Origin: Saccharothrix sp. S26 | GTDB lineage: Bacteria; Actinomycetota; Actinomycetes; Mycobacteriales; Pseudonocardiaceae | Assembly: GCF_021390395.1 (NCBI RefSeq) | Contig: NZ_JAJUWT010000025.1 | Coordinates: 62,001 to 126,000, forward strand | DNA: 64,000 bases | Reading direction: 5' to 3' | Shown here: in pieces, positions 1 to 64,000 of the stretch | How the letters are laid out: every line of letters begins with the position of its first letter | Numbering within the stretch: the first letter of the stretch is position 1 | Program-made: the position numbers and the translations under genes | Notes under the pieces: model-generated | What the model was told of the DNA's origin: nothing | The model's database searches: none | The model's input: only the letters and a program-made list of their open reading frames with translations

Positions 1-1
1 A

Positions 2-547
2 CTGGTGATCTCCGTTACGGCGATGGGTGACATGGGCGGGCTGGAGCCGGTCACCCGGTCCGGCGCGCAGGTGGGTGACGTCGTCGCGGTGTGCGGGCGG
101 CTGGGCTGGGCGGCGGGCGGGTTGGCCGTGTTGCAGCGCGGTTTCCGGTCGCCGGTCGCGGTCGTCGGCGCGCAGCGGAACCCCGAACCGCCTTACGCCG
201 CCGGGCCCCAGGCCGCCGCGGCGGGCGCCACGGCGATGATCGACGTCTCCGACGGCCTGCTGGCCGACCTGGGCCACATCGCCGACGAGTCGGGCATCGG
301 CATCGACATCCGCACCGAGCTGCTGGAGGTCCACCCGCGGCTGATCGACGTCGCCGCGGCGCTCGGCGCGGACGCCCGGCACTGGGCGTTGACCGGTGGC
401 GAGGATCACGCGCTGGCGGCGACGTTCCCCGAGCCGGCGGCCGTGCCCGAGGGCTGGCGCACCATCGGCACGGTCCGGCACGGCAGCGGTGTGACCGTCG
501 ACGGCCGTGCGTACGAGAAACCCCCTGGCTGGGAGCACTGGCGGTAG
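2..547 (+). CDS. thiL: Thiamine-monophosphate kinase, C-terminal part
   Basis: ThiL converts thiamine phosphate to thiamine diphosphate with ATP in the cytoplasm. The start lies before the window, so only about 181 C-terminal residues are visible. The fragment carries two motifs of the ThiL branch of the PurM/AIRS-like fold: 'MIDVSDGLLADLGHIA' and, about 50 residues later, 'LTGGEDHAL'. It ends in a TAG 14 bases before the next gene. The thiL-to-ung neighbourhood matches mycobacteria, which supports the call. Nothing looks broken in the visible part. Confidence 0.93.
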   Translation: MVISVTAMGDMGGLEPVTRSGAQVGDVVAVCGRLGWAAGGLAVLQRGFRSPVAVVGAQRNPEPPYAAGPQAAAAGATAMIDVSDGLLADLGHIADESGIGIDIRTELLEVHPRLIDVAAALGADARHWALTGGEDHALAATFPEPAAVPEGWRTIGTVRHGSGVTVDGRAYEKPPGWEHWR

Positions 548-561
548 GTAGCCTGGCGAGT

Positions 562-1032
562 GTGGAACTATGCACGCTCGCGTATGACCATCCAGACTCG
601 GTGAAGTTGATCTCCGACATCCAGCAGGTCTACCTCGACCGCTACGGCGAGGTCGACGTCACGCCGGTCGACCCGACCGAGTTCGCCGCGCCGCTGGGGC
701 ACTTCGTGGTCGGCTACGTCGACGGCGTGCCGGTCGCGTGCGGCGGCTGGCGCGCGCACGACGAGGACGAGCACCCGTTGCGCCCCGGCGACGCCGAGAT
801 CAAGCGCATGTACGTGGCGGAGGCCCTGCGCGGGCGCGGGCTGGCGCGGCTCGTGCTGGCCTCGCTGGAAGCGGCGGCACGGGAGGCCGGGCGCAAGCGG
901 ATGGTGCTGGAGACCGGGTTGCGCCAACCGGAGGCGATCGGGTTGTACCAGGCCAATGGATACGCGCGCATCGACAACTTCGGCGTCTACCGGCATCATC
1001 CGGAAAGCCTTTGCTTCGCGAAGGATCTCTGA
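562..1032 (+). CDS. GNAT-family N-acetyltransferase
   Basis: A 156-residue single-domain GNAT acetyltransferase, a family that moves acetyl from acetyl-CoA to an amine. The acceptor is unknown. The acetyl-CoA pyrophosphate loop is visible as 'IKRMYVAEALRGRGLARLVL' (R/Q-x-x-G-x-G/A type), followed by 'LYQANGYARI', the usual C-terminal strand-helix. The GTG at 562 is chosen because TAGCCT at 549-554 lies 7 bases upstream, like a -10 box for a leaderless transcript. The reading frame is open further upstream, but that part overlaps thiL. It lies between thiL and a gamma-carbonic-anhydrase-like gene; the context gives no substrate. Confidence 0.85.
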   Translation: MELCTLAYDHPDSVKLISDIQQVYLDRYGEVDVTPVDPTEFAAPLGHFVVGYVDGVPVACGGWRAHDEDEHPLRPGDAEIKRMYVAEALRGRGLARLVLASLEAAAREAGRKRMVLETGLRQPEAIGLYQANGYARIDNFGVYRHHPESLCFAKDL

Positions 1033-1048
1033 GGCCGGGAGGACCGCG

Positions 1049-1570
1049 GTGGCGATCTACGCGTTGGGTGACTTCGAGCCGGTGATCCACCCGGACGCCT
1101 ACGTGCACCCCGACGCGACGGTGATCGGCGACGTGCGGATCGGCCCCCACGCCTCGGTGTGGCCGCGAGCCGTGCTGCGCGGCGACTACGGGCGCATCGA
1201 GGTCGGCGCCCGGACGTCGATCCAGGACGGCACGGTCGTGCACTGCACCGAGGTGCACCCGGCGTTGATCGGCGCGGAGTGCGTCGTCGGGCACAACGTG
1301 CACATCGAGGGCGCGACCATCGCCGACCGCTGCCTGATCGCCTCGGGCTCGGTGGTGCTCAACGGGGCCGTGGTGGAGACCGGCGCGATCGTCGGCGCGG
1401 GCGCGGTGGTGTCGTTCGAGGGGCACGTGCCGGCGCGGTCGATGGCGCTCGGCGTGCCGGCCCGCGTGCGCGAGGGGTACGTCGTGCCGGACGGCGCGTG
1501 GCAGTTCGCGGTGGACAAGTACGTGGACAACATTTTGCTGTACCGCAAGGAACTGCGCCGCCTGGACTGA
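1049..1570 (+). CDS. Gamma-carbonic-anhydrase-like hexapeptide-repeat protein
   Basis: A 173-residue left-handed beta-helix protein built of hexapeptide repeats ('HPDATV', 'IGDVRI', 'IGPHAS'). The three zinc-ligand histidines of gamma carbonic anhydrases are in place: one in 'GTVVHCTEVHP' and two in 'VVGHNVHIEG'. The family (PaaY/YrdA/CamH) is trimeric and metal-binding, and only some members hydrate CO2, so activity is not certain. The GTG at 1049 follows GGGAGG at about 1037-1042. It is read in the same direction as thiL and ung and stops 14 bases before ung. Confidence 0.85.
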   Translation: MAIYALGDFEPVIHPDAYVHPDATVIGDVRIGPHASVWPRAVLRGDYGRIEVGARTSIQDGTVVHCTEVHPALIGAECVVGHNVHIEGATIADRCLIASGSVVLNGAVVETGAIVGAGAVVSFEGHVPARSMALGVPARVREGYVVPDGAWQFAVDKYVDNILLYRKELRRLD

Positions 1571-1584
1571 GATAGGGTCCGGCC

Positions 1585-2259
1585 GTGGCACGTCCGCTTG
1601 AGGAGATCATGGAAGCCGGCTGGGCCGCGGCACTCGCGCCCGTGGCCGACCGCATCGCCGCGATGGGCGAGTTCCTGCGGGCGGAGGTCGCCGCCGGGCG
1701 CACCTACCTGCCGGCCGGGGAGAACGTGCTGCGGGCGTTCCAGCAGCCGTTCCACTCGGTGAAGGTGCTGATCGTCGGCCAGGATCCCTACCCCACGCCG
1801 GGGCACGCGGTCGGCCTGAGCTTCTCGGTGTCGCCGGAGACCCGGCCGATCCCGAAGAGCCTGGTCAACATCTACACCGAGTACATGTCGGACCTGGGCC
1901 ACCCCAAGCCGTCCACCGGTGACCTCACCCCGTGGACCGAGCAGGGCGTGCTGCTGCTCAACCGAGCCCTGACGGTCCAGCCGGGCAAGTCGAACTCCCA
2001 CCGCAACAAGGGCTGGGAGCCGGTGACCGAGCAGGCCATCAAGGCGCTGGCCGAGCGGGACGCGCCGCTGGTCGCGATCCTGTGGGGCAGCCAGGCCCGT
2101 GCCCTCAAGCCGCTGCTGGGCGCCGACCGCTGCGTGGAGTCGGTGCACCCGAGCCCGTTGTCGGCGGCGGGCGGCTTCTTCGGCTCGCGGCCGTTCAGCA
2201 AGGCCAACGAGCTGCTGGTGAAGCAGGGCGCGGAGCCCATCGACTGGAAGCTGCCCTAG
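1585..2259 (+). CDS. ung: Uracil-DNA glycosylase, family 1
   Basis: Ung excises uracil from DNA as the first step of base excision repair. The 224-residue length is normal. The water-activating loop '[18 protein letters not shown]' carries the catalytic Asp, and '[21 protein letters not shown]' contains the minor-groove Leu loop with its His. These two motifs define family 1. The GTG start lies 6 bases after TAGGGT (1573-1578), a likely -10 box, so the transcript may be leaderless. High uracil load from cytosine deamination is expected in a GC-rich genome. Confidence 0.97.
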
Positions 2260-2370
2260 TCACCTCCGGTGACCCGCGGTGAGGGCGCCGTTCAGCCCCG
2301 CCGGTGAATCGCCGCACCACGGGATGACCTGGCTGTCGCACGCCCCGGTCGCGCTGCGAACGTCGAGCGC

Positions 2371-2832
2371 ATGAGACTCAAGAACGCGCTCGTCGCGCTG
2401 ACGGCAGCGGTTTCGGCACTGGTGTTCGCGGGCTCGGCGGCCGCCGACCCCGTGCCCGTGACCGGGCTGTGGTGCGACGGTGACACGTACAAGTGCACGG
2501 CCGCGCTCGACTTCGGTGACGGCCAGTGGGTGGCCGACTGGGGCGTGAACGTCCACCACAGCCGCGCGGAGACGCGGGCCATGGTGCCGGTCACGCGGCT
2601 GCAGTGCGACGGCGACACCTACAAGTGCACCGCGAACCTCCGCTACGGCGACGGGCGGTGGGTCGCGCGGTGGAGCGTCAACGTCTACCACCAGGACCGG
2701 GCGCAAGCGCCGGACCCGGTCGGCGTGACCGGGCTGTGGTGCGACGGCGACACGTACAAGTGCAAGGCGGCGCTCGACTTCGGCGACGGCCGCTGGGTGG
2801 CCGACTGGAAGGCCGACGTCTTCCACTCGTGA
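2371..2832 (+). CDS. Secreted protein of three tandem Cys-pair repeats, unknown function
   Basis: I do not recognise a family. The 153-residue product has a signal peptide (charged MRLK, a hydrophobic run, then 'GSAAA' with a likely cut near residue 25). The mature part is three copies of a ~37-residue repeat: V-x-V-T, then C-D-G-D-T-Y-K-C, then a G-D-G-x-W-V-A-x-W core and a terminal V-x-H. The Cys pairs are at residues 35/42, 79/86 and 124/131, each perhaps one intra-repeat disulfide. Repeats 1 and 3 are more alike than either is to 2. It is convergent with rpmB and shares a terminator with it. Confidence 0.8.
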   Translation: MRLKNALVALTAAVSALVFAGSAAADPVPVTGLWCDGDTYKCTAALDFGDGQWVADWGVNVHHSRAETRAMVPVTRLQCDGDTYKCTANLRYGDGRWVARWSVNVYHQDRAQAPDPVGVTGLWCDGDTYKCKAALDFGDGRWVADWKADVFHS

Positions 2833-2846
2833 CCCCCGGACGCCGA

Positions 2847-2877
2847 AAGGCCCCCGGGAACGGATCCCAGGGGCCTT
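2847..2877. terminator. Bidirectional terminator hairpin between convergent genes
   Basis: AAGGCCCC (2847-2854) pairs with GGGGCCTT (2870-2877), and the loop contains a further GGGA/TCCC pairing. It lies between the stop of the Cys-repeat protein on the + strand and the stop of rpmB on the - strand, so it can serve both. There is only a short run of A or T, as is usual in actinobacteria. Confidence 0.7.
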
Positions 2878-2899
2878 CGACAAGCTCAGGCGCGGGGTG

Positions 2900-3091
2900 T
2901 CAGCCGCGCACCACCTTGCCCGCCTTCAGGCACGAGGTGCACACGTTCAGCCGCTGCCGCGTCGAAGAGGAAACCTTCGCGCGCACGGTCTGAATGTTCG
3001 GGTTCCACCGGCGGTTGGTGCGCCGGTGGGAGTGCGAGACCGACTTGCCGAAGCCCGGCCCCTTGCCACAGACGTCGCACACGGCAGCCAC
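2900..3091 (-). CDS. rpmB: Large ribosomal subunit protein bL28, zinc-ribbon (C+) form
   Basis: bL28 is a small structural protein of the 50S subunit. The 63-residue product begins '[15 protein letters not shown]' and has CxxC pairs ('CDVC', 'CTSC') that form the zinc ribbon of the C+ type; the zinc-free C- paralogue lacks these. The GTG at 3091 is chosen because AAGGAG lies 8 bases upstream. A GTG three codons earlier overlaps that Shine-Dalgarno sequence and is unlikely. It is divergent from the DAK2-domain gene, as in related actinomycetes. Confidence 0.95.
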
Positions 3092-3237
3092 GTCAGCCAC
3101 TCCTTAAGGTTTCTTCAGCGGTACTCACGCCCCGGCGGGCGCGCAAGCGTGCACAAGCCTCAGCCGGGCATGGCAACCTGGACAGGGTAGCCGGTGGCGC
3201 GTTCTGCCTCCAAACCGGGTCGAATACCCTCGCCGGC

Positions 3238-4830
3238 ATGCAGGCTCTCGATGCGGTCGCGGTGCGCCAGTGGGCGGACGCCTGCGTTCGGTCCCTGGAC
3301 GCCAACCGCGAGGCCATCGACCGCATCAACGTCTTCCCCGTGCCGGACGGCGACACCGGGACCAACCTGCTGCAGACCATGCGCTCGGCGCTGGACGCCC
3401 TGCTCAGGACACCCGTGGACACGGTCGGGGCGGCGCTGGGCGCGCTCGCGCGCGGTGCGCTGGCCGGGGCGCGGGGCAACTCCGGGGTGATCCTCTCCCA
3501 GGTGCTGCGCGGCTTGGCGGAGGCCGCGCAGGGCGCTTCCACGGCGTCCGGCGCGGCCCTGCGGCGGGCGTTGTGGCGGGCCGACGAGCTGGCCACGGCC
3601 GCGGTGTCGAAGCCCGTGCCGGGCACCGTGCTGTCCGTGCTGCACGCGGCGGCCGAGGCGGCCCGCGACTGCGCGTCCGACGAGCTGGACGAGGTCGTCA
3701 CGGTGGCCGCGAAGGCGGGGGCCGAGGCGTTGGCCGACACGCCGCGCCACCTGGCCGTGCTGGCCAGGGCGGGCGTGGTCGACGCGGGCGGGCGCGGGCT
3801 GGTCGTGCTGCTGGACACGCTGGCGGCGGTGATCACCGGGCGGGCGGTCGAGGCCGTGCCGGTGGCGGGCTCCGTGCCGCGCGAGTCGCTGACGACCGCG
3901 CGCGAGGCCGGGTCGGCGGAGTTCGAGTACGAGGTCATGTACCTGCTGGACGGCTCGCCGGACGTGGAGGCGCTCAAGGACGAGCTGGCGGCCGTCGGCG
4001 ACTGCGTGTCCGTGGTCGGCGACGGCGCGGGGCTGTGGACCGTGCACGTGCACTGCAACGACATCGGCGCGGCCGTCGAGGCGGGCATCCGGGCCGGTCG
4101 GCCGCACCGCATCACGGTGGCCCGGTTCGCCGACCAGATCGCCGCCCAGGCGCCCCGGTTCGTGCGCGACCGGGCCATCGTCGTGCTGGTCGAGGGCGAC
4201 GGCGCGGCCGAGCTGTTCCGGTCGGAGGGCGCGGTGGTGTTCCAGCCCGGCGACGAGGTCACGGCGGCCGACCTGCTGGCCGTGGTGGTGAGCACGCGGG
4301 CGCGGCAGGTGACCGTGCTGCCCGGCGACCCGACCTGGCGGCAACCGCTGGACGACGCCGTCACGCAGGCCGTCGCCGCCGGTCAGGACGTCGTGGTCGT
4401 GCCGACGTTCTCCCCGGTGCAGGCGCTGGCGGCGCTGGCCGTGCACTCGCCGTCCCGGCGCGCAGGCGACGACGTGGTCGCGATGGCGGAGGCCGCCGCG
4501 GCGACCCGGCGCGGCGAGGTCGCGGTGTCGGACCGGGAGGCCATCACGTGGGTCGGCCGGTGCCGCCCCGGCGACCTGCTCGGCATGGTGGACGGCGAGG
4601 TCGTGGTGATCGAGCCCGGTGACGCCGACGTGGGCGCGCTGGCGTGCCGGGTGGTCGACCGGATGCTCGCCAGCGGCGGCGAGCTGGTCACCGTGCTGCT
4701 GGGGCGGGCCGCCCCGGCCGGGGTGGAGCGGGTGCTGGAAGATCACCTGCGCGTCGCCCACCCCGAGGTGGAGCTGGCCGCCTACGAGGGCGGGCAGCGT
4801 GACGCCCTGCTCACTGTCGGTGTGGAGTAG
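3238..4830 (+). CDS. DAK2-domain fatty-acid-kinase-like protein (YloV/FakA family)
   Basis: A 530-residue protein with an N-terminal DhaL-type ATP-binding domain ('NVFPVPDGDTGTNL' near residues 31-44 with the metal-binding Asp residues, and 'GARGNSGVILSQ'), a middle domain and a FakA-like C-terminal domain. In Firmicutes FakA phosphorylates fatty acids bound to DegV-type FakB proteins. No FakB gene is in the window, so that role is carried over from the family. The ATG at 3238 lies 7 bases after TACCCT (3225-3230), so a leaderless mRNA is likely. It stops 14 bases before recG, the same pairing as in mycobacteria. Confidence 0.88.
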   Translation: MQALDAVAVRQWADACVRSLDANREAIDRINVFPVPDGDTGTNLLQTMRSALDALLRTPVDTVGAALGALARGALAGARGNSGVILSQVLRGLAEAAQGASTASGAALRRALWRADELATAAVSKPVPGTVLSVLHAAAEAARDCASDELDEVVTVAAKAGAEALADTPRHLAVLARAGVVDAGGRGLVVLLDTLAAVITGRAVEAVPVAGSVPRESLTTAREAGSAEFEYEVMYLLDGSPDVEALKDELAAVGDCVSVVGDGAGLWTVHVHCNDIGAAVEAGIRAGRPHRITVARFADQIAAQAPRFVRDRAIVVLVEGDGAAELFRSEGAVVFQPGDEVTAADLLAVVVSTRARQVTVLPGDPTWRQPLDDAVTQAVAAGQDVVVVPTFSPVQALAALAVHSPSRRAGDDVVAMAEAAAATRRGEVAVSDREAITWVGRCRPGDLLGMVDGEVVVIEPGDADVGALACRVVDRMLASGGELVTVLLGRAAPAGVERVLEDHLRVAHPEVELAAYEGGQRDALLTVGVE

Positions 4831-4844
4831 TTGAATAGGCCGCG

Positions 4845-7800
4845 ATGACGACCTTCGACGAGAAGCTGGTGTCGGTGCTCGGCAAGAAGAGCGCCGACGC
4901 ACTGGAGGCGGGCCTCGGCCTGACCACCGTCGGTGAGCTGCTGCGCCACTACCCGCGCCGCTACGACGAGCGCGGCAAGCTGACCGAGATCGCCGGGCTG
5001 GAGCTGGGCGAGCACGTCACCGTGCAGGCGCGGGTGAAGAGCGCGCGGCAGCGGCGGATGAAGTCGCGCAGCGGCGAGCTGCTGGAGGCCGTGATCACCG
5101 ACGGCAGCAGCGACCTGCACCTGGTGTTCTTCGGGCGCGGCTCGCGCAAGGTCGAGCGGGAGCTGCTGCCCGGGCGCGAGGCGATGTTCGCGGGCAAGGT
5201 CGGCATGTTCAACGGCAAGCTCCAGCTCGCCCACCCCGACTACCAGGTGCTCGACGGCGAGGACGTCGCGGCGGCGGACTTCGCGGGCGCGTTGATCCCG
5301 GTCTACCCGGCGGCGCAGGGCATCCAGTCCTGGAACGTCTCCAACTGCGTCGAGCAGGTGCTCGCGGTGTGGGACGGCGTGGCGGAGGACCCGTTGCCGG
5401 AGTCGCTGCGCGCCGAGCGGGGCCTGATCGGGCTGGAGCGGGCGTTGCGCGACATCCACCGGCCGGACGGCTGGGCGGCGATCGCGGTGGCCCAGCAGCG
5501 GTTGAAGTGGGACGAGGCGATGGCGGTGCAGCTGACGCTGGCGCAGCGCCGCCGTTCGGCCACGGCCCGTCCCGCGCCCGCGTGCCCGCCCCGGCCCGGT
5601 CTCGTGCGCGACGCGTTCGACGCCCGGCTGCCGTTCGAGCTGACGGCGGGGCAGCGCGAGGTCGGCGACCAGATCGCCCGCGACCTGTCCGGCGAGCACC
5701 CGATGAACCGCCTGCTCCAGGGGGAGGTGGGCTCGGGCAAGGCGCAACCGCTCGACGCCAAGGTGCTGACCCCGACGGGGTTCCGGCTGATGGGCGAGAT
5801 CCGGCCGGGTGACGAGGTCATCGCGGCCGACGGCGAGGTGACGGTGGTCACCGGCGTCTTCCCGCAGGGCGAGCGCGAGGTCTACCGGGTCGTCCTCTCC
5901 GACGGCACCGGCGTCGAATGCGACCTGGAGCACCTGTGGGCGGTCAACACGGATGTTCGGCGGGACCGCGACAACCCGCTGGAGGTGCTGACCCTCCGGG
6001 AGATCCGGGACGACCTGGTGACCGCCGACGGCGCGCCCAAGTGGCACCTCCCGACCGCTGCGGCCGCGGAACTCGACTGCCACGAAGACCGGCCGGTGGA
6101 CCCGTACCTGTTGGGCCTGCTGCTCGGCGACGGCAGCCTGCTCGACGGGCGGGTCACGTTCACGAGCGCGGACCGGGAACTCGTCGACGGCCTCGCCGAA
6201 GCCCTGCCCGCCGGCTGCGAGTTGTGGAAGTCGCCGGCGAGCCGCCCGGACGACTGGTACGTCGTGGGCTGCGAGCGCGGGCGCAACCCGTTGCTCGCCG
6301 CCCTGCGCGAACTGGGCGTGCACGGCCACCGCTCGCACGCGAAGTTCGTGCCCGAGTCGTACCTCGTCGCGCCGGTGAAGGACCGGCACGCCCTCTTGCA
6401 GGGCCTGCTGGACACCGACGGGACCCCGGACCGCGCGCACGGGTCGAACGTGACCTTCGAGTCGGCTTCGGCGAGGCTCGCCGAACAGGTCGGATGGCTG
6501 GCGGAGTCCCTGGGCGGCACCGGTCGGGTCCGGCAGGTGACCAAGGGGGGGAACACTCACCACCAGGTCAGCCTGCGGCTGCCGATCGACTTCCCGCCGT
6601 TCCGGCTCGCGCGCAAAGCCGAGCTGGTGGCGAAGCGGACGGAGCACGCGGAACCGGTGCGTGCTATCCGCCGGGTCGAGCACGTGGGGCGCAAGCCGGT
6701 GCAGTGCATCTCCATCGCGCACCCCGACCAGCTCTACGTGACCGACCACTTCATCGTCACGCACAACACGATGGTCGCGTTGCGGGCGATGTTGCAGGTC
6801 GTGGACGCGGGGCGGCAGGCGGCGATGCTCGCGCCGACCGAGGTGCTGGCCGCGCAGCACGCGCGGTCGTTGCGGGAGCTGCTCGGCGACCTCGGGCAGG
6901 CGGGTGAGCTGGGCGGGGCCGAGCACGCCACGCGGGTGACGTTGCTGACCGGGTCGATGGGCACGGCGGCGCGCAAGCGGGCGCTGCTGGAGATCGTGTC
7001 CGGTGAGGCCGGGATCGTGGTCGGCACGCACGCGTTGATCCAGGACAAGGTGGAGTTCGCCGACCTGGGGCTGGTCGTGGTGGACGAGCAGCACCGGTTC
7101 GGCGTGGAGCAGCGGGCCGCGCTGAGCGGGCGCGCGGGCGGGTCGACGCCGCACGTGCTGGTGATGACGGCCACACCGATCCCGCGCACGGTGGCGATGA
7201 CGGTGTACGGCGACCTGGAGGTGTCCGCGCTGCGCGAGCTGCCGCGCGGTCGTTCGCCGATCAGCACGTCCGTGGTGCCGGTGGCGTCGAAGCCGGGGTG
7301 GCTGGACCGGGCGTGGCAGCGGATCCACGAGGAGGTCGGCAAGGGCCACCAGGTGTACGTGGTGTGCCCGCGCATCGGCGACGGCGCGGCGGAGGACGAC
7401 GCGGAGGCTCCCCCGAAGGAGGGGTCGGGCAAGGGCGACGGCTCGGACCGCAGGCCGCCCCTGGCCGTGGTGGACGTGGCGAACAAGCTGGCCGAGGGGC
7501 CGTTGCGCGGGCTGCGGATCGACATCCTGCACGGCAGGCTGGCCCCGGAGGACAAGGACGCCGTGATGCGGGCGTTCGCGGCGAACGAGGTGCAGGTGCT
7601 CGTCGCCACGACCGTCGTCGAGGTCGGCGTGAACGTGCCCAACGCCACCGTCATGGTGATCATGGACGCGGACCGGTTCGGCGTGAGCCAGTTGCACCAG
7701 CTGCGCGGTCGGGTCGGCCGGGGCAGCGCGCCGGGGCTGTGCCTGCTGGTGACCGAGATGCCCGACGGCACCTCCACGATGGAACGGCTGCGGGCCGTCG

Positions 7801-8066
7801 AGTCCACTTTGGATGGCTTCGAGCTGGCGCAGCTCGACCTGGAGCTGCGGCGCGAGGGCGACATCCTCGGCGCGGCCCAGTCCGGCAAGCGGTCGGGGCT
7901 GAAGATGCTGTCGCTGCTGCGCGACGAGGACGTGATCGCCGAGGCACGGGTGGTCGCGCAGCGGGTCGTGGAGGCGGACCCGGAGCTGACCGCGCACCCC
8001 GGGCTGGCCGGCTTGGTGGCGGGGCTGCTGGACGACGAGCGCGCGGAGTACCTGGAGAAGGCGTAG
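4845..8066 (+). CDS. recG: ATP-dependent DNA helicase RecG, interrupted by an intein
   Basis: RecG reverses stalled replication forks and branch-migrates Holliday junctions. The 1,073-residue precursor is one open frame. Removing residues 300-641 leaves 731 residues, a normal RecG length, and restores the P-loop 'GEVGSGKT', which the insertion splits between Lys and Thr. Host motifs are complete: an N-terminal OB-fold wedge domain, 'VVVDEQHRFGVEQ' (DEQH box), 'TATPIPRT' and 'QLRGRVGRG'. The unspliced protein cannot have a working ATP site, so RecG activity should depend on protein splicing. It lies 14 bases after the DAK2-domain gene and may be co-transcribed with it. Confidence 0.97.
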   Translation: MTTFDEKLVSVLGKKSADALEAGLGLTTVGELLRHYPRRYDERGKLTEIAGLELGEHVTVQARVKSARQRRMKSRSGELLEAVITDGSSDLHLVFFGRGSRKVERELLPGREAMFAGKVGMFNGKLQLAHPDYQVLDGEDVAAADFAGALIPVYPAAQGIQSWNVSNCVEQVLAVWDGVAEDPLPESLRAERGLIGLERALRDIHRPDGWAAIAVAQQRLKWDEAMAVQLTLAQRRRSATARPAPACPPRPGLVRDAFDARLPFELTAGQREVGDQIARDLSGEHPMNRLLQGEVGSGKAQPLDAKVLTPTGFRLMGEIRPGDEVIAADGEVTVVTGVFPQGEREVYRVVLSDGTGVECDLEHLWAVNTDVRRDRDNPLEVLTLREIRDDLVTADGAPKWHLPTAAAAELDCHEDRPVDPYLLGLLLGDGSLLDGRVTFTSADRELVDGLAEALPAGCELWKSPASRPDDWYVVGCERGRNPLLAALRELGVHGHRSHAKFVPESYLVAPVKDRHALLQGLLDTDGTPDRAHGSNVTFESASARLAEQVGWLAESLGGTGRVRQVTKGGNTHHQVSLRLPIDFPPFRLARKAELVAKRTEHAEPVRAIRRVEHVGRKPVQCISIAHPDQLYVTDHFIVTHNTMVALRAMLQVVDAGRQAAMLAPTEVLAAQHARSLRELLGDLGQAGELGGAEHATRVTLLTGSMGTAARKRALLEIVSGEAGIVVGTHALIQDKVEFADLGLVVVDEQHRFGVEQRAALSGRAGGSTPHVLVMTATPIPRTVAMTVYGDLEVSALRELPRGRSPISTSVVPVASKPGWLDRAWQRIHEEVGKGHQVYVVCPRIGDGAAEDDAEAPPKEGSGKGDGSDRRPPLAVVDVANKLAEGPLRGLRIDILHGRLAPEDKDAVMRAFAANEVQVLVATTVVEVGVNVPNATVMVIMDADRFGVSQLHQLRGRVGRGSAPGLCLLVTEMPDGTSTMERLRAVESTLDGFELAQLDLELRREGDILGAAQSGKRSGLKMLSLLRDEDVIAEARVVAQRVVEADPELTAHPGLAGLVAGLLDDERAEYLEKA
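5742..6767 (+). mobile_element. Class 3 intein with LAGLIDADG homing endonuclease, inserted in the RecG P-loop
   Basis: Residues 300-641 of the RecG precursor (342 aa) form an intein. It begins with Ala300, not Cys or Ser, which rules out the standard class 1 first step. The class 3 triad is present: Trp365 in block B ('EHLWAV'), Cys621 in block F ('VQCISI') and Thr639 in block G ('FIVTHN'). His640-Asn641 end the intein and Thr642 is the +1 extein residue. Between them lie two LAGLIDADG motifs, 'YLLGLLLGDG' (Asp429) and 'LLQGLLDTDG' (Asp525), plus a block D Lys500, so the endonuclease looks intact. A DNA-level mobile element in frame is the only reading that keeps both RecG halves intact. Confidence 0.95.
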
Positions 8067-8089
8067 CGGCGGTCCGGTTACCCTGGCTC

Positions 8090-8899
8090 GTGCGCCGATT
8101 CCTGCTCGCCCTGGTTCCGCTGGTGCTCGTGGCCTGCACGGCCGCGCCCACCGGCGACCCGGCTCCCGCCACGTCCTCGCTGCCCAAGGGTGACCTGGCG
8201 GTGCTCGCCGAGCGCATCGAGCAGCGGCGGGCCGAGCTGGCGACGGCGACGTTCCACACCGAGGGGTTCGCCTCGGACGGGCAGGCCACCGAGGTGCGCA
8301 ACGTCGTGGACGGCGTGGTGCGGCACGACGGCGGCGACGTGACCGGGTCGATGACGATGGACGTGTCGACCGGCGGGCAGCCGAAGAAGATCGCGTTGGT
8401 GGTCGTGCGCGACGGCACGTACGTGCAGGTCGAGGGCGCGCCGATGCCCGCGGGCAAGAAGTGGGGCTACTACCCGGCGGCGAGCGGCGGCGAGGTGGCG
8501 GCGCTGCTGCGCGGCTTCGGCCCGAGCGCGACGGTCGGCGCGGAGCTGGACTACGTGCAGCCGCGGGCGGCGTTGATCGTCGGCAAGGCGGCCGAGCAGG
8601 TGGACGGCGTGCCCGTGACGCGGTTCGACCTGGTCGTGGACGCGTTGAAGATGGCCAAGGTCATCGAGGACCAGGACATCCAGCTCCAGCACACCCAGTT
8701 GGCGCAGTACGGGGTGAAGATCGCGGCTTCGGTGTGGGTGGACGACACGAGCGCGCCCGTGCGGGCCGAGTACCGGTTCGAGCTGGACGGCAAGGTCGTG
8801 AAGCAGTCCACGACCCGGTTCCGCGGGTGGGGCGAGCCGGTCGAGATCGCCGTGCCCGACCAGGCGGAGGTCGTGCCGGCCGACCAGCTGCCCCAGTAG
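8090..8899 (+). CDS. Secreted lipoprotein, LppX/LprG-like
   Basis: A 269-residue lipoprotein: the N terminus has a hydrophobic stretch ending in the lipobox 'LVAC', so the Cys at residue ~16 should be lipidated and the protein anchored outside the membrane. The rest alternates short strands of the type seen in LppX/LprAFG lipid-carrier lipoproteins ('FHTEGFASDGQATEVRNVVD', 'GSMTMDVS', 'YVQVEG'). That assignment rests on general likeness and is tentative. The GTG at 8090 lies 5 bases after TACCCT (8079-8084). It follows recG on the same strand and converges on the coiled-coil gene. Confidence 0.75.
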   Translation: MRRFLLALVPLVLVACTAAPTGDPAPATSSLPKGDLAVLAERIEQRRAELATATFHTEGFASDGQATEVRNVVDGVVRHDGGDVTGSMTMDVSTGGQPKKIALVVVRDGTYVQVEGAPMPAGKKWGYYPAASGGEVAALLRGFGPSATVGAELDYVQPRAALIVGKAAEQVDGVPVTRFDLVVDALKMAKVIEDQDIQLQHTQLAQYGVKIAASVWVDDTSAPVRAEYRFELDGKVVKQSTTRFRGWGEPVEIAVPDQAEVVPADQLPQ

Positions 8900-8918
8900 C
8901 CGCGGGGGCCGGGCCGGG

Positions 8919-10199
8919 TTATCTGGACTGCCTGCCCTTGGGGACCCGGAGTTGGGCGGTCGGCTGCTCGGACGGCTCGACGTCGTCGGGCTTGGCGGCC
9001 GGGGACTTGCTGGTCGAGGGCTTGGCGGTGGCCGGCTTGGTGGGCGCGGGCTTGGCGGGCGCGGGTTTGACGGTGGCCGGCTTGGTGGGCGCGTCGGCAG
9101 CCGAGTCCGGTTCGGTGGGTGCATCGGCACCCGAGTCCGCGGCGGCCTCGTCGTCCAGCGGCTTGAGGGTCGCCACGGCCCGTGACACCGCTTCCTGGGC
9201 GGCGGCGAACTGCTCGCTCAGCTCGCGGTGCACGCGGTGCAGTTCGCTCAGCTTCTCGTCGGCCGCCGTGGTGCGGCGGTCGGCGTGGGCGTCGGCCTCG
9301 GTGATGGTCTTCTCGGCCCGCGCGGTGGCCTCGCTGATCGTCTGCTCGGCCTTCGCCAGTGCCTCGGACTCCAGCTCGGCGACCTGCTTCTCGGTCTCCG
9401 CGCGCAGCTCGGCCGCCTCGGCGCGGGCGGCTTCGAGGAGCTTCGCGGCCTCGGCCTTGGCCTCGACGACGTGCACTTCGTGCTCCTTGCGGAGCTGGGT
9501 GCGCAGCCCGTCGTACTCCTTGTCGAGGTCGTCGTGGTAGCCCTTGTACTTCTGCTCCAGCTCCACCCGCTTGGCCTCGAGCTCGGCGGTCTTCGCCTCG
9601 AACTCCGCGGTCAGCTTCTCGCGGTCGGCGCGGGTCTCGGCCATCAACGCCTCGTGCTCGGCGGTCAGCTTGGCGCGCAGCTCCTCGTGCGAGCGCTCCA
9701 GCTCGGTGCGCCGCTCCTCGTGCTGACGCTCCAGCTCCGCGGTCCGCTGCTGGTGGGCCGCGTCCAACTGCCGACGCCGGTCCTCCAGCTCGGCCATCGC
9801 CCGCTGGTGCGCCGCCTTGCCCTCGGCCGCCGCCCGGTCGGCCTCGGCGCGGGTGGCGTTCGCCTGGTCCAGCGCCGCCTTGCGGATGTCGGCGATCTCC
9901 TCCTCGGCCAACGTCATCATCACGCGCACGCGCTCGGTGACGTTGGACGCGCTGGCCGGGCTGGTGGCCAGCTTGCTCAGCTGGGACTTGACCTTGTCGA
10001 GCTCGGCGCGGGTGGAACCGAGCAGCTTGCCCAGCTCCGCGACCTGGGCCGACGCCGCGTCGCGGGCCCGGTTCGCGTTCTTGAGGTCGAACTCGAGTCG
10101 TGTCACCCGCTCGTTCACCTGGCGCTGGTTGTACCCGCGCAGTACGACGTCGAAATGGGTGCGGGCAGCAGGCTGCCCAGTCCCTTCAGCCCCGGCCAT
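8919..10199 (-). CDS. DivIVA-like coiled-coil protein with Pro/Ala/Lys-rich tail
   Basis: A 426-residue protein with no enzyme motif. The N terminus holds a DivIVA-type signature ('VVLRGYNQRQVNERV', about residues 19-33). Residues ~35-350 are nearly continuous heptad coiled coil rich in Glu, Ala, Arg and Lys, and the last ~70 residues are a disordered tail of Pro-Ala-Lys-Thr units ('KPAPAKPAPTKPATAKPS'). Such proteins in actinomycetes act as polar or envelope scaffolds (DivIVA/Scy/FilP-like), so a cytoskeletal role is inferred. The ATG at 10199 is used. The gene is divergent from pyc. Confidence 0.7.
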   Translation of the reverse strand: MAGAEGTGQPAARTHFDVVLRGYNQRQVNERVTRLEFDLKNANRARDAASAQVAELGKLLGSTRAELDKVKSQLSKLATSPASASNVTERVRVMMTLAEEEIADIRKAALDQANATRAEADRAAAEGKAAHQRAMAELEDRRRQLDAAHQQRTAELERQHEERRTELERSHEELRAKLTAEHEALMAETRADREKLTAEFEAKTAELEAKRVELEQKYKGYHDDLDKEYDGLRTQLRKEHEVHVVEAKAEAAKLLEAARAEAAELRAETEKQVAELESEALAKAEQTISEATARAEKTITEADAHADRRTTAADEKLSELHRVHRELSEQFAAAQEAVSRAVATLKPLDDEAAADSGADAPTEPDSAADAPTKPATVKPAPAKPAPTKPATAKPSTSKSPAAKPDDVEPSEQPTAQLRVPKGRQSR

Positions 10200-10508
10200 G
10201 GGCCAACCCTACCGAGAAGTCGACCGGCGCAGTCACTCGATGCAGCGAACGCACCGTGACCGGCCGATGATCGACGGTACGGGGATCATCGCGGCCGGGG
10301 GCTGCGCGAGACCGGTTCACAAGGGAGAATCCGAGGGCGTGATCCCAGGTCGCGCTCGCCTTGACCGGATGAGTGAACGATCACGATGACGTCCGTCACG
10401 TGAGATGGAACTCCCGAGGGGCGGGAAGCGCACGGTAGCGTGCCTTGATTCCTCGAGTCCCGACCCCGCAGGGGCGGGACTCGCCGAGTAACCGGGAGGG
10501 AACGCCGC
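10200..10508. promoter_or_regulatory. Divergent upstream region of pyc with leader hairpin
   Basis: This 309-base gap separates the coiled-coil gene from pyc. GAGTCCCGACCCC (10455-10467) pairs with GGGGCGGGACTC (10471-10482) with one bulged A, giving a strong hairpin that ends 26 bases before the pyc start. GGGAGGG at 10494-10500 is the pyc ribosome binding site. The hairpin could be a 5' leader element or attenuator; the sequence does not show an alternative pairing. No small ORF with good support was found. Confidence 0.45.
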
Positions 10509-13500
10509 ATGTTCCGCAAGGTTCTTGTCGCCAACCGCGGCGAGATCGCGATCCGGGCCTTTCGCGCTGCCTATGAACTGGGCGCCGGCACGGTTGCCGT
10601 CTTCCCCCATGAGGACCGCAACTCCCTGCACCGGCTGAAGGCCGACGAGTCGTACGAGATCGGTGAGCCCGGCCACCCGGTCCGGGCCTACCTGTCGGTC
10701 GAGGAGATCATCAAGGCGGCCCGCAAAGCGGGCGCCGACGCGGTCTACCCCGGCTACGGCTTCCTGTCGGAGAACCCCGAGCTGGCCAGGGCGTGCGCGG
10801 AGGCGGGCATCACGTTCGTCGGCCCGCCCTCGGACGTGCTCGAGCTGACCGGCAACAAGGCCCGCGCCATCGCCGCGGCCCGCGAAGCCGGTCTCCCGGT
10901 GCTCAAGTCGAGCGAGCCGTCCAGCGACATCGACGCGCTCGTGCGCGCGGCCGAGGACATCACGTTCCCGGTGTTCGTGAAGGCCGTCGCGGGCGGCGGC
11001 GGTCGTGGCATGCGGCGCGTCGAGGACCCGGCCGCGCTGAGGGAGTCCCTGGAAGCCGCGTCCCGCGAGGCGGAGTCGGCGTTCGGCGACCCCACGGTGT
11101 TCCTGGAGCAGGCCGTCGTCGAGCCGCGGCACATCGAGGTGCAGATCCTCGCCGACGGCGAGGGCAACGTGATGCACCTGTTCGAGCGCGACTGCTCGGT
11201 GCAGCGACGCCACCAGAAGGTCATCGAGATCGCGCCCGCGCCGAACCTCTCGCCCGAGCTGCGGGACCGGATCTGCAACGACGCGGTGAAGTTCGCCCGG
11301 CACATCGGCTACCGCAACGCCGGCACCGTCGAGTTCCTGCTCGACCCGAACGGCAACTACGTCTTCATCGAGATGAACCCCCGCATCCAGGTCGAGCACA
11401 CGGTCACCGAAGAGGTCACCGACGTGGACCTGGTGCAGTCGCAGATGCGCATCGCCAGCGGCGAGAACCTCGACGACCTCGGCCTGAGCCAGGAGACCGT
11501 GCAGTTGCGCGGCGCGGCCCTCCAGTGCCGCATCACCACCGAGGACCCCGCCAACGGCTTCCGCCCCGACACCGGCATGATCAGCGCCTACCGCTCGCCG
11601 GGCGGCTCGGGCATCCGGTTGGACGGCGGCACGACGGGCGCGGGCACGGTCATCGGCGCGCACTTCGACTCGATGCTGGTCAAGCTGACGTGCCGGGGTC
11701 GGACGTTCTCCGCGGCGGTGGCCCGGGCGCGGCGCGCGGTGGCGGAGTTCCGGATCCGGGGCGTGTCGACGAACATCCCGTTCATCCAGGCGGTGCTCGA
11801 CGACCCGGACTTCTACGAGGGCCGCGTCACGACGTCGTTCATCGAGAAGCGCCCGCACCTGCTCACCGCGCGGCACTCGGCCGACCGCGGCACGCGCATG
11901 CTCACCTACCTGGCCGACGTGACGGTCAACAAGCCGAACGGCCCGCGTCCGTCCGTGGTGGACCCGAAGGTCAAGCTGCCGGTGGTCGACCTCAACGCCG
12001 AGCCGCCCGCCGGGTCGAAGCAGAAGCTGGTCGAGCTGGGCCCGGAGGGCTTCGCCCGCTGGCTGCGCGAGAGCAAGGCGCTGGCCGTCACGGACACCAC
12101 GTTCCGCGACGCGCACCAGTCGTTGCTGGCCACGCGCGTGCGGACGAAGGACCTGCTCGCGGTCGCGCCGCACGTGGCGCGGATGACGCCCCAGCTGCTG
12201 TCGCTGGAGGCGTGGGGCGGCGCGACCTACGACGTGGCGCTGCGGTTCCTGGCCGAAGACCCGTGGGAGCGGCTCGCGGCGCTGCGCGAAGCGGTGCCCA
12301 ACATCACGTTGCAGATGCTGCTGCGCGGCCGGAACACGGTCGGTTACACGCCGTACCCCGAGGCCGTGACCAGCGCGTTCGTCGAAGAGGCGACCAAGAC
12401 CGGGATCGACATCTTCCGGATCTTCGACGCGCTCAACGATGTCGAGCAGATGCGGCCGGCGATCGAGGCGGTGCGCGAGACCGGCACGGCGGTGGCCGAG
12501 GTGTGCCTGTGCTACACCGCCGACCTGTCGAACCCGGACGAGCGGCTCTACACGCTGGACTACTACCTGAAGCTCGCCGAGCAGATCGTCGGCGCGGGCG
12601 CGCACGTGCTGGCCATCAAGGACATGGCCGGCCTGCTGCGGCCGCCGGCGGCGGCACGGCTGGTGACGGCGTTGCGCAAGGAGTTCGACCTGCCCGTGCA
12701 CCTGCACACGCACGACACGGCGGGCGGGCAGTTGGCGACCTACCTGGCCGCCATCCAGTCCGGCGTGGACGCGGTGGACGGCGCGGTGGCGTCCATGGCG
12801 GGCACCACGTCCCAGCCGCCGCTGTCGGCGATCGTGGCGGCGACGGACTACACGGAGCACGCCACCGGGCTGGACCTGCGGGCGGTGTGCGACCTGGAGC
12901 CGTACTGGGAGTCGGTGCGCAAGGTGTACGCGCCGTTCGAGTCCGGCATCCCCGGGCCCACGGGTCGGGTGTACTCGCACGAGATCCCCGGCGGGCAGCT
13001 GTCCAACCTGCGCACGCAGGCGGTCGCGCTCGGCCTCGGGCAGAAGTTCGAGGAGATCGAGGCCATGTACGCGGCGGCCGACCGGATGCTCGGTCGGCTG
13101 GTGAAGGTGACGCCGTCGTCCAAGGTGGTCGGCGACCTCGCGCTGCACCTGGTCGGCGCGGGGGTCAAGCCCGAGGAGTTCGAGGCCGACCCCGGTCGGT
13201 TCGACATCCCGGCCTCGGTGATCGGGTTCCTGCACGGCGAGCTGGGCGACCCGCCCGGCGGGTGGCCGGAGCCGTTCCGCAGCAAGGCGTTGCAGGGGCG
13301 GGCCGCGCCCAAGGGCGTGGCGGAGCTGACCGACGACGACGTGAAGGGGCTGGAGCTCGACCGGCGCAACACGTTGAACCGGCTGCTGTTCCCGGCTCCC
13401 ACGAAGGAGTTCCTGGCGCACCGCGAGGCGTACGGCGACACCAGCGTGCTGGGCAGCAAGGACTTCTTCTACGGGCTCAAGCCGGGGGAGGAGTACCAGG

Positions 13501-13886
13501 TCGACCTGGAGCCCGGTGTGCGGTTGCTGATCGGGTTGGAGGCCATCGGTGAGGCCGACGAGCGCGGCATCCGCACCGTGATGGCGACGTTGAACGGGCA
13601 GTTGCGGCCGATCCAGGTGCGGGACCGGTCGATCGCGGCCGAGGTGCCCGTGGCGGAGAAGGCGGACCGGGGCAACCCCGGCCACGTCGCCGCGCCGTTC
13701 GCCGGGGTCGTCACGCCCAACGTGGCGGAGGACGACGTGGTCGAGGTCGGGCAGACGATCGCGACCATCGAGGCGATGAAGATGGAGGCCGCGATCACGG
13801 CTCCCAAGGCCGGGCGGGTGAAGCGGTTGGCCGTGCGCGGGGTGCAGCAGGTCGAGGGTGGCGATCTGTTGATCGTGTTGGAGTGA
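10509..13886 (+). CDS. pyc: Pyruvate carboxylase
   Basis: Pyc carboxylates pyruvate to oxaloacetate using ATP, bicarbonate and covalent biotin, refilling the TCA cycle. The 1,125 residues carry all domains in one chain: biotin carboxylase (~1-450, ATP-grasp 'KAVAGGGGRGMR', 'EMNPRIQVEHTVTEE'), carboxyltransferase (~530-800, 'TDTTFRDAHQSLLATRVR', 'HLHTHDTAGGQ'), allosteric linker, and a C-terminal biotin carrier with 'IEAMKMEA' (biotinyl Lys ~1091). Length and order are normal for an alpha4 pyruvate carboxylase. The ATG at 10509 follows GGGAGGG. In related actinobacteria pyc lies just before rsmD, as here apart from one inserted gene. Confidence 0.98.
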   Translation: MFRKVLVANRGEIAIRAFRAAYELGAGTVAVFPHEDRNSLHRLKADESYEIGEPGHPVRAYLSVEEIIKAARKAGADAVYPGYGFLSENPELARACAEAGITFVGPPSDVLELTGNKARAIAAAREAGLPVLKSSEPSSDIDALVRAAEDITFPVFVKAVAGGGGRGMRRVEDPAALRESLEAASREAESAFGDPTVFLEQAVVEPRHIEVQILADGEGNVMHLFERDCSVQRRHQKVIEIAPAPNLSPELRDRICNDAVKFARHIGYRNAGTVEFLLDPNGNYVFIEMNPRIQVEHTVTEEVTDVDLVQSQMRIASGENLDDLGLSQETVQLRGAALQCRITTEDPANGFRPDTGMISAYRSPGGSGIRLDGGTTGAGTVIGAHFDSMLVKLTCRGRTFSAAVARARRAVAEFRIRGVSTNIPFIQAVLDDPDFYEGRVTTSFIEKRPHLLTARHSADRGTRMLTYLADVTVNKPNGPRPSVVDPKVKLPVVDLNAEPPAGSKQKLVELGPEGFARWLRESKALAVTDTTFRDAHQSLLATRVRTKDLLAVAPHVARMTPQLLSLEAWGGATYDVALRFLAEDPWERLAALREAVPNITLQMLLRGRNTVGYTPYPEAVTSAFVEEATKTGIDIFRIFDALNDVEQMRPAIEAVRETGTAVAEVCLCYTADLSNPDERLYTLDYYLKLAEQIVGAGAHVLAIKDMAGLLRPPAAARLVTALRKEFDLPVHLHTHDTAGGQLATYLAAIQSGVDAVDGAVASMAGTTSQPPLSAIVAATDYTEHATGLDLRAVCDLEPYWESVRKVYAPFESGIPGPTGRVYSHEIPGGQLSNLRTQAVALGLGQKFEEIEAMYAAADRMLGRLVKVTPSSKVVGDLALHLVGAGVKPEEFEADPGRFDIPASVIGFLHGELGDPPGGWPEPFRSKALQGRAAPKGVAELTDDDVKGLELDRRNTLNRLLFPAPTKEFLAHREAYGDTSVLGSKDFFYGLKPGEEYQVDLEPGVRLLIGLEAIGEADERGIRTVMATLNGQLRPIQVRDRSIAAEVPVAEKADRGNPGHVAAPFAGVVTPNVAEDDVVEVGQTIATIEAMKMEAAITAPKAGRVKRLAVRGVQQVEGGDLLIVLE

Positions 13887-13925
13887 TGGTGAGGGGTTGG
13901 GGGTGGGTGGTTCCGCTCACCCCCG

Positions 13926-13998
13926 GCCCGATTCGACATGGGGCCCGTACGGGCACTCCCGGCCTGCCTGAAGCACCCGAACCCATGTCAAATCGAGC
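13926..13998. repeat. Long imperfect inverted repeat with inner palindrome
   Basis: Positions 13926-13943 and 13981-13998 are 18-base inverted copies with 3 mismatches (core GACATGGG/CCCATGTC). The spacer starts with a perfect 12-base palindrome, GCCCGTACGGGC (13943-13954). The element lies in the 215-base gap after pyc, so it may act as the pyc terminator. The long stem with its own inner palindrome is more than a simple terminator needs. Confidence 0.6.
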
Positions 13999-14101
13999 CT
14001 CGGTGGGGTGGCGGCGGGATTTGCGGAAGGCGCGGTCGGGGTGAGTGGTGGGCCACACGTGGTGGGGGAACCCCCGCGTTGCGGATGGCGTTGGTGGTGG
14101 C

Positions 14102-15190
14102 ATGAAGAAGGTTGCCGCTGCATTGCTCGCGCTCACGGCTGGTGCTGTCGCCTGGGCGGCGCGTGACGTGCCGCTCGCGTTGGGTGGCAGGCCGGACGGT
14201 GAGCGGGTGCGGCGGTCGCCGCGGTACCGGGACGGGAAGTTCCACAACTCGGCGCGGACGCGGACGATGCCCGACGGGGCCGCCGGGACGGTGCGGGAGA
14301 TGTTCTTCGGCGGGCAGCAGCGGCGGCCGGTGGGTGAGGTGCCGTTGGTGCCGCCGGTGGCCGGGTCGGCCGACGGGTTGCACATCACCTGGTACGGGCA
14401 CGCGTCGACGTTGGTGGAGATCGACGGGGCGCGGGTGCTGGTCGACCCGGTGTGGAGCGACCGGTGCTCACCGTCCCCTGTGGTCGGTCCGCGGCGGTTG
14501 CACCCGGTGCCGCACGCGTTGCACGACGTGGGGCGGGTGGACGCGGTGGTGATCTCGCACGACCACTACGACCACCTCGACCTGCCCACGGTCCGGGCGT
14601 TGACGCGGGACACCGAAGCGGTGTTCGTGGTTCCGCTCGGGATCGGGGCGCACCTGCGCAGGTGGTGGGTGCCCGAAGAGCGGATCGTGGAGCTCGACTG
14701 GGACGAGTCGCACGAGGTGGCCGGCGTCACGTTGGTGGCCACCGAGGCGCAGCACTTCTCCGGGCGGGGGTTCCAGCGGGACACCACGTTGTGGGCGTCG
14801 TGGGTCTTGAAGGGGCCGCGGCACCGGGTCTACTACAGCGGTGACACCGGTTACTTCGACGGCTACGAGCGGATCGGCCAGGAGCACGGGCCGTTCGACG
14901 CCTCGCTGATCCAGATCGGGGCCTACGGGCCGGGGTGGCCGGACATCCACATGACGCCGGAGGAGGGCGTGGCGGCGCACCGGGACGTGCGGGGCGGGCT
15001 GTTGATCCCCGTGCACTGGGCGACCTTCAACCTCGCGTTCCACGACTGGTCCGAGCCGGTCGACCGGGTGTGGCGGGAGGCCAAGGCGCACGGGGTGGCG
15101 CTGGCCGTGCCGCGGCCCGGCGAGCGGGTCGACGTGGCGCGGCCCCCGGAGGTCGACGGGTGGTGGCAGGCGCTGTCGGTGGGACGATGA
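14102..15190 (+). CDS. Metallo-beta-lactamase-fold hydrolase, NAPE-PLD/UlaG-like
   Basis: A 362-residue protein with an N-terminal hydrophobic segment ('AAALLALTAGAVAWAA') that anchors or exports it. The metal site of the MBL fold is visible: 'ISHDHYDHLD' (HxHxDH), 'EAQHFSGRG', 'YSGDTGYFD' and 'PVHWATF'. The arrangement, with 'TWYGHASTLVEIDGARVLVD' before it, matches the N-acyl-phosphatidylethanolamine phospholipase D-like group. Its natural substrate is unknown. The ATG at 14102 precedes a good signal-like segment. It stops 4 bases before rsmD, so the two may be co-transcribed. Confidence 0.82.
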   Translation: MKKVAAALLALTAGAVAWAARDVPLALGGRPDGERVRRSPRYRDGKFHNSARTRTMPDGAAGTVREMFFGGQQRRPVGEVPLVPPVAGSADGLHITWYGHASTLVEIDGARVLVDPVWSDRCSPSPVVGPRRLHPVPHALHDVGRVDAVVISHDHYDHLDLPTVRALTRDTEAVFVVPLGIGAHLRRWWVPEERIVELDWDESHEVAGVTLVATEAQHFSGRGFQRDTTLWASWVLKGPRHRVYYSGDTGYFDGYERIGQEHGPFDASLIQIGAYGPGWPDIHMTPEEGVAAHRDVRGGLLIPVHWATFNLAFHDWSEPVDRVWREAKAHGVALAVPRPGERVDVARPPEVDGWWQALSVGR

Positions 15191-15194
15191 CCCC

Positions 15195-15761
15195 GTGACC
15201 AGGATTGTCGCGGGTGTGGCGGGTGGGCGCCGGTTGCAGGTGCCGCCCAAGGTCACCCGGCCCACGTCCGACCGCGTGCGCGAGGCGTTGTTCAGCTCGC
15301 TGGAGAACGTGATCGACCTCGACGGCGCGGTGGTGCTCGACCTGTACGCGGGGTCGGGTGCGCTGGGGTTCGAGGCGTTGTCGCGGGGCGCGGTCCGGGC
15401 CACTTTCGTGGAGGCGGACAAGCGGGCTGCCGAAGTCTTGAAGAGCAACGCCAAGGTGGTCGCCCTGCCCGGTGCGACGGTGCTCAACCGCACCGCGGAG
15501 TCGGTGGTGGGCGGTGCGGCCGAAGCGGCGTGCGACGTCGTGTTCGCCGATCCGCCCTACGCGGTGACCGCCGAGCAGCTCGACCGGGTGCTCTCGTCGC
15601 TGGTCACGAACGGTTGGACGAAACCGGGGTCGTTGATCGTGGTGGAACGCGACGCGCGCAGCGCCGAACCGGTGTGGCCAACCGGTGTGGAATCCTTGCG
15701 CAGCAAGCGATATGGCGACACCAAGCTGCACTGGGCAGAACACGTTGACGCCTCTGGGTGA
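15195..15761 (+). CDS. rsmD: 16S rRNA (guanine966-N2)-methyltransferase
   Basis: RsmD methylates G966 of 16S rRNA during 30S assembly, using S-adenosylmethionine. The 188 residues show 'TRPTSDRVREALFSSLEN' at the start, the SAM-binding 'DLYAGSGALGFEALSRGA' and the catalytic 'VFADPPY' (DPPY class of N-methyltransferases). The GTG at 15195 is the only start that keeps the N-terminal 'IVAGVAGGRRLQVP' typical of the family. The rsmD-coaD pair is widely conserved and supports the call. Confidence 0.96.
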   Translation: MTRIVAGVAGGRRLQVPPKVTRPTSDRVREALFSSLENVIDLDGAVVLDLYAGSGALGFEALSRGAVRATFVEADKRAAEVLKSNAKVVALPGATVLNRTAESVVGGAAEAACDVVFADPPYAVTAEQLDRVLSSLVTNGWTKPGSLIVVERDARSAEPVWPTGVESLRSKRYGDTKLHWAEHVDASG

Positions 15762-15815
15762 TGCCGACCACGCACCTGAGTGGATGCGTCCGATCGGGTG
15801 CTACCGTCCGAAACC

Positions 15816-16298
15816 ATGACGCGTGCCGTGTGCCCCGGCTCCTACGACCCGGCCACCAACGGACACCTGGACATCATCGGCAGAGCGGCGAAGCTCTTCG
15901 ACGAGGTCGTCGTCGCCGTGCTCATCAACAAGAACAAGAAGACCTTGTTCTCGGTCGAGGAGCGCACGGAGATGCTGCGCGAGGTCACCGCCCAGTGGCC
16001 GAACGTCCGCGTCGACTCCTGGCACGGCCTGCTGGTCGACTACTGCCGCGAGAATGACATCAAGGCCATCGTCAAGGGCCTGCGGGCGGTCAGCGACTAC
16101 GACTACGAGCTGCAGATGGCGCAGATGAACCACCAGCTCTCCGGCGTCGACACGCTGTTCATGCCGACCAACCCCATTTACAGCTTCCTGGCCAGCTCCC
16201 TGGTCAAGGACGTGGCCACCTACGGCGGCGACGTGACCAGCCTGCTGCCGCCCTCGATCAAGGACCGGCTCGCGGCCCGGCTCGCTGAGGGTCGCTGA
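15816..16298 (+). CDS. coaD: Pantetheine-phosphate adenylyltransferase
   Basis: CoaD joins 4'-phosphopantetheine to AMP from ATP to give dephospho-CoA, the penultimate step of CoA synthesis. The 160 residues are the usual length. The nucleotidyl-transferase signature 'GSYDPATNGHLDII' (T/HxGH) lies at residues 8-21, and 'VKGLRAVSDYDYELQMAQMN' is the family's substrate-binding stretch. The ATG at 15816 lies 8 bases after TACCGT (15802-15807), a likely -10 box of a leaderless promoter. Confidence 0.97.
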   Translation: MTRAVCPGSYDPATNGHLDIIGRAAKLFDEVVVAVLINKNKKTLFSVEERTEMLREVTAQWPNVRVDSWHGLLVDYCRENDIKAIVKGLRAVSDYDYELQMAQMNHQLSGVDTLFMPTNPIYSFLASSLVKDVATYGGDVTSLLPPSIKDRLAARLAEGR

Positions 16299-16363
16299 CC
16301 GGTCACGGATCGTTAACTCGAGCACCGCTTGCTCGTCGCTCGGTGTGGTTAGCGTTCACCGGC

Positions 16364-16792
16364 ATGAGCGAGATCACATCGCGCACCGCGAAGGTGCTGC
16401 TGTCCCTGCTCCTGGTCCTCGCGGGCACGTTCACGACCTCCGCCCAGGCGGTCGCGGTCGAGTCGGTCGCGGTCGCGCAGGCGGCCTGCGGCGACACGTC
16501 CGGCTTCCGGTCCGTGGCGCTGTCGGGCCTGCCGAGCCAGGCGACGGACACCGTGCGGCTCGTCCAGCGGGGCGGTCCGTACCCGTACCCGCAGGACAAC
16601 CAGACCTTCTACAACCGCGAGGGCGTCCTGCCGGCCTGCCCGACCGGCTACTACCGGGAGTACACGGTCAAGACGCCGGGCATCTCCACCCGCGGCGCGC
16701 GGCGGATCGTGACCGGCAACGCCACCCCGAAGCTGTACTTCTACACGGCCGACCACTACGCGACCTTCGTCCTGGTGGACATCACCCGTTAG
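16364..16792 (+). CDS. Secreted guanyl-specific ribonuclease, RNase Sa family
   Basis: A 142-residue exported RNase that cleaves RNA after guanosine. After a signal peptide (cut likely near residues 38-41) the mature part aligns by eye along its length with Streptomyces RNase Sa: 'LPSQATDTVRLV', 'GPYPYPQD', 'YYREYTVKTPG', 'RGARRIVTG', 'DHYATF'. Catalytic residues Glu99, Arg110, Arg114 and His131 match Glu54, Arg65, Arg69 and His85 of RNase Sa. The Cys pattern differs (Cys42 and Cys92, no C-terminal Cys). No barstar-like inhibitor gene is adjacent. A strong hairpin follows. Confidence 0.9.
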   Translation: MSEITSRTAKVLLSLLLVLAGTFTTSAQAVAVESVAVAQAACGDTSGFRSVALSGLPSQATDTVRLVQRGGPYPYPQDNQTFYNREGVLPACPTGYYREYTVKTPGISTRGARRIVTGNATPKLYFYTADHYATFVLVDITR

Positions 16793-16800
16793 CCGGACAC

Positions 16801-16839
16801 GCCCTGCCGATCTCCCGGCGGCGACGAGATCGGCAGGGC
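16801..16839. terminator. Perfect 14-bp terminator hairpin
   Basis: GCCCTGCCGATCTC (16801-16814) pairs perfectly with GAGATCGGCAGGGC (16826-16839) around an 11-base loop. It lies 9 bases after the RNase stop and separates it from sepIVA. There is no T run, which is common for actinobacterial terminators. Confidence 0.8.
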
Positions 16840-16879
16840 ACACTAGGACGGGTACTGCTGTGGGCGCGAGGAGTGTGAC

Positions 16880-17596
16880 GTGTACCGGGTGTTCGAGGCC
16901 CTCGACGAGCTGGTCACGATCGTCGAGGAAGCGCGTGGCGTGCCGATGACCTCCGGGTGCGTCGTGCCGCGCGGCGACGTGCTCGAACTCCTCGACGACG
17001 TGCGCGACGCCATCCCCGCGGAGCTGGACGACGCGCAGGACGTGCTCGACCACCGCGACGAGCTGGTCGGCAAGGCGCAGCACGAGGCGGACCAGGCGCT
17101 GAGCAAGGCGCGCTCGGACGCCGAGCGGATGGTCGCCGAGGCGCAGCACGAGGCCGAGCGGATGCTGTCCGAGGCGCGCGCGCGTGCCGAGCGGATGGTC
17201 GCCGAGGCCGAGGACCAGGCGCAGCGCACCGTCGCCGCGGGCCGCCAGGAGTACGAGGACCTGGTGGGCCGGGCGCACGCCGAGGCCGACCGGATGGTCC
17301 AGGCGGGGCGGGCGAACTACGAGCGCGCGATCGAGGAGGGCCGGGCGGAGCAGGCGCGCCTGGTCGACGGCACCGAGGTGGTGCAGGCCGCGCACGCCGA
17401 GGCGGCGCGCGTGCTGGACGCGGCGCAGACGGAGGCCATCCGGCTGCGCAGCGAGTGCGACGCGTACGTGGACGGCAAGCTGGCCGACTTCGAGGACCTG
17501 CTCGCGCACACCCTGCGCAGCGTCGGCAAGGGTCGCTCGCACCTGCGCGGCCCGGCCGTCGCCAGCGCGGCGGCACCGTTCGACTATCACGAGTAA
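16880..17596 (+). CDS. sepIVA: Septation protein SepIVA-like coiled-coil protein
   Basis: A 238-residue coiled-coil protein: an N-terminal DivIVA-like segment ('VYRVFEALDELVTIVEEARG', about residues 1-20), then residues ~50-200 of Ala/Glu/Arg heptads with repeated 'AERMVAEA' units, and a short disordered end. In Mycobacterium SepIVA is essential for septation and peptidoglycan regulation and lies directly before the DUF177 gene, rpmF and rnc, as here. The name rests on this synteny plus protein type. GTG at 16880 is used; GAGGAG lies at about 16868-16873. Confidence 0.8.
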   Translation: MYRVFEALDELVTIVEEARGVPMTSGCVVPRGDVLELLDDVRDAIPAELDDAQDVLDHRDELVGKAQHEADQALSKARSDAERMVAEAQHEAERMLSEARARAERMVAEAEDQAQRTVAAGRQEYEDLVGRAHAEADRMVQAGRANYERAIEEGRAEQARLVDGTEVVQAAHAEAARVLDAAQTEAIRLRSECDAYVDGKLADFEDLLAHTLRSVGKGRSHLRGPAVASAAAPFDYHE

Positions 17597-17701
17597 CCCG
17601 ACCGGACGAGGCTTCGACCAGCCGATTTCACTCCGACGCCCGTTGTCCCGTACCCTTGACCGGCTGGTCGTGGTAAGTCCCCGACGGCAACACCAAACAT
17701 C

Positions 17702-18289
17702 ATGTCTGAGCATCGTCACGCCTCCGCGCGTCCCACAGCGACCGGGCCCTGGGTCATCGACACCAGGGACCTCGGGCGTCGTGCGGGCTCCAGCCGCGGG
17801 TTGCGCAGGACGGTGCCCGCGGAGGGCCTCGGCCTGCAGGGCGTGATCGCGGTACCGGCGGGGGGCGAGGTCGAACTCGACCTCCTGCTGGAGTCGGTGG
17901 TCGAAGGCGTGCTCGTGACGGGCACGGCCGCGACGGTGGTCGAGGGCGAGTGCTCGCGCTGCCTGGAACCGCTGTCCGCCCAGGTCGAGGTGGAGCTGAC
18001 CGAGCTGTACGCGTACCCGGACAGCACCACCGACGAGACCACCGACGAGGACGAGGTCAGCCGTCTGCACGACGACCTGATCGACCTCGAACCCGTGGTG
18101 CGCGACGCCATCGTGCTCGCGCTGCCACAGGTGCCGCTGTGCTCGCCGGACTGCCTCGGGCTGTGCGTCGACTGCGGCGGCAAGCTGGCTGACCTCGGCC
18201 CCGACCACGGGCATGAGACGATTGACCCCCGTTGGGCCGCTCTGCGAGAGCGGATCGACGGGAATCGTGACAATCCAGAGGAGAACTAG
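17702..18289 (+). CDS. YceD/DUF177 family protein linked to 23S rRNA processing
   Basis: A 195-residue DUF177 protein, whose homologues lie next to rpmF in most bacteria and have been linked to 23S rRNA accumulation. Visible features are '[20 protein letters not shown]' (CxxC pair) and a second Cys group '[20 protein letters not shown]', suggesting metal binding. An acidic linker sits between them. ATG at 17702 is used; a possible -10 (TACCCT, about 17651-17656) lies upstream. It stops 2 bases before rpmF, so the two genes are translationally close and probably one operon with rnc. Confidence 0.88.
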
Positions 18290-18291
18290 TC

Positions 18292-18474
18292 GTGGCCGTC
18301 CCGAAGCGGAAGATGTCGCGCTCGAACACGCGCTCGCGCCGCGCTCAGTGGAAGACCGCTGCCGTGCACCTGGTGGCCTGCCAGAACCGGGCGTGCCGCC
18401 AGCCGAAGCCGCAGCACGTCGCCTGCCCGGCCTGCGGCCAGTACGACGGCCGCCAGGTCGTCCAGCCGGCCTGA
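18292..18474 (+). CDS. rpmF: Large ribosomal subunit protein bL32
   Basis: bL32 is a small 50S protein. The 60 residues begin '[17 protein letters not shown]', the family signature, and carry two Cys pairs (C-x5-C in 'CQNRACRQ', CxxC in 'CPACGQ') for zinc. The GTG at 18292 follows GAGGAG at about 18279-18284. It sits between DUF177 and rnc, the standard order. Confidence 0.97.
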
Positions 18475-18504
18475 TCACCCCTCTGGCGAAGGTAGCGGCG
18501 AATC

Positions 18505-19329
18505 GTGGGGGGTAGGTCGTCGCGCGGTCGGTCCGCCGACCGCGCCCCGTTGCTCGAAGCGCTCGGCGTCCCGTTGGACGCCGAGCTGCTGACGCTCGCG
18601 CTCACACACCGGTCGTACGCGTACGAGAACGGCGGCCTGCCGCCGAACGAGCGGCTGGAGTTCCTGGGCGACGCGGTGCTCGGCCTGGTCGTCACCGACC
18701 ACCTGTACCGCACGCACCCGGAGCTGCCCGAGGGGCAGCTCGCGAAGCTGCGCGCGAGCGTGGTGAACATGCACGCCCTGGCGGGCGTGGCCCGGGGCCT
18801 CGGCGACGACGGGCTCGGCGGGCACCTGCTGCTCGGTCGCGGCGAGGAGCTGACCGGGGGCAGGGACAAGGCGAGCATCCTCGCCGACGGCCTGGAGGCC
18901 GTCATCGGCGCGGTCTACCTGCAGTTCGGCATCGACACCGCGCGTCAACTCGTTCACCACCTGTTCGACCCGTTGTTGGCGGAAGCGCCACTTCGAGGTG
19001 CTGGACTGGACTGGAAGACGAGTCTCCAGGAGCTGACCGCGTCCGCGGGGCTGGGCGTCCCCGAGTACCGGGTGGACGACCAGGGCCCGGACCACCGCAA
19101 GGAGTTCACCGCCACGGTGCTCGTCGGTGGCCAGGCCCACGGCACCGGCGACGGGCGCACGAAGAAGGAAGCCGAGCAGAAGGCGGCCGAGGCCGCCTAC
19201 CGCGTGCTGCACGAACGGGTCCGCGCCGAGCAGGAGACCGGCGCGTCCGGGAACGGCCACGCACCCGGCTCGGCGTCGCAGGCATCACCTCAGGCTTCAC
19301 CTCAGGCTGCACCTACTCAGGAAGACTGA
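18505..19329 (+). CDS. rnc: Ribonuclease III
   Basis: RNase III cuts double-stranded RNA, including rRNA precursors. The 274 residues hold the endonuclease domain with the signature '[20 protein letters not shown]' (catalytic Glu and Asp, about residues 50-69) and a double-stranded RNA-binding domain near residues 165-240 ('[16 protein letters not shown]', '[16 protein letters not shown]'). The C terminus has an extra ~30 residues with repeated 'QASP' units, likely disordered. The GTG at 18505 is the start closest to the conserved N terminus. It lies 30 bases after rpmF and 7 bases before a small gene. Confidence 0.97.
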
Positions 19330-19336
19330 CGCCGAA

Positions 19337-19573
19337 ATGTATGCCACGAACGTCCGGACGAACCGGCGCGCGCGCCACACGCGCCCTTCCCGCCCGCTGA
19401 ACGCCAGCCGCAACGGCGGCATCCAGGGCCTGGTACTCGTGCGCGACACCGCCCAGGCGGGCGGCTGGATGCTCAAGCCGACCAAGCCGCAGGCCGCCGC
19501 CTACGAGATGCTCGAAGAGCTGGAGCAGGCCGAGGCCGCCGCGGCTGCCGCCGAGCGCGACACCGAGGACTGA
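19337..19573 (+). CDS. Small basic-to-acidic protein between rnc and mutM, unknown function
   Basis: A 78-residue product with no family I recognise. The N-terminal third is basic ('[16 protein letters not shown]'), the middle is hydrophobic to neutral ('[20 protein letters not shown]'), and the end is an acidic Ala/Glu-rich helix. It fits tightly between rnc (7 bases) and mutM (10 bases), leaving no room for a non-coding gap, which supports translation. No strong Shine-Dalgarno is seen before the ATG at 19337, so coupling to rnc is likely. Confidence 0.55.
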
Positions 19574-19583
19574 CCGCCCGCCC

Positions 19584-20441
19584 GTGCCCGAGCTGCCCGA
19601 GGTAGAGGTCGTCCGCCGAGGTCTGCACGAGCACGTCGCGGGCAGGACCGTCGACGCGGTCGAAGTCCTGCACCCCCGTGCGATCCGCCGACACCTCGCC
19701 GGTGCGGCGGATTTCGCGCTGCGCCTGACCGGTCAGCGACTCGATGCCGCGCGCCGTCGCGGCAAGTACCTGTGGGTCGACCTGTCGGGCGGTGACGCCA
19801 TGCTCGCGCACCTCGGCATGTCCGGGCAGATGCTGGTCCAGCCGGTCGGCGCGCCGGACGAGAAGCACCTGCGGGTGCGGCTGCGGTTCACCGACGGCGG
19901 CCCTGAGCTGCGCTTCGTGGACCAGCGCACGTTCGGCGGGTTGGCGTTGGCGGACCTCGTCGAGGTCGACGGGACCCGCCTGCCGCGACAAGTGGCGCAC
20001 ATCGCGCGCGACCCGATGGACCCGGCGTTCGACCCGGTCGCGGCGGTCGCGGCGCTGCGCGGGCGGCGGACCGAGGTCAAGCGCGCCCTGCTCGACCAGA
20101 CGCTGGTCTCCGGGGTGGGCAACATCTACGCCGACGAGGCGCTGTGGCGGGCGCGGCTGCACGGGCTGCGGCCCGCGGACAAGCTGACCAGGGCCAAGGC
20201 CGCCGAGCTGCTCGCGCACGCCACCCAGGTGATGTACGAGGCGCTGGGCGAAGGCGGCACGTCGTTCGACGCGCTCTACGTCAACGTGAACGGCCAGTCC
20301 GGCTACTTCGACCGGTCCCTGGCCGTTTACGGGCGGGAGGACGAGCCGTGCCGGCGCTGCGGGACCGCGATCCGGCGCGAGCCGTTCATGAACCGCTCGT
20401 CCTATTCCTGCCCGCGTTGCCAACCCCGGCCTCGGGGCTGA
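19584..20441 (+). CDS. mutM: Formamidopyrimidine-DNA glycosylase
   Basis: MutM removes 8-oxoguanine and formamidopyrimidines and nicks the abasic site. After Met removal the product starts with the catalytic '[13 protein letters not shown]' (Pro nucleophile, Glu). The 285 residues contain 'HLGMSGQML' (Lys/Met loop region), the helix-two-turn-helix '[20 protein letters not shown]' and a C-terminal zinc finger with CxxC pairs ('CRRC', 'CPRC') and the finger Arg in 'NRSSYSC'. The GTG at 19584 is fixed by the need for Pro2. It ends 3 bases from the converging MarR gene. Confidence 0.97.
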
Positions 20442-20444
20442 CGG

Positions 20445-20879
20445 TCACCGCGCCGGATCGGCGAGCCTGCGCAGCAGCGGTGTGACCGATCTGAGCGCGT
20501 CGCGTTCCTCCGGTTCGAGCCGGGAAATCCGTTCGGACAGCAACTCCGCCTCGCCGTGCGCGAGCGACAGGATGGTGTCGCGCCCGAGACCGGTCAGCTC
20601 GACGATGGTGGCCCTCCCGTCGGCCGGATCGGATTCGCGGCGCACCAGGCCCGCGGATTCCAGACCCGTCACCACCGTGGTCGCCGTGGGCTGCGAGCAC
20701 AGGGCCCGCACCGCGATCTCGCCGATCCGCATGGGCCCCTGCGACGCGAGTTCCGCGAGCACCAGCAGTTGCGTGGGCTGCAAGCGCCGGACGGACGCGG
20801 ACTGGCGCAGGCTGCGGATCAGCCGGTGCACGGCGACCACGAGTTGTAACGCGTCCTGATTAGTCACACTGGTGGTCAT
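20445..20879 (-). CDS. MarR-family transcriptional regulator
   Basis: A 144-residue winged-helix regulator. The recognition region 'MRIGEIAVRALCSQPTATTV' is followed by 'LVRRESDPADGRATIVELT', the wing with the family's D-x-R motif. MarR proteins bind palindromes as dimers and usually release DNA on binding a small phenolic or oxidant. The ATG at 20879 is preceded by GAGGAGG. Two palindromes lie 15-50 bases upstream and are candidate autoregulatory operators. The ligand and targets are unknown; the neighbours do not name a pathway. Confidence 0.88.
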   Translation of the reverse strand: MTTSVTNQDALQLVVAVHRLIRSLRQSASVRRLQPTQLLVLAELASQGPMRIGEIAVRALCSQPTATTVVTGLESAGLVRRESDPADGRATIVELTGLGRDTILSLAHGEAELLSERISRLEPEERDALRSVTPLLRRLADPAR

Positions 20880-20893
20880 CAGACCTCCTCGTG

Positions 20894-20929
20894 GCTCACC
20901 GTGAGTGAGCAAGTGTCCGAATTCGGACA
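20894..20929. promoter_or_regulatory. Two palindromes upstream of the MarR gene, likely operators
   Basis: TGTCCGAATTCGGACA at 20914-20929 is a perfect 16-base palindrome. GCTCAC-N5-GTGAGC at 20894-20910 is a second. Both lie within 50 bases of the MarR start in the 256-base divergent gap towards the response regulator, the usual place for MarR autoregulation. The rest of this gap shows no ORF or hairpin I would call. Confidence 0.55.
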
Positions 20930-21135
20930 GGACATTCGCACTTTCGTAGTACGGCTGTCCAGAGAACGGTTTCATTCGCACCCGGATGTACTCACCCTTT
21001 CCGCACCGATGCGGAGAAGGAAGCGTCAAAACGGCATAAAGGGTGAACGCGGTTCGCATCAAGGCGTCGTCAGGAAGTTCGCCGAACGTAGTCGGGCACG
21101 GTGGCCGCACGCCGCGGCGGGCGTAGTGTCTGAGC

Positions 21136-21813
21136 GTGACAAAGGTGCTGGTGGTCGATGACGAGCCGCAGATCGTGCGGGCGTTGCGGATCAACCTGTC
21201 GGCCCGCGGCTACTCGGTCCTGACCGCCCACGACGGCACGGCGGCGCTCAGGGCGGCGGCCGAGGGCAAGCCGGACGTGGTGGTGCTCGACCTCGGGTTG
21301 CCGGACGTGGACGGCACCGAGGTGATCGCGGGCCTGCGCGGGTGGACGACCGTGCCGATCATCGTGCTGTCCGCGCGGGTCGACTCGGCCGACAAGGTGC
21401 AGGCGCTGGACGCGGGCGCGGACGACTACGTCACCAAGCCGTTCGGGATGGACGAGCTGCTGGCCAGGCTGCGGGCGGCGGTGCGGCGCTCGGCGGTGGC
21501 GGAGGGTGAGGACGCGGTCGTGGAGACGGCGTCGTTCACCGTGGACCTGGCGGCGAAGAAGGTCCGTCGGGACGGCGTCGAGGTGCACCTGACGCCCACC
21601 GAGTGGGGCTTGTTGGAGATCCTGGCCCGCAACCGGGGCAGGCTGGTGGCGCAGAAGCAGCTGTTGCAGGAGGTGTGGGGTCCGGCGTACGCGAAGGAGA
21701 CCCACTACCTGCGCGTCTACCTGGCCCAGCTGCGGCGCAAGCTGGAGCCCGAGCCGTCGCACCCGCGGCACCTGGTGACGGAGCCGGGTATGGGCTACCG
21801 GTTCGAGCCGTAG
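21136..21813 (+). CDS. kdpE: OmpR-family response regulator, KdpE-like
   Basis: A 225-residue two-component regulator: receiver domain (~1-115, 'VDDEPQ' acidic pair, phospho-Asp in 'VVVLDLGLPDVDG', 'KPFGMDELLARLRAAVRR') and a winged-helix DNA-binding domain ending 'RHLVTEPGMGYRFEP'. The 'TPTEWGLLEILARN' and 'WGPAYAKETHYLRVYLAQLR' stretches are typical of KdpE, which activates the Kdp potassium ATPase. No kdpD kinase or kdpABC genes are in the window, so it is an orphan here. The GTG lies 6 bases after TAGTGT (21124-21129), suggesting a leaderless transcript. Confidence 0.85.
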   Translation: MTKVLVVDDEPQIVRALRINLSARGYSVLTAHDGTAALRAAAEGKPDVVVLDLGLPDVDGTEVIAGLRGWTTVPIIVLSARVDSADKVQALDAGADDYVTKPFGMDELLARLRAAVRRSAVAEGEDAVVETASFTVDLAAKKVRRDGVEVHLTPTEWGLLEILARNRGRLVAQKQLLQEVWGPAYAKETHYLRVYLAQLRRKLEPEPSHPRHLVTEPGMGYRFEP

Positions 21814-21822
21814 GGGTCACCG

Positions 21823-22404
21823 GTGGCGACCTCGCCCCGGCGGCCGCACCACCCCGGCGACCTGCGTGCCGCCCTGGTCAACGCCGCCCGTTCGCTCGTC
21901 GTCGCGGGGGACGCCGAAGGGCTCACCCCGCGGAAGGCCGCTGCGGTGGCCGGTGTCTCGCCCGCCGCGGCCCTCCGGCACTTCGCGGACGAGGCCGAAC
22001 TGGTGGCGGCGGTGGTGGTGCAGGGGTTCGACGACCTGCGCGCCGCGGTCGAGGCGGCCTCGGGCGGGCTGCACGGCGTCGGCCGGGCGTACGTGGCGTT
22101 CGCGGTGGCCAACCCGTCGCTGTACCGGCTGATGTCCGACGGCGAGGCGGTGCGCCGTGACGCGCACCCGGAGCTGTCGGCGGCCGAGCGGCGGGTGCAC
22201 GCCGTCCTGTCGTCCGCCATCGTCGCGACGGGGGTGTCCGGCGAGCAGGCCGCGCACGACGTGGCGGACGTGACCGTCCTCGTGGTCTGCGCCCTGCACG
22301 GCCTGTGCTCGCTGCTGCTCGCCGGACAGCTGCCCGTCGACCGGGCCGACGACCTCGCGCGCACGGTGACGGCGCTGGTGGCCGGGGGCCCGGCGATCCG
22401 GTGA
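21823..22404 (+). CDS. TetR-family transcriptional regulator
   Basis: A 193-residue regulator with an N-terminal helix-turn-helix ('TPRKAAAVAGVSPAAALRHF', about residues 40-60) and a C-terminal all-helical ligand domain of the WHG/TetR_C_13 type ('AYVAFAVANPSLYRLM'). The ligand is unknown. GTG at 21823 lies 9 bases after the kdpE stop, so it is probably transcribed with it. It converges on the NADH dehydrogenase-like gene 4 bases away, a possible target, though no shared operator was found. Confidence 0.85.
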   Translation: MATSPRRPHHPGDLRAALVNAARSLVVAGDAEGLTPRKAAAVAGVSPAAALRHFADEAELVAAVVVQGFDDLRAAVEAASGGLHGVGRAYVAFAVANPSLYRLMSDGEAVRRDAHPELSAAERRVHAVLSSAIVATGVSGEQAAHDVADVTVLVVCALHGLCSLLLAGQLPVDRADDLARTVTALVAGGPAIR

Positions 22405-22408
22405 CCGC

Positions 22409-23515
22409 TCACCCCGCCGACATGGTGGGGTGGCTCTGGAACATCAGCGCGCTGCGCACCACGAGTTCCTTGGTCAGCGCCGCCAGCCGACCGGTGAGCA
22501 CGCGCTCCTTCGGGGTGTCGTCGCCGTCCACGAACTGGATCAACCCGTCGCGACGACCGAGGCTGATGCACCGGATGCGGTACTGGAACTCCAGCCGGTC
22601 GGCCGGCTCGTCGCCGCCGAGCCGCTTGGCCAGCGCGCGCACGGCCTGCTGCGAGGTGGGCAGACCGGTGGCGCACGCCATGCGCAGCTCGAGGCCGTCG
22701 TGGCGCTTCATCGCGGCCGCGTCGCCGATGGCCTGCACTTCCGGGTGCGAGACCGACGTCAACGTCTGGTCGACCAGCACCCGGCCGCGGCCGTCCACCG
22801 CCAACCCGGCCCGCGCGGCCAGGTCCGGCACGGCGAAACCGGCCGTCCAGACCACGGTGTCGGCCGCGACCAGCTCACCGCCGTCGAGCACCAGGCCGTC
22901 GGCGCGGACCTCCGCGACGTGCGCGTGGTCGCGCACCCGGACGCCGAGCCGGTCGAACGCCTTGCGCAGGTGCCGCGCGCCCTTGTCCGACAGCGCCTGC
23001 CCGAACCCGCCCGCGGTGACCAGGACCACGTCCAGGTCCGGGCGCGCCTCGGCCAGTTCGGCGGCGGCCTCGATGCCCGTCAACCCACCGCCCATCACGG
23101 CGACCGTGCGCGCGGTCTCGAGCGCCACGGCCAGCTTCTCGGCGTCCTCCCGGGTCGCGACGGCGTGGGCGTGCTCGGCCGCGCCCGGGACGCCGGTCAG
23201 GTCCGCGTGGCTGCCCACGGCGTAGATCAGCCGGTCGTAGGCCAGCGCGCCACCGGTGAGCTGCACCTTGCGGGCGTCCAGGTCGATGTCGGTCACCCGG
23301 TCCACCACCAGCTCGACGCCGGTGCCCTTGAGCAGGTCGGCGAGCGGGACGTCACGCATCCGCTGCCCGGTCACGAGCTGGTGCAGCCGGACCCGCTCCA
23401 CGAACCGGTCCCGCGCGTTTACCAGCGTGACCCGCGAGCCGGTCCACTTGGCCGCCAGCTTGGCCGCGGCCAGACCCGCGTAACCCGCACCCACCACCAC
23501 GATGTGCTCTGCCAT
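22409..23515 (-). CDS. NDH-2-like FAD/NAD(P)-dependent oxidoreductase
   Basis: A 368-residue pyridine nucleotide-disulfide oxidoreductase-type flavoprotein. Two Rossmann folds are visible: 'VVVGAGYAGLAAAKLA' at the N terminus for FAD and 'VAVMGGGLTGIEAAAELA' near residue 145 for NAD(P)H, plus 'VQAIGDAAA' for the FAD ribityl. No CxxC redox pair is seen, which fits type II NADH dehydrogenases and related single-subunit enzymes. NDH-2 passes electrons to quinone at the membrane without pumping protons, but the acceptor here is not proven. The ATG at 23515 follows AAAGGACGG. It diverges from the aac(2') gene over 71 bases. Confidence 0.85.
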   Translation of the reverse strand: MAEHIVVVGAGYAGLAAAKLAAKWTGSRVTLVNARDRFVERVRLHQLVTGQRMRDVPLADLLKGTGVELVVDRVTDIDLDARKVQLTGGALAYDRLIYAVGSHADLTGVPGAAEHAHAVATREDAEKLAVALETARTVAVMGGGLTGIEAAAELAEARPDLDVVLVTAGGFGQALSDKGARHLRKAFDRLGVRVRDHAHVAEVRADGLVLDGGELVAADTVVWTAGFAVPDLAARAGLAVDGRGRVLVDQTLTSVSHPEVQAIGDAAAMKRHDGLELRMACATGLPTSQQAVRALAKRLGGDEPADRLEFQYRIRCISLGRRDGLIQFVDGDDTPKERVLTGRLAALTKELVVRSALMFQSHPTMSAG

Positions 23516-23586
23516 GTTCCCGTCCTTTCTCGTTCGTGGAAGGAGCGAGACCGGGGCCTTCGGTGTGACGGCATAAGGTGTGAACC

Positions 23587-24117
23587 GTGTCACTTGTTTC
23601 CGTGCTGCACACCTGGCAGGTGCCCGAGGCGACGCTCACCGCGGCCCGCGAGCTGCTGGACGAGGCGTTCGACGGCGATTTCGGCGACGAGGACTGGGAG
23701 CACAGCCTGGGCGGCGTGCATGCCCTGGTCTGGGACGGCGACGAGCTGATCGGCCACGGCGCGGTCGTCCAGCGTCGGTTGCTGCACGACGGTCGCGCGC
23801 TGCGGGCCGGGTACGTCGAAGGTGTCGCGGTGCGGGCGGACCGACGCCGCCAGGGGGTCGGCGGTGCCGTGATGGCGGCTCTGGAGGACGTCGTGCGCGG
23901 CGCGTACCCCCTCGGCGCTCTTAGCGCGTCGGAGGACGCGCTGGCGTTCTACGCGGCGCGCGGGTGGCAGCGGTGGCGCGGCCGGACGTTCGCGCTGACG
24001 CCCGCCGGGGTCGAGCGCACCGAGGAGGAGGACGACGGGGTCTTCGTCCTGCCGGTCGTGCCGCTGGACCTGGCGGGCGACCTCACGTGCGACTGGCGTG
24101 ACGGCGACGTCTGGTAG
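23587..24117 (+). CDS. aac(2'): Aminoglycoside 2'-N-acetyltransferase, AAC(2')-I type
   Basis: A 176-residue GNAT enzyme. Unlike the generic GNATs in this window it follows mycobacterial AAC(2')-Ic closely through long stretches: 'DWEHSLGGVHALVWDGDELI', 'VVQRRLLHDGRALRAGYVEG', 'VAVRADRRRQGVGGAVMAAL', 'RGAYPLGALSAS' and the C terminus 'CDWRDGDVW'. These enzymes acetylate the 2'-amino group of gentamicin, tobramycin and similar drugs with acetyl-CoA. The native role in chromosomal carriers is debated, so resistance is an inference. GTG at 23587 is used. It abuts the next gene on the opposite strand. Confidence 0.88.
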   Translation: MSLVSVLHTWQVPEATLTAARELLDEAFDGDFGDEDWEHSLGGVHALVWDGDELIGHGAVVQRRLLHDGRALRAGYVEGVAVRADRRRQGVGGAVMAALEDVVRGAYPLGALSASEDALAFYAARGWQRWRGRTFALTPAGVERTEEEDDGVFVLPVVPLDLAGDLTCDWRDGDVW

Positions 24118-24582
24118 CTACGGGGTGTCGCCGCCGTCCTTCGTCGTCGGCGTGGTGGTCGGGGTGGCCGAGGACGTGGAGGACGAGGACGACGGCGTCG
24201 GGCTGAACGACGTCGGCGGGTTGCTCGGCGAGTGGTGGGTGGCGGGCACCGGCTCGGGCGTCGTCTCCGCGACCGACTCGGGGGTCGCGGCCGACCGCTC
24301 GTCCGGCTTGGAGCCCGGCTCCTGGCGCGGCTGCTGACCCGGCCGCTTCGACACCGTGACGACCACCGTGGCCGTGCTCGCACCCGGCGCGTCGACCACC
24401 GGCACGTCCGCGGTCGCCCGCGTCTCGGCCAGCGGCTCGGGCGGCGGCGCGGACGTGGACCCGCCGCCGGCCAGCACCGACGCGAGCGTGGCGATCACGG
24501 TGGCGACGACAGCGCCGCCCGCGGCGAGCAGCACGACCGAGGACAGCTTCTTCTTCGACGCGGGACGATCTTCCTCGAACAC
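24118..24582 (-). CDS. Single-pass membrane protein with Ser/Thr/Pro-rich outer tail
   Basis: No family recognised. The 154-residue product has a short charged cytoplasmic start ('MFEEDRPASKKK'), one membrane segment ('LSSVVLLAAGGAVVATVIAT') and a ~115-residue outer tail rich in Pro, Ser, Thr and Glu, probably disordered. The membrane segment resembles that of the next gene on this strand (24716-25219), so the two look like tandem paralogues. The tail ends with runs of Ser and Thr. Envelope location is inferred; no enzyme motif is visible. Confidence 0.65.
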   Translation of the reverse strand: MFEEDRPASKKKLSSVVLLAAGGAVVATVIATLASVLAGGGSTSAPPPEPLAETRATADVPVVDAPGASTATVVVTVSKRPGQQPRQEPGSKPDERSAATPESVAETTPEPVPATHHSPSNPPTSFSPTPSSSSSTSSATPTTTPTTKDGGDTP

Positions 24583-24715
24583 ACCATCTCCCAGTGGGGG
24601 ATCAGGACGGATGGTCAGTGCTCGGGTTATCGGCCGATCATGGCGCGCGCCTCATCGTTGGGCCGGTCCACCACCCGATGGTGTGGAGGACCGTCACCCC
24701 GGGCCGACGGTCTCG

Positions 24716-25219
24716 TTACTGGCCCGTCCCGCTGGCCGTCGTGGTGGTCGGGGCGGTGGTGGTGGACGACGAGGTCGTGGTCGGCTCGGTGTCCTTCGTC
24801 GTGGTGACGACGGGGGACGTGGTGGTCGTCGTCGGCTGGGGTTGCGGCTGCGGGTCGTCGACCACCGAGGTCGTGGTGGTGCCGTCCGGCCTGGTCACCG
24901 TGGTCACGCGGGTGCGGCGCGACGTCGTGGTGGTGGTCGTGGTGGTGGTCTCGGTCGTCGTGGTGGTCGACTCGGCGGTGGTCGTGAGGCTGACCGAGGA
25001 CGACGAGGTGCGCGGGAGCGTGGTCAGGGTGTTGCGGGAGACGACGTCCTCGCGCGGGACCTGGTTGCCGGGTGAGGCGTCCGGGGTCGCGCCCGCCAGG
25101 GAGGCGATGGTGGCGAAGATCGTCGACACGGCGACACCGGACGCGGCCAGCAGCACGTGGGGCGACACGCGCCGGCGGGAGCGCTCGGGCTCCGGGGTCT
25201 CGTACAACGGTTCTCCCAA
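24716..25219 (-). CDS. Single-pass membrane protein with Thr-repeat outer tail
   Basis: No family recognised. The 167-residue product has an N-terminal charged stretch, one membrane segment ('SPHVLLAASGVAVSTIFATI') and a tail dominated by Thr runs, which in DNA are GTG/GTC repeats (about 24930-24990 on the + strand). The membrane segment matches the paralogue at 24118-24582 by eye in VLLAA, G-V and AT-x-AS. The tail looks like a heavily glycosylatable stalk, but nothing proves it. The repeats are prone to slippage, so length may vary between strains. Confidence 0.62.
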   Translation of the reverse strand: MGEPLYETPEPERSRRRVSPHVLLAASGVAVSTIFATIASLAGATPDASPGNQVPREDVVSRNTLTTLPRTSSSSVSLTTTAESTTTTTETTTTTTTTTSRRTRVTTVTRPDGTTTTSVVDDPQPQPQPTTTTTSPVVTTTKDTEPTTTSSSTTTAPTTTTASGTGQ

Positions 25220-25238
25220 GGTGTGTCGGACGTCTTCT

Positions 25239-25988
25239 CTACCAGCCGAAGTTCTGGGTCCAGTACCAGCCGCGGGTGTCCAGACCCACGCCGATGGTGG
25301 TGAACCCGCAGTTCAGGATGTTGCGGCGGTGCCCGTCGGAGTTCATCCAGGCCTTCATGACCTGCTCGGCGGAGCGCTGGCCCATGGCGATGTTCTCCCC
25401 GCCGGGGCTGGGGTAGCCCGCGGTGCGCATGCGCTGCGCGAAGTCCACGCCCTCGGGCGTGGTGTGCGAGAAGTAGTCGCGCCGCGCCATGTCGGTGCTG
25501 TGGCCCTGCGCGGCCTTGACCACCCGCTCGTCCACCGCCAGCGGCTTGCAGCCGGCGAGGTCGCGGGCCTCGTTGACCAGGGCGACGACCTGCTGCGCCT
25601 GCGGCACGTCGGCGGGCGTGGTCGTCGTGGTGGGCTCCGGGGACGGCTCGGACGTCGTGGTCGTCGTCTCCGTCGTCGTGGTCGTCTCGGTCGTGGTGGT
25701 GGTCGTCGCCGCGGTGGTGGTCCCGGTGGACGGCGGCGGCGCGGTGGTGGTCGGCAGCAGCACGGGTTCGCGGTCCTGCGCGGGCTCGCCCACGCCGCCC
25801 ACCCCGCCGACGCCGGTGTTGTCGGAACCGCCGCGCTGTGCTGCGCTTTCCCCGACGAACGGGGCGAGCTGGTCCGGGTTGGCGACGGCGACGCCGGTCG
25901 CACCGGCCGCGCCGAGGAGCAGGCCGACGAGTGCGCCGATCACGGATCGGTTACCACGCCGTGCTGTCACGGTCGCGCACCGTACCAC
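25239..25988 (-). CDS. CAP-domain (SCP/PR-1) envelope protein with Thr-rich stalk
   Basis: A 249-residue exported protein: N-terminal membrane segment ('VIGALVGLLLGAAGATGVAV'), then a ~75-residue Thr/Pro/Glu stalk, then a CAP domain from about residue 125 ('VVALVNEARDLAGCKPL', 'HSTDMARRDYFSHTTPEG', 'GENIAMGQRSAEQVMKAW', 'HRRNILNCGFTTIGVGL'). Its two Cys may pair. Bacterial CAP proteins act at the cell surface, mostly with unknown substrates. Two GTG starts (25988 and 25970) are possible and neither has a clear ribosome site. It is third in a row with the two Ser/Thr-tailed membrane proteins. Confidence 0.82.
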   Translation of the reverse strand: MVRCATVTARRGNRSVIGALVGLLLGAAGATGVAVANPDQLAPFVGESAAQRGGSDNTGVGGVGGVGEPAQDREPVLLPTTTAPPPSTGTTTAATTTTTTETTTTTETTTTTSEPSPEPTTTTTPADVPQAQQVVALVNEARDLAGCKPLAVDERVVKAAQGHSTDMARRDYFSHTTPEGVDFAQRMRTAGYPSPGGENIAMGQRSAEQVMKAWMNSDGHRRNILNCGFTTIGVGLDTRGWYWTQNFGW

Positions 25989-26007
25989 TATCGGGTGAAA
26001 TGACAGG

Positions 26008-26304
26008 ATGGCTCTTGTGGCTGGAGTAGAGCGGACCGTGCGCCTGACCGCCTGGGTGCGGGGTCACGTGCAGGGCGTCGGGTTTCGGTGGTGGACCCGC
26101 GCCAGGGCGCTTGAGCTGGGACTTGTCGGGTCGGCGTCCAACCTGCGTGACGGGCGGGTCGAAGTGAACGCCGAAGGCCCGGAAGCCGCGTGCCGTGATC
26201 TGCTGACCGCGTTGCGTTCCGGTGACACCCCCGGTCGGGTGGACTCGATCGTGGAGCGCTGGTCGGAGGCCCGCGGCGGCCTCACCGGTTTCGTGGAGCG
26301 TTGA
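26008..26304 (+). CDS. acyP: Acylphosphatase
   Basis: AcyP hydrolyses acyl phosphates such as carbamoyl phosphate and acetyl phosphate. The 98 residues carry the signature '[20 protein letters not shown]' with catalytic Arg27 and '[12 protein letters not shown]' with catalytic Asn45. Length is normal. ATG at 26008 is used. In mycobacteria acyP lies directly before smc; here an ECF sigma/anti-sigma pair lies between them. Confidence 0.95.
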
Positions 26305-26337
26305 ACGCCGAGGGGCGCGGTGGCGTAGTACTTCGAT

Positions 26338-26844
26338 GTGGACCGTGGCGAAGATGTCGTCAGGCAGCTGTACGGCCGTTGGCGCGGCCCGCTGCACGGC
26401 TACGTCCTGCGCCTGGTCGGGGGTGACCACCAGCAGGCGGAGGACGTCGTCCAGGAGACCTTGCTGCGGGCCTGGCGGCACGTCGACGAGCTGACCCCCG
26501 CGGACGCGGGGCCCTGGCTCTACACGGTGGCCCGGAACCTGGTCATCTCCGGTTTCCGCAAGCGCGGCGGCCGCCGCTGCGAGGTGCCGATCGAACCGGG
26601 TGACCTGCCCCCGGTCGCGGACGAGGTCGACCACGTCCTGCGGAGCTGGCAGGTGGCGGAGGCGTTGCGCGCGCTGAGCGCCGACCACCGCAACGTGGTG
26701 GTCGAGCTGTACTACCGGCGGCGTTCGGTGGCGGAGGCGGCCGCGGTGCTGGGCATCCCGACCGGCACGGTCAAGTCGCGCTGCTTCTACGCCCTGCGGG
26801 CGTTGCGCGACGCGTTGGAGGAGCGGGGGGTGACCGAGTCGTGA
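26338..26844 (+). CDS. ECF-type RNA polymerase sigma factor
   Basis: A 168-residue group IV sigma factor with only regions 2 and 4. Region 2 is at residues ~10-75 ('GDHQQAEDVVQETLLRAWRH', 'WLYTVARNLVISGFRKR') and region 4 at ~110-160 ('YYRRRSVAEAAAVLGIPTG', 'TVKSRCFYALRALRDAL'). It directs polymerase to a small regulon not identified here. The GTG at 26338 is preceded by TTGAAC (26301-26306) and TAGTAC (26326-26331) at 19-base spacing, a possible promoter. Its end overlaps the next gene by 4 bases (GTGA), so the two are co-translated. Confidence 0.92.
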   Translation: MDRGEDVVRQLYGRWRGPLHGYVLRLVGGDHQQAEDVVQETLLRAWRHVDELTPADAGPWLYTVARNLVISGFRKRGGRRCEVPIEPGDLPPVADEVDHVLRSWQVAEALRALSADHRNVVVELYYRRRSVAEAAAVLGIPTGTVKSRCFYALRALRDALEERGVTES

Positions 26845-27497
26845 GCTGTGCGCGGACCGTCGCCCTCGGCGCGTACCTGCTCGGTTCGCTCGACCCGGCG
26901 GAGCGGTCGTCGTTCGAGCGGCACCTGCCGGGGTGCGCCGCCTGCCGGCGGGAGATGGTGCGGCTGGCCCCGCTGCCGGGGCTGCTGGGGCAGATGCGGC
27001 TGTCGGACCTGGAGCTGCCGTTCGAGGATCCCGCGCCCGACCCCGACCTGCGGCCGTTGCCGCCCGAACCCGAACCCGAACCCGAACCGGTGCCGGAACC
27101 CGCGCCGACCCGTCGGCGGCGGTGGCCGGTGCTGGTCGGCGCGGCCGCCCTGGCCGTGCTCGTGGCGCTGGGTGTGGCGTTCGTGCCGCGCCTGGTCGGC
27201 GACGACGCCGTGACCTGGCACGCCGCCGACGCCTCGTCCGGGGTGGTGGCCAGCGCGGACCTGGTCCGCAAGTCGTGGGGCACCGAGCTGTGGGTGAGCA
27301 CCGAGAACATGCCCAAGGGCGCGCGGTGCAAGCTGATCGTCCACGACCGGGACGGGCGGACGGAGATCGGCGGCTGGTGGGGCACCGACCACGCGGACGA
27401 CGAGCGCATCCCCGGCTCCACGTCGTTCCCGGTGGAGCGGATCGAACGGCTCGACATCGTGGTCGACATGACGGTCCTGGTCTCGGTGCGACCGTGA
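26841..27497 (+). CDS. Membrane anti-sigma factor with ZAS zinc motif
   Basis: A 218-residue protein. The N-terminal anti-sigma domain has H-x3-C-x2-C (His28, Cys32, Cys35 in 'FERHLPGCAACRRE'), followed by a Pro/Glu repeat linker ('PEPEPEPEPVPEPAP'), one membrane segment ('WPVLVGAAALAVLVALGVAF') and a ~100-residue extracellular domain. It should hold the overlapping ECF sigma factor inactive at the membrane and release it on an outside or redox signal. The signal is unknown. A 58-base gap separates it from smc. Confidence 0.9.
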   Translation: MSCARTVALGAYLLGSLDPAERSSFERHLPGCAACRREMVRLAPLPGLLGQMRLSDLELPFEDPAPDPDLRPLPPEPEPEPEPVPEPAPTRRRRWPVLVGAAALAVLVALGVAFVPRLVGDDAVTWHAADASSGVVASADLVRKSWGTELWVSTENMPKGARCKLIVHDRDGRTEIGGWWGTDHADDERIPGSTSFPVERIERLDIVVDMTVLVSVRP

Positions 27498-27555
27498 TCG
27501 CGCTGGTCAGCGTGCCGACGACTCGTCGAGGGCCCGCACGGGTACTCTGCCCCGC

Positions 27556-30500
27556 GTGCACCTCAAGAGCCTGACGCTGAAGGGCTTCAAGTCCTTCGCC
27601 TCGGCTACCACGCTGCGCTTCGAGCCCGGCATCACGTGCGTCGTCGGTCCGAACGGGTCCGGCAAGTCGAACGTGCTCGACGCGCTGCGCTGGGTGATGG
27701 GCACGCAGGGCGCGAAGGACCTGCGCGGCGGCAAGATGGAGGACGTCATCTTCGCCGGCACGTCCGGCCGCGCGCCGCTCGGCCGCGCCGAGGTGACGCT
27801 GACCATCGACAACTCCGACGGCGCGCTGCCGATCGACTACGTCGAGGTGTCGATCACCCGCCGGATGTTCCGCGAGGGCGCGACCGAGTACGAGATCAAC
27901 GGCAACTCGTGCCGGTTGATGGACATCCAGGAGCTGCTCAGCGACTCCGGCATCGGCCGCGAGATGCACGTGATCGTCGGCCAGGGCCAGCTCGCCGCGA
28001 TCCTGGAGTCCAAGCCCGAGGAGCGGCGCGCGTTCGTCGAGGAGGCCGCCGGCGTCCTCAAGCACCGCAAGCGCAAGGAGAAGGCGCTGCGGAAGCTGGA
28101 GGCGATGCAGGCGAACCTGACCCGCCTCACCGACCTCACCGCCGAGCTGCGCCGCCAGCTCAAGCCGCTGGGCAAGCAGGCCGAGATCGCCCGGCGCGCG
28201 CAGGTCGTGCAGTCGGAGCTGCGTGACGCCAGGATGCGCCTGCTGGCCGACGACCTGGTCACGCAGCGCGAGGCGTTGGCGCGCGAGGAGCAGGACGAGG
28301 CCGCCGCCCGCGCCCGCCGCGCCGAGGTGGAGAAGTCGCTGCAACAAGCCCAGTTGCAGCAGAACGAGCTGGAGGACCAGGTCGCGGCGGACGCGCCGAA
28401 GCTCCAGCAGGCCCAGGACACCTGGTACCGGCTCTCCGCGCTGGAGGAGCGCCTGCGCGGCACGGTGCGCCTGGCCGTGGAACGGGAGCGGCACCTGTCG
28501 GCGGCGGTGGACGCGCCGCGCGGTGGGCGCGACCCGGACGAGCTGGAGGCCGAGGCCGAGCAGACCGCGATCCTGGAGCAGGAGCTCCAGGACGGCGTGA
28601 CCGAGGCCCGGGTGGGCCTGGCGGAGGCCGTGGAGACGCGGGCCGAGCTGGAGCGCATGGTGTCCGCGGCGGAGAAGGCGCACCTGGCCGCGGTGCGGGC
28701 GATCGCCGACCGGCGCGAGGGCCTGGCCCGGCTGTCCGGGCAGGTGGAGGCGCTGCGGTCGAAGACGAGCGCGACCGCCGAGGAGATCGAGCGGATGTCG
28801 ACCGCGCTGGCCGAGGCGGTCGAGCGGTCGGAGGTCGCGCAGCAGGAGCTGGCCGAGGCCCGTGAGGTGACCGGGACCGAGGACGAGGACGACGTCGGGC
28901 TGGACGAGCGGCACCGGCTGGCCGTCGAGGCCGACGACGCCGCGCGCCGCCGGGTCGAGGAGCTGGTCAAGGCCGAGCGGACGGCCGAACGCGACATCGC
29001 GTCGTGGAAGGCGCGGGTGGACGCGCTGTCGTTGGGCCTGACCCGCAAGGACGGCGCGGGCGCGTTGCTGGCGTCCCGGCTGCCGGGGCTGCTGGGGTCG
29101 GTGGCGGCGCTGCTGACCGTGGAGCCGGGTGCGGAGGTCGCGCTGGCGGCGGCGCTGGGCCCGATCGCGGACGCCGTCGCGGTGGCGTCGGGCGCGGACG
29201 CGGTGGCCGCGTTGGAGCTGTTGAAGGAGCAGGACACCGGGCGGGCCGGCGTGCTGGTGGGCGGCGCGCCGGTGAGCGTCGACCGGTCCGGGTGGCCGTC
29301 GTTGCCGCCGGACGCGCGGTGGGCCGTGGACCTGGTGCAGGCCCCCGAGCCGCTGCGGCCCGCGTTGCACCGGGCGTTGGACAAGGTCGTCGTGGTGGAC
29401 GCGCTGGCCACCGCGCGGGCGTTGGTGGACGAGCACCCGTCGGTGCGGGCGGTGACGCGGGACGGCGACGTGCTGGGCGCGGACTGGGCGGTCGGCGGGT
29501 CGGGGCGCAGCCAGAGCGTCATCGAGGTGCAGGCCGCGGTGGACGAGGCGTCGGAGAAGCTGGCGCTGGCCGAACGCGCGCTGGAGCAGTCCACGGCCGC
29601 CCTGGAGGGCGCGCGGGCCGAGCAGCAGGCGCGTCGGGCCGAGGTCGCGGCGGTGAAGGAGCAGCTCAACGAGGCCAAGGTGCGGCGCGCCCGGTCCTCG
29701 GAGCGGCTGAACCGGCTGGCCGCGGCCGTGCGCTCGGCCGAGGCCGAGGTGGAGCGCGTGCGGGCGCAGCGGGAGAAGGTCGAGGCGGCCCGCGAGGAGA
29801 ACCTGCTCAAGCTCGGCGAGCTGGAAGAACGGCTGCTGGTGGCGCAGGAGCAGCCGCTGGACGACGAGCCGGACACCGCGCACCGCGACGAGATGGCCGC
29901 CGAGCTGGCCGCCGCCCGGCAGGGCGAGGTGGACGCCCGGCTGGCGCTGCGGACCGCCGAGGAGCGGGCCCGCGCGTTGCAGGGCAAGGCCGAAGGGCTG
30001 CGGCGGGCGGCGCGGGCCGAGCGCGAGGCACGGGAACGCGCTCAACGCGCGCACGCGGCCCGTGCGCGCGGCGCGGTCGTGGCGAAGGCCGTGGTGCGCG
30101 GCGGCGAGGTCGCGCTGGAGAAGATCGCCACGTCGCTGGCGCGGGCGGCCCGGGAGCGCGACGCGGCGCAGGAGCGCAAGGCGCAGCGCGAGACCTACCT
30201 GGCCCAGGTGCGCAACCTCGTCCGCGAGATGTCGGTCGAGCTGGAGAAGCTGACCGACGCCGTGCACCGCGACGAGGTGCTGCGGGCCGAGCAGCGGATG
30301 CGCATCGAGCAGTTGGAGACCAAGGTCGCCGAGGAGTTCGGCATCGGCCTGGAGGACCTGGTCGCCGAGTACGGCCCGGACGTGTTCATCCCGCCGTCGC
30401 CGCAGGAGGTCGCCGAGTACGAGGCGGCGAAGGAGCGCGGCGAGATGGTGACCGCGCCGCAGCCCATGCCGTACGACCGCGACACGCAGGCGCGGCGGGC

Positions 30501-31320
30501 GAAGCGGGCCGAGCGGGACCTGTCGCTGCTGGGCAAGGTCAACCCGCTGGCTCTGGAGGAGTTCGCGGCGCTGGAGGAGCGGTACAAGTTCCTGTCCAAC
30601 CAGCTGGAGGACATCAAGGCGACCCGGCGCGACCTGCTGACCGTGGTCAAGGAGGTCGACGACAAGATCCTGGAGGTCTTCACGTCGGCCTACGAGGACG
30701 TGGCGCGCGAGTTCGAGGTCGTGTTCAAGGTGCTGTTCCCCGGCGGCGAGGGACGGCTGGTGCTGACCGAGCCGGACGACATGCTGACCACCGGCATCGA
30801 GCTGGAGGCCCGGCCGCCGGGCAAGAAGGTCAAGCGGCTGTCGCTGCTGTCCGGTGGCGAGAAGTCGCTGGCGGCGGTGGCGATGCTGGTCGCGATCTTC
30901 CGCGCCCGCCCCTCGCCGTTCTACGTGATGGACGAGGTCGAGGCGGCGTTGGACGACACCAACCTGCACCGGCTGATCGGCCTGTTCGAGCAGTTGCGGG
31001 AGCACTCGCAGCTGCTGATCATCACGCACCAGAAGCCGACGATGGAGATCGCGGACGCGCTGTACGGCGTGTCGATGCGGGGTGACGGCATCAGCCAGGT
31101 GATCTCGCAGCGCCTGCGCGGCGAGGACAAGCCGAAGCGCGCCAAGGCTGCTCGGGAGTCCCCGCCGGACTCGGAAGCCGCCGCCCCGGTCGCGTCCGCG
31201 GCCGAGCGTGAGTCCGCCGCTGCTCCGGCTGGGTCCGAAGCCGGGACGGGGTCCGAAGCGGCACCGGTCGTGCCCGACGGCTCGTCGGAGCCCGAGGTCG
31301 AACCGGACCCGTCCGCCTAG
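27556..31320 (+). CDS. smc: Chromosome segregation ATPase SMC
   Basis: SMC dimers with ScpA/ScpB compact and segregate chromosomes. The 1,254 residues contain the N-terminal ATPase half ('GPNGSGKSNVLDALRW'), a long coiled coil, a hinge near residues 500-670, the returning coil, and the C-terminal half with the ABC signature 'LLSGGEKSLAAVAML' and Walker B 'FYVMDEVEAALDD'. A ~65-residue Ala/Glu/Pro-rich tail follows the ATPase, longer than in many SMCs. The GTG lies 7 bases after TACTCT (27543-27548), so the mRNA is probably leaderless. acyP and ftsY on either side match the conserved order. Confidence 0.98.
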   Translation: MHLKSLTLKGFKSFASATTLRFEPGITCVVGPNGSGKSNVLDALRWVMGTQGAKDLRGGKMEDVIFAGTSGRAPLGRAEVTLTIDNSDGALPIDYVEVSITRRMFREGATEYEINGNSCRLMDIQELLSDSGIGREMHVIVGQGQLAAILESKPEERRAFVEEAAGVLKHRKRKEKALRKLEAMQANLTRLTDLTAELRRQLKPLGKQAEIARRAQVVQSELRDARMRLLADDLVTQREALAREEQDEAAARARRAEVEKSLQQAQLQQNELEDQVAADAPKLQQAQDTWYRLSALEERLRGTVRLAVERERHLSAAVDAPRGGRDPDELEAEAEQTAILEQELQDGVTEARVGLAEAVETRAELERMVSAAEKAHLAAVRAIADRREGLARLSGQVEALRSKTSATAEEIERMSTALAEAVERSEVAQQELAEAREVTGTEDEDDVGLDERHRLAVEADDAARRRVEELVKAERTAERDIASWKARVDALSLGLTRKDGAGALLASRLPGLLGSVAALLTVEPGAEVALAAALGPIADAVAVASGADAVAALELLKEQDTGRAGVLVGGAPVSVDRSGWPSLPPDARWAVDLVQAPEPLRPALHRALDKVVVVDALATARALVDEHPSVRAVTRDGDVLGADWAVGGSGRSQSVIEVQAAVDEASEKLALAERALEQSTAALEGARAEQQARRAEVAAVKEQLNEAKVRRARSSERLNRLAAAVRSAEAEVERVRAQREKVEAAREENLLKLGELEERLLVAQEQPLDDEPDTAHRDEMAAELAAARQGEVDARLALRTAEERARALQGKAEGLRRAARAEREARERAQRAHAARARGAVVAKAVVRGGEVALEKIATSLARAARERDAAQERKAQRETYLAQVRNLVREMSVELEKLTDAVHRDEVLRAEQRMRIEQLETKVAEEFGIGLEDLVAEYGPDVFIPPSPQEVAEYEAAKERGEMVTAPQPMPYDRDTQARRAKRAERDLSLLGKVNPLALEEFAALEERYKFLSNQLEDIKATRRDLLTVVKEVDDKILEVFTSAYEDVAREFEVVFKVLFPGGEGRLVLTEPDDMLTTGIELEARPPGKKVKRLSLLSGGEKSLAAVAMLVAIFRARPSPFYVMDEVEAALDDTNLHRLIGLFEQLREHSQLLIITHQKPTMEIADALYGVSMRGDGISQVISQRLRGEDKPKRAKAARESPPDSEAAAPVASAAERESAAAPAGSEAGTGSEAAPVVPDGSSEPEVEPDPSA

Positions 31321-31323
31321 GAC

Positions 31324-32022
31324 TCAGCGGTCGTCGAGGCGCTTGGCCTCCTCCGGCGTGGGCGCGGTGCCGCCCAGGTGCGCCGGTTGCCACCACTGGC
31401 CCTGCCCGGACTCGGGGTAGCGGGTCTGGGCGTCGTCGAGCAGCTCCTGCATCCGCTCGCGCAGCGCGGCGTCCGTGGTCGGCTCCATCGGCTCGCCCAC
31501 GATGATCGTGATCGGCACGTGCCGCTGGGTCAGCGACTTCGGCCGCCCCTTGGTCCACAGCCGTTGCGTGCCCCACACCGCCGTCGGCAGCAACGGCACA
31601 CCGGCCTCCGCCGCGAGCCGCACCGCGCCGCTCTTGACGTCCTTGACCGTGAACGACCGGCTGATCGTGGCCTCGGGGAAGATCCCGACGACTTCACCGG
31701 ACCGCAGCGCGTCCAGGGCGTGCTGGTAGGACGCCTGCCCGGCGGCCCGGTCCACCGGGATGTGGTGCATCCCGCGCATGAGCGGGCCCGACACGCGGTG
31801 GGCGAACACCTCGTGCTTGGCCATGAACCGGACCAGGCGGCGCGCGGGGTGCGCGCCGTACCCGGCGAAGATGAAATCGAGGTAGGAGACGTGGTTCGAG
31901 GCCAGCACGGCCCCGCCGGTGGTCGGCACGTGCTCCGCGCCCTCCACGGTGATCCGCAGGTCGAGCAGGCGGAACATCAGTTTGGCCGCGGCGATCACCG
32001 GCGGGTACACGCGATCTGGCAT
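31324..32022 (-). CDS. 1-acyl-glycerol-3-phosphate acyltransferase-like protein (PlsC family)
   Basis: A 232-residue acyltransferase of the kind that adds the second acyl chain in phospholipid synthesis. The catalytic H-x4-D is in 'SNHVSYLDF' (about residues 42-50), and the substrate motif is 'FPEATISRSF', where classical PlsC has EGTRS. A hydrophobic start suggests membrane association. The variant motif leaves the exact acceptor open. It converges on smc with only 3 bases between stop codons and no terminator. Confidence 0.88.
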   Translation of the reverse strand: MPDRVYPPVIAAAKLMFRLLDLRITVEGAEHVPTTGGAVLASNHVSYLDFIFAGYGAHPARRLVRFMAKHEVFAHRVSGPLMRGMHHIPVDRAAGQASYQHALDALRSGEVVGIFPEATISRSFTVKDVKSGAVRLAAEAGVPLLPTAVWGTQRLWTKGRPKSLTQRHVPITIIVGEPMEPTTDAALRERMQELLDDAQTRYPESGQGQWWQPAHLGGTAPTPEEAKRLDDR

Positions 32023-32036
32023 GAACCCAGCGTACG

Positions 32037-32372
32037 TTACTCGTCAGTAGTGCGATCGTGTTCGCGCACCACGCGGGGAACGCCTGCCAGGTCCTCCTCA
32101 TTGCACAGCAGCTTCAGGGCGTAATACGGCGAACCCTTGGTGTCGTCGTAGTCCAAGTGGACCGCGATCACGTCGACCGCTTCACCGAGCCACTCCTGCG
32201 TCTGCCGCAGCCAGGAGGCTGCGCGCTCCAACGCGTTGGGCAGGTCGTCGTCACGGAACTCGACCGGCCGATAGGGGACCTCCTGCACCTGGTCCCGCTG
32301 GTTGGCAGGCATCGGCAGGTCTACCGCCACCCCGCTGTCGTTGAGTTCGAGTTGGATCGTTTCCTCGCTCAC
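32037..32372 (-). CDS. Conserved-looking hypothetical protein
   Basis: No family recognised. The 111-residue acidic, soluble product has no signal or membrane segment. Motifs that can be seen: 'VDLPMPANQRDQVQEVPYRP' and 'ASWLRQTQEWLGEAVDVIAV', followed by 'HLDYDDTKGSPYYALKLLCN'. The GTG at 32372 directly follows GGGAGG, which is close for a ribosome site; a TTG six codons upstream is the alternative. It shares strand with the acyltransferase 14 bases downstream and the P450 45 bases upstream. Confidence 0.6.
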   Translation of the reverse strand: MSEETIQLELNDSGVAVDLPMPANQRDQVQEVPYRPVEFRDDDLPNALERAASWLRQTQEWLGEAVDVIAVHLDYDDTKGSPYYALKLLCNEEDLAGVPRVVREHDRTTDE

Positions 32373-32417
32373 CCTCCCAGGGTTCCCCAACGCGAAACGC
32401 GCGGCAAGAGATGTCGG

Positions 32418-33587
32418 TCATCCGAGGCTGACCGGCAACTCGGCCAGACCGCTGACCAGCACCCTCCGCCAGGCCAGTTCGTCGACCGGACGGGCCGCCC
32501 GCAGCCGGGGAAACCTCCTCAGCAGCACGGACAGCGCCTCCCGCAGCTCGATGCGCGCGAGCTGCGCCCCGAGGCAGAAGTGGGGCCCGATGCCGAGCGC
32601 CAGGTGCGGGTTGGGCGTGCGAGTGAGGTCCACCACGTCCGGTTCGGCGAACGCGCGCGGGTCGCGGTTGGCCGAACCTATGGCGGCCATCACACCCTCG
32701 CCCGCCCGGACGACCACGCCCGCGATCTCCACGTCCTCCAGTGCCACCCTCAGCTGCCCCACCTCGCTCAGCCGGGTGAACCGCATCAGCTCCTCGACCG
32801 CGCTCGGCACCAGTGACGGATCGCTCACCAGCCGTTCCCACAACGACCGCTCGCGCAGCAGCGTGGCGACGAAGCCGGTGATCTGGTTGGCCGACGTCTC
32901 GTGCCCCGCGACCAGCAGGTTCAACGCGAACGCGACCAGCTCGTCGTGCGTCAACGGCGTCGCGCACAGCTCGTCGAGCAGGTCGTCCGACCGCGCCTCG
33001 CGCCGCTTCGCCGCGATCAGCCCGCCCATGTACTCCAGCAGGCTCGCCATCGCCGCCTCGACCCGCGGCCGCTCGGACAGCTCCAGGCTGTAGGCGAGCT
33101 CCACCCACTCGCGGAACCGCTCCCGGTCGGCATAGGGCACGCCGAGCAACGTGCAGATGACCTGGATCGGCAACGGCAGCGCGTACACCTGCCGCAGGTC
33201 CGCGCCGTCCACGACGTCGTCGGCCAGCCGTTCGCACAGCCGCCGCACCCACGGCTGCGTCGCGGAGATCCGCCGGTGCGAGAACGCGCCGGACACCAGC
33301 TTGCGCAGCCGGGTGTGCTCGGGCGGGTCGGTGGTCGGCAGGGTGCCGGGCAGCGGGCGGGACACCCCGACGCGGGGCGCGCCCGCCGCCACCACGCCGG
33401 CCCGGGAGAACCGCGGGTCGGCCAGCACCAGCTTCACGTCGTCGTAGCGGGTGAGCAGCCACACCTCCGCGCCGGTGAGCGTGCGGACGCGGGCCGCCGG
33501 CCGCTCGTCCCGCAGCCTCCCCCACGTGGGGGAGGGGTCGAACGCGAAGGCGTCGGCGAAGGGGATGTCGAGGACGTCGTCCGTCAT
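32418..33587 (-). CDS. Cytochrome P450 monooxygenase
   Basis: A 389-residue soluble bacterial P450. Visible family motifs are the I-helix 'LLVAGHETSANQI' (acidic-Thr oxygen-activation pair represented by E-T), the K-helix ExxR in 'EELMRF', and the heme loop 'ALGIGPHFCLGAQLARIEL' with the Cys ligand. It needs a ferredoxin and reductase, and none is adjacent. The class resembles CYP105/107-type enzymes that oxidise polyketides or xenobiotics, but the substrate cannot be told. No biosynthetic cluster surrounds it. ATG at 33587. Confidence 0.93.
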   Translation of the reverse strand: MTDDVLDIPFADAFAFDPSPTWGRLRDERPAARVRTLTGAEVWLLTRYDDVKLVLADPRFSRAGVVAAGAPRVGVSRPLPGTLPTTDPPEHTRLRKLVSGAFSHRRISATQPWVRRLCERLADDVVDGADLRQVYALPLPIQVICTLLGVPYADRERFREWVELAYSLELSERPRVEAAMASLLEYMGGLIAAKRREARSDDLLDELCATPLTHDELVAFALNLLVAGHETSANQITGFVATLLRERSLWERLVSDPSLVPSAVEELMRFTRLSEVGQLRVALEDVEIAGVVVRAGEGVMAAIGSANRDPRAFAEPDVVDLTRTPNPHLALGIGPHFCLGAQLARIELREALSVLLRRFPRLRAARPVDELAWRRVLVSGLAELPVSLG

Positions 33588-33775
33588 GACCTCGACGCTA
33601 GGAGCCGACGGGGGCGCGGTGCGAGCGCCATCCGGTGCGCATCGGCGGCCCGTGGCGGCGCGACACGGCCCTCCGGCCGGCTGCGCCGCAGGTCAGCGCC
33701 TGGCCGGCCGGTCGAAGCGGGCACGGACGAAAACTCCCTCGCGTTCGCCCGACCCCGCGGGCGACCATTCCAGAC

Positions 33776-34708
33776 ATGTACGACATCCGTCCCGCCGCCC
33801 AGGACGACCTGGACGCCGTGCTCGCGTTGGTGCTGCGGTTGCAGGCCGACGACGCGCACCACATCGGCTACCTCGGCGAGACGCTCGGCGACATCTCCGC
33901 GGAGCTGGCCGAGTTCGAGCCCGACTGGGCCTCGTGCACGCTGGTCGCCACCGACGACTCCGGGTGGGTCGTCGGCGCGCTCAGCGTCGAGGTCGACCCC
34001 GACTCCGGCCGTGCCTACCTGCACGGGCCGTTCGTCGACGTGCCGGTCAACCACCCGGCGGGCAGCCGGATCTGGGACCAGACCGCCGACGCCCTCTACG
34101 CCGCCGCCGAGCCGCTGCTCGACGGGGTCGCCGACCGCGAGCTGCTGGGCCACACCGGGCACCGGCGGCTGGCCGCGTTCGCCGAACGGCACCGCTTCGC
34201 CCCCGCGCGCCCGTGCGGCATCCACGTCCTCGACGGCGACGGCCTGCGCGGCCTGCTGCTGCGCGAGGCGAGCTGCCCGCGGACCGGGCCGGCCCGCGAG
34301 ATGCGGGTGCTGCCGACCGACCCGGCCGTGCACGAGGCCGTGGCCATCCTGCACGAGCGGTGCTTCCCCAAGACCCACCTGTCCGGCCGCAAGCTCGTGG
34401 ACGGCAGCCGCGGCCACACCGTGGTCGTCGCCATGGACGGCGACCGGGTCCTCGGCTACGCCTCGGGCAAGGCCGAGCCGGGCGAGTTCTACCTGGACTT
34501 CGTGGCCGTGGAGCCGGACGTGCGCGGGCAGGGCGTCGGCGCGGCGCTGGTCACCGAGCTGGTCTGGAAGCTCGCGGAGAAATCCGGGGCACGACCCCAG
34601 GCCACCGCCGCGATACTGGCCGGCAACCGCTCCTCCCAGCGGCTCTTCGACCGGCTCGGCTTCCGCCTGCACCTCGAACTCGTCGCCTACCGCGCCAACG
34701 CCGCTTGA
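33776..34708 (+). CDS. Tandem-GNAT acetyltransferase, MshD-like architecture
   Basis: A 310-residue protein of two GNAT domains (~1-150 and ~165-310). The second has the clear acetyl-CoA loop 'VAVEPDVRGQGVGAALVTEL' and 'NRSSQRLFDRLGFRL'; the first is degenerate. This two-domain build is that of mycothiol synthase MshD, which acetylates Cys-GlcN-Ins, but many actinobacterial tandem GNATs have other roles, so the call stays general. ATG at 33776 starts 'MYDIRPAAQDDLDAVLALV', a normal GNAT start. The 188-base gap before it shows no other gene. It converges on the symporter gene. Confidence 0.8.
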   Translation: MYDIRPAAQDDLDAVLALVLRLQADDAHHIGYLGETLGDISAELAEFEPDWASCTLVATDDSGWVVGALSVEVDPDSGRAYLHGPFVDVPVNHPAGSRIWDQTADALYAAAEPLLDGVADRELLGHTGHRRLAAFAERHRFAPARPCGIHVLDGDGLRGLLLREASCPRTGPAREMRVLPTDPAVHEAVAILHERCFPKTHLSGRKLVDGSRGHTVVVAMDGDRVLGYASGKAEPGEFYLDFVAVEPDVRGQGVGAALVTELVWKLAEKSGARPQATAAILAGNRSSQRLFDRLGFRLHLELVAYRANAA

Positions 34709-34713
34709 CCGCG

Positions 34714-36273
34714 TTACGCCACCTTGGCCGACACCGCGTCGTCCGCCACGTCCGGCGGCTGGTAGCCCTTGTGCCGCAACGACATCAGCCCGCCCACGAC
34801 CAACGTGACGAGCACGCCCAGCACCGTGTACCAGGGGTAGGCCAGGGACACGACCTTCTGGGCCGGGGCGGCCGGCGAGAAGTCGATCGCCAGGGTCGCG
34901 TCCGGCCCGACGAACTTCACGCCCAGGATCACGAACGCCATCACCACCACCGTCACCGCGAACGCCACCACCGCGTCGAGCTCCTTGGCCTTGCGGAACA
35001 CCAGGCCGAGCAGGAACGCGCCGAGCAGCGCGCCGTAGGTGAAGCCGGCGATCGACAGGCCCTGCTCCACGATCGGGTTGCCGCGCCGCGTGAGCGTGGC
35101 GAACAGCCCGGCGCACACGATCAGCAGGCCCGCCCACACCACCGTCCAGATCCGACCCTGGCGGAACACCTCGGCCTCGCTCATCGGCCGCCGCACGACG
35201 CGCTGCACGATGTCGGTCACGGTCGAGGACGCCAGCGCGCCCAACGACGACGACAGCGCCGCCGCCAGGATGCCCGCGATCACGAACCCGGACAGCCCGG
35301 ACGGCATGTCGTTGACGATGAAGTTGGCGAACAGCTCGTCGTTGTTGTTGAGCCCGAGGTCCTTGACCGGGTTGGCCGCCTTGTAGAACGCCCACAGCAT
35401 GACGCCGATGAACAGGAACAGCGCGAACTGGAGGAACACCACCACACCGCTGGCGATCAGCGCCTTCTGCGCCGAGCGCACGTCCTTGGTCGCCATCAGC
35501 CGCTGCACGATCAGCTGGTCGGCGCCGTGCGAGGCCATGGACAGCACCGCACCGCCGACGAACGCCACGACGATCGCGTACGGCGAGGTGAGCGGGCTGG
35601 CGTCGAAGTCGAGAACCTGGAACTTGCCCGCGTCGGCGGCACGGGCGAACCACCCGTCGGGCAGCTTCCCGTTCAGCACCAGGATCACCGCGAACGCGCC
35701 GACGACGTACCAGAGCATCTGGATCGCGTCGACCCACACCACGGCCCGCACGCCGCCGAGGAAGCTGTAGACGACCATCGCGATGCCCAGTGCCGCCACG
35801 ATCACCCAGTACGACACGTCCACGCCGTACGCGACGAGCACCACCTTGATCGGGATGGCGGTGGCGAACAGGCGCAGGCCGTCCGCGAGCAGCCGGGTGA
35901 CGAGGAACGTCACCGACGCCGTGCTCTGGATGTTGCGCCCGAACCGCTTGCCGAGGAACCCGTAGGCGGTGATCAGCTCGCCCGCGATGTACTTCGGCAG
36001 CAGCACGAACGACACCACGATCCGGCCGATCAGGTAGCCGATGGCCAGCGACAGGAACGTCATCGTGCCCAGGTAGGCGACCGTCGGCACGCTCAGCACG
36101 GTGAGCGTGGACGTCTCGGCCGACACCACCGACACGCACACGACCCACCACGAGATGCGGCGCTCGCTGACGAAGTAGTCGGTGGCGGAGCGCTGGCGCC
36201 CGGCGATCCACACGCCCAGCAGCGGCATGCCCACCAGGAACAGCACGATGATGCCGACATCAAGTGCGCGCAT
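34714..36273 (-). CDS. Sodium:solute symporter family protein
   Basis: A 519-residue inner-membrane transporter with about 13 membrane segments, of the SSS family that couples Na+ to solute uptake. Family landmarks include 'LDVGIIVLFLVGMPLLGVWI' at the start, 'FLGKRFGRNIQS', and 'GVRAVVWVDAIQML' in the core. The ATG at 36273 is chosen for GGGAG five bases upstream; it overlaps the end of anmK by 14 bases. The overlap with anmK suggests uptake of an amino sugar or anhydro-muropeptide, which is only an inference. Confidence 0.88.
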   Translation of the reverse strand: MRALDVGIIVLFLVGMPLLGVWIAGRQRSATDYFVSERRISWWVVCVSVVSAETSTLTVLSVPTVAYLGTMTFLSLAIGYLIGRIVVSFVLLPKYIAGELITAYGFLGKRFGRNIQSTASVTFLVTRLLADGLRLFATAIPIKVVLVAYGVDVSYWVIVAALGIAMVVYSFLGGVRAVVWVDAIQMLWYVVGAFAVILVLNGKLPDGWFARAADAGKFQVLDFDASPLTSPYAIVVAFVGGAVLSMASHGADQLIVQRLMATKDVRSAQKALIASGVVVFLQFALFLFIGVMLWAFYKAANPVKDLGLNNNDELFANFIVNDMPSGLSGFVIAGILAAALSSSLGALASSTVTDIVQRVVRRPMSEAEVFRQGRIWTVVWAGLLIVCAGLFATLTRRGNPIVEQGLSIAGFTYGALLGAFLLGLVFRKAKELDAVVAFAVTVVVMAFVILGVKFVGPDATLAIDFSPAAPAQKVVSLAYPWYTVLGVLVTLVVGGLMSLRHKGYQPPDVADDAVSAKVA

Positions 36274-37396
36274 GGCCTCTCCCATCCGACTGCCTCTCAC
36301 GGCGGCCGATCGTCAATCCCGTCACGGCGGTGATCACGGGCTCGGGCAGGCGCAGCGGGTAGCGGCCGGGGGTGATCGACCCCAGCGGGCGCGGACCGGC
36401 GGCGCCGGTGGCGGACGGCACGTTCGCGGGCAGGCCGTGCCAGGTCAGGAAGCCGAGCAGGGCGGCGAGGTAGGCCTCCTTGCCCGCGGCGGGCAGCCCC
36501 AGTTCGTCGCTCGTGCGCAGGTCCACGTGCCGGCGCAACGACTCGACCAGGACGGGGTTGCGCATTCCGCCGCCGGAGCCGATGACGGTGCCCTCGCACT
36601 CGGCGGCGATCGTGCGCGCGGTCAGCTCGGTCAACGTGGCCAGCAGGTCCTCGGCGGGCATGGTGAGGCCGTCCGTGACGCGGTCGAGGTAGGCGCGGTT
36701 GAAGTGCTCCTTGCCGGTCGACTTGGGCGCGGGTAGCGCGTAGTAGGGGTCGGCGAGCAGGCGGTCGAGCAGCTCGGCGTGGATCCGGCCGCGCCGGGCG
36801 AACTCGCCGTCGGTGTCCTGGTCGCGCAGGCCGCCGGACAGGGCAGTCATGGCCGCGTCCATGAGCGCGTTGCCCGGTCCGGTGTCGTAGGCGGTGACAC
36901 CTCCGGGCGAAACCTTGGTCACGTTGGCGATGCCGCCGATGTTCAGCGCGGTGGCGGGGCCGTCGAAGTCGGCCAGCCAGAGGGCGTCCAGGGTGCTCGC
37001 CAGCGGTGCGCCGTGACCGCCCGCGGCGACGTCGCGCACCCGCAGGTCGGCGACGACCGGCAGGCCGGTGGCTTCGGCTATCCACGCGGGTTGGCCGAGC
37101 TGGAGCGTGCCGAGGCAGCGGCCGTCCTCGACCCAGTGGTGCACGGTCTGGCCCAGCGACGACACCAGCTCGCCCCGGTGGCGGGCGGCGACCTCGGCGA
37201 AGGCCTGGCCGAGCCGCGTGTCGAGCGCGCAGAGCTCCGCGGCGCTGGTCGGTGGCCTGCGCAGGTCCTCGGGGAACGGGTACTCGGCGTGCTCCACGGG
37301 GGTGAGCACGACGGTGCGGCCGTTCAGGGACAGGTCGGCCACGGCCACGTCGATGGCGTCCATCGAGGTGCCTGAGATGAGCCCGATCACCCTCAC
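36260..37396 (-). CDS. anmK: Anhydro-N-acetylmuramic acid kinase
   Basis: AnmK hydrolyses and phosphorylates 1,6-anhydro-MurNAc to MurNAc-6-phosphate in peptidoglycan recycling. The 378 residues begin with the nucleotide-binding 'VIGLISGTSMDAIDVAVADL', followed by 'GHGAPLAST' and 'NIGGIANVT', with a second sugar-kinase-fold phosphate motif 'VIGSGGGMRNPVLVESL'. Family length is about 370. GTG at 37396 is used; a second GTG lies two codons inside. murQ, the next pathway step, is not in the window. Translation is coupled to the symporter gene by a 14-base overlap. Confidence 0.93.
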   Translation of the reverse strand: MRVIGLISGTSMDAIDVAVADLSLNGRTVVLTPVEHAEYPFPEDLRRPPTSAAELCALDTRLGQAFAEVAARHRGELVSSLGQTVHHWVEDGRCLGTLQLGQPAWIAEATGLPVVADLRVRDVAAGGHGAPLASTLDALWLADFDGPATALNIGGIANVTKVSPGGVTAYDTGPGNALMDAAMTALSGGLRDQDTDGEFARRGRIHAELLDRLLADPYYALPAPKSTGKEHFNRAYLDRVTDGLTMPAEDLLATLTELTARTIAAECEGTVIGSGGGMRNPVLVESLRRHVDLRTSDELGLPAAGKEAYLAALLGFLTWHGLPANVPSATGAAGPRPLGSITPGRYPLRLPEPVITAVTGLTIGRRERQSDGRGHART

Positions 37397-37510
37397 GCCC
37401 TGTGGTCTATTCCACACTGCACGCTAGCGCAAGGGTGTTCGTTGGAAAGTTGCCGGAAATCGACCTGGTTCGTAGATCGTCAACATACGGTGGCGTGCGA
37501 GGATTGCGCC

Positions 37511-38857
37511 GTGTCCACCACGTCCCTGATCTGGATCATCGTCGTCGTCGCGGCACTGCTCGCGGTCGCCCTCGTGACGGGCGTCGTGCTGGCGCGACGC
37601 CGGCGGATCAGCCTCACCGAGCCCGAGCAGGACAAGCCCGCCAAGGGGTACCAGGCCGGTGGCGCGATCACGTTCAACGCGCCCGCGCCGCCGGTGGCCG
37701 AGCCGACCAGACCGGCCGAGCCGGTGGAACGCGGTGGCGCGTCACCCGCGCCGACCCCGACCGCCGCGCCCGTCGAGCCCGTCCAGCACCCGGTCGCCGA
37801 CCGCACCGAGGTCGACGGGCAGCCGGGCGTCGGTGACGACGCGGCGGTGCCACGTGACTCGGTCAAGCGCGGGTTCGTCGAGGTCGACCTGCCCGAACAA
37901 GCGTCCGAGATCGAGGAGATCGAGCCGACCGCCGGTCGGTTGGAGCGGCTGCGCGGCCGGCTGTCGCGGTCGCGGTCGACGTTCGGGCAGAGCCTGCTGG
38001 GGTTGCTCGGCGCGGGCGACCTCGACGAGGACTCGTGGACCGACATCGAGGACACGCTGCTGATGGCGGACCTGGGTGCGGCGATCACCGACCAGGTCGT
38101 GACGGCGCTGCGGGAGCAGATCGTGGCGCGTGGTGTGCGCACGTCCGAGGAGGCGCGGGCGTTGCTGCGCGACGTGCTGGTCGACGCGCTGCACCCGGAG
38201 ATGGCACGCGCGGTGAACGCGTTGCCGCACTCGAACGGCTCCGGTGGCGTGAAGCCGGCCGTGGTGCTGGTGGTCGGCGTGAACGGCGTCGGCAAGACCA
38301 CGACGACGGGCAAGCTGGCGCGGGTGCTGGTGGCCGACGGGCGCACCGTGCTGCTGGGTGCGGCGGACACGTTCCGCGCGGCGGCGGCCGACCAGTTGGA
38401 GACGTGGGGTTCGCGCGTCGGTGCGTCGACCGTGCGTGGCGCCGAGGGCGCGGACCCGGCTTCGGTGGCGTTCGAGGCGGTCAAGCAGGGCGTGGCGGCC
38501 GGTGTGGACACCGTGCTGATCGACACGGCGGGCCGGCTGCACACCAAGACCGGCCTGATGGACGAGCTGGGCAAGGTCAAGCGCGTGGTGGAGAAGCAGG
38601 CTGAGGTGGACGAGGTGCTCCTCGTGCTCGACGCCACCACCGGCCAGAACGGCCTGACCCAGGCGCGGGTGTTCGCCGAGGTGGTCGACGTGACCGGCAT
38701 CGTGCTGACCAAGCTGGACGGCACCGCCAAGGGCGGCATCGTCTTCCAGGTCCAGCGCGAGCTGGGCGTCCCGGTCAAGCTCGTGGGCCTGGGCGAGGGC
38801 GCGGACCACCTGGCCCCCTTCGAACCAACCGCCTTCGTCGACGCCCTCCTCCACTAA
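37511..38857 (+). CDS. ftsY: Signal recognition particle receptor FtsY
   Basis: FtsY receives SRP-bound ribosomes at the membrane. The 448 residues show an N-terminal membrane anchor ('SLIWIIVVVAALLAVALV') as in other actinobacteria, an acidic Pro/Glu linker (~40-160), and the NG GTPase domain with 'VNGVGKTTTTGKLAR' (G1), 'DTAGRLHTKTGLMDEL' (G3), 'TKLDGTAKGG' (G4) and 'GEGADHLAPFEP'. GTG at 37511 is chosen because it just precedes the anchor. It diverges from anmK over 114 bases and ends at a compound inverted repeat. Confidence 0.97.
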   Translation: MSTTSLIWIIVVVAALLAVALVTGVVLARRRRISLTEPEQDKPAKGYQAGGAITFNAPAPPVAEPTRPAEPVERGGASPAPTPTAAPVEPVQHPVADRTEVDGQPGVGDDAAVPRDSVKRGFVEVDLPEQASEIEEIEPTAGRLERLRGRLSRSRSTFGQSLLGLLGAGDLDEDSWTDIEDTLLMADLGAAITDQVVTALREQIVARGVRTSEEARALLRDVLVDALHPEMARAVNALPHSNGSGGVKPAVVLVVGVNGVGKTTTTGKLARVLVADGRTVLLGAADTFRAAAADQLETWGSRVGASTVRGAEGADPASVAFEAVKQGVAAGVDTVLIDTAGRLHTKTGLMDELGKVKRVVEKQAEVDEVLLVLDATTGQNGLTQARVFAEVVDVTGIVLTKLDGTAKGGIVFQVQRELGVPVKLVGLGEGADHLAPFEPTAFVDALLH

Positions 38858-38860
38858 CCC

Positions 38861-39000
38861 GAGAGTCCTACGTTCGGCCCGCGAGAGTCCTACGTTCGCG
38901 ACCCCCGAATTCAACGCTCAGGCCGACCGACCGGTATGCCGAGTGTCGAACTCGGGGGTGCCGGACGTAGGACTCTCGCGGCGTGAACGTAGGACTCTCG
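38861..39000. repeat. Nested compound inverted repeat between ftsY and the IclR gene
   Basis: Two direct copies of GAGAGTCCTACGTTCG (38861-38876, 38883-38898) face two inverted copies (38966-38977 core CGTAGGACTCTC, and 38985-39000). Inside them an 18-base arm (38902-38919, starting CCCCCGAATTC) pairs with 38941-38958 at 15 of 18 positions. The whole can fold as one long stem of about 140 bases. It lies between two converging genes, so it can stop transcription both ways. Its modular, duplicated arms suggest a dispersed intergenic repeat family. Confidence 0.75.
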
Positions 39001-39003
39001 CGG

Positions 39004-39753
39004 TTAGGTGGGGGTGGTGGAGAGGCGGGTGGCGATGGTCAGGAGTTCGGGGATGATGCGGGACAGCGAGTCCTTGGTCAGGCGGCTGTCCGGGCCCGAG
39101 ACGGAGATGGCGGCCAGGGTCGGCGCGCCGTGCACGGGCACGGCGACGCAGCGCACGCCCAGCTCCTGCTCGCTCTCGTCGAGGGCGTAACCCTGGGCCG
39201 CGATCTGGTCCAACGACGCCAGCAGCTCGTCGGCGTCGGTGATGGTGTTCGGCGTGTAGGCGGGCAGGCCCGTGCGGGCCAGCAGGGCGCGCACCTCGTC
39301 CCGCGGCAGCTGCGACAGCATCGCCTTGCCCACGCCCGTGCCGTGCGGCAGCAGGCGGCGGCCGACCTCGGTGAACATCCGCATCGAGTGCCGTGACGGC
39401 ACCTGCGCCACGTACACCACCTCGTCGCCGTCCAGCACGGCCAGGTTCGCCGTCTCCTCCACCTGGTCGACCAACTGCGCCAGGAACGGCCGCGCCCACG
39501 TGCCGAACTGCCGCGACGCGCTCTCGCCGAGCCGGATCAGCCGGGGCCCGAGCGTGTACCGCCGGTTGCTGTTCTGCCGCACGTACCCCAGCGTGACAAG
39601 GGTGCGGATCAGCCGGTGGATCGTCGGCAACGGCAGCCCGGAGGCGGCGGCGAGCTCGGACAGGCTCGCCTCGCCGCCCGCGTCGGCCAGGCGTTCCAGC
39701 AGGTCGAAGGCGCGTTGGAGCGACTGGACGCCGCCCGTGGACTCCCGTGCCAC
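39004..39753 (-). CDS. IclR-family regulator of the allantoin/glyoxylate module (AllR-like)
   Basis: A 249-residue IclR repressor: winged helix at the N terminus ('[20 protein letters not shown]', about residues 30-49) and a C-terminal effector domain (~80-245) with '[20 protein letters not shown]' and the '[20 protein letters not shown]' motif. Family members such as AllR sense glyoxylate or allantoate and repress purine-ring catabolism. GTG at 39753 is preferred since AAGGAG lies 8 bases upstream; an ATG at 39759 is only 2 bases from it. The gene diverges from aceB over paired operators, which fits control of itself, aceB and the urate genes. Confidence 0.88.
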
Positions 39754-39769
39754 CGACATCACTCCTTCG

Positions 39770-39811
39770 TTGCCGTTCCGCGTGGCGAAAACTATAGTCC
39801 GCGAAGTAGAA
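39770..39811 (+). promoter_or_regulatory. aceB promoter overlapped by a tandem IclR-type operator
   Basis: TTGCCG (39770-39775) and TATAGT (39793-39798) at 17-base spacing form a good -35/-10 pair for aceB. Over the spacer and -10 box lie two 15-base imperfect palindromes of the form TTCCGC-N3-GCGGAA: 39776-39790 (TTCCGC-GTG-GCGAAA) and 39797-39811 (GTCCGC-GAA-GTAGAA), 6 bases apart. A bound repressor would block polymerase. The same layout occurs at 44848-44883 and 44946-44981. Confidence 0.7.
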
Positions 39812-39837
39812 ACCGACTCGGATCGAGGTGGGCTTCC

Positions 39838-41397
39838 ATGTCCGGTGTTCGCGTCCTCGGGGGCGAAGTGGAACGCGGTGACGAGATCCTCACGCCGGAC
39901 GCGCTGGAGTTCGTGGCCGGGCTGCACCGCGACTTCGCCGCCACCCGCGACGAGCTGATCGCCCGCCGGGCCCGACGCCGCCCGCTGGGCTTCCTGCCGG
40001 AGACGCGGTCGGTCCGCGACGGCGACTGGACGGTCGCCGAAGCGCCCGAGCCGCTGCGCGACCGGCGGGTCGAGATCACCGGGCCCACCGAGCGGAAGAT
40101 GACGATCAACGCGCTGAACTCCGGCGCGAAGGTGTGGCTGGCCGACCTGGAGGACGCCAACACCCCGCACTGGCACAACGTCGTCTCCGGCCAGGTCAAC
40201 CTTTACGACGCCGCCCGCGGCACGATCGAGCACACCTCCCCGGAGGGCAAGCGCTACGCCCTGCGCGACGACGTGGCCCGCCCGACGATCGTGGTCCGCC
40301 CGCGCGGCTGGCACCTGCCCGAGCGGCACGTCGAGATCGACGGCCGGCCGGCCGTGGGCGCGCTGGTCGACTTCGGCCTGCACTTCTTCCACAACGCCCT
40401 CGGCGGTGCCGAAAACCGGGCGACAGGGCTGGGCAGGCCCTACTACTACCTGCCGAAGATGGAGAGCCACCTCGAAGCCCGGCTCTGGAACGACGTCTTC
40501 ACCGCCGCCCAGCAACGCCTCGGCGTCCCGCACGGCACGGTCCGCGCCACCGTGCTGATCGAGACGATCCCGGCCGCGTTCGAGATGGACGAGATCCTGT
40601 ACGAGCTGCGCGACCACGCGTCGGGCCTGAACGCGGGCCGCTGGGACTACCTGTTCAGCATCATCAAGTACTTCCGCGACGCCGGGTCGGACTTCGTGCT
40701 GCCCGACCGCAACAGCATCACCATGACCGTGCCGTTCATGCGCGCCTACACCGAGCTGCTCGTGCGCACGTGCCACAAGCGGGGTGCGTTCGCGATGGGC
40801 GGCATGGCCGCGTTCATCCCGAACCGGCGCGACCCGGAGGTCACCGCGCAGGCGTTGGAGAAGGTGCGCGCGGACAAGACCCGTGAGGCGGGCGACGGGT
40901 TCGACGGTTCCTGGGTGGCGCACCCCGACCTGGTGCCGGTGTGCCGGGAGATCTTCGACGCGAAGCTGGGCGACAAGCCCAACCAGCTCGACGTGCTGCG
41001 GCCGGAGGTGTCGGTCACCGCCGAGCAGTTGCTGGACTTCACCTCGGCGGGCGGCGGCGCGACCCGCGCGGGCGTGGAGTCGGCGGTGGACGTCGGCGTG
41101 CGGTACCTGCTGTCGTGGCTGGGCGGCAACGGCGCGGCGGCCATCCACAACCTGATGGAGGACGCGGCGACCGCCGAGATCTCCCGCTCGCAGCTGTGGC
41201 AGTGGGTGCACAACGACGTCGTGCTGGACGACGGCACACCGGTCACCGCGGAGCTGGTGCGGACCGTGCTGGCGCAGGTGAAGGAGAAGCTGGACGGCGA
41301 GCACCTCGACCTGGCGGTGGAGCTGTTCGAGCAGGTGGCGCTGGCCGACGAGTTCGTCGACTTCCTGACCCTGCCGGCCTACGAGCGGATCGGCTGA
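39838..41397 (+). CDS. aceB: Malate synthase A
   Basis: AceB condenses glyoxylate with acetyl-CoA to malate. The 519 residues match isoform A in length and show '[20 protein letters not shown]', '[13 protein letters not shown]', '[16 protein letters not shown]', '[20 protein letters not shown]' and the C-terminal catalytic '[20 protein letters not shown]'. ATG at 39838 follows GAGGTGG. Next to an AllR-like gene and with the shared operator, its job here is most likely to consume glyoxylate from allantoin breakdown. No isocitrate lyase is nearby. Confidence 0.96.
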
Positions 41398-41398
41398 C

Positions 41399-42595
41399 GT
41401 GCCGCGCACGTCGTTGTCGCCCGAGGCGGTGCGGGCGGTCACCGCGCGGTTGTCCGATGTGGAGCTGCGCGCGTCGGCGGGTCGGCAGCCCGTGCACACG
41501 TGCTACGTGCCCGCCGACCGGGTGCGCCCGTCGACGCTCGCCGACTGGGGTGCGCAAGCGCTTGCGGCGTTGGCCGAGCACGCCCCGGGCGGCCTGGCCG
41601 ACGTGCTCGACCTGGCACCGGAGCCGGCGGAGGTCGTGGACGGGCGGGTGCGGGCGAAGCTGGCCGCCGAACCCGTGGAGGACCTGCGGATCGACTTCGA
41701 GGACGGCTACGGCGTCCGCACCGACGCCGAGGAGGACGGTGACGCCGAACGCACCGCGCACGTGGTGCGGGACTGGCTGCGCGCCGGCGTCGCGCCCCTG
41801 CGGTTCGGGCTGCGGATGAAGTCGTTCGACACCAGGGCGTCGCGCGAGCGCGGCATCCGCACCCTGGACGTCTTCCTCACCGCGCTGGGCGAGGCACCCG
41901 AGGGTTTCGTGATCACGTTCCCGAAGGTCACCTCGGTCGCGCAGGTGGAGGTGCTCGGCGACGTCCTCGACCTGTTCGGCTTCCCGCTGCGGTTCGAGAT
42001 CCAGGTGGAGACGACGCGGTCGATCGTGGACCCCGAAGGCAGGCTGGCGCTGCCGAGGTTCATCGAGGCGGGCCGCGGCCGCGTCACGGGCCTGCACTTC
42101 GGCACGTACGACTACACGGCGGGCTGCGGGCTGGGCGCGGCGCACCAGCACCTCGCGCACGGCGCGTGCGACTTCGCCCGCAACGTCATGCAGGTCTGCG
42201 CGGCGGGCACGGGCGTCGCGCTGTCCGACGGTTCCACCAACGTGCTGCCGGTCGGCGACGCCGTGCACGAGGGTTGGCGCACGCACTACCGGCTGGTGCG
42301 GCGGTCGTTGGCGCACGGCTTCTACCAGGGCTGGGACCTGCACCCGGCGCAGTTGGTGACCAGGTACGCGGCGGTGCACGCGTTCTACCTCGAAGGTGCG
42401 GAGGCCGACGCGCGCAGGCTCAAGGCGTACGTGTCCCGGGCGGGCGGTTCGGTGCTGGACGAGCCCGCGACCGCCCAGGCGCTGTCCACGTCGTTCCTGC
42501 GCGCCTTGGACTGCGGTGCCCTGGACGGGGACGAAATCCGCCGTGCGACCGGACTGTCAGTGACGGAATTGCAGGCTCTAGCCAGAAGAGAGTGA
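41399..42595 (+). CDS. DUF6986 family protein, HpcH/HpaI aldolase-like (TIM-barrel)
   Basis: A 398-residue protein related to the HpcH/HpaI aldolase/citrate-lyase beta fold: 'EDLRIDFEDGYGVR' (acidic metal-binding site), 'FEIQVETTRSIVDPEGRLAL' and 'GLHFGTYDYTAGCGLG' match the metal-dependent class II barrel. The group is called DUF6986 and regularly follows aceB in actinobacterial allantoin clusters. Its reaction is not established to my knowledge; work on C2/C3 acids near malate synthase is inferred. The GTG at 41399 follows the aceB stop by 1 base, so the two are translationally coupled. Confidence 0.8.
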   Translation: MPRTSLSPEAVRAVTARLSDVELRASAGRQPVHTCYVPADRVRPSTLADWGAQALAALAEHAPGGLADVLDLAPEPAEVVDGRVRAKLAAEPVEDLRIDFEDGYGVRTDAEEDGDAERTAHVVRDWLRAGVAPLRFGLRMKSFDTRASRERGIRTLDVFLTALGEAPEGFVITFPKVTSVAQVEVLGDVLDLFGFPLRFEIQVETTRSIVDPEGRLALPRFIEAGRGRVTGLHFGTYDYTAGCGLGAAHQHLAHGACDFARNVMQVCAAGTGVALSDGSTNVLPVGDAVHEGWRTHYRLVRRSLAHGFYQGWDLHPAQLVTRYAAVHAFYLEGAEADARRLKAYVSRAGGSVLDEPATAQALSTSFLRALDCGALDGDEIRRATGLSVTELQALARRE

Positions 42596-42670
42596 TCGTG
42601 GCATCGCTGGATGGGGTGATCCTGGAAGCGGTGAAAAGCCGAATCCCGCGGCACCGGTCAGTGTGTGTGC

Positions 42671-43129
42671 ATGACCATGCGAGCCGGGTTGTGGACCGGG
42701 CTGCCGGACCTGGAGCGGGCCGAGTTCCGCTACCAGGTGGTGGCGTGCGCGGCGGACGTGGACGTGCTCATCGCCGCCCTGGCGCGGCCCGAGTGCAATG
42801 ACGGGATGCTGGAGCACTTCGGCCGCGCGCCGGACGCGGAGGGGGAGAGCGACCACAACCTGGTGCTCGCCGTGCGCGGCCGGTGGGGCTACCTCAACTA
42901 CGTGGACGACGAGTTCACCGGCTGGCCGAAGGGCGAGCCGGACGCGCCTTACGTGGACGAGACCTACACCGACTTCCCGCCGGGCGTGGGCGTGCCGTTG
43001 ACGACCTACCGGGAGATCCTGCTGGAGTTCATGTTCACCGCCCGCCGGCCGACGGTCGTGGACTGGTACGAGGAGGCCGACCTGTTCCACACCTGGCGGC
43101 TGCAACGCATGGCGCTGCACAAGAAGTGA
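42671..43129 (+). CDS. Imm1-like immunity protein, orphan
   Basis: A 152-residue soluble protein. Its pattern fits Imm1 immunity proteins of polymorphic toxin systems: 'VDVLIAALARPECNDGMLEH' near the start, a core 'GRWGYLNYVDDEFTGWPKG', then 'FPPGVGVPLTTYREILLEFM' and 'TARRPTVVDW'. Imm1 proteins neutralise deaminase or nuclease toxins. No toxin gene is beside it, so the role is unproven. ATG at 42671 has no clear ribosome site; neighbouring GTG 42665 or ATG 42677 are alternatives. It converges on the uricase gene across a terminator. Confidence 0.55.
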   Translation: MTMRAGLWTGLPDLERAEFRYQVVACAADVDVLIAALARPECNDGMLEHFGRAPDAEGESDHNLVLAVRGRWGYLNYVDDEFTGWPKGEPDAPYVDETYTDFPPGVGVPLTTYREILLEFMFTARRPTVVDWYEEADLFHTWRLQRMALHKK

Positions 43130-43157
43130 CCGCGCTCCCCGCGCCGGGGAGCACGGT
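43129..43157. terminator. Bidirectional terminator hairpin
   Basis: GCTCCCCG (43134-43141) pairs with CGGGGAGC (43145-43152), extended outward by ACCG/CGGT with one mismatch, giving 12 of 13 pairs. It lies between the stop codons of the Imm1-like gene and uricase and can end both transcripts. Confidence 0.75.
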
Positions 43158-43163
43158 CGACGC

Positions 43164-44042
43164 TCAGAACGTCGGCAGCGCGTACCAGGCGGACCCGGCG
43201 TCCTCCGCGTCGTCACGCAGCACGCAGCCCTCGATCAGCCCGTACGGCCGGTCGGCCGCGTAGAACACCTCGTTGTCGTTCTCCAGCCCGAACGGCGACA
43301 GGTCGACGGCGAAGTGGTGCTTGTTCGGCATCGACAGCCGCACCTCCGCCACCTCGGGCCGCTCGCGCAGCACCGCCTCGCCCATCGCGTACAGGGTCTG
43401 CTGCAACGACAGGCTGTGCTTGGTCGCGAACGTCGTCAGCAGCAGCCGCCGGATCCGCGTGAAGCTGTCCGCCCAGTCGATCCCGTCGCCCTGGTAGCGC
43501 CACCGGGCCGTGACCGAGGTGGCCAGGATCCGGTCGTCGGTCTCCTTCAACGTCGTGTACTCGTCGCGCGGGAACCCGTGGAACTCCGACCCTGTCGTCT
43601 TGAGCACCACCACGTCCCGCACGCCCGACACCACCCACGCGCGCTCGCCCTCGACGGTCACGGCGGTCGTGCGCTTCTCGCCGCTGCCCTGGACGAACGA
43701 GTGGTCGTTGCCCTCGATGCGCTGCCAGGCGTGCTCGTCGATGAGCACGCGCGCACCGGTGATCGCCTCCTGCGACGCCACGAAGTGGCGGCCCAGGCGC
43801 AGCGCGAAGTCCTCGATCTCGCCGACCGGGGCCTGCTTGGCGAACGCGTACACGGTGTTCTTCTGCGTGTCGGTCGCCAGCACCTTGGAGTTGTCGCCGG
43901 TGAGGTGGGTGTCGGCCAGGTCGCCGCGCAGGGAGGTGCTGACCGTGAGGTCCCTGATCGCGTGCACGGCGCCGTCGCGGGTCACGGTGACGAGGCGGTT
44001 CTCCGCCTTCCCGTACTGGTTGGGGCCCAGGACGATGGCCAT
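43164..44042 (-). CDS. pucL: Urate oxidase (uricase)
   Basis: Uricase oxidises urate to 5-hydroxyisourate without a cofactor. The 292 residues form the two T-fold repeats of the family. Catalytic features visible: Lys12 in 'NQYGKAENRL', the Thr of 'LATDTQKNTVYA' and the His of 'SMPNKHHFAVDL'. ATG at 44042 follows GGGAG. It is the last gene of the operon uraD-uraH-pucL reading left; the three proteins catalyse successive steps, starting with this one. Confidence 0.97.
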   Translation of the reverse strand: MAIVLGPNQYGKAENRLVTVTRDGAVHAIRDLTVSTSLRGDLADTHLTGDNSKVLATDTQKNTVYAFAKQAPVGEIEDFALRLGRHFVASQEAITGARVLIDEHAWQRIEGNDHSFVQGSGEKRTTAVTVEGERAWVVSGVRDVVVLKTTGSEFHGFPRDEYTTLKETDDRILATSVTARWRYQGDGIDWADSFTRIRRLLLTTFATKHSLSLQQTLYAMGEAVLRERPEVAEVRLSMPNKHHFAVDLSPFGLENDNEVFYAADRPYGLIEGCVLRDDAEDAGSAWYALPTF

Positions 44043-44045
44043 CGG

Positions 44046-44354
44046 TCAGCTCCCTCGGTAGGTCGTGAAGGCGAACGGGCTCAACAGGATCGGCACGTGC
44101 AGGTGCGCCGGGTCGCCGGTGGCCCGGAACGCGACGGTGATCTCCGGGTAGAACGGCGTGTCGACCTCGAACACCAGCCGGTGCGCGCCGGGCGACAGCT
44201 CGCGCGCGAACCGCAGCCGGCCGTCGTCGTCGGTGACGCCCTCGGCCAGCACCTCCCCGTCGCGCTCCAGCCGGACCGGCACGCCGACGCGCGGTCGGCC
44301 CGCCTCGGCGTCGAGCACGTGGGTGGACAGCGTCGTCGGCTTCGCGTCCGTCAT
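44046..44354 (-). CDS. uraH: 5-hydroxyisourate hydrolase
   Basis: A transthyretin-like enzyme that opens 5-hydroxyisourate to OHCU. The 102 residues contain the N-terminal 'LSTHVLDAEAGRP' with a catalytic His, 'GVPVRLER' with the Arg, the second His in 'AHLHVPILLSPFAFTTYRGS' and the C-terminal YRGS tetrapeptide that marks the hydrolase rather than hormone-carrier transthyretins. It overlaps the previous gene by 4 bases and ends 3 bases before uricase. Confidence 0.97.
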   Translation of the reverse strand: MTDAKPTTLSTHVLDAEAGRPRVGVPVRLERDGEVLAEGVTDDDGRLRFARELSPGAHRLVFEVDTPFYPEITVAFRATGDPAHLHVPILLSPFAFTTYRGS

Positions 44355-44836
44355 GCCAGCACCTTCCTCAGCCGCAGCGCCGCGATCTTCGCCAGCTCCC
44401 GGTTCACCACGCGCAGCTCCCGCGCCGGCGGGTTGTCCATCCGGGAGGCGAGGTCGGCCAGCACCTGCTCGCCGCTCAACCCCGTGGCGCACACCAGGTA
44501 GATGTGCCCGAACCGGTCCTCGTAGGCGGTGTTGGCCGCGCGCAGCCGGTCGGCGAGCGACGCCGTGACGCCGGACTGCTCGTCGGCCGACCACCGCGCC
44601 GACACGCCGCCGCCCCCGGCCCGCTCGCCGATGCGCGGGTGGCCCGCGATGGCCGCGCGCACCTCGTCGTCGGTCAGGTCCGCGTGCCGGTCCGAGGCGG
44701 CGAGCAGCGCGTCCACGTCGGCGTAGGGGCGGCCGGCCAGCAGCGCGTCGACCCAGCGGGGCACGGCGAGGCACTCGGCGAGCAGGGGGCGGAGCACGGC
44801 GTCGGGCGCGGAGTTGAAGCCTGCCAGGTCGGGCAC
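44351..44836 (-). CDS. uraD: OHCU decarboxylase
   Basis: UraD decarboxylates 2-oxo-4-hydroxy-4-carboxy-5-ureidoimidazoline to (S)-allantoin. The 161-residue helical protein has the catalytic 'AGHPRIGER' (His) and 'ANTAYEDRFGHIYLVCATGL', family hallmarks. The GTG at 44836 is chosen as the first start before the conserved N terminus. It leads the urate operon; TTGACA (44906-44911) and TACCGT (44883-44888) on the - strand at 17-base spacing are its promoter, followed by the tandem operator. Confidence 0.95.
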   Translation of the reverse strand: MPDLAGFNSAPDAVLRPLLAECLAVPRWVDALLAGRPYADVDALLAASDRHADLTDDEVRAAIAGHPRIGERAGGGGVSARWSADEQSGVTASLADRLRAANTAYEDRFGHIYLVCATGLSGEQVLADLASRMDNPPARELRVVNRELAKIAALRLRKVLA

Positions 44837-44847
44837 AAGGCTCTCTT

Positions 44848-44911
44848 TTCTGTATCGCGGAATCCCGTTTCCGCAAAGAGGGACGGTACGAGTGCCCTCC
44901 GAGCGTGTCAA
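44848..44911 (-). promoter_or_regulatory. Promoter and tandem operator of the uraD-uraH-pucL operon
   Basis: On the - strand TTGACA (44906-44911), 17 bases, TACCGT (44883-44888). Just downstream lie two 15-base sites: 44869-44883 (TTCCGC-AAA-GAGGGA) and 44848-44862 (TTCTGT-ATC-GCGGAA), 6 bases apart as at aceB. The facing half-sites GCGGAA (44857-44862) and TTCCGC (44869-44874) are perfect inverted copies. Repressor here would cover the transcription start. Confidence 0.72.
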
Positions 44912-44916
44912 CAGTC

Positions 44917-44981
44917 TTGCGCCGGTGTCCGAAGCGTGCCTAGTCTCTCGTTTTACGGAAGGTAGCTTCCGCACTGTGGAA
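44917..44981 (+). promoter_or_regulatory. Promoter and tandem operator of the allB-alc operon
   Basis: TTGCGC (44917-44922), 18 bases, TAGTCT (44941-44946) on the + strand. The tandem sites 44946-44960 (TCTCGT-TTT-ACGGAA) and 44967-44981 (TTCCGC-ACT-GTGGAA), again 6 bases apart, start at the -10 box. The mRNA would begin with the hyi-glxK relic before reaching allB. Confidence 0.68.
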
Positions 44982-44992
44982 GCCCTTAGTGT

Positions 44993-45428
44993 CACGACGT
45001 CAACCTGTTCATCCTGTTCACCGACCTGCCGGTGCTGGACCGACCCGCCGCAGCGGCGGTGGCCGGGTTCGACGCGGTCGAGTTCTGGTGGCCGTTCGCC
45101 GAAGCCGTGCCGTCACCGACGCCGGCGTCCAGCTCGTCTCGCTCAACTTCTTCGCCGACCACCTGCCCGGCGCGCGGCTCGTGATCACCGGCGAGTGCTC
45201 GCCTGACCACCAGCCCGCGCACGGCAAGGCGCCGGCGGGCGTGGCGAGGGCGGCGTGCCGGTCGTGGCGGTGGCCGGCCGGTGCACGGTCGACCCCGACC
45301 ACCTGGGCATCAACGCCGCCTACGCGCTGCTGGACGTCGAACCCGACCTCCGCCGCCGCCTGACCGCGCCCGCGCCGATCCCACGACGTCTGGGTGGTCG
45401 CATCGCCGCCGACCGGCTGGGAGAGTGA
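44993..45428 (+). pseudogene. Degraded fusion of hydroxypyruvate isomerase and glycerate kinase fragments
   Basis: Three frames join into two truncated enzymes. Frame 1 (44993-~45110) reads 'VNLFILFTDLPVLDRPAAAA' and 'FDAVEFWWPFAEAVPS', the N terminus of hydroxypyruvate isomerase (Hyi). Frame 2 (~45112-45170) continues it as 'TDAGVQLVSLNFFADHLPG' and runs straight into '[20 protein letters not shown]' (to ~45240), the C-terminal part of glycerate kinase. Frame 3 (~45249-45428) finishes that kinase with '[20 protein letters not shown]'. Most of both enzymes is missing. Normal order in glyoxylate clusters is hyi-glxR-glxK, so one large deletion plus smaller indels explains it. Confidence 0.85.
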
Positions 45429-45433
45429 CCCGC

Positions 45434-46729
45434 ATGGACCTGGTGCTCCGCGCTGCCCGAGTCGTCACCCCCGACGGTGAACGCCGCGCCGACGTCGGCG
45501 TCGCGGACGGTCGGATCGTCGCCGTGGCCGACCACCTGGACGCCGAGCGGGTCGTGGCGCTCGCCGACGACGAAGTGCTCCTGCCCGGCCTGGTCGACAC
45601 GCACGTCCACGTGAACGAGCCGGGCCGCGGCGAGTGGGAGGGCTTCGAGACCGCGACCAGGGCGGCGGCCGCCGGCGGCGTCACCACGATCGTGGACATG
45701 CCGCTCAACAGCCTGCCGCCGACGACCACGGTGGACGCGCTGGACGCCAAGCGGGAGGCGGCGCGCGACAAGGCGCACGTCGACGTCGGCTTCTGGGGCG
45801 GCATCGTGCCGACCAACCTCGACCACCTCGAAGCGCTGCACGACGCCGGCGTGTTCGGCTTCAAGTGCTTCCTGATCCACTCGGGCGTGGACGAGTTCCC
45901 CCACGTCACCGAGGACCAGTTGCGCGCCGCCCTGACCAGGCTGCGCGACCGCGACGCGCTCACCATCGTGCACGCGGAGGACCCGCACGAGGTCACCGAC
46001 CCCGGTCCCGGCTACCGCGCCTTCCTCGACTCCCGGCCGCACCGGGCCGAGACCCACGCCGTCACCACCGTGGTCGACCTGGCCAACGAGACCGGGGCCA
46101 GGCTGCACGTGCTGCACCTGTCCAGCGGCGAGGCCGTGCGGCAGGTGCGCACGGCCAAGGAGCTGGGGCTGCGGGTGAGCGCCGAGACGTGCCCGCACTA
46201 CCTGACGTTCGTGGCGGAGGAGATCGGTGACGCGGCCACGGAGTTCAAGTGCTGCCCGCCGATCCGCGACGCGGCCAACCGCGAGCAGCTCTGGCGGGCG
46301 TTGGGCGAGGACCTGATCGACCTGGTCGTCACCGACCACTCGCCGTGCACCCCGGAGTTGAAGCGGGGCGACTTCGCCACCGCGTGGGGCGGCATCGCGA
46401 GCCTGCAACTGGGCCTGTCCGCGGTGTGGACGCAGGCCCGGCAGCGCGGGCACGGGCTGACCGACGTGGTCCGGTGGATGGCCACGAACCCCGCCGACCT
46501 GGTCGGCCTGACCGGGAAGGGCCGCATCGCGCCCGGCGCGGACGCCGACTTCTGCGTGTTCGCCCCGGACGAGGCGTTCGTGGTGGACCGCGCCGCGCTG
46601 CGCCACCGCAACCCCGTCACGCCCTACCACGGCCGCCCGCTGGCGGGCGTGGTGCGGCAGGCGTGGTTGCGCGGCCGGCCGATCGACGACCGGCCGCGCG
46701 GCCGGTTGCTGAGCAGAGGAGACGCATGA
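45434..46729 (+). CDS. allB: Allantoinase
   Basis: AllB hydrolyses allantoin to allantoate. The 431-residue amidohydrolase has the metal-binding '[17 protein letters not shown]', the carboxylated-Lys strand '[12 protein letters not shown]', '[14 protein letters not shown]', '[16 protein letters not shown]' and '[18 protein letters not shown]'. This set separates it from dihydropyrimidinases. ATG at 45434 lies 5 bases after the relic's last stop. Its stop overlaps the allantoicase start (ATGA), so the two are co-translated. Confidence 0.95.
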
Positions 46730-47724
46730 CGGGAGTCCCCGGCTGGACCCGACTGCCCGACCTGGCGTGCCGCCCGGTGGGCGGCAGCGTGGTGTGGGCC
46801 AACGACGAGTCGTTCGCCGAGCGCGAGAACCTGATCCGCAAGCCCGAGCCGGAGTACCGGAGCTACACGTTCGGGCACAAGGGCCAGGTCTACGACGGGT
46901 GGGAGACCCGCCGCAGGCGTGACAGCGGCGAGGACCGGGCGATCGTCCGGCTGGGGCTGCCGGGCGTGATCAAGGGCGTGGTGGTCGACACCGCGTTCTT
47001 CAAGGGCAACTACCCGCCGTTCGCGTCGGTCGAGGCGACCTCCGCGGCGGGCCACCCCGCGCCGGACGAGCTGACCGGGTGGGAGACCGTGGTGCCGAAG
47101 TCGCCGCTCGGGGGCGACCGCAAGCACTACTTCGACGTGTCCGCGCACCGCCGCTACACGCACGTGCGGCTGACCATCCACCCGGACGGCGGGGTGGCCA
47201 GGCTGCGCGTGCACGGCACGCCGGTCGCCGACCCGGCCCTGATCCTGCCGGACGCGCTGGACCTGGCCGCGGTGGAGAACGGCGCGTCGATCACCGGGTG
47301 CAGCAACATGTTCTACAGCGACCCGGGCAACCTCATCGCGCCCGGCCAGGCCGCGGTCATGGGCGAGGGCTGGGAGACCGCGCGCCGCCGTGACGACGGC
47401 AACGACTGGGTCGAGGTCGAGCTGGCCGCGCCGGGCGTCATCCGGTTGGCGGAGCTGGACACCACGCACTTCAAGGGCAACGCGCCGGGCTGGGCGTCGG
47501 TCCGGGGCCGGGACGCGCGCACCGGTGCGGAGTTCGACGTGCTGCCGCGCACGCGGTTGCAGCCCGACACCCGGCACCGCTTCCCCGTCGCGGACGCGCC
47601 CGAGGCCACCCACGCGCGGCTCGACATCTACCCGGACGGGGGGATGGCACGGCTGCGGCTGTTCGGCCGCTTGACCGCCGACGGTCTCAGGGTGATCACC
47701 CAGCGCTACCAGGATGGGCGCTGA
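46726..47724 (+). CDS. alc: Allantoicase
   Basis: Allantoicase splits allantoate to ureidoglycolate and urea. The 332 residues are two copies of the allantoicase jelly-roll, seen directly as '[20 protein letters not shown]' with '[12 protein letters not shown]' in the first half and '[20 protein letters not shown]' with '[12 protein letters not shown]' in the second. ATG at 46726 overlaps the allB stop and follows GAGGAGA. Ureidoglycolate lyase, the next step to glyoxylate, is not in the window. A small hairpin TCAGCCC-TT-GGGCTGA (47740-47755) follows. Confidence 0.95.
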
Positions 47725-47739
47725 CGCCCGGGAAAGTTG

Positions 47740-47755
47740 TCAGCCCTTGGGCTGA
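47740..47755. terminator. Short hairpin after the allB-alc operon
   Basis: TCAGCCC (47740-47746) pairs with GGGCTGA (47749-47755) around TT. It lies 15 bases after the alc stop. With only 7 pairs and a 2-base loop it could equally be a protein-binding palindrome. Confidence 0.4.
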
Positions 47756-47848
47756 TTCGAGGCAAGACTTCAGTCGGTTGTGGCACGTTCGGCCGCCCTG
47801 GAAGCCTGCGAAAACCCGATTGGGTGAACAGGAACTAGGGAGGAACCT

Positions 47849-49384
47849 GTGCGACCGATCATCAGGGCGCTCGGCGGGGTGGCCACCGCGCTGGCGCTCG
47901 CAGCGGGCACGACGGCGGTGGCGTCGGCCGAAGGGGACCCGGAAGCGTCGGGGGTGGGCCGGATCGACTGGCGGCCGTGCCCGGAGCTGGCCGAGGTGGA
48001 GTGCGGCACGCTGCGGCTGCCGATCGACTGGGCGAACCCGCGCGGAGAGGAGTTCGACCTCGCCGTGGCCCGCCGCAAGGCCACCGACCCGGCCAAGCGG
48101 ATCGGGGCCCTGGTCATCAACCCCGGCGGTCCGGGCGGTTCGGGGGTGAACTTCGCGCTCGGGGCCGACGGCTACTTCAGCCCGGAGGTCCAGCAGCGCT
48201 TCGACATCATCGGGTTCGACCCGCGCGGCGTGGCCCGCAGCCAACCCGTCCAGTGCTCGGTCGAGGTGCTGCGCGCCCAGCCGTCGCTGTACCCGACCAA
48301 CCAGCGCGAGTTCGACGCGCTCGCCGCCTACAACCGCGAGCTGGCCGCCGACTGCCGCGAGCACAGCGGCCCGATCTACGACCACGCCGACACCGGCGCG
48401 GTCGTCAAGGACATCGACGCGCTGCGCAAGGCGCTCGGCGAGCGCAAGATCAACTACTACGGCGTGTCCTACGGCACGCTCATCGGCCAGCAGTACGCCG
48501 AGCGGTTCGGCCGCGACATCCGCGCCATGGTCATCGACTCGAACATGGACCACAGCCTGGGCACGTGGCGGTTCACCGAGACCGAGGCCGCGACCGCGGA
48601 GGACTCGTTCCGCGAGTTCGCGCGGTGGTGCGAGCGCACCGAGTCGTGCGCCCTGCACGGCCAGGACGTCGGCAAGGCGTGGGACGACCTGCTGGCCCGC
48701 GCCGACCGCGGTGAGATCGCCGACCCGTTCGACCCGACCCGCGAGGTGACCGCCGACGACATCATCGGCGTCGCGTTCAGCGCGTTCTACGGCCCGGAGT
48801 GGCAGCCGCTGTCCGAGTTCCTGGTCGAGCTCGGCGCGGGCACGTCGACCAGGTCGTTCGCGGCGGAGGAGACCGCGCGCAACCCGTTCCCGGCCGTGTT
48901 CTGCCAGGACTGGGCGGTCCGCGTGAAGGACCACCGCCAGTTCTCCGCCCTGGTCGACCGCGCCCGGCAGCTCGCGCCGCACATGCGCGGCTCGGCGCTC
49001 GGGCACACCGCGGTGGCGGGCTGCGTCGGCCTGCCGGAGAAGGTGAACAACCCGCAGCACCGGCTGCGGATCAAGGACGCGCCGAAGATCCTGATGCTCA
49101 ACGCGCTGCACGACCCGGCCACCGGGTACGAGTGGGCCGCCAACGCACACCGGCAGAGCCGCGACACCACCGTCCTGCTCACCTACGAGGGCTGGGGCCA
49201 CGGCGTCTACGACCGCAGCGAGTGCACCCGCGGTGCGACGGACGACTACCTGATCACCCTGAAGACCCCGCGGCCCGGCGCCCGGTGCGCGGCCGTGGAG
49301 CCCGCACCGCAGTCGGTCGCGGCCACGACCGCCCGGCCCGTGCCGGCCGGCCCGACCCGGCACATCCCGGGCTGGCTCCGGTAG
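47849..49384 (+). CDS. Secreted alpha/beta hydrolase, tripeptidyl aminopeptidase-like
   Basis: A 511-residue exported serine hydrolase of the Streptomyces Tap/SlpD type, which removes N-terminal tripeptides outside the cell. A signal peptide (~1-32) precedes 'LVINPGGPGGSGVNFALG' (oxyanion region), the nucleophile elbow in 'YYGVSYGTLIGQQYAERF' (G-x-S-x-G), and a C-terminal TAP-like domain with the acid 'ALHDPATGYEW' and the catalytic His in 'GWGHGVYDRSECT'. GTG at 47849 is used. It ends at a strong terminator. Confidence 0.92.
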   Translation: MRPIIRALGGVATALALAAGTTAVASAEGDPEASGVGRIDWRPCPELAEVECGTLRLPIDWANPRGEEFDLAVARRKATDPAKRIGALVINPGGPGGSGVNFALGADGYFSPEVQQRFDIIGFDPRGVARSQPVQCSVEVLRAQPSLYPTNQREFDALAAYNRELAADCREHSGPIYDHADTGAVVKDIDALRKALGERKINYYGVSYGTLIGQQYAERFGRDIRAMVIDSNMDHSLGTWRFTETEAATAEDSFREFARWCERTESCALHGQDVGKAWDDLLARADRGEIADPFDPTREVTADDIIGVAFSAFYGPEWQPLSEFLVELGAGTSTRSFAAEETARNPFPAVFCQDWAVRVKDHRQFSALVDRARQLAPHMRGSALGHTAVAGCVGLPEKVNNPQHRLRIKDAPKILMLNALHDPATGYEWAANAHRQSRDTTVLLTYEGWGHGVYDRSECTRGATDDYLITLKTPRPGARCAAVEPAPQSVAATTARPVPAGPTRHIPGWLR

Positions 49385-49394
49385 GCACCACCGC

Positions 49395-49423
49395 GGGCCG
49401 CCCCCACCCGGTGGGGGCGGCCC
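49395..49423. terminator. GC-rich terminator hairpin
   Basis: GGGCCGCCCCCAC (49395-49407) pairs perfectly with GTGGGGGCGGCCC (49411-49423) around a 3-base loop. It lies 11 bases after the hydrolase stop. The remaining gap to amt (49424-49592) shows no gene. Confidence 0.8.
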
Positions 49424-49592
49424 CGGCCGGTCCGGCAGGATCGACCCCGACCACGCCGGACGAGCGGTGACCGAGCGTCGTCGGGGCACACCGCCGGATC
49501 ACACGAACCACCGCAAAGGCGAGACGGGCTCGCACGGTCGGTCACCGGAAATTCCACGGTGACGTGGACTCGGCACCGGCCGAACCGCTGCC

Positions 49593-49673
49593 TTCAAGCC
49601 CGCGAAACGTGCCCGTAACACCGGGGGCGGGACAGTTCACCTCCGCGAAACCTCGGGCGCAATCGCGCGAAAC
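49593..49673 (+). promoter_or_regulatory. Two GlnR-type binding regions upstream of amt
   Basis: GlnR boxes in actinomycetes are gTnAC and GaAAC half-sites spaced by 6 bases. The distal region holds TTCAA-N6-GAAAC-N6-GTAAC (49593-49619). The proximal one holds TTCAC-N6-GAAAC-N6-CGCAA-N6-GAAAC (49636-49673). The two GAAAC of the proximal region are exactly 22 bases apart, as the consensus demands. GlnR activates amt-glnK-glnD under nitrogen limitation in relatives. Confidence 0.68.
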
Positions 49674-49719
49674 AGGGCATACCGATGCTCCCTGCAACCG
49701 ACGTGCAGTGGAGGTCGAC

Positions 49720-51398
<1,679 letters not shown>

Positions 51399-51428
51399 GG
51401 ATCCGGCGTAGGAACGGGGGACGGCCGT

Positions 51429-53783
51429 ATGGAGAACGCCGAGACGGCCGTCGTCACGGCTGACGACCTGGTGCGAGCACGCGATCGGCTGCTCGCGCCA
51501 GGTCGGCGCCGTCTGACGGGGGAGTCGCTGCGCGAGGCGCTGGTGGACCTGCACGAGTTCTGGCTCACCGCGCACGCCTCGCAGGCGGGCGTCGGCGGGC
51601 CGGGCAGCGGGGTCGCGCTGGTCGCCGTGGGGGGATTGGGCAGGCGGGAGCTGGTGCCCTATTCCGACCTGGACCTGCTCCTGGTGCACAACGGGCACAA
51701 GGGCGTGGACGAGATCGCCGAGAAGCTGTGGTACCCGCTGTGGAACTCCGGCATCGGCCTGGACCACTCGGTGCGCACGGTCGGCGAGGCGCTGCGCGTC
51801 GCGGCCGGCGACCTGCGCACCGCGTTGGGGTTGCTGGACATCCGCCACATCGCGGGCGACCAGGAGATCGGCCAACGGCTGGCCGACAGCGCCCGGCAGG
51901 CGTGGCGCACGGGGGTGCGCACGCGGTTGGACGAGATGGCCGAGTCGGCGTCACGGCGCTGGGCGCGCAGCGGCGAGATCGCGCACCGCGTGGAGCCGGA
52001 CCTCAAGCACGGCCGGGGCGGGCTGCGCGACGTCACGCTGCTGGACGCGTTGAGCGCGGCGCAGCTGACCGACCGGCCGTCCGCCGAGGTCAACGAGGCC
52101 CGCAAGCTGCTGCTGGACGTGCGCACGGAGCTGCGCCGGGTGGCGCGCAAGCCGCGTGACGTGCTGCGCGCGCAGGACGGCGACGAGGTCGCCACCGCGT
52201 TGGGCATGCAGGACCGCTTCACGCTGGCCCGCTCGATGTCGTCGGCCGCGCGCACGATCGTCTACGCGGTGGACGTGGCCATGCGCACGGCGCGTGCGGC
52301 GGTGCCCAAGCGCGGGCTGGGCGTGTTCGCCCGCTCCCCGCTGCGCCGGGCACCGGCCCGACGCCCGCTGGACGAGGGCGTGGTGCTGCACGGCTCCGAG
52401 GTGGCGCTGGCGCGTGACGCCATGCCCAGCCGCGACCCGGCGCTGCTGCTGCGGGTCGCCACGGCCGCCGCCCGCAGCAAGCACCCGATCGCCCCGGGCA
52501 CGTTGACCAAGCTCGCCGACTCCGCGCCCGAGCTGCGCCAACCGTGGCCCGCGGAAGCCCGCGACGAGCTGCTGGCGCTGCTGGGCACCGGCACGGGCCT
52601 GATCGACGTGGTCGAGGCGCTGGACCGCACCGGCCTGTGGGGCAGGTTGTTCCCGGAGTGGGGCGCGGTGCGCGACCTGCCGCCCCGCGACGCCGCGCAC
52701 ACCTGGACCGTGGACCGCCACCTGGTGCAGGCCACCGCGCACGCGGCACGCCTGGTGACCAGGGTCTCCCGGCCGGACCTGCTGCTGCTGGGCACGCTGG
52801 TGCACGACATCGGCAAGGGCAGGCAGGCCGACCACTCCGAGGTCGGCGCGGCGATCACCACCCAGATCGCCGAACGGCTCGGCCTGTGGCCGCAGGACGT
52901 GGCCACGCTCACCGCCATGGTGCGGCACCACCTCCTCCTGCCGCACACGGCGACCCGCCGTGACGTGGAGGACGAGGCGACCGTGCGCCGCGTGGTGGAC
53001 ACCCTCGGCGGCGACCCGGTGCTGCTGGAGCTGCTCTACGCGCTGGCCGAGGCGGACGCCGTGGCCACCGGGCCGGGTGTCTGGTCGGACTGGAAGGCCT
53101 CGCTGATCAGCGACCTGGTCGCGCGCTGCCGCACGGCGATGGCGGGCGACCCGCTGCCCGAGCCCGAGCCGTTGGACCAGCGCCAACAGGATCTCGCGCG
53201 GGCCGTGCTGGCCGGCGGCAAGCCCGACGTGCTGATCGACCCGGGCCACCACGCCGCCACCGTCACGGTGGTCGCGCCCGACCGGCCGGGCACGCTCTCC
53301 CGGGCCGCGGGCGTGCTCGCGCTCAACTCCCTCGAGGTGCACGCCGCGTCGCTGCGCTCGCACGAGGGTGCGGCGGTCGACGTGTTCACCGTGTCGCCCC
53401 GGTTCGGCTCGCTGCCGGACGTGACCCTGTTGCGCGAACAGCTCACCAGGGCGTTGGACGGCTCCCTCGCGCTGGCCGACAAGCTGGCCGCGAAGGAGCG
53501 CGACTACGGCGGCCCGCCGCTGGACCCGCCGCCGCCGAAGGTGCTGTGGTTCGACGACGAGTCGACCGGTGCGGTGGTGCTGGAGCTGCGCGCGGCCGAC
53601 CGGATCGGGCTGCTGCACCACGTCGCCGACGCGTTGGAGCAGTCCGGTGTGGACATCGCGTGGGCGAGGGTGTCCACGCTGGGTTCCACGGTGGTGGACT
53701 CGTTCGCCATCACCGTGCCGACCGGCCTGGACACCGCCCAGCGCCGACGGGTCGAACGGGCCGTGCTGCTGGCCGCCCGCTGA
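51429..53783 (+). CDS. glnD: PII nucleotidyltransferase/deadenylylase GlnD
   Basis: GlnD modifies and demodifies PII in response to nitrogen status. The 784 residues show the nucleotidyltransferase motif 'VGGLGRRELVPYSDLDLLLV', a metal-dependent HD domain ('LVHDIGKGRQADHSEVGAAI', about residues 455-475) and two C-terminal ACT domains (near 615-690 and 715-784) that sense glutamine. In actinobacteria the transferase activity is adenylylation, an established family fact. ATG at 51429. A 19-base hairpin follows 133 bases downstream. Confidence 0.96.
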   Translation: MENAETAVVTADDLVRARDRLLAPGRRRLTGESLREALVDLHEFWLTAHASQAGVGGPGSGVALVAVGGLGRRELVPYSDLDLLLVHNGHKGVDEIAEKLWYPLWNSGIGLDHSVRTVGEALRVAAGDLRTALGLLDIRHIAGDQEIGQRLADSARQAWRTGVRTRLDEMAESASRRWARSGEIAHRVEPDLKHGRGGLRDVTLLDALSAAQLTDRPSAEVNEARKLLLDVRTELRRVARKPRDVLRAQDGDEVATALGMQDRFTLARSMSSAARTIVYAVDVAMRTARAAVPKRGLGVFARSPLRRAPARRPLDEGVVLHGSEVALARDAMPSRDPALLLRVATAAARSKHPIAPGTLTKLADSAPELRQPWPAEARDELLALLGTGTGLIDVVEALDRTGLWGRLFPEWGAVRDLPPRDAAHTWTVDRHLVQATAHAARLVTRVSRPDLLLLGTLVHDIGKGRQADHSEVGAAITTQIAERLGLWPQDVATLTAMVRHHLLLPHTATRRDVEDEATVRRVVDTLGGDPVLLELLYALAEADAVATGPGVWSDWKASLISDLVARCRTAMAGDPLPEPEPLDQRQQDLARAVLAGGKPDVLIDPGHHAATVTVVAPDRPGTLSRAAGVLALNSLEVHAASLRSHEGAAVDVFTVSPRFGSLPDVTLLREQLTRALDGSLALADKLAAKERDYGGPPLDPPPPKVLWFDDESTGAVVLELRAADRIGLLHHVADALEQSGVDIAWARVSTLGSTVVDSFAITVPTGLDTAQRRRVERAVLLAAR

Positions 53784-53916
53784 GGTTGCGTAGGTCTACG
53801 CACAACCGACCGAGGGGGCTCACGCTGCCGGTGGACCCCCGTGCCGGGAGAGGCTTCTCCCCGTGGCGCGGGGGGACCGCCGGCGTTCGGGGGGACGCGG
53901 CGGGGACGGCGCCACC

Positions 53917-53965
53917 GCGTGATCGGGAGCGGCCCGTCGAGGGGTTGGGCCGCCCCCGATCACGC
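53917..53965. terminator. Long terminator hairpin after glnD
   Basis: GCGTGATCGGGAGCGGCCC (53917-53935) pairs with GGGCCGCCCCCGATCACGC (53947-53965) at 18 of 19 positions around an 11-base loop. It ends the amt-glnK-glnD operon. The 133 bases between the glnD stop and the hairpin show no gene. Confidence 0.8.
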
Positions 53966-53999
53966 CGGAACTCGTGGACGTCCGAAACGTCTCTTTAGT

Positions 54000-54551
54000 A
54001 TGGATGCGATGACCGCTGTCGCCGTGAGGCCGCGCTCGCTGGTCGTGCTGGCCGGACTGCCGGGAGCGGGGAAGTCGACGCTGCTCGCCGCCGCCGACAC
54101 GGACGGCGCGCCCGCCGTGGTGCTGGATTCCGACCAGGTGCGCACCAGGCTCCGCGCCTTGGTCCCCGCTGCCCTGCCCTACCGCTTCTACCGGCCGCTG
54201 GTGCACCTGGTGCACCGGCTTCGCATCGTCTGGTTCGCGGTGACCGCGGGCGGCCTGCTGCTCGTGCACGAGCCGTCCACCCGACCGACCACCCGCGCCG
54301 GCCTGGTCGTCGTCGGCGCGCTCACCAACCGGCCCCGGCACTTCCTGTGGCTCGACGCGAGCCCCGAGGAGGCGCTGTCCGGCCAGGTCGAGCGGGGGCG
54401 GCTGATCCGGTCGCGCTCGTTCGCCCGGCACGTGCGCCGCGCGGCCAGGCTGGGGCCCCGGTTCGCGGCGGGCGTGCCGCCGCGCGGCTGGCACGGCCTG
54501 ACCCTGCTGACCCGGCGTGACCACCTGCGCCTGTCGGTGACGCCGACGTGA
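54000..54551 (+). CDS. P-loop NTPase, AAA_33/zeta-kinase-like
   Basis: A 183-residue P-loop protein with Walker A 'LAGLPGAGKSTLLAAA' (about residues 17-32) followed by 'VVLDSDQVRTRLRALVPAAL', as in small nucleoside or sugar kinases and zeta-type proteins. A likely Arg-rich lid is 'RGRLIRSRSFARHVRRAARL'. The phosphoryl acceptor is unknown. ATG at 54000 or 54009 are both possible. It lies alone between the glnD terminator and ffh, a spot held in mycobacteria by an unrelated-looking gene of unknown role. Confidence 0.75.
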   Translation: MDAMTAVAVRPRSLVVLAGLPGAGKSTLLAAADTDGAPAVVLDSDQVRTRLRALVPAALPYRFYRPLVHLVHRLRIVWFAVTAGGLLLVHEPSTRPTTRAGLVVVGALTNRPRHFLWLDASPEEALSGQVERGRLIRSRSFARHVRRAARLGPRFAAGVPPRGWHGLTLLTRRDHLRLSVTPT

Positions 54552-54606
54552 ACGGCTACCCTGAGGGCGAGGAACCCACCGACGACGTGCGAGGTCTGGC
54601 GGCATC

Positions 54607-56151
54607 GTGTTCAACACCCTTTCCGACCGGCTCACCTCGGTCCTGCAGAACCTGCGGGGCAAGGGGCGGCTGTCCGAGGCCGACATCGACGCCACCGCGC
54701 GCGAGATCCGGGTCGCGCTGCTGGAGGCCGACGTCGCGCTGCCCGTGGTGCGCACGTTCATCGCGAAGGTCAAGGAGCGCGCCAAGGGCGCCGAGGTCAG
54801 CCAGGCGCTGAACCCGGCCCAGCAGGTCGTCAAGATCGTCAACGAGGAGCTGGTCGGCATCCTCGGCGGGGAGACCCGCAGGCTCAACCTGGCCAAGAAC
54901 CCGCCGAGCGTGATCATGCTCGCCGGCCTCCAGGGCGCCGGCAAGACGACCCTGGCGGGCAAGCTCGCCAAGTGGCTCAAGGGCCAGGGCCACACCCCGA
55001 TCCTGGTGGCGTGCGACCTCCAGCGACCCAACGCGGTCACGCAGTTGCAGGTGGTCGGCCAGCGGGCGGGCGTGCCCGTGTTCGCGCCCGAGCCCGGCAA
55101 CGGCGTCGGCGACCCGGTCGACGTGGCCCGCAAGGGCATCGAGGAGGCCAAGCGGGCGCAGCACGACATCGTCGTGGTCGACACCGCGGGCCGCCTCGGC
55201 GTGGACGAGGAGATGATGCGCCAGGCCGTCGACATCCGCGCCGCCGTGCAGCCCGACGAGGTGCTGTTCGTGGTCGACGCGATGATCGGCCAGGACGCGG
55301 TGAACACCGCCACGGCGTTCCGCGACGGCGTGGGCTTCACCGGCGTGGTGCTGACCAAGCTCGACGGCGACGCCCGCGGTGGCGCGGCGCTGAGCGTGCG
55401 CGAGGTCACCGGCCAGCCCATCCTGTTCGCCTCGAACGGCGAGAAGCTGGAGGACTTCGACGTCTTCCACCCGGACCGGATGGCGAGCCGGATCCTGGGC
55501 ATGGGCGACATGCTCACCCTGATCGAGCAGGCCGAGCAGGCGTTCGACGCCGAGCAGGCCGAAGCCGCCGCGGTCAAGATGGGCTCCGGCCAGCTCACGC
55601 TGGAGGACTTCCTGGAGCAGATGCTGGCCCTGCGCAAGATGGGCCCCATCGCGAACCTGCTCGGCATGCTGCCCGGCGCGGGTCAGATGAAGGACCAGCT
55701 GGCCAACCTGGACGAGAAGCACCTGGACCGGGTGCAGGCGATCATCCGGGGCATGACCCCGGCCGAGCGCGACGACCCCAAGATCATCAACGCGTCCCGC
55801 CGGTTGCGCATCGCCAACGGTTCGGGCGTGCGGGTCAGCGACGTGAACGACCTGGTCAACCGCTTCTTCGAAGCCCGCAAGATGATGAGCCAGATGGCCG
55901 GCCGCTTCGGGCTGCCGGGCGCGGGCGGCAAGAACAACCGCAAGGGCAAGGGGAAGAAGGGCAAGAAGGGCAAGGGCCGCGGCCCCACGCCGCCGAAGGT
56001 GCGCGGCGGGTTCCCCGGCATGCCCGGCATGATGCCCGGCATGCCCGGCATGCCGCCCCAGGGCGGCGGGCCCGCGCTCCCGCCCGGCCTGGGCGGCTTC
56101 GACCAGCTCCCGCCCGGCTTCGACCCGTCGAAGCTGAAGTTCGACAAGTGA
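54607..56151 (+). CDS. ffh: Signal recognition particle protein Ffh
   Basis: Ffh binds 4.5S RNA and signal sequences and docks with FtsY. The 514 residues comprise the N domain, the GTPase ('LAGLQGAGKTTLAGKLAKWL', 'VVDTAGRLGVDEEMM', 'TKLDGDARGG') and the Met-rich M domain from about residue 325. The C terminus ends in Lys/Gly and 'PGMPGMMPGMPGMPP' repeats. GTG at 54607 gives the conserved 'FNTLSDRLTSVLQNLRGKGR' start. Its stop overlaps the next gene by 4 bases. Confidence 0.98.
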   Translation: MFNTLSDRLTSVLQNLRGKGRLSEADIDATAREIRVALLEADVALPVVRTFIAKVKERAKGAEVSQALNPAQQVVKIVNEELVGILGGETRRLNLAKNPPSVIMLAGLQGAGKTTLAGKLAKWLKGQGHTPILVACDLQRPNAVTQLQVVGQRAGVPVFAPEPGNGVGDPVDVARKGIEEAKRAQHDIVVVDTAGRLGVDEEMMRQAVDIRAAVQPDEVLFVVDAMIGQDAVNTATAFRDGVGFTGVVLTKLDGDARGGAALSVREVTGQPILFASNGEKLEDFDVFHPDRMASRILGMGDMLTLIEQAEQAFDAEQAEAAAVKMGSGQLTLEDFLEQMLALRKMGPIANLLGMLPGAGQMKDQLANLDEKHLDRVQAIIRGMTPAERDDPKIINASRRLRIANGSGVRVSDVNDLVNRFFEARKMMSQMAGRFGLPGAGGKNNRKGKGKKGKKGKGRGPTPPKVRGGFPGMPGMMPGMPGMPPQGGGPALPPGLGGFDQLPPGFDPSKLKFDK

Positions 56152-57224
56152 GCGGCCTGCACCTGCGGGGCGTCGTGCTCCCCGAGGGTGGCGACCCGCG
56201 GGACGTCTGGGTGGTCAACGGGCGCATCCGCACGAACCCGGTGCCGGGCGCGAGGACCGTCAGCACCGGCGGCTACCTGGTGCCCGGCCTGGTCGACGCG
56301 CACTGCCACGTCGGCCTGGGCGCCAAGGGCGCGGTCGACCTGCCCGAGGCCGTCGACCAGGCGCTGGCCGACCGGCAGGCGGGCACGCTGCTCATCCGCG
56401 ACTGCGGCTCGCCGCTGGACACGCGCCCGTTGCAGGAGCGGCTGGACCTGCCCCGGATCATCCGCGCGGGCAGGCACCTGGCCAGGCCCAAGCGGTACAT
56501 CAAGTACCTGGGCGTCGAGATCGAGGACCCGGCCGACCTGCCGTCCGCCGTGGCCGAGCAGGTCGAGGCGGGCGACGGCTGGGTGAAGCTGGTCGGCGAC
56601 TGGATCGACCGGGAGACCGGCGACCTCGCGCCGCTGTGGACCGAGGACGTGCTCACCGAGGCGATCAAGGTCGCGCACGAGGCCAAGGCCAGGGTCACCG
56701 CGCACGTCTTCGGCGAGGACGCCCTGCCCGCCCTGCTCAACGCGGGCATCGACTGCATCGAGCACGGCACGGGCCTGACCGACGACACGATCGCGCAGAT
56801 GGCCCGCGCCGGGACCGCGCTGGTGCCGACGCTGATCAACGTCGAGAACTTCCCGGCCATCGCGGCGGGCGCGGACAAGTACCCGACCTACCAGGGCCAC
56901 ATGCGGGACCTGTACGCCCGCAACCGCGAGACGATCGCCAAGGCGGTCGAGGCGGGCGTCCCGGTGTTCGCGGGCACGGACGCGGGCGGCGGCATCCGGC
57001 ACGGCCGGATCGTGGACGAGGTCAAGGCGCTGCACGGCGTCGGCATGAGCACGACCCGGGCACTGGGCGCCGCCTCCTGGGCCGCGCGCGAGTGGCTGGG
57101 CTTCCCGTCGCTCACCGAGGGCGCGGCGGCCGACATCGTCGTCTACGACGGCGACCCGCGCGACGACCTCGACGCCCTGCGCCACCCCAAGCTCGTCATG
57201 CTGCGCGGCCGGATCCACGCCTGA
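56148..57224 (+). CDS. Amidohydrolase, imidazolonepropionase/prolidase-like
   Basis: A 358-residue metal-dependent hydrolase of the amidohydrolase superfamily. Visible ligands are HxH in 'GLVDAHCHVGLG', a Lys candidate in 'DGWVKLVGDW', His in 'RVTAHVFGED' and 'CIEHGTGLTDD', and the catalytic Asp in 'FAGTDAGGGI'. The substrate is unknown. It overlaps ffh by GTGA, the same order as in mycobacteria, so it is made from the ffh mRNA. A 9-bp perfect hairpin follows. Confidence 0.87.
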   Translation: MSGLHLRGVVLPEGGDPRDVWVVNGRIRTNPVPGARTVSTGGYLVPGLVDAHCHVGLGAKGAVDLPEAVDQALADRQAGTLLIRDCGSPLDTRPLQERLDLPRIIRAGRHLARPKRYIKYLGVEIEDPADLPSAVAEQVEAGDGWVKLVGDWIDRETGDLAPLWTEDVLTEAIKVAHEAKARVTAHVFGEDALPALLNAGIDCIEHGTGLTDDTIAQMARAGTALVPTLINVENFPAIAAGADKYPTYQGHMRDLYARNRETIAKAVEAGVPVFAGTDAGGGIRHGRIVDEVKALHGVGMSTTRALGAASWAAREWLGFPSLTEGAAADIVVYDGDPRDDLDALRHPKLVMLRGRIHA

Positions 57225-57227
57225 CCC

Positions 57228-57250
57228 GATCACGGAGGAAATCCGTGATC
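57228..57250. terminator. Terminator hairpin after the ffh operon
   Basis: GATCACGGA (57228-57236) pairs perfectly with TCCGTGATC (57242-57250) around a 5-base loop, 3 bases after the amidohydrolase stop. Confidence 0.75.
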
Positions 57251-57364
57251 AGACCGGGTGGCGAGGAGTTCTTCCGCCACCCGTGGCGAGTGCTGCCGCC
57301 GTCAGGGTGATCTTGAACGACCTCGGGCAGCACTCCGCCCCGCCGGCCCACTACGTTCGGACGA

Positions 57365-58075
57365 GTGGAGGAACAGCGGGACCGGGACACCGGCCGGGCG
57401 CACTGGGGCTTCCTGGCGTTCTTCACCGGCCTGGGCGGCTACCACCTGGCGATCCTCGTGTTCACCGCCGCGACGGCCGACCGCTTCGCCGAGGTCGACA
57501 TCACCGACCCGCCGGTGCTGGGCCCGCTCCTGCTGCTCGTGTTCCTGCCCAACGTCCTGCTCGGCCTCGGCCCGGTGGTCGTCTCGTGGCGCCGCGGCGA
57601 CGGGCCGGCCAAGGACTTCGGCCTGATGCCCACCGCGCGGGACTTCAAGGTCGGTCTTGCCGCCGGCGGCGCGGCGCTGCTGGCCGCCTGGCTGCTGGGC
57701 GCGCTGCTGCTGCGCATCAACCCGGACCGGTCCGGCTCGTTGGACGAGATCGAGGCCCTCTCCGGCGGCCGCACGATCTGGCTGGCCGCGGCGGCCCTGT
57801 TCGTCTTCCTCGGCGCGCCGCTGACCGAGGAACTGCTCACCAGGGGCGCGCTGTGGCAGGGGCTGGCGCACTACCGCATCCCCAAGTTCGCGATCCTGGC
57901 CCTCACCGCGCTGGTCTTCGCGTTCCTGCACGAGGAGAGCTGGCGCGTGCTGAGCCTGTTCGCCCAGGGGCTCGCCATCGGCGCGGCCCGCATGATCACC
58001 GGCCGGGTGGCCTCCAGCGTGGTGGCGCACGCCACGAACAACCTGCTGCCCGCCGTCTACCTGTACATCGGCTGA
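57365..58075 (+). CDS. CPBP-family intramembrane metalloprotease
   Basis: A 236-residue membrane protein with about six segments and the CPBP/Abi motifs: the paired Glu and Arg in 'TEELLTRGALWQGL', a His in 'VFAFLHEESWRVL' and 'HATNNLLP' near the end. Members act as Rce1-like proteases or in stress and bacteriocin self-immunity. The substrate here is unknown. GTG lies 7 bases after TACGTT (57352-57357), likely leaderless. The next gene is a second CPBP protein. Confidence 0.87.
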   Translation: MEEQRDRDTGRAHWGFLAFFTGLGGYHLAILVFTAATADRFAEVDITDPPVLGPLLLLVFLPNVLLGLGPVVVSWRRGDGPAKDFGLMPTARDFKVGLAAGGAALLAAWLLGALLLRINPDRSGSLDEIEALSGGRTIWLAAAALFVFLGAPLTEELLTRGALWQGLAHYRIPKFAILALTALVFAFLHEESWRVLSLFAQGLAIGAARMITGRVASSVVAHATNNLLPAVYLYIG

Positions 58076-58084
58076 CTAGGGTGG

Positions 58085-58867
58085 ATGGCTGTGACACGAC
58101 CGGATGAACCGCCGCCGAGCCTGATCGCCAGCGTCCGCGCGGTGGGACGGGAACCGGAAGCGGTGCCCGCCGGCCAGCGGTGGGGCTTCGGCGCGTTCCT
58201 GTTGGTCGAGGCGGTGTTCATCCTCAGTGCGGTGTTCATCACGGCGGTGGCCCGCACCTCGGGCACGGACATCGGCTCCTCGGTGACGTTCGTGCTGGTC
58301 GGCTCGATGGTCCCCACGGTCCTGGCCGCCGCCGTCGCGGTCACCATCACCTACCTGCGCGGCAACGGCCCGTTCCGGGACCTGCGGCTGGCCTGGGACT
58401 GGGCCGACGTCAAGGTCGGCCTGAAGCTGGGCGCGCTCGGCCTGGTGCTCACCTACGTGGCCGCGGTGATCTGGTCGAGGGCCGTGGGCGACAAGAACGC
58501 CACCTCGGCGATCGGCGAGCTCGTGGACGGTGCGGGGCTGCCCGTCTCCGCCGCCGTCGCGATGTTCCTCTACGTGTGCTTCGTGGGCCCGGTGTGCGAG
58601 GAAGTGATCTACCGCGGCCTGCTGTGGGGCGCGATCGAGCGGCAGCGCTGGAGCCGGTGGGCGGCGTTCGTGCTGACCACCCTGATCTTCGCGGCGAGCC
58701 ACCTCGAACCCCTGCGGACGTCGTTGCTCATCGTCATCGCGCTGCCCATCGGCATCGCCCGCCTCATCACCCGACGGCTCACCGCCAGCGTGGTGGCGCA
58801 CGTCATCAACAACTTCCTGCCGGGGCTGACCCTGCTGCTCGTCTCCGTTGGAGTGATGCCCGCGTGA
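58085..58867 (+). CDS. Second CPBP-family intramembrane metalloprotease
   Basis: A 260-residue membrane protein with the same CPBP motifs: '[14 protein letters not shown]', '[12 protein letters not shown]' and 'AHVININNFLP'-type end (residues A-H-V-I-N-N-F). It lies 9 bases after the first CPBP gene and is a divergent tandem paralogue rather than a recent copy. ATG at 58085 is used; TAGGGT at 58077-58082 makes the GTG at 58091 a good leaderless alternative. Its stop overlaps the pxpA start (GTGA). Confidence 0.86.
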
Positions 58868-59619
58868 TCGACCTCAACAGCGACCTCGGCGAGGGCTTCG
58901 GCATCTGGCGCCTGGGCGACGACGAGGCCCTGCTCGGCATCGTGACCAGCGCGAACGTGGCCTGTGGCTTCCACGCGGGCGACCCGTCGACCATGCGCCG
59001 GGTGTGCCGGCAGGCCGCGGTCGCGGGCGTCGCGGTGGGCGCCCAGGTGTCGTACCGGGACCTGGCGGGCTTCGGCCGCCGGTTCATCGACGCCGACCCG
59101 GTCGAGCTGGCCGACGAGGTGCTGTACCAGATCGGGGCGCTGGACGCGTGCGCCAAGGCCGCCGGGACCGCCGTCGAGTACGTCAAGCCGCACGGCGCGC
59201 TCTACAACGCCACCGTCCACCACGACAGGCAGGCGCAGGCCGTGGTGGACGGGGTCAAGGCGTTCGGCGACCTGCCCGTGCTCGGCCTGCCCGGCTCCCG
59301 CCTGCTCCACCACGCCGAACGGGCGGGCCTGCGCCCGGTGCGGGAGGCGTTCGCCGACCGCGCGTACACCCCGCAGGCCACGCTCGTGCCGCGCACCGAG
59401 CCGAACGCCGTGCTCACCGGCACGGACGAGGTCGTCGCGCAGGTCCTGCGGCTCGCTCAACGCGGTGAACTGGTCGCCGTGGACGGCTCGGTGATCGAGG
59501 CGGAGGTCGACTCGATCTGCCTGCACGGCGACACGCCGGGCGCGGTCGAGCACGCGAAGCGGGTGCGCGCGGCACTGGAGGACGCGGGCGTCACCGTGGC
59601 CCGATTCGTGCCGCGCTAG
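58864..59619 (+). CDS. pxpA: 5-oxoprolinase subunit A (LamB/YcsF family)
   Basis: PxpA with PxpB and PxpC hydrolyses 5-oxoproline to glutamate using ATP. The 251 residues begin '[20 protein letters not shown]' and hold '[18 protein letters not shown]' and 'VKPHGALYN', the family's metal-binding motifs. No pxpB or pxpC gene follows, so the complex partners must lie elsewhere or be missing. GTG at 58864 overlaps the CPBP stop. Confidence 0.93.
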
Positions 59620-59772
59620 GCCCGTCTGGCAGAATGGTTGGTTGTTCGCCGAGGTCGGTCCCTCTCACCGTGCCATGGCGCCCCAGACACCTGGGCTTTC
59701 ACCACCCGTGCCCCACTCGGGTGAGGACTGCCCGCACCTGAGCACACGAGAGCACGAGGAGCACCCACACCC
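59620..59772 (+). promoter_or_regulatory. Upstream region of rpsP with element shared with rplS
   Basis: CGTCTGGCAGAATGG at 59623-59637 recurs as CGTCTGGCACACTGG at 61740-61754, 13 of 15 identical, each 130-150 bases before a ribosomal protein gene. TGGCAGAAT can be read as an extended -10 box. The remaining leader to the rpsP GTG is about 135 bases, long enough for a regulatory leader. GAGGAG at 59756-59761 precedes the start. Confidence 0.5.
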
Positions 59773-60228
59773 GTGGCCGTCAAGATCAAGCTTCAGCGGC
59801 TTGGCAAGATCCGTCAGCCGTACTACCGGATCGTCGTCGCCGATGCCCGCACCCGCCGCAACGGCAAGGCCATCGAGACGATCGGCAAGTACCACCCGAA
59901 GGAAGAGCCGTCGTTCATCGCGGTGGACAGCGACCGCGCGCAGTACTGGCTGGGCGTCGGCGCGCAGCCGACCGAGTCGGTCCAGCGCCTGCTCGAGATC
60001 ACCGGTGACTGGCAGAAGTTCAAGGGCCTGCCGGGCGCCGAGGGCACGCTGAAGGTCAAGGAGCCGAAGCCGAGCAAGGCGGACCTGTTCGCCGCCGCGC
60101 TGGCCGCCGCGGGCGACGCCCCGTCCACCGAGGCGACCACCCCGAAGAAGAAGTCGGCCAAGAAGGACGACGCCAAGAAGGCCGACGCCGAGGCCACTGC
60201 CCCCGAGGCCGCCAAGGACGAGGCGTGA
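59773..60228 (+). CDS. rpsP: Small ribosomal subunit protein bS16
   Basis: bS16 is a primary-to-secondary binder in 30S assembly. The product has 151 residues: the conserved domain ('[20 protein letters not shown]', '[15 protein letters not shown]') fills ~85 residues and is followed by an Ala/Lys-rich tail ('[19 protein letters not shown]'), a common actinobacterial extension. GTG at 59773. It overlaps khpA by 4 bases. Confidence 0.97.
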
Positions 60229-60464
60229 GCTTGTTGGCTGACGCCCTCGAACACCTCGTTCGGGGCATCGTCGACCACCCGGACGACGTCCGGGTGAACC
60301 TGGTCACGACCCGCCGCGGTCGCACGCTCGAGGTCCACGTCCACCCGGACGACCTCGGCAAGGTGATCGGCCGCAGCGGCCGCACCGCGACCGCCCTGCG
60401 CACCGTGATGGCCGGTATCGGTGGTCGTGGCGTGCGCGTCGACGTGGTCGACACCGACCGCTGA
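60225..60464 (+). CDS. khpA: KH-domain RNA-binding protein KhpA
   Basis: A 79-residue single KH domain with the GxxG loop in '[19 protein letters not shown]'. KhpA pairs with KhpB/EloR in other bacteria and binds RNA. It lies between rpsP and rimM, its standard place, and overlaps rpsP by GTGA. Confidence 0.95.
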
Positions 60465-60472
60465 ACGCGCGC

Positions 60473-60991
60473 ATGGACGTCGTCGTCGGCCGAGTGGCCA
60501 AGGCGCACGGGATCAGCGGCGAGCTCGCCGTCGACGTGCGCACGGACTCACCCGAGACCCGGTTCGCCAAGGGCTCGGTGCTGGCCGCCAAACTGCGTGA
60601 CGGCACGTCCCGGAACCTCACCGTCGCAGCCGCCCGGAACCACTCCGGGCGGCTGCTGGTGCGTTTCGAGGAAGTGCTGACCCGTGACGTCGCCGAGACG
60701 CTGCGCGGCACGTTGCTGCTCGGCAGCACCGAGGACCTGCCGCCCACCGGCGACCCGGACGAGTTCTACGACCACGAGCTCGAAGGGCTGACCGCGCAGC
60801 TCGCGGACGGCACGGAGGTCGGCACCGTGCTGGAGGTCGTGCACGGTCCCGGCGGCGAGCTGCTGGTGGTCAAGCGCCCGAACGGCCAGGAGACCCTGGT
60901 GCCGTTCGTGCGCGAGATCGTGCCGACGGTGGACGTCGCCGGCCGGCGCGTGGTGCTGGACCCGCCCGAGGGCCTGCTCGATGCGGATTGA
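60473..60991 (+). CDS. rimM: Ribosome maturation factor RimM
   Basis: RimM helps assemble the 30S head and binds uS19. The 172 residues show the N-terminal barrel ('[20 protein letters not shown]') and PRC-barrel ('[15 protein letters not shown]', '[20 protein letters not shown]'). It overlaps trmD by 11 bases, so the two are translated together. Confidence 0.96.
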
Positions 60992-61715
60992 CGTCGTCAC
61001 GATCTTCCCCGAGTACCTGGACCCGCTGCGCGCCGCCCTGCTGGGCAAGGCGATCGACAAGGGCCTGATCAGCGTCGGCGTGCACGACCTGCGCGACTGG
61101 ACGCACGACGTGCACAAGGCCGTGGACGACAGCCCGTACGGCGGTGGTCCCGGCATGGTGATGAAGCCCCAGGTGTGGGGCGAGGCGCTGGACGAGGTGT
61201 GCACCCCGGCCACCCGCCTGATCGTGCCCACGCCCGCCGGTCGGCCGTTCACCCAGCGCATGGCCCACGAGCTGGCCGCCGAGGAGCACCTGGTGTTCGC
61301 CTGCGGCCGGTACGAGGGCATCGACCAGCGGGTGGTGGACGACGCGTCCCGCCGGATGCGCGTGGACGAGGTCTCCATCGGCGACTACGTGCTGGTGGGC
61401 GGCGAGGTGGCGGTGCTGGTGGTGGTCGAGGCCGTCGCCCGGCTGCTGCCCGGCGTGCTCGGCAACCCGAAGTCGGCCGCGGAGGACTCGTTCTCCGACG
61501 GCCTGCTGGAGGGACCCAGCTACACCCGGCCCGAGGTGTGGCGCGACCTCGCCGTGCCGGAGGTGCTGCGCTCGGGCAACCACAAGGCGATCGACCGGTG
61601 GCGGCGCGACCAGTCGCTGCGCCGCACCCGCGAGCGCCGGCCCGAACTGCTCGACGCCCTGCCCGAAGGCGCGCTCGACAAGCACGACCGCGCGCTGCTG
61701 GAGGGGCTGGACTAG
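60981..61715 (+). CDS. trmD: tRNA (guanine37-N1)-methyltransferase
   Basis: TrmD methylates G37 of tRNAs to prevent frameshifting. The 244-residue SPOUT knot enzyme carries '[18 protein letters not shown]', '[13 protein letters not shown]' and '[17 protein letters not shown]', the SAM-binding trefoil knot. ATG at 60981 overlaps rimM. 167 bases separate it from rplS, which has its own promoter-like element. Confidence 0.98.
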
Positions 61716-61739
61716 GGGCGATTTCTCCCCGCCGCCCCT

Positions 61740-61754
61740 CGTCTGGCACACTGG
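61740..61754 (+). promoter_or_regulatory. Promoter-like element upstream of rplS, shared with rpsP
   Basis: CGTCTGGCACACTGG matches 59623-59637 before rpsP at 13 of 15 positions. It sits 25 bases after the trmD stop and 128 bases before rplS, giving rplS a likely promoter of its own. The rest of this 167-base leader contains no gene. Confidence 0.45.
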
Positions 61755-61882
61755 ACAGGTTGCTGCACCCGGTTCAACTCATCCGGCGTGCGCTAGGCCC
61801 GCCCCCGTGCGCGTGTGTAACTCGAGATGTTCCGCGCCCTGGGGGAGTACGCAATACACGTGAGGACGAGGACGGACCACCG

Positions 61883-62242
61883 ATGAACACCCTGGACGCT
61901 CTTGACGCCCAGTCGCTGCGCTCCGACATCCCCAGCTTCCGGCCGGGCGACACGCTGAAGGTCCACGTCCGCGTCATCGAGGGCTCCCGCGAGCGGGTCC
62001 AGGTGTTCCAGGGCGTCGTGATCCGCCGCCAGGGCGGCGGCATCCGTGAGACCTTCACCGTCCGCAAGGTCTCGTTCGGTGTCGGCGTCGAGCGCACCTT
62101 CCCGGTGCACTCCCCGAACATCGCCGAGATCGAGGTCGCCTCCCGCGGTGACGTCCGCCGGGCGAAGCTGTACTACCTCCGCGACCTGCGCGGCAAGGCC
62201 GCGAAGATCAAGGAGAAGCGCGAGGCCAAGCCGGCCTCCTGA
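61883..62242 (+). CDS. rplS: Large ribosomal subunit protein bL19
   Basis: bL19 sits at the 30S-50S interface. The 119 residues contain '[20 protein letters not shown]', '[16 protein letters not shown]' and '[20 protein letters not shown]', the family signature. ATG at 61883. It is followed 34 bases later by the first signal peptidase gene, as in mycobacteria. Confidence 0.97.
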
Positions 62243-62276
62243 CGCCGGGCACACGCGGAAGCAGTAGCCTGCCCAC

Positions 62277-63179
62277 GTGGCAGATCCCGTGCACCGCTCC
62301 GCTGACGAAGACGGTCAGGATCCCGCAGTCGAGTCCACTCCGGACTCGGCTGCGGGCGGCAAGTCGAAGAAGGACAAGAAGAAGCCGCCGCTCTGGCGCG
62401 AGCTGCTCGTGCTCGGGGCCACGGCGCTCGTCCTCACGGTCCTGATCCAGACGTTCCTCGCGCGGGTGTACGTGATCCCGTCGCAGTCGATGGAGCAGAC
62501 CCTCCACGGCTGCCCCGGTTGCAACAACGACCGGGTGCTGGTGGACAAGCTGGTCTACGACTTCACCGACATCGAGCCGGGCGAGGTCGTGGTCTTCCGC
62601 GGCCCCGAGACGTGGGGCAACAACGACTTCGCGTCCAACCGCTCGGACAACCCGGTCGTCGCGGGCATCCAGTCGGTGGCCTCGCTGGTGGGCCTCGCGC
62701 CGCCGGACGAGCGCGACTTCGTCAAGCGCGTGATCGCGGTCGGCGGGCAGACCGTCGAGTGCTGCGACGAGCAGCACCGCGTGAAGGTCGACGGCAAGCC
62801 GCTGGACGAGCCGTACATCTACTGGCAGCCCGGCACGTCACCGGAGAACCACGACCCGTTCGAGCCGGTCAAGGTCCCCGAGGGCCACCTCTGGGTGATG
62901 GGTGACAACCGCACGAACTCCACCGACTCCCGCAAGCAGGGCGGCGGCGGCCTGGCGGGCACCGTGCCGGAGGAGAACGTCATCGGCAAGGCTCGGGTCA
63001 TCGTGCTGCCGCCGTCGCGCTGGCAGGGCATCGGCGACCACAACCCGCAGGCCGTGGCGCTCGGCGCGCCCGCCTGGCAGGGCGCCATCCCGGCGGGCGC
63101 GGGGCTGGCCGCGGCGTGGCCGCTGGTGTTCTTCGGCCGGAAGTTGCGCAGGCGGTTGACCAGGGCCTCACAGCCCTGA
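62277..63179 (+). CDS. lepB: Type I signal peptidase, first copy
   Basis: LepB cuts signal peptides from exported proteins. The 300 residues have a charged cytoplasmic start, a membrane segment ('LLVLGATALVLTVLIQTFL'), the nucleophile Ser71 in 'VIPSQSMEQTL', the general base Lys150 in 'RDFVKRVIAVGGQTV', 'GDNRTNSTDSR' and a second membrane segment near residue 275. A Cys pair follows the active Ser ('HGCPGCNNDR'). GTG lies 6 bases after TAGCCT (62265-62270), likely leaderless. Confidence 0.96.
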   Translation: MADPVHRSADEDGQDPAVESTPDSAAGGKSKKDKKKPPLWRELLVLGATALVLTVLIQTFLARVYVIPSQSMEQTLHGCPGCNNDRVLVDKLVYDFTDIEPGEVVVFRGPETWGNNDFASNRSDNPVVAGIQSVASLVGLAPPDERDFVKRVIAVGGQTVECCDEQHRVKVDGKPLDEPYIYWQPGTSPENHDPFEPVKVPEGHLWVMGDNRTNSTDSRKQGGGGLAGTVPEENVIGKARVIVLPPSRWQGIGDHNPQAVALGAPAWQGAIPAGAGLAAAWPLVFFGRKLRRRLTRASQP

Positions 63180-63195
63180 TCGGTACGCTGAGCAC

Positions 63196-64000
63196 GTGGT
63201 AGACGTCGCACCGTCGCGCGGGCCCTCCGACGAGGAGGGCCCGGAGCACGAGGAAAAGGTCGAGCAGTGGCGTGCCCGCACGCGCAAGGCGGCCAAGCGC
63301 AAGGGCTCGTTCTGGAAAGAGCTGCCGATCCTGATCGGTGTCGCGGTGGTGCTCGCGGTGCTGATCCAGTCGTTCCTGGCGAAGGTCTACATGATCCCGT
63401 CGGAGTCGATGGAGCAGACGCTGCACGGCTGCTCCGACGGCTGCTTCGGCGACCGGGTGCTGGTCGACAAGCTCACCTACGACTTCAGCGAGCCCGAACC
63501 CGGGGACGTGATCGTCTTCCACGGCCCGGACAGCTGGATCAACCAGGACTTCGTGGCCGCGGAGCCCGCGAACCCGGTGGTCAGGGCGGTGCAGGGCCTC
63601 GGGTCGCTGCTCGGGTTCCCCTCGGCGAACGAGGAGGACTTCGTCAAGCGGGTCATCGCGGTCGGCGGGCAGACCGTGCAGTGCTGCGACGACCGCAACC
63701 GGGTCATGGTCGACGGCAAGCCGCTGGACGAGCCGTACGTGTACTGGGCGCCGGGTCGCAGCACCTCGCAGGAGTCGTTCGCCGAGCTGAAGATCCCCGA
63801 GGGCTACCTGTTCGTGCTGGGTGACAACCGCAACGACTCGTGCGACTCGCGGTGCCAGGGCGACGGGCGCGAGGGCGGCCTGGTGCCGGTGGGCAACGTG
63901 GTGGGCAAGGCGCGGGTGATCGTGCTGCCGCCGGCGCGCTGGCAGGGCGTGGGTGACCACAACCCGCAGGTCGTTGCCATCGGCGCACCCGCGTGGCAGG
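63196..64000 (+). CDS. lepB: Type I signal peptidase, second copy, cut by window end
   Basis: A second LepB, visible for 268 residues before the window ends. It keeps the active Ser71 in 'MIPSESMEQTL' and Lys151 in 'EDFVKRVIAVGGQTV', plus 'LGDNRNDSCDSR', and matches the first copy along its length while differing in the N-terminal tail and insert. It has its own TACGCT (63184-63189) 6 bases before the GTG. Both copies look functional. Confidence 0.94.
   Translation, partial: MVDVAPSRGPSDEEGPEHEEKVEQWRARTRKAAKRKGSFWKELPILIGVAVVLAVLIQSFLAKVYMIPSESMEQTLHGCSDGCFGDRVLVDKLTYDFSEPEPGDVIVFHGPDSWINQDFVAAEPANPVVRAVQGLGSLLGFPSANEEDFVKRVIAVGGQTVQCCDDRNRVMVDGKPLDEPYVYWAPGRSTSQESFAELKIPEGYLFVLGDNRNDSCDSRCQGDGREGGLVPVGNVVGKARVIVLPPARWQGVGDHNPQVVAIGAPAWQ

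Follow-up and report, generated by a model that had tools for sequence, protein, structure and literature searches.

Class 3 inteins in the P-loop of mycobacterial DnaB proteins are among the closest described relatives of the element reported here. In the Mycobacterium smegmatis DnaB intein DnaBi1, the +1 Ser of the P-loop is described as serving both Mg2+ coordination and splicing, and the redox switch of this intein as a Cys48–Cys118 disulfide (PMC6195587); a DnaB/PhoH class 3 alignment in the same paper includes M. fortuitum and M. xenopi. In the M. chimaera intein MchDnaB1, the catalytic triad and the WCT set comprise His65, Trp67, Cys124 and Thr143 (PMC7664689). RecG appears as an intein host in Table 1 of a 2018 review, where neither site nor class is given (PMC5874633). 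RecG is already known as an intein host, and the Lys/Thr site in RecG is not claimed here as unpublished. Among openly licensed PMC papers, none that mentions class 3 inteins was found to mention RecG as well.

The locus analysed here lies in a 64,000-nucleotide stretch of a Saccharothrix sp. S26 contig (the window). The chromosomal recG there very probably houses a full-length class 3 intein: a selfish element that would splice constitutively to give a 731-aa RecG and would home into empty alleles. This reading draws on the sequence, the catalytic residues, the predicted fold, the distribution and the pattern of gain and decay, with splicing chemistry and DNA cleavage carried over by analogy from other class 3 inteins.

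The recG frame and its intein

The precursor of 1,073 residues scores 1124.6 bits against the NCBIfam RecG model NF008167, above the equivalog cut-off of 995, and the match is split into two stretches, the best of which begins at residue 641. The original prediction had described a single open frame that becomes a 731-residue RecG once residues 300–641 are removed, with the insertion placed exactly between the Lys and Thr of GEVGSGKT. Both descriptions hold: excision leaves 731 residues, and Lys299 and Thr642 flank the insert (Table 1). No second RecG above the NF008167 cut-off was found among the matches listed for the window genome, the next match lying far below it at 238.8 bits. Contamination or assembly error as the origin of the insert was rejected; an artefact of assembly is very unlikely because inteins of the same clade occupy the same site in nine other Saccharothrix genomes and in six genomes of g25, a second genus of the family.

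The surroundings of recG look like ordinary chromosome. Four of the seven neighbouring frames scanned match Pfam families (a uracil-DNA-glycosylase-like protein, a FakA/DAK2-like protein at 3238–4830, a pyruvate-carboxylase-like protein at 10509–13886 and a beta-lactamase-fold protein) and three match nothing; phage or transposon families were matched by none of the seven in Pfam. An antisense frame of 1,071 aa (4782–7997, minus strand) was rejected as a gene. It was judged a mirror of recG (third-position GC 0.98) and is probably a by-product of very high third-position GC.

Table 1 Features of the interrupted recG gene, in window coordinates
Feature	Position	Strand	Basis
recG open frame with in-frame intein, 1,073-aa precursor	4845–8066	+	NF008167 match
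N-extein, RecG residues 1–299	4845–5741	+	
Walker A GEVGSGK, 5' of the insertion point	5721–5741	+	direct reading
Codons of Lys299; Ala300; Trp365	5739–5741; 5742–5744; 5937–5939	+	
Class 3 intein, 342 aa, Ala1 ... Thr340-His341-Asn342	5742–6767	+	
Block B DxxHxW: Asp61, His64, Trp66	5922–5939	+	H64/W66 align with 6rix positions 65/67
LAGLIDADG homing-endonuclease domain, approximately intein residues 119–275 (analyst-set limits)	6096–6566	+	Pfam PF14528, predicted fold
First LAGLIDADG motif, Asp130 intact	6111–6137	+	alignment
Second LAGLIDADG motif, Asp226 intact	6393–6422	+	alignment
Cys322 of block F, numbered Cys621 in the precursor; presumed first nucleophile	6705–6707	+	aligns with 6rix position 124
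Block G Thr340-His341-Asn342	6759–6767	+	invariant in 64/64 inteins
Codons of Cys621; Thr639; Asn641; Thr642	6705–6707; 6759–6761; 6765–6767; 6768–6770	+	
C-extein, first residue Walker A Thr642 (+1 residue)	6768–8066	+	

The class 3 identity of the insert, proposed from its Ala start and from Trp365, Cys621 and Thr639, is upheld by sequence, tree and predicted fold. Residue counts were taken from the columns of a 64-row alignment comprising 27 RecG, 16 PhoH, 15 'vir' (14 viral contigs and the Saccharibacteria MAG contig L023) and 6 DnaB inteins, in which the six DnaB labels and most of the PhoH labels were assigned from flanking motifs. H64, W66, C322, T340, H341 and N342 are invariant in all 64 rows. 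Conservation of the Trp and Cys in homologues had been named in advance as a check, and the WCT set (W66, C322 and T340) is kept in 27/27 of the RecG inteins extracted. The same 27 all begin with Ala, so that position 1 offers no Cys or Ser nucleophile, and all carry Asp61 and His64, the Asp and His of the block B DxxH motif that has been described in DnaBi1 (PMC6195587). The best phmmer matches in the PDB are the DnaB inteins 6rix, 6riy and 6bs8 (E-values of 6e-10 to 2e-9); in the 6rix alignment, H64, W66, C322 and T340 correspond to positions 65, 67, 124 and 143.

In Pfam, the insert matches LAGLIDADG_3 (41.8 bits) and Hom_end (22.2 bits), and both LAGLIDADG acidic residues are present as predicted, namely Asp130 and Asp226 of the intein. 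An AlphaFold2 model built with 19 aligned sequences (pLDDT of 90.3 and pTM of 0.89) predicts a HINT fold. In Foldseek searches with this model, VMA-type inteins with an endonuclease rank at the top (TliVMA, 7qsu; PI-SceI, 1vde_A, E-value of 7.3e-18), and further matches are I-DmoI structures and two class 3 inteins, 6bs8_B (TMt of 0.82) and 6riy_A (TMt of 0.78).

By analogy with other class 3 inteins, Cys322 of block F would attack the Lys299–Ala1 bond; His64 and Thr340 would assist it, and Trp66 would pack the site. The N-extein would then be transferred to the +1 residue Thr642, Asn342 would cyclise with the assistance of His341, and an acyl shift would leave a seamless 731-aa RecG. The unspliced 1,073-aa precursor, with its Walker A motif split, would not be expected to bind ATP normally; it should be ATPase-dead, because Walker A works only with Lys299 and Thr642 together. 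Homing would begin with the LAGLIDADG domain cleaving the conserved P-loop DNA of an empty recG allele, where the intein would then be copied.

Occupied and empty alleles in Saccharothrix

Empty and occupied recG alleles coexist in the genus. All 25 Saccharothrix genomes encode a RecG above the cut-off; the site is occupied by an intein in ten and reads as an uninterrupted GEVGSGKT in 15. Three of the ten inteins are full-length at 342 aa (those of the window genome G000, of G010 and of G016), and the other seven are mini-inteins, six of 225 aa and one of 230 aa, from which the first LAGLIDADG motif and roughly half of the endonuclease are missing. The second-motif Asp226 is kept in 3/3 full-length copies and is Gly in 7/7 minis. 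At the first-motif Asp130, G010 and G016 have Gly and the column is empty in all seven minis; therefore the window copy alone among the ten genus inteins retains both endonuclease Asp residues, the other nine having lost at least one.

Insertions at the P-loop Lys/Thr site of RecG elsewhere, a search for which had been suggested as a check, were found in relatives and in other genera. The surveys used a junction query (extein plus intein start), which detects relatives of the window intein and would miss an unrelated intein at the site. Across the 390 genomes of the family, the site was spanned in 16 among the matches listed, 10 from the genus and 6 from g25, and all six g25 inteins are 342 aa long with W, C and T. 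Wider surveys were samples of 298 genomes (order), 296 genomes (phylum) and 295 genomes (g104, the genus of G656). The order sample yielded none beyond G000 after exclusion of one hit, L109 (G623, query 34–120), which was rejected as a RecG intein on account of flanks unlike those of RecG (GEEKAGK/...THN/S). In the phylum sample, the positives were G000, G656, G810 and G661, and in g104, 54/295 genomes were positive; inteins were extracted from 10 of these 54, and the W/C/T counts cover those 10. Six of the g104 inteins (L121, L125, L126 and L129–L131) measure 272–313 aa, versus 338–339 in the four others extracted, which suggests, from sequence length, several endonuclease decays in that genus.

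On the midpoint-rooted intein tree, from which 13 of the 64 alignment rows were left out (five far 'vir', six DnaB, one identical RecG and one near-duplicate viral) and to which three were added, the RecG inteins, a plasmid-borne one included, form one clade at 100/100 that excludes the inteins of phages, of PhoH and of plasmid secretion ATPases. Those of Saccharothrix and g25 likewise form one clade at 100/100. This grouping would fit a single ancestral acquisition in the genus followed by many losses in place of repeated invasion, and counting events on the tree does not separate gain from loss. In the tree of RecG exteins, hosts of empty alleles are interspersed with the three hosts of full-length inteins; G022, whose site is empty, clusters with G010 and G016 at 99/99.

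Silent divergence and base composition argue against the single acquisition, which we consider unlikely. Intein dS exceeds extein dS in 6/8 listed full-length pairs, namely G000/G010 (0.49 versus 0.20), G000/G016 (0.57 versus 0.19), G236/G238 (0.93 versus 0.39), G250/G232 (1.19 versus 0.23), G000/G236 and G010/G236, with the excess at or below zero in 0/1,000 bootstraps for each; it is also in excess in the full-length versus mini pair G000/G001. No excess is seen for G010/G016 (0.08 versus 0.11) or G232/G249 (0.01 versus 0.06), and therefore not every pair indicates separate acquisition. The GC3 of the genus full-length inteins (0.942, 0.886 and 0.863) is below that of their exteins (approximately 0.98), and the gap is strongest in the three g25 copies measured (0.775–0.787 versus 0.911–0.946). 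Because GC3 differs, part of the G000/G010 dS excess could reflect adaptation to host composition, a process that in itself adds silent changes.

The minis behave differently from the full-length copies. Their GC3 is 0.969–1.000, alongside 0.91–0.99 for the 13 exteins measured. Across all 21 mini pairs, the intein/extein dS ratio is 0.5 to 1.2 and exceeds 1 in eight (point values for all 21, bootstrap intervals for four), and their near-uniform GC3 may hold down their dS. Minis are monophyletic at 100/100 on the intein tree; their hosts are weakly so on the extein tree (63/83), and because of that weak clade their vertical descent rests mainly on the intein tree, dS and GC3. We read these sequence patterns as fitting full-length copies that arrived repeatedly and minis that are an old, host-adapted lineage.

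The most useful outcome of this analysis is the series of intact, damaged, mini and empty alleles in a single genus. It samples the life cycle of an intein well, for a single site in a single host protein, with empty, intact, endonuclease-damaged and shrunken alleles across 25 genomes, in which silent divergence and GC3 distinguish likely recent arrivals from old residents.

Constitutive or conditional splicing

An intein that interrupts a P-loop could also be retained as a conditional switch, with slow or stress-dependent splicing that turns RecG on under given conditions only; such conditionality had been raised for fork rescue in the original prediction. There is precedent in the M. smegmatis DnaB class 3 P-loop intein, for which inhibition by H2O2 in M. 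smegmatis itself is described (PMC6195587), and the genus retains seven minis whose endonuclease is incomplete, their intein dN/dS being 0.09–0.52 between pairs. Such persistence is also expected simply because a recG in use tolerates only near-exact deletion. The residue that equips DnaBi1 for redox control is Cys in 6/6 DnaB-type inteins from the same genus, yet the aligned position in the window intein is Val47, and among the 27 RecG inteins it is Val in 25, Thr in one and Ile in one, with Cys in 0/27. A Cys48-type redox trap was accordingly rejected, and because that position is Val a DnaBi1-style switch cannot work alike here. A possible substitute partner is Cys60, which 18/27 RecG inteins have, but it is unconserved, being Ser in the other 9/27. 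Conditional control receives little of our probability. A variant in which the endonuclease-dead mini lineage would act as a fixed gate on RecG, its splicing speed timing fork rescue, while an active full-length form would still be invading relatives, is more doubtful still. The seven minis together with the intact window copy make a ready set for the question of neutral versus regulatory P-loop inteins in repair helicases.

That the insert is dead, with splicing lost and RecG non-functional or replaced, is highly improbable: an intein termed a pseudogene exists in Arthrobacter (Arth_1007; PMC3196547), but the catalytic residues are retained in 27/27 RecG inteins, the splicing part of G000 shows dN/dS of 0.17–0.22 against G010 and G016, the G000 and G010 exteins differ by a dN of 0.020 versus a dS of 0.204, and 25/25 genus RecGs score above the RecG cut-off.

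Comparison with other inteins

Class 3-like inteins of phages and mobile elements sit in terminases, SNF2 helicases and RecA-like proteins (on viral contigs) rather than in RecG. The 'vir' inteins resemble those of RecG in having W, C and T in 15/15 and a GK/T junction in 13/15. Of 50,697 phage records, 539 hold a tblastn relative at an E-value of 1e-5, and the phage relatives are at most 39.8% identical to the window intein among the 25 records listed. The Settecandela terminase intein differs in its +1 residue, which is Cys and not Thr. On viral contigs L042 (5001–6017) and L045 (102–602), a class 3-like intein lies immediately ahead of CGKS, again with a +1 Cys rather than Thr or Ser.

The actinomycetotal PhoH inteins share the WCT set with RecG inteins (16/16), and their full-length matches are 41–44% identical to the window intein. 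They differ in block B, where 13 of the 16 have Cys, two have Thr and one has Ser in place of the Asp, in their PhoH host (confirmed by Pfam for L005, the sole one tested) and in their separate clade (100/100). In Saccharothrix, PhoH-type genes (L004–L010 and L015) are interrupted at APLAYMRGR/T by a distinct family of class 3 inteins, and some of the 16 PhoH rows compared have lost endonuclease residues.

The inteins of g25, g104, f34 and a Rhodococcus plasmid share the RecG or RecG-family host, the same Lys/Thr site and one clade at 100/100; several have decayed endonucleases. Identity of the junction fragment to the window is 77–80% in g25, 60–69% in g104 and 56% in f34. The Rhodococcus rhodochrous plasmid NZ_CP120357 (L132, 1103–4780) encodes a RecG-family protein of 1,225 aa that an intein interrupts at this very junction; the intein carries the class 3 residues and is 48.5% identical to the window copy over the whole intein. 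The best model for the protein is NF008168 (647.7 bits, below the cut-off of 718), and its gene adjoins a tyrosine recombinase gene. A plasmid-borne RecG with an identical insertion point suggests one possible route of transfer. A match of equal identity (48.5%) lies on two Rhodococcus pyridinivorans plasmids.

With the mycobacterial DnaB P-loop inteins (DnaBi1, 6bs8; M. chimaera DnaB1, 6rix and 6riy), the RecG intein has in common the P-loop site, Ala1, the DxxH motif, the Trp, the block F Cys, the block G Thr and the His-Asn end. The differences lie in the host protein, in the +1 residue, which is Ser in the mycobacterial DnaB inteins and Thr here, and in DnaBi1 being a mini-intein whose redox partner, Cys48, has no Cys counterpart in RecG inteins.
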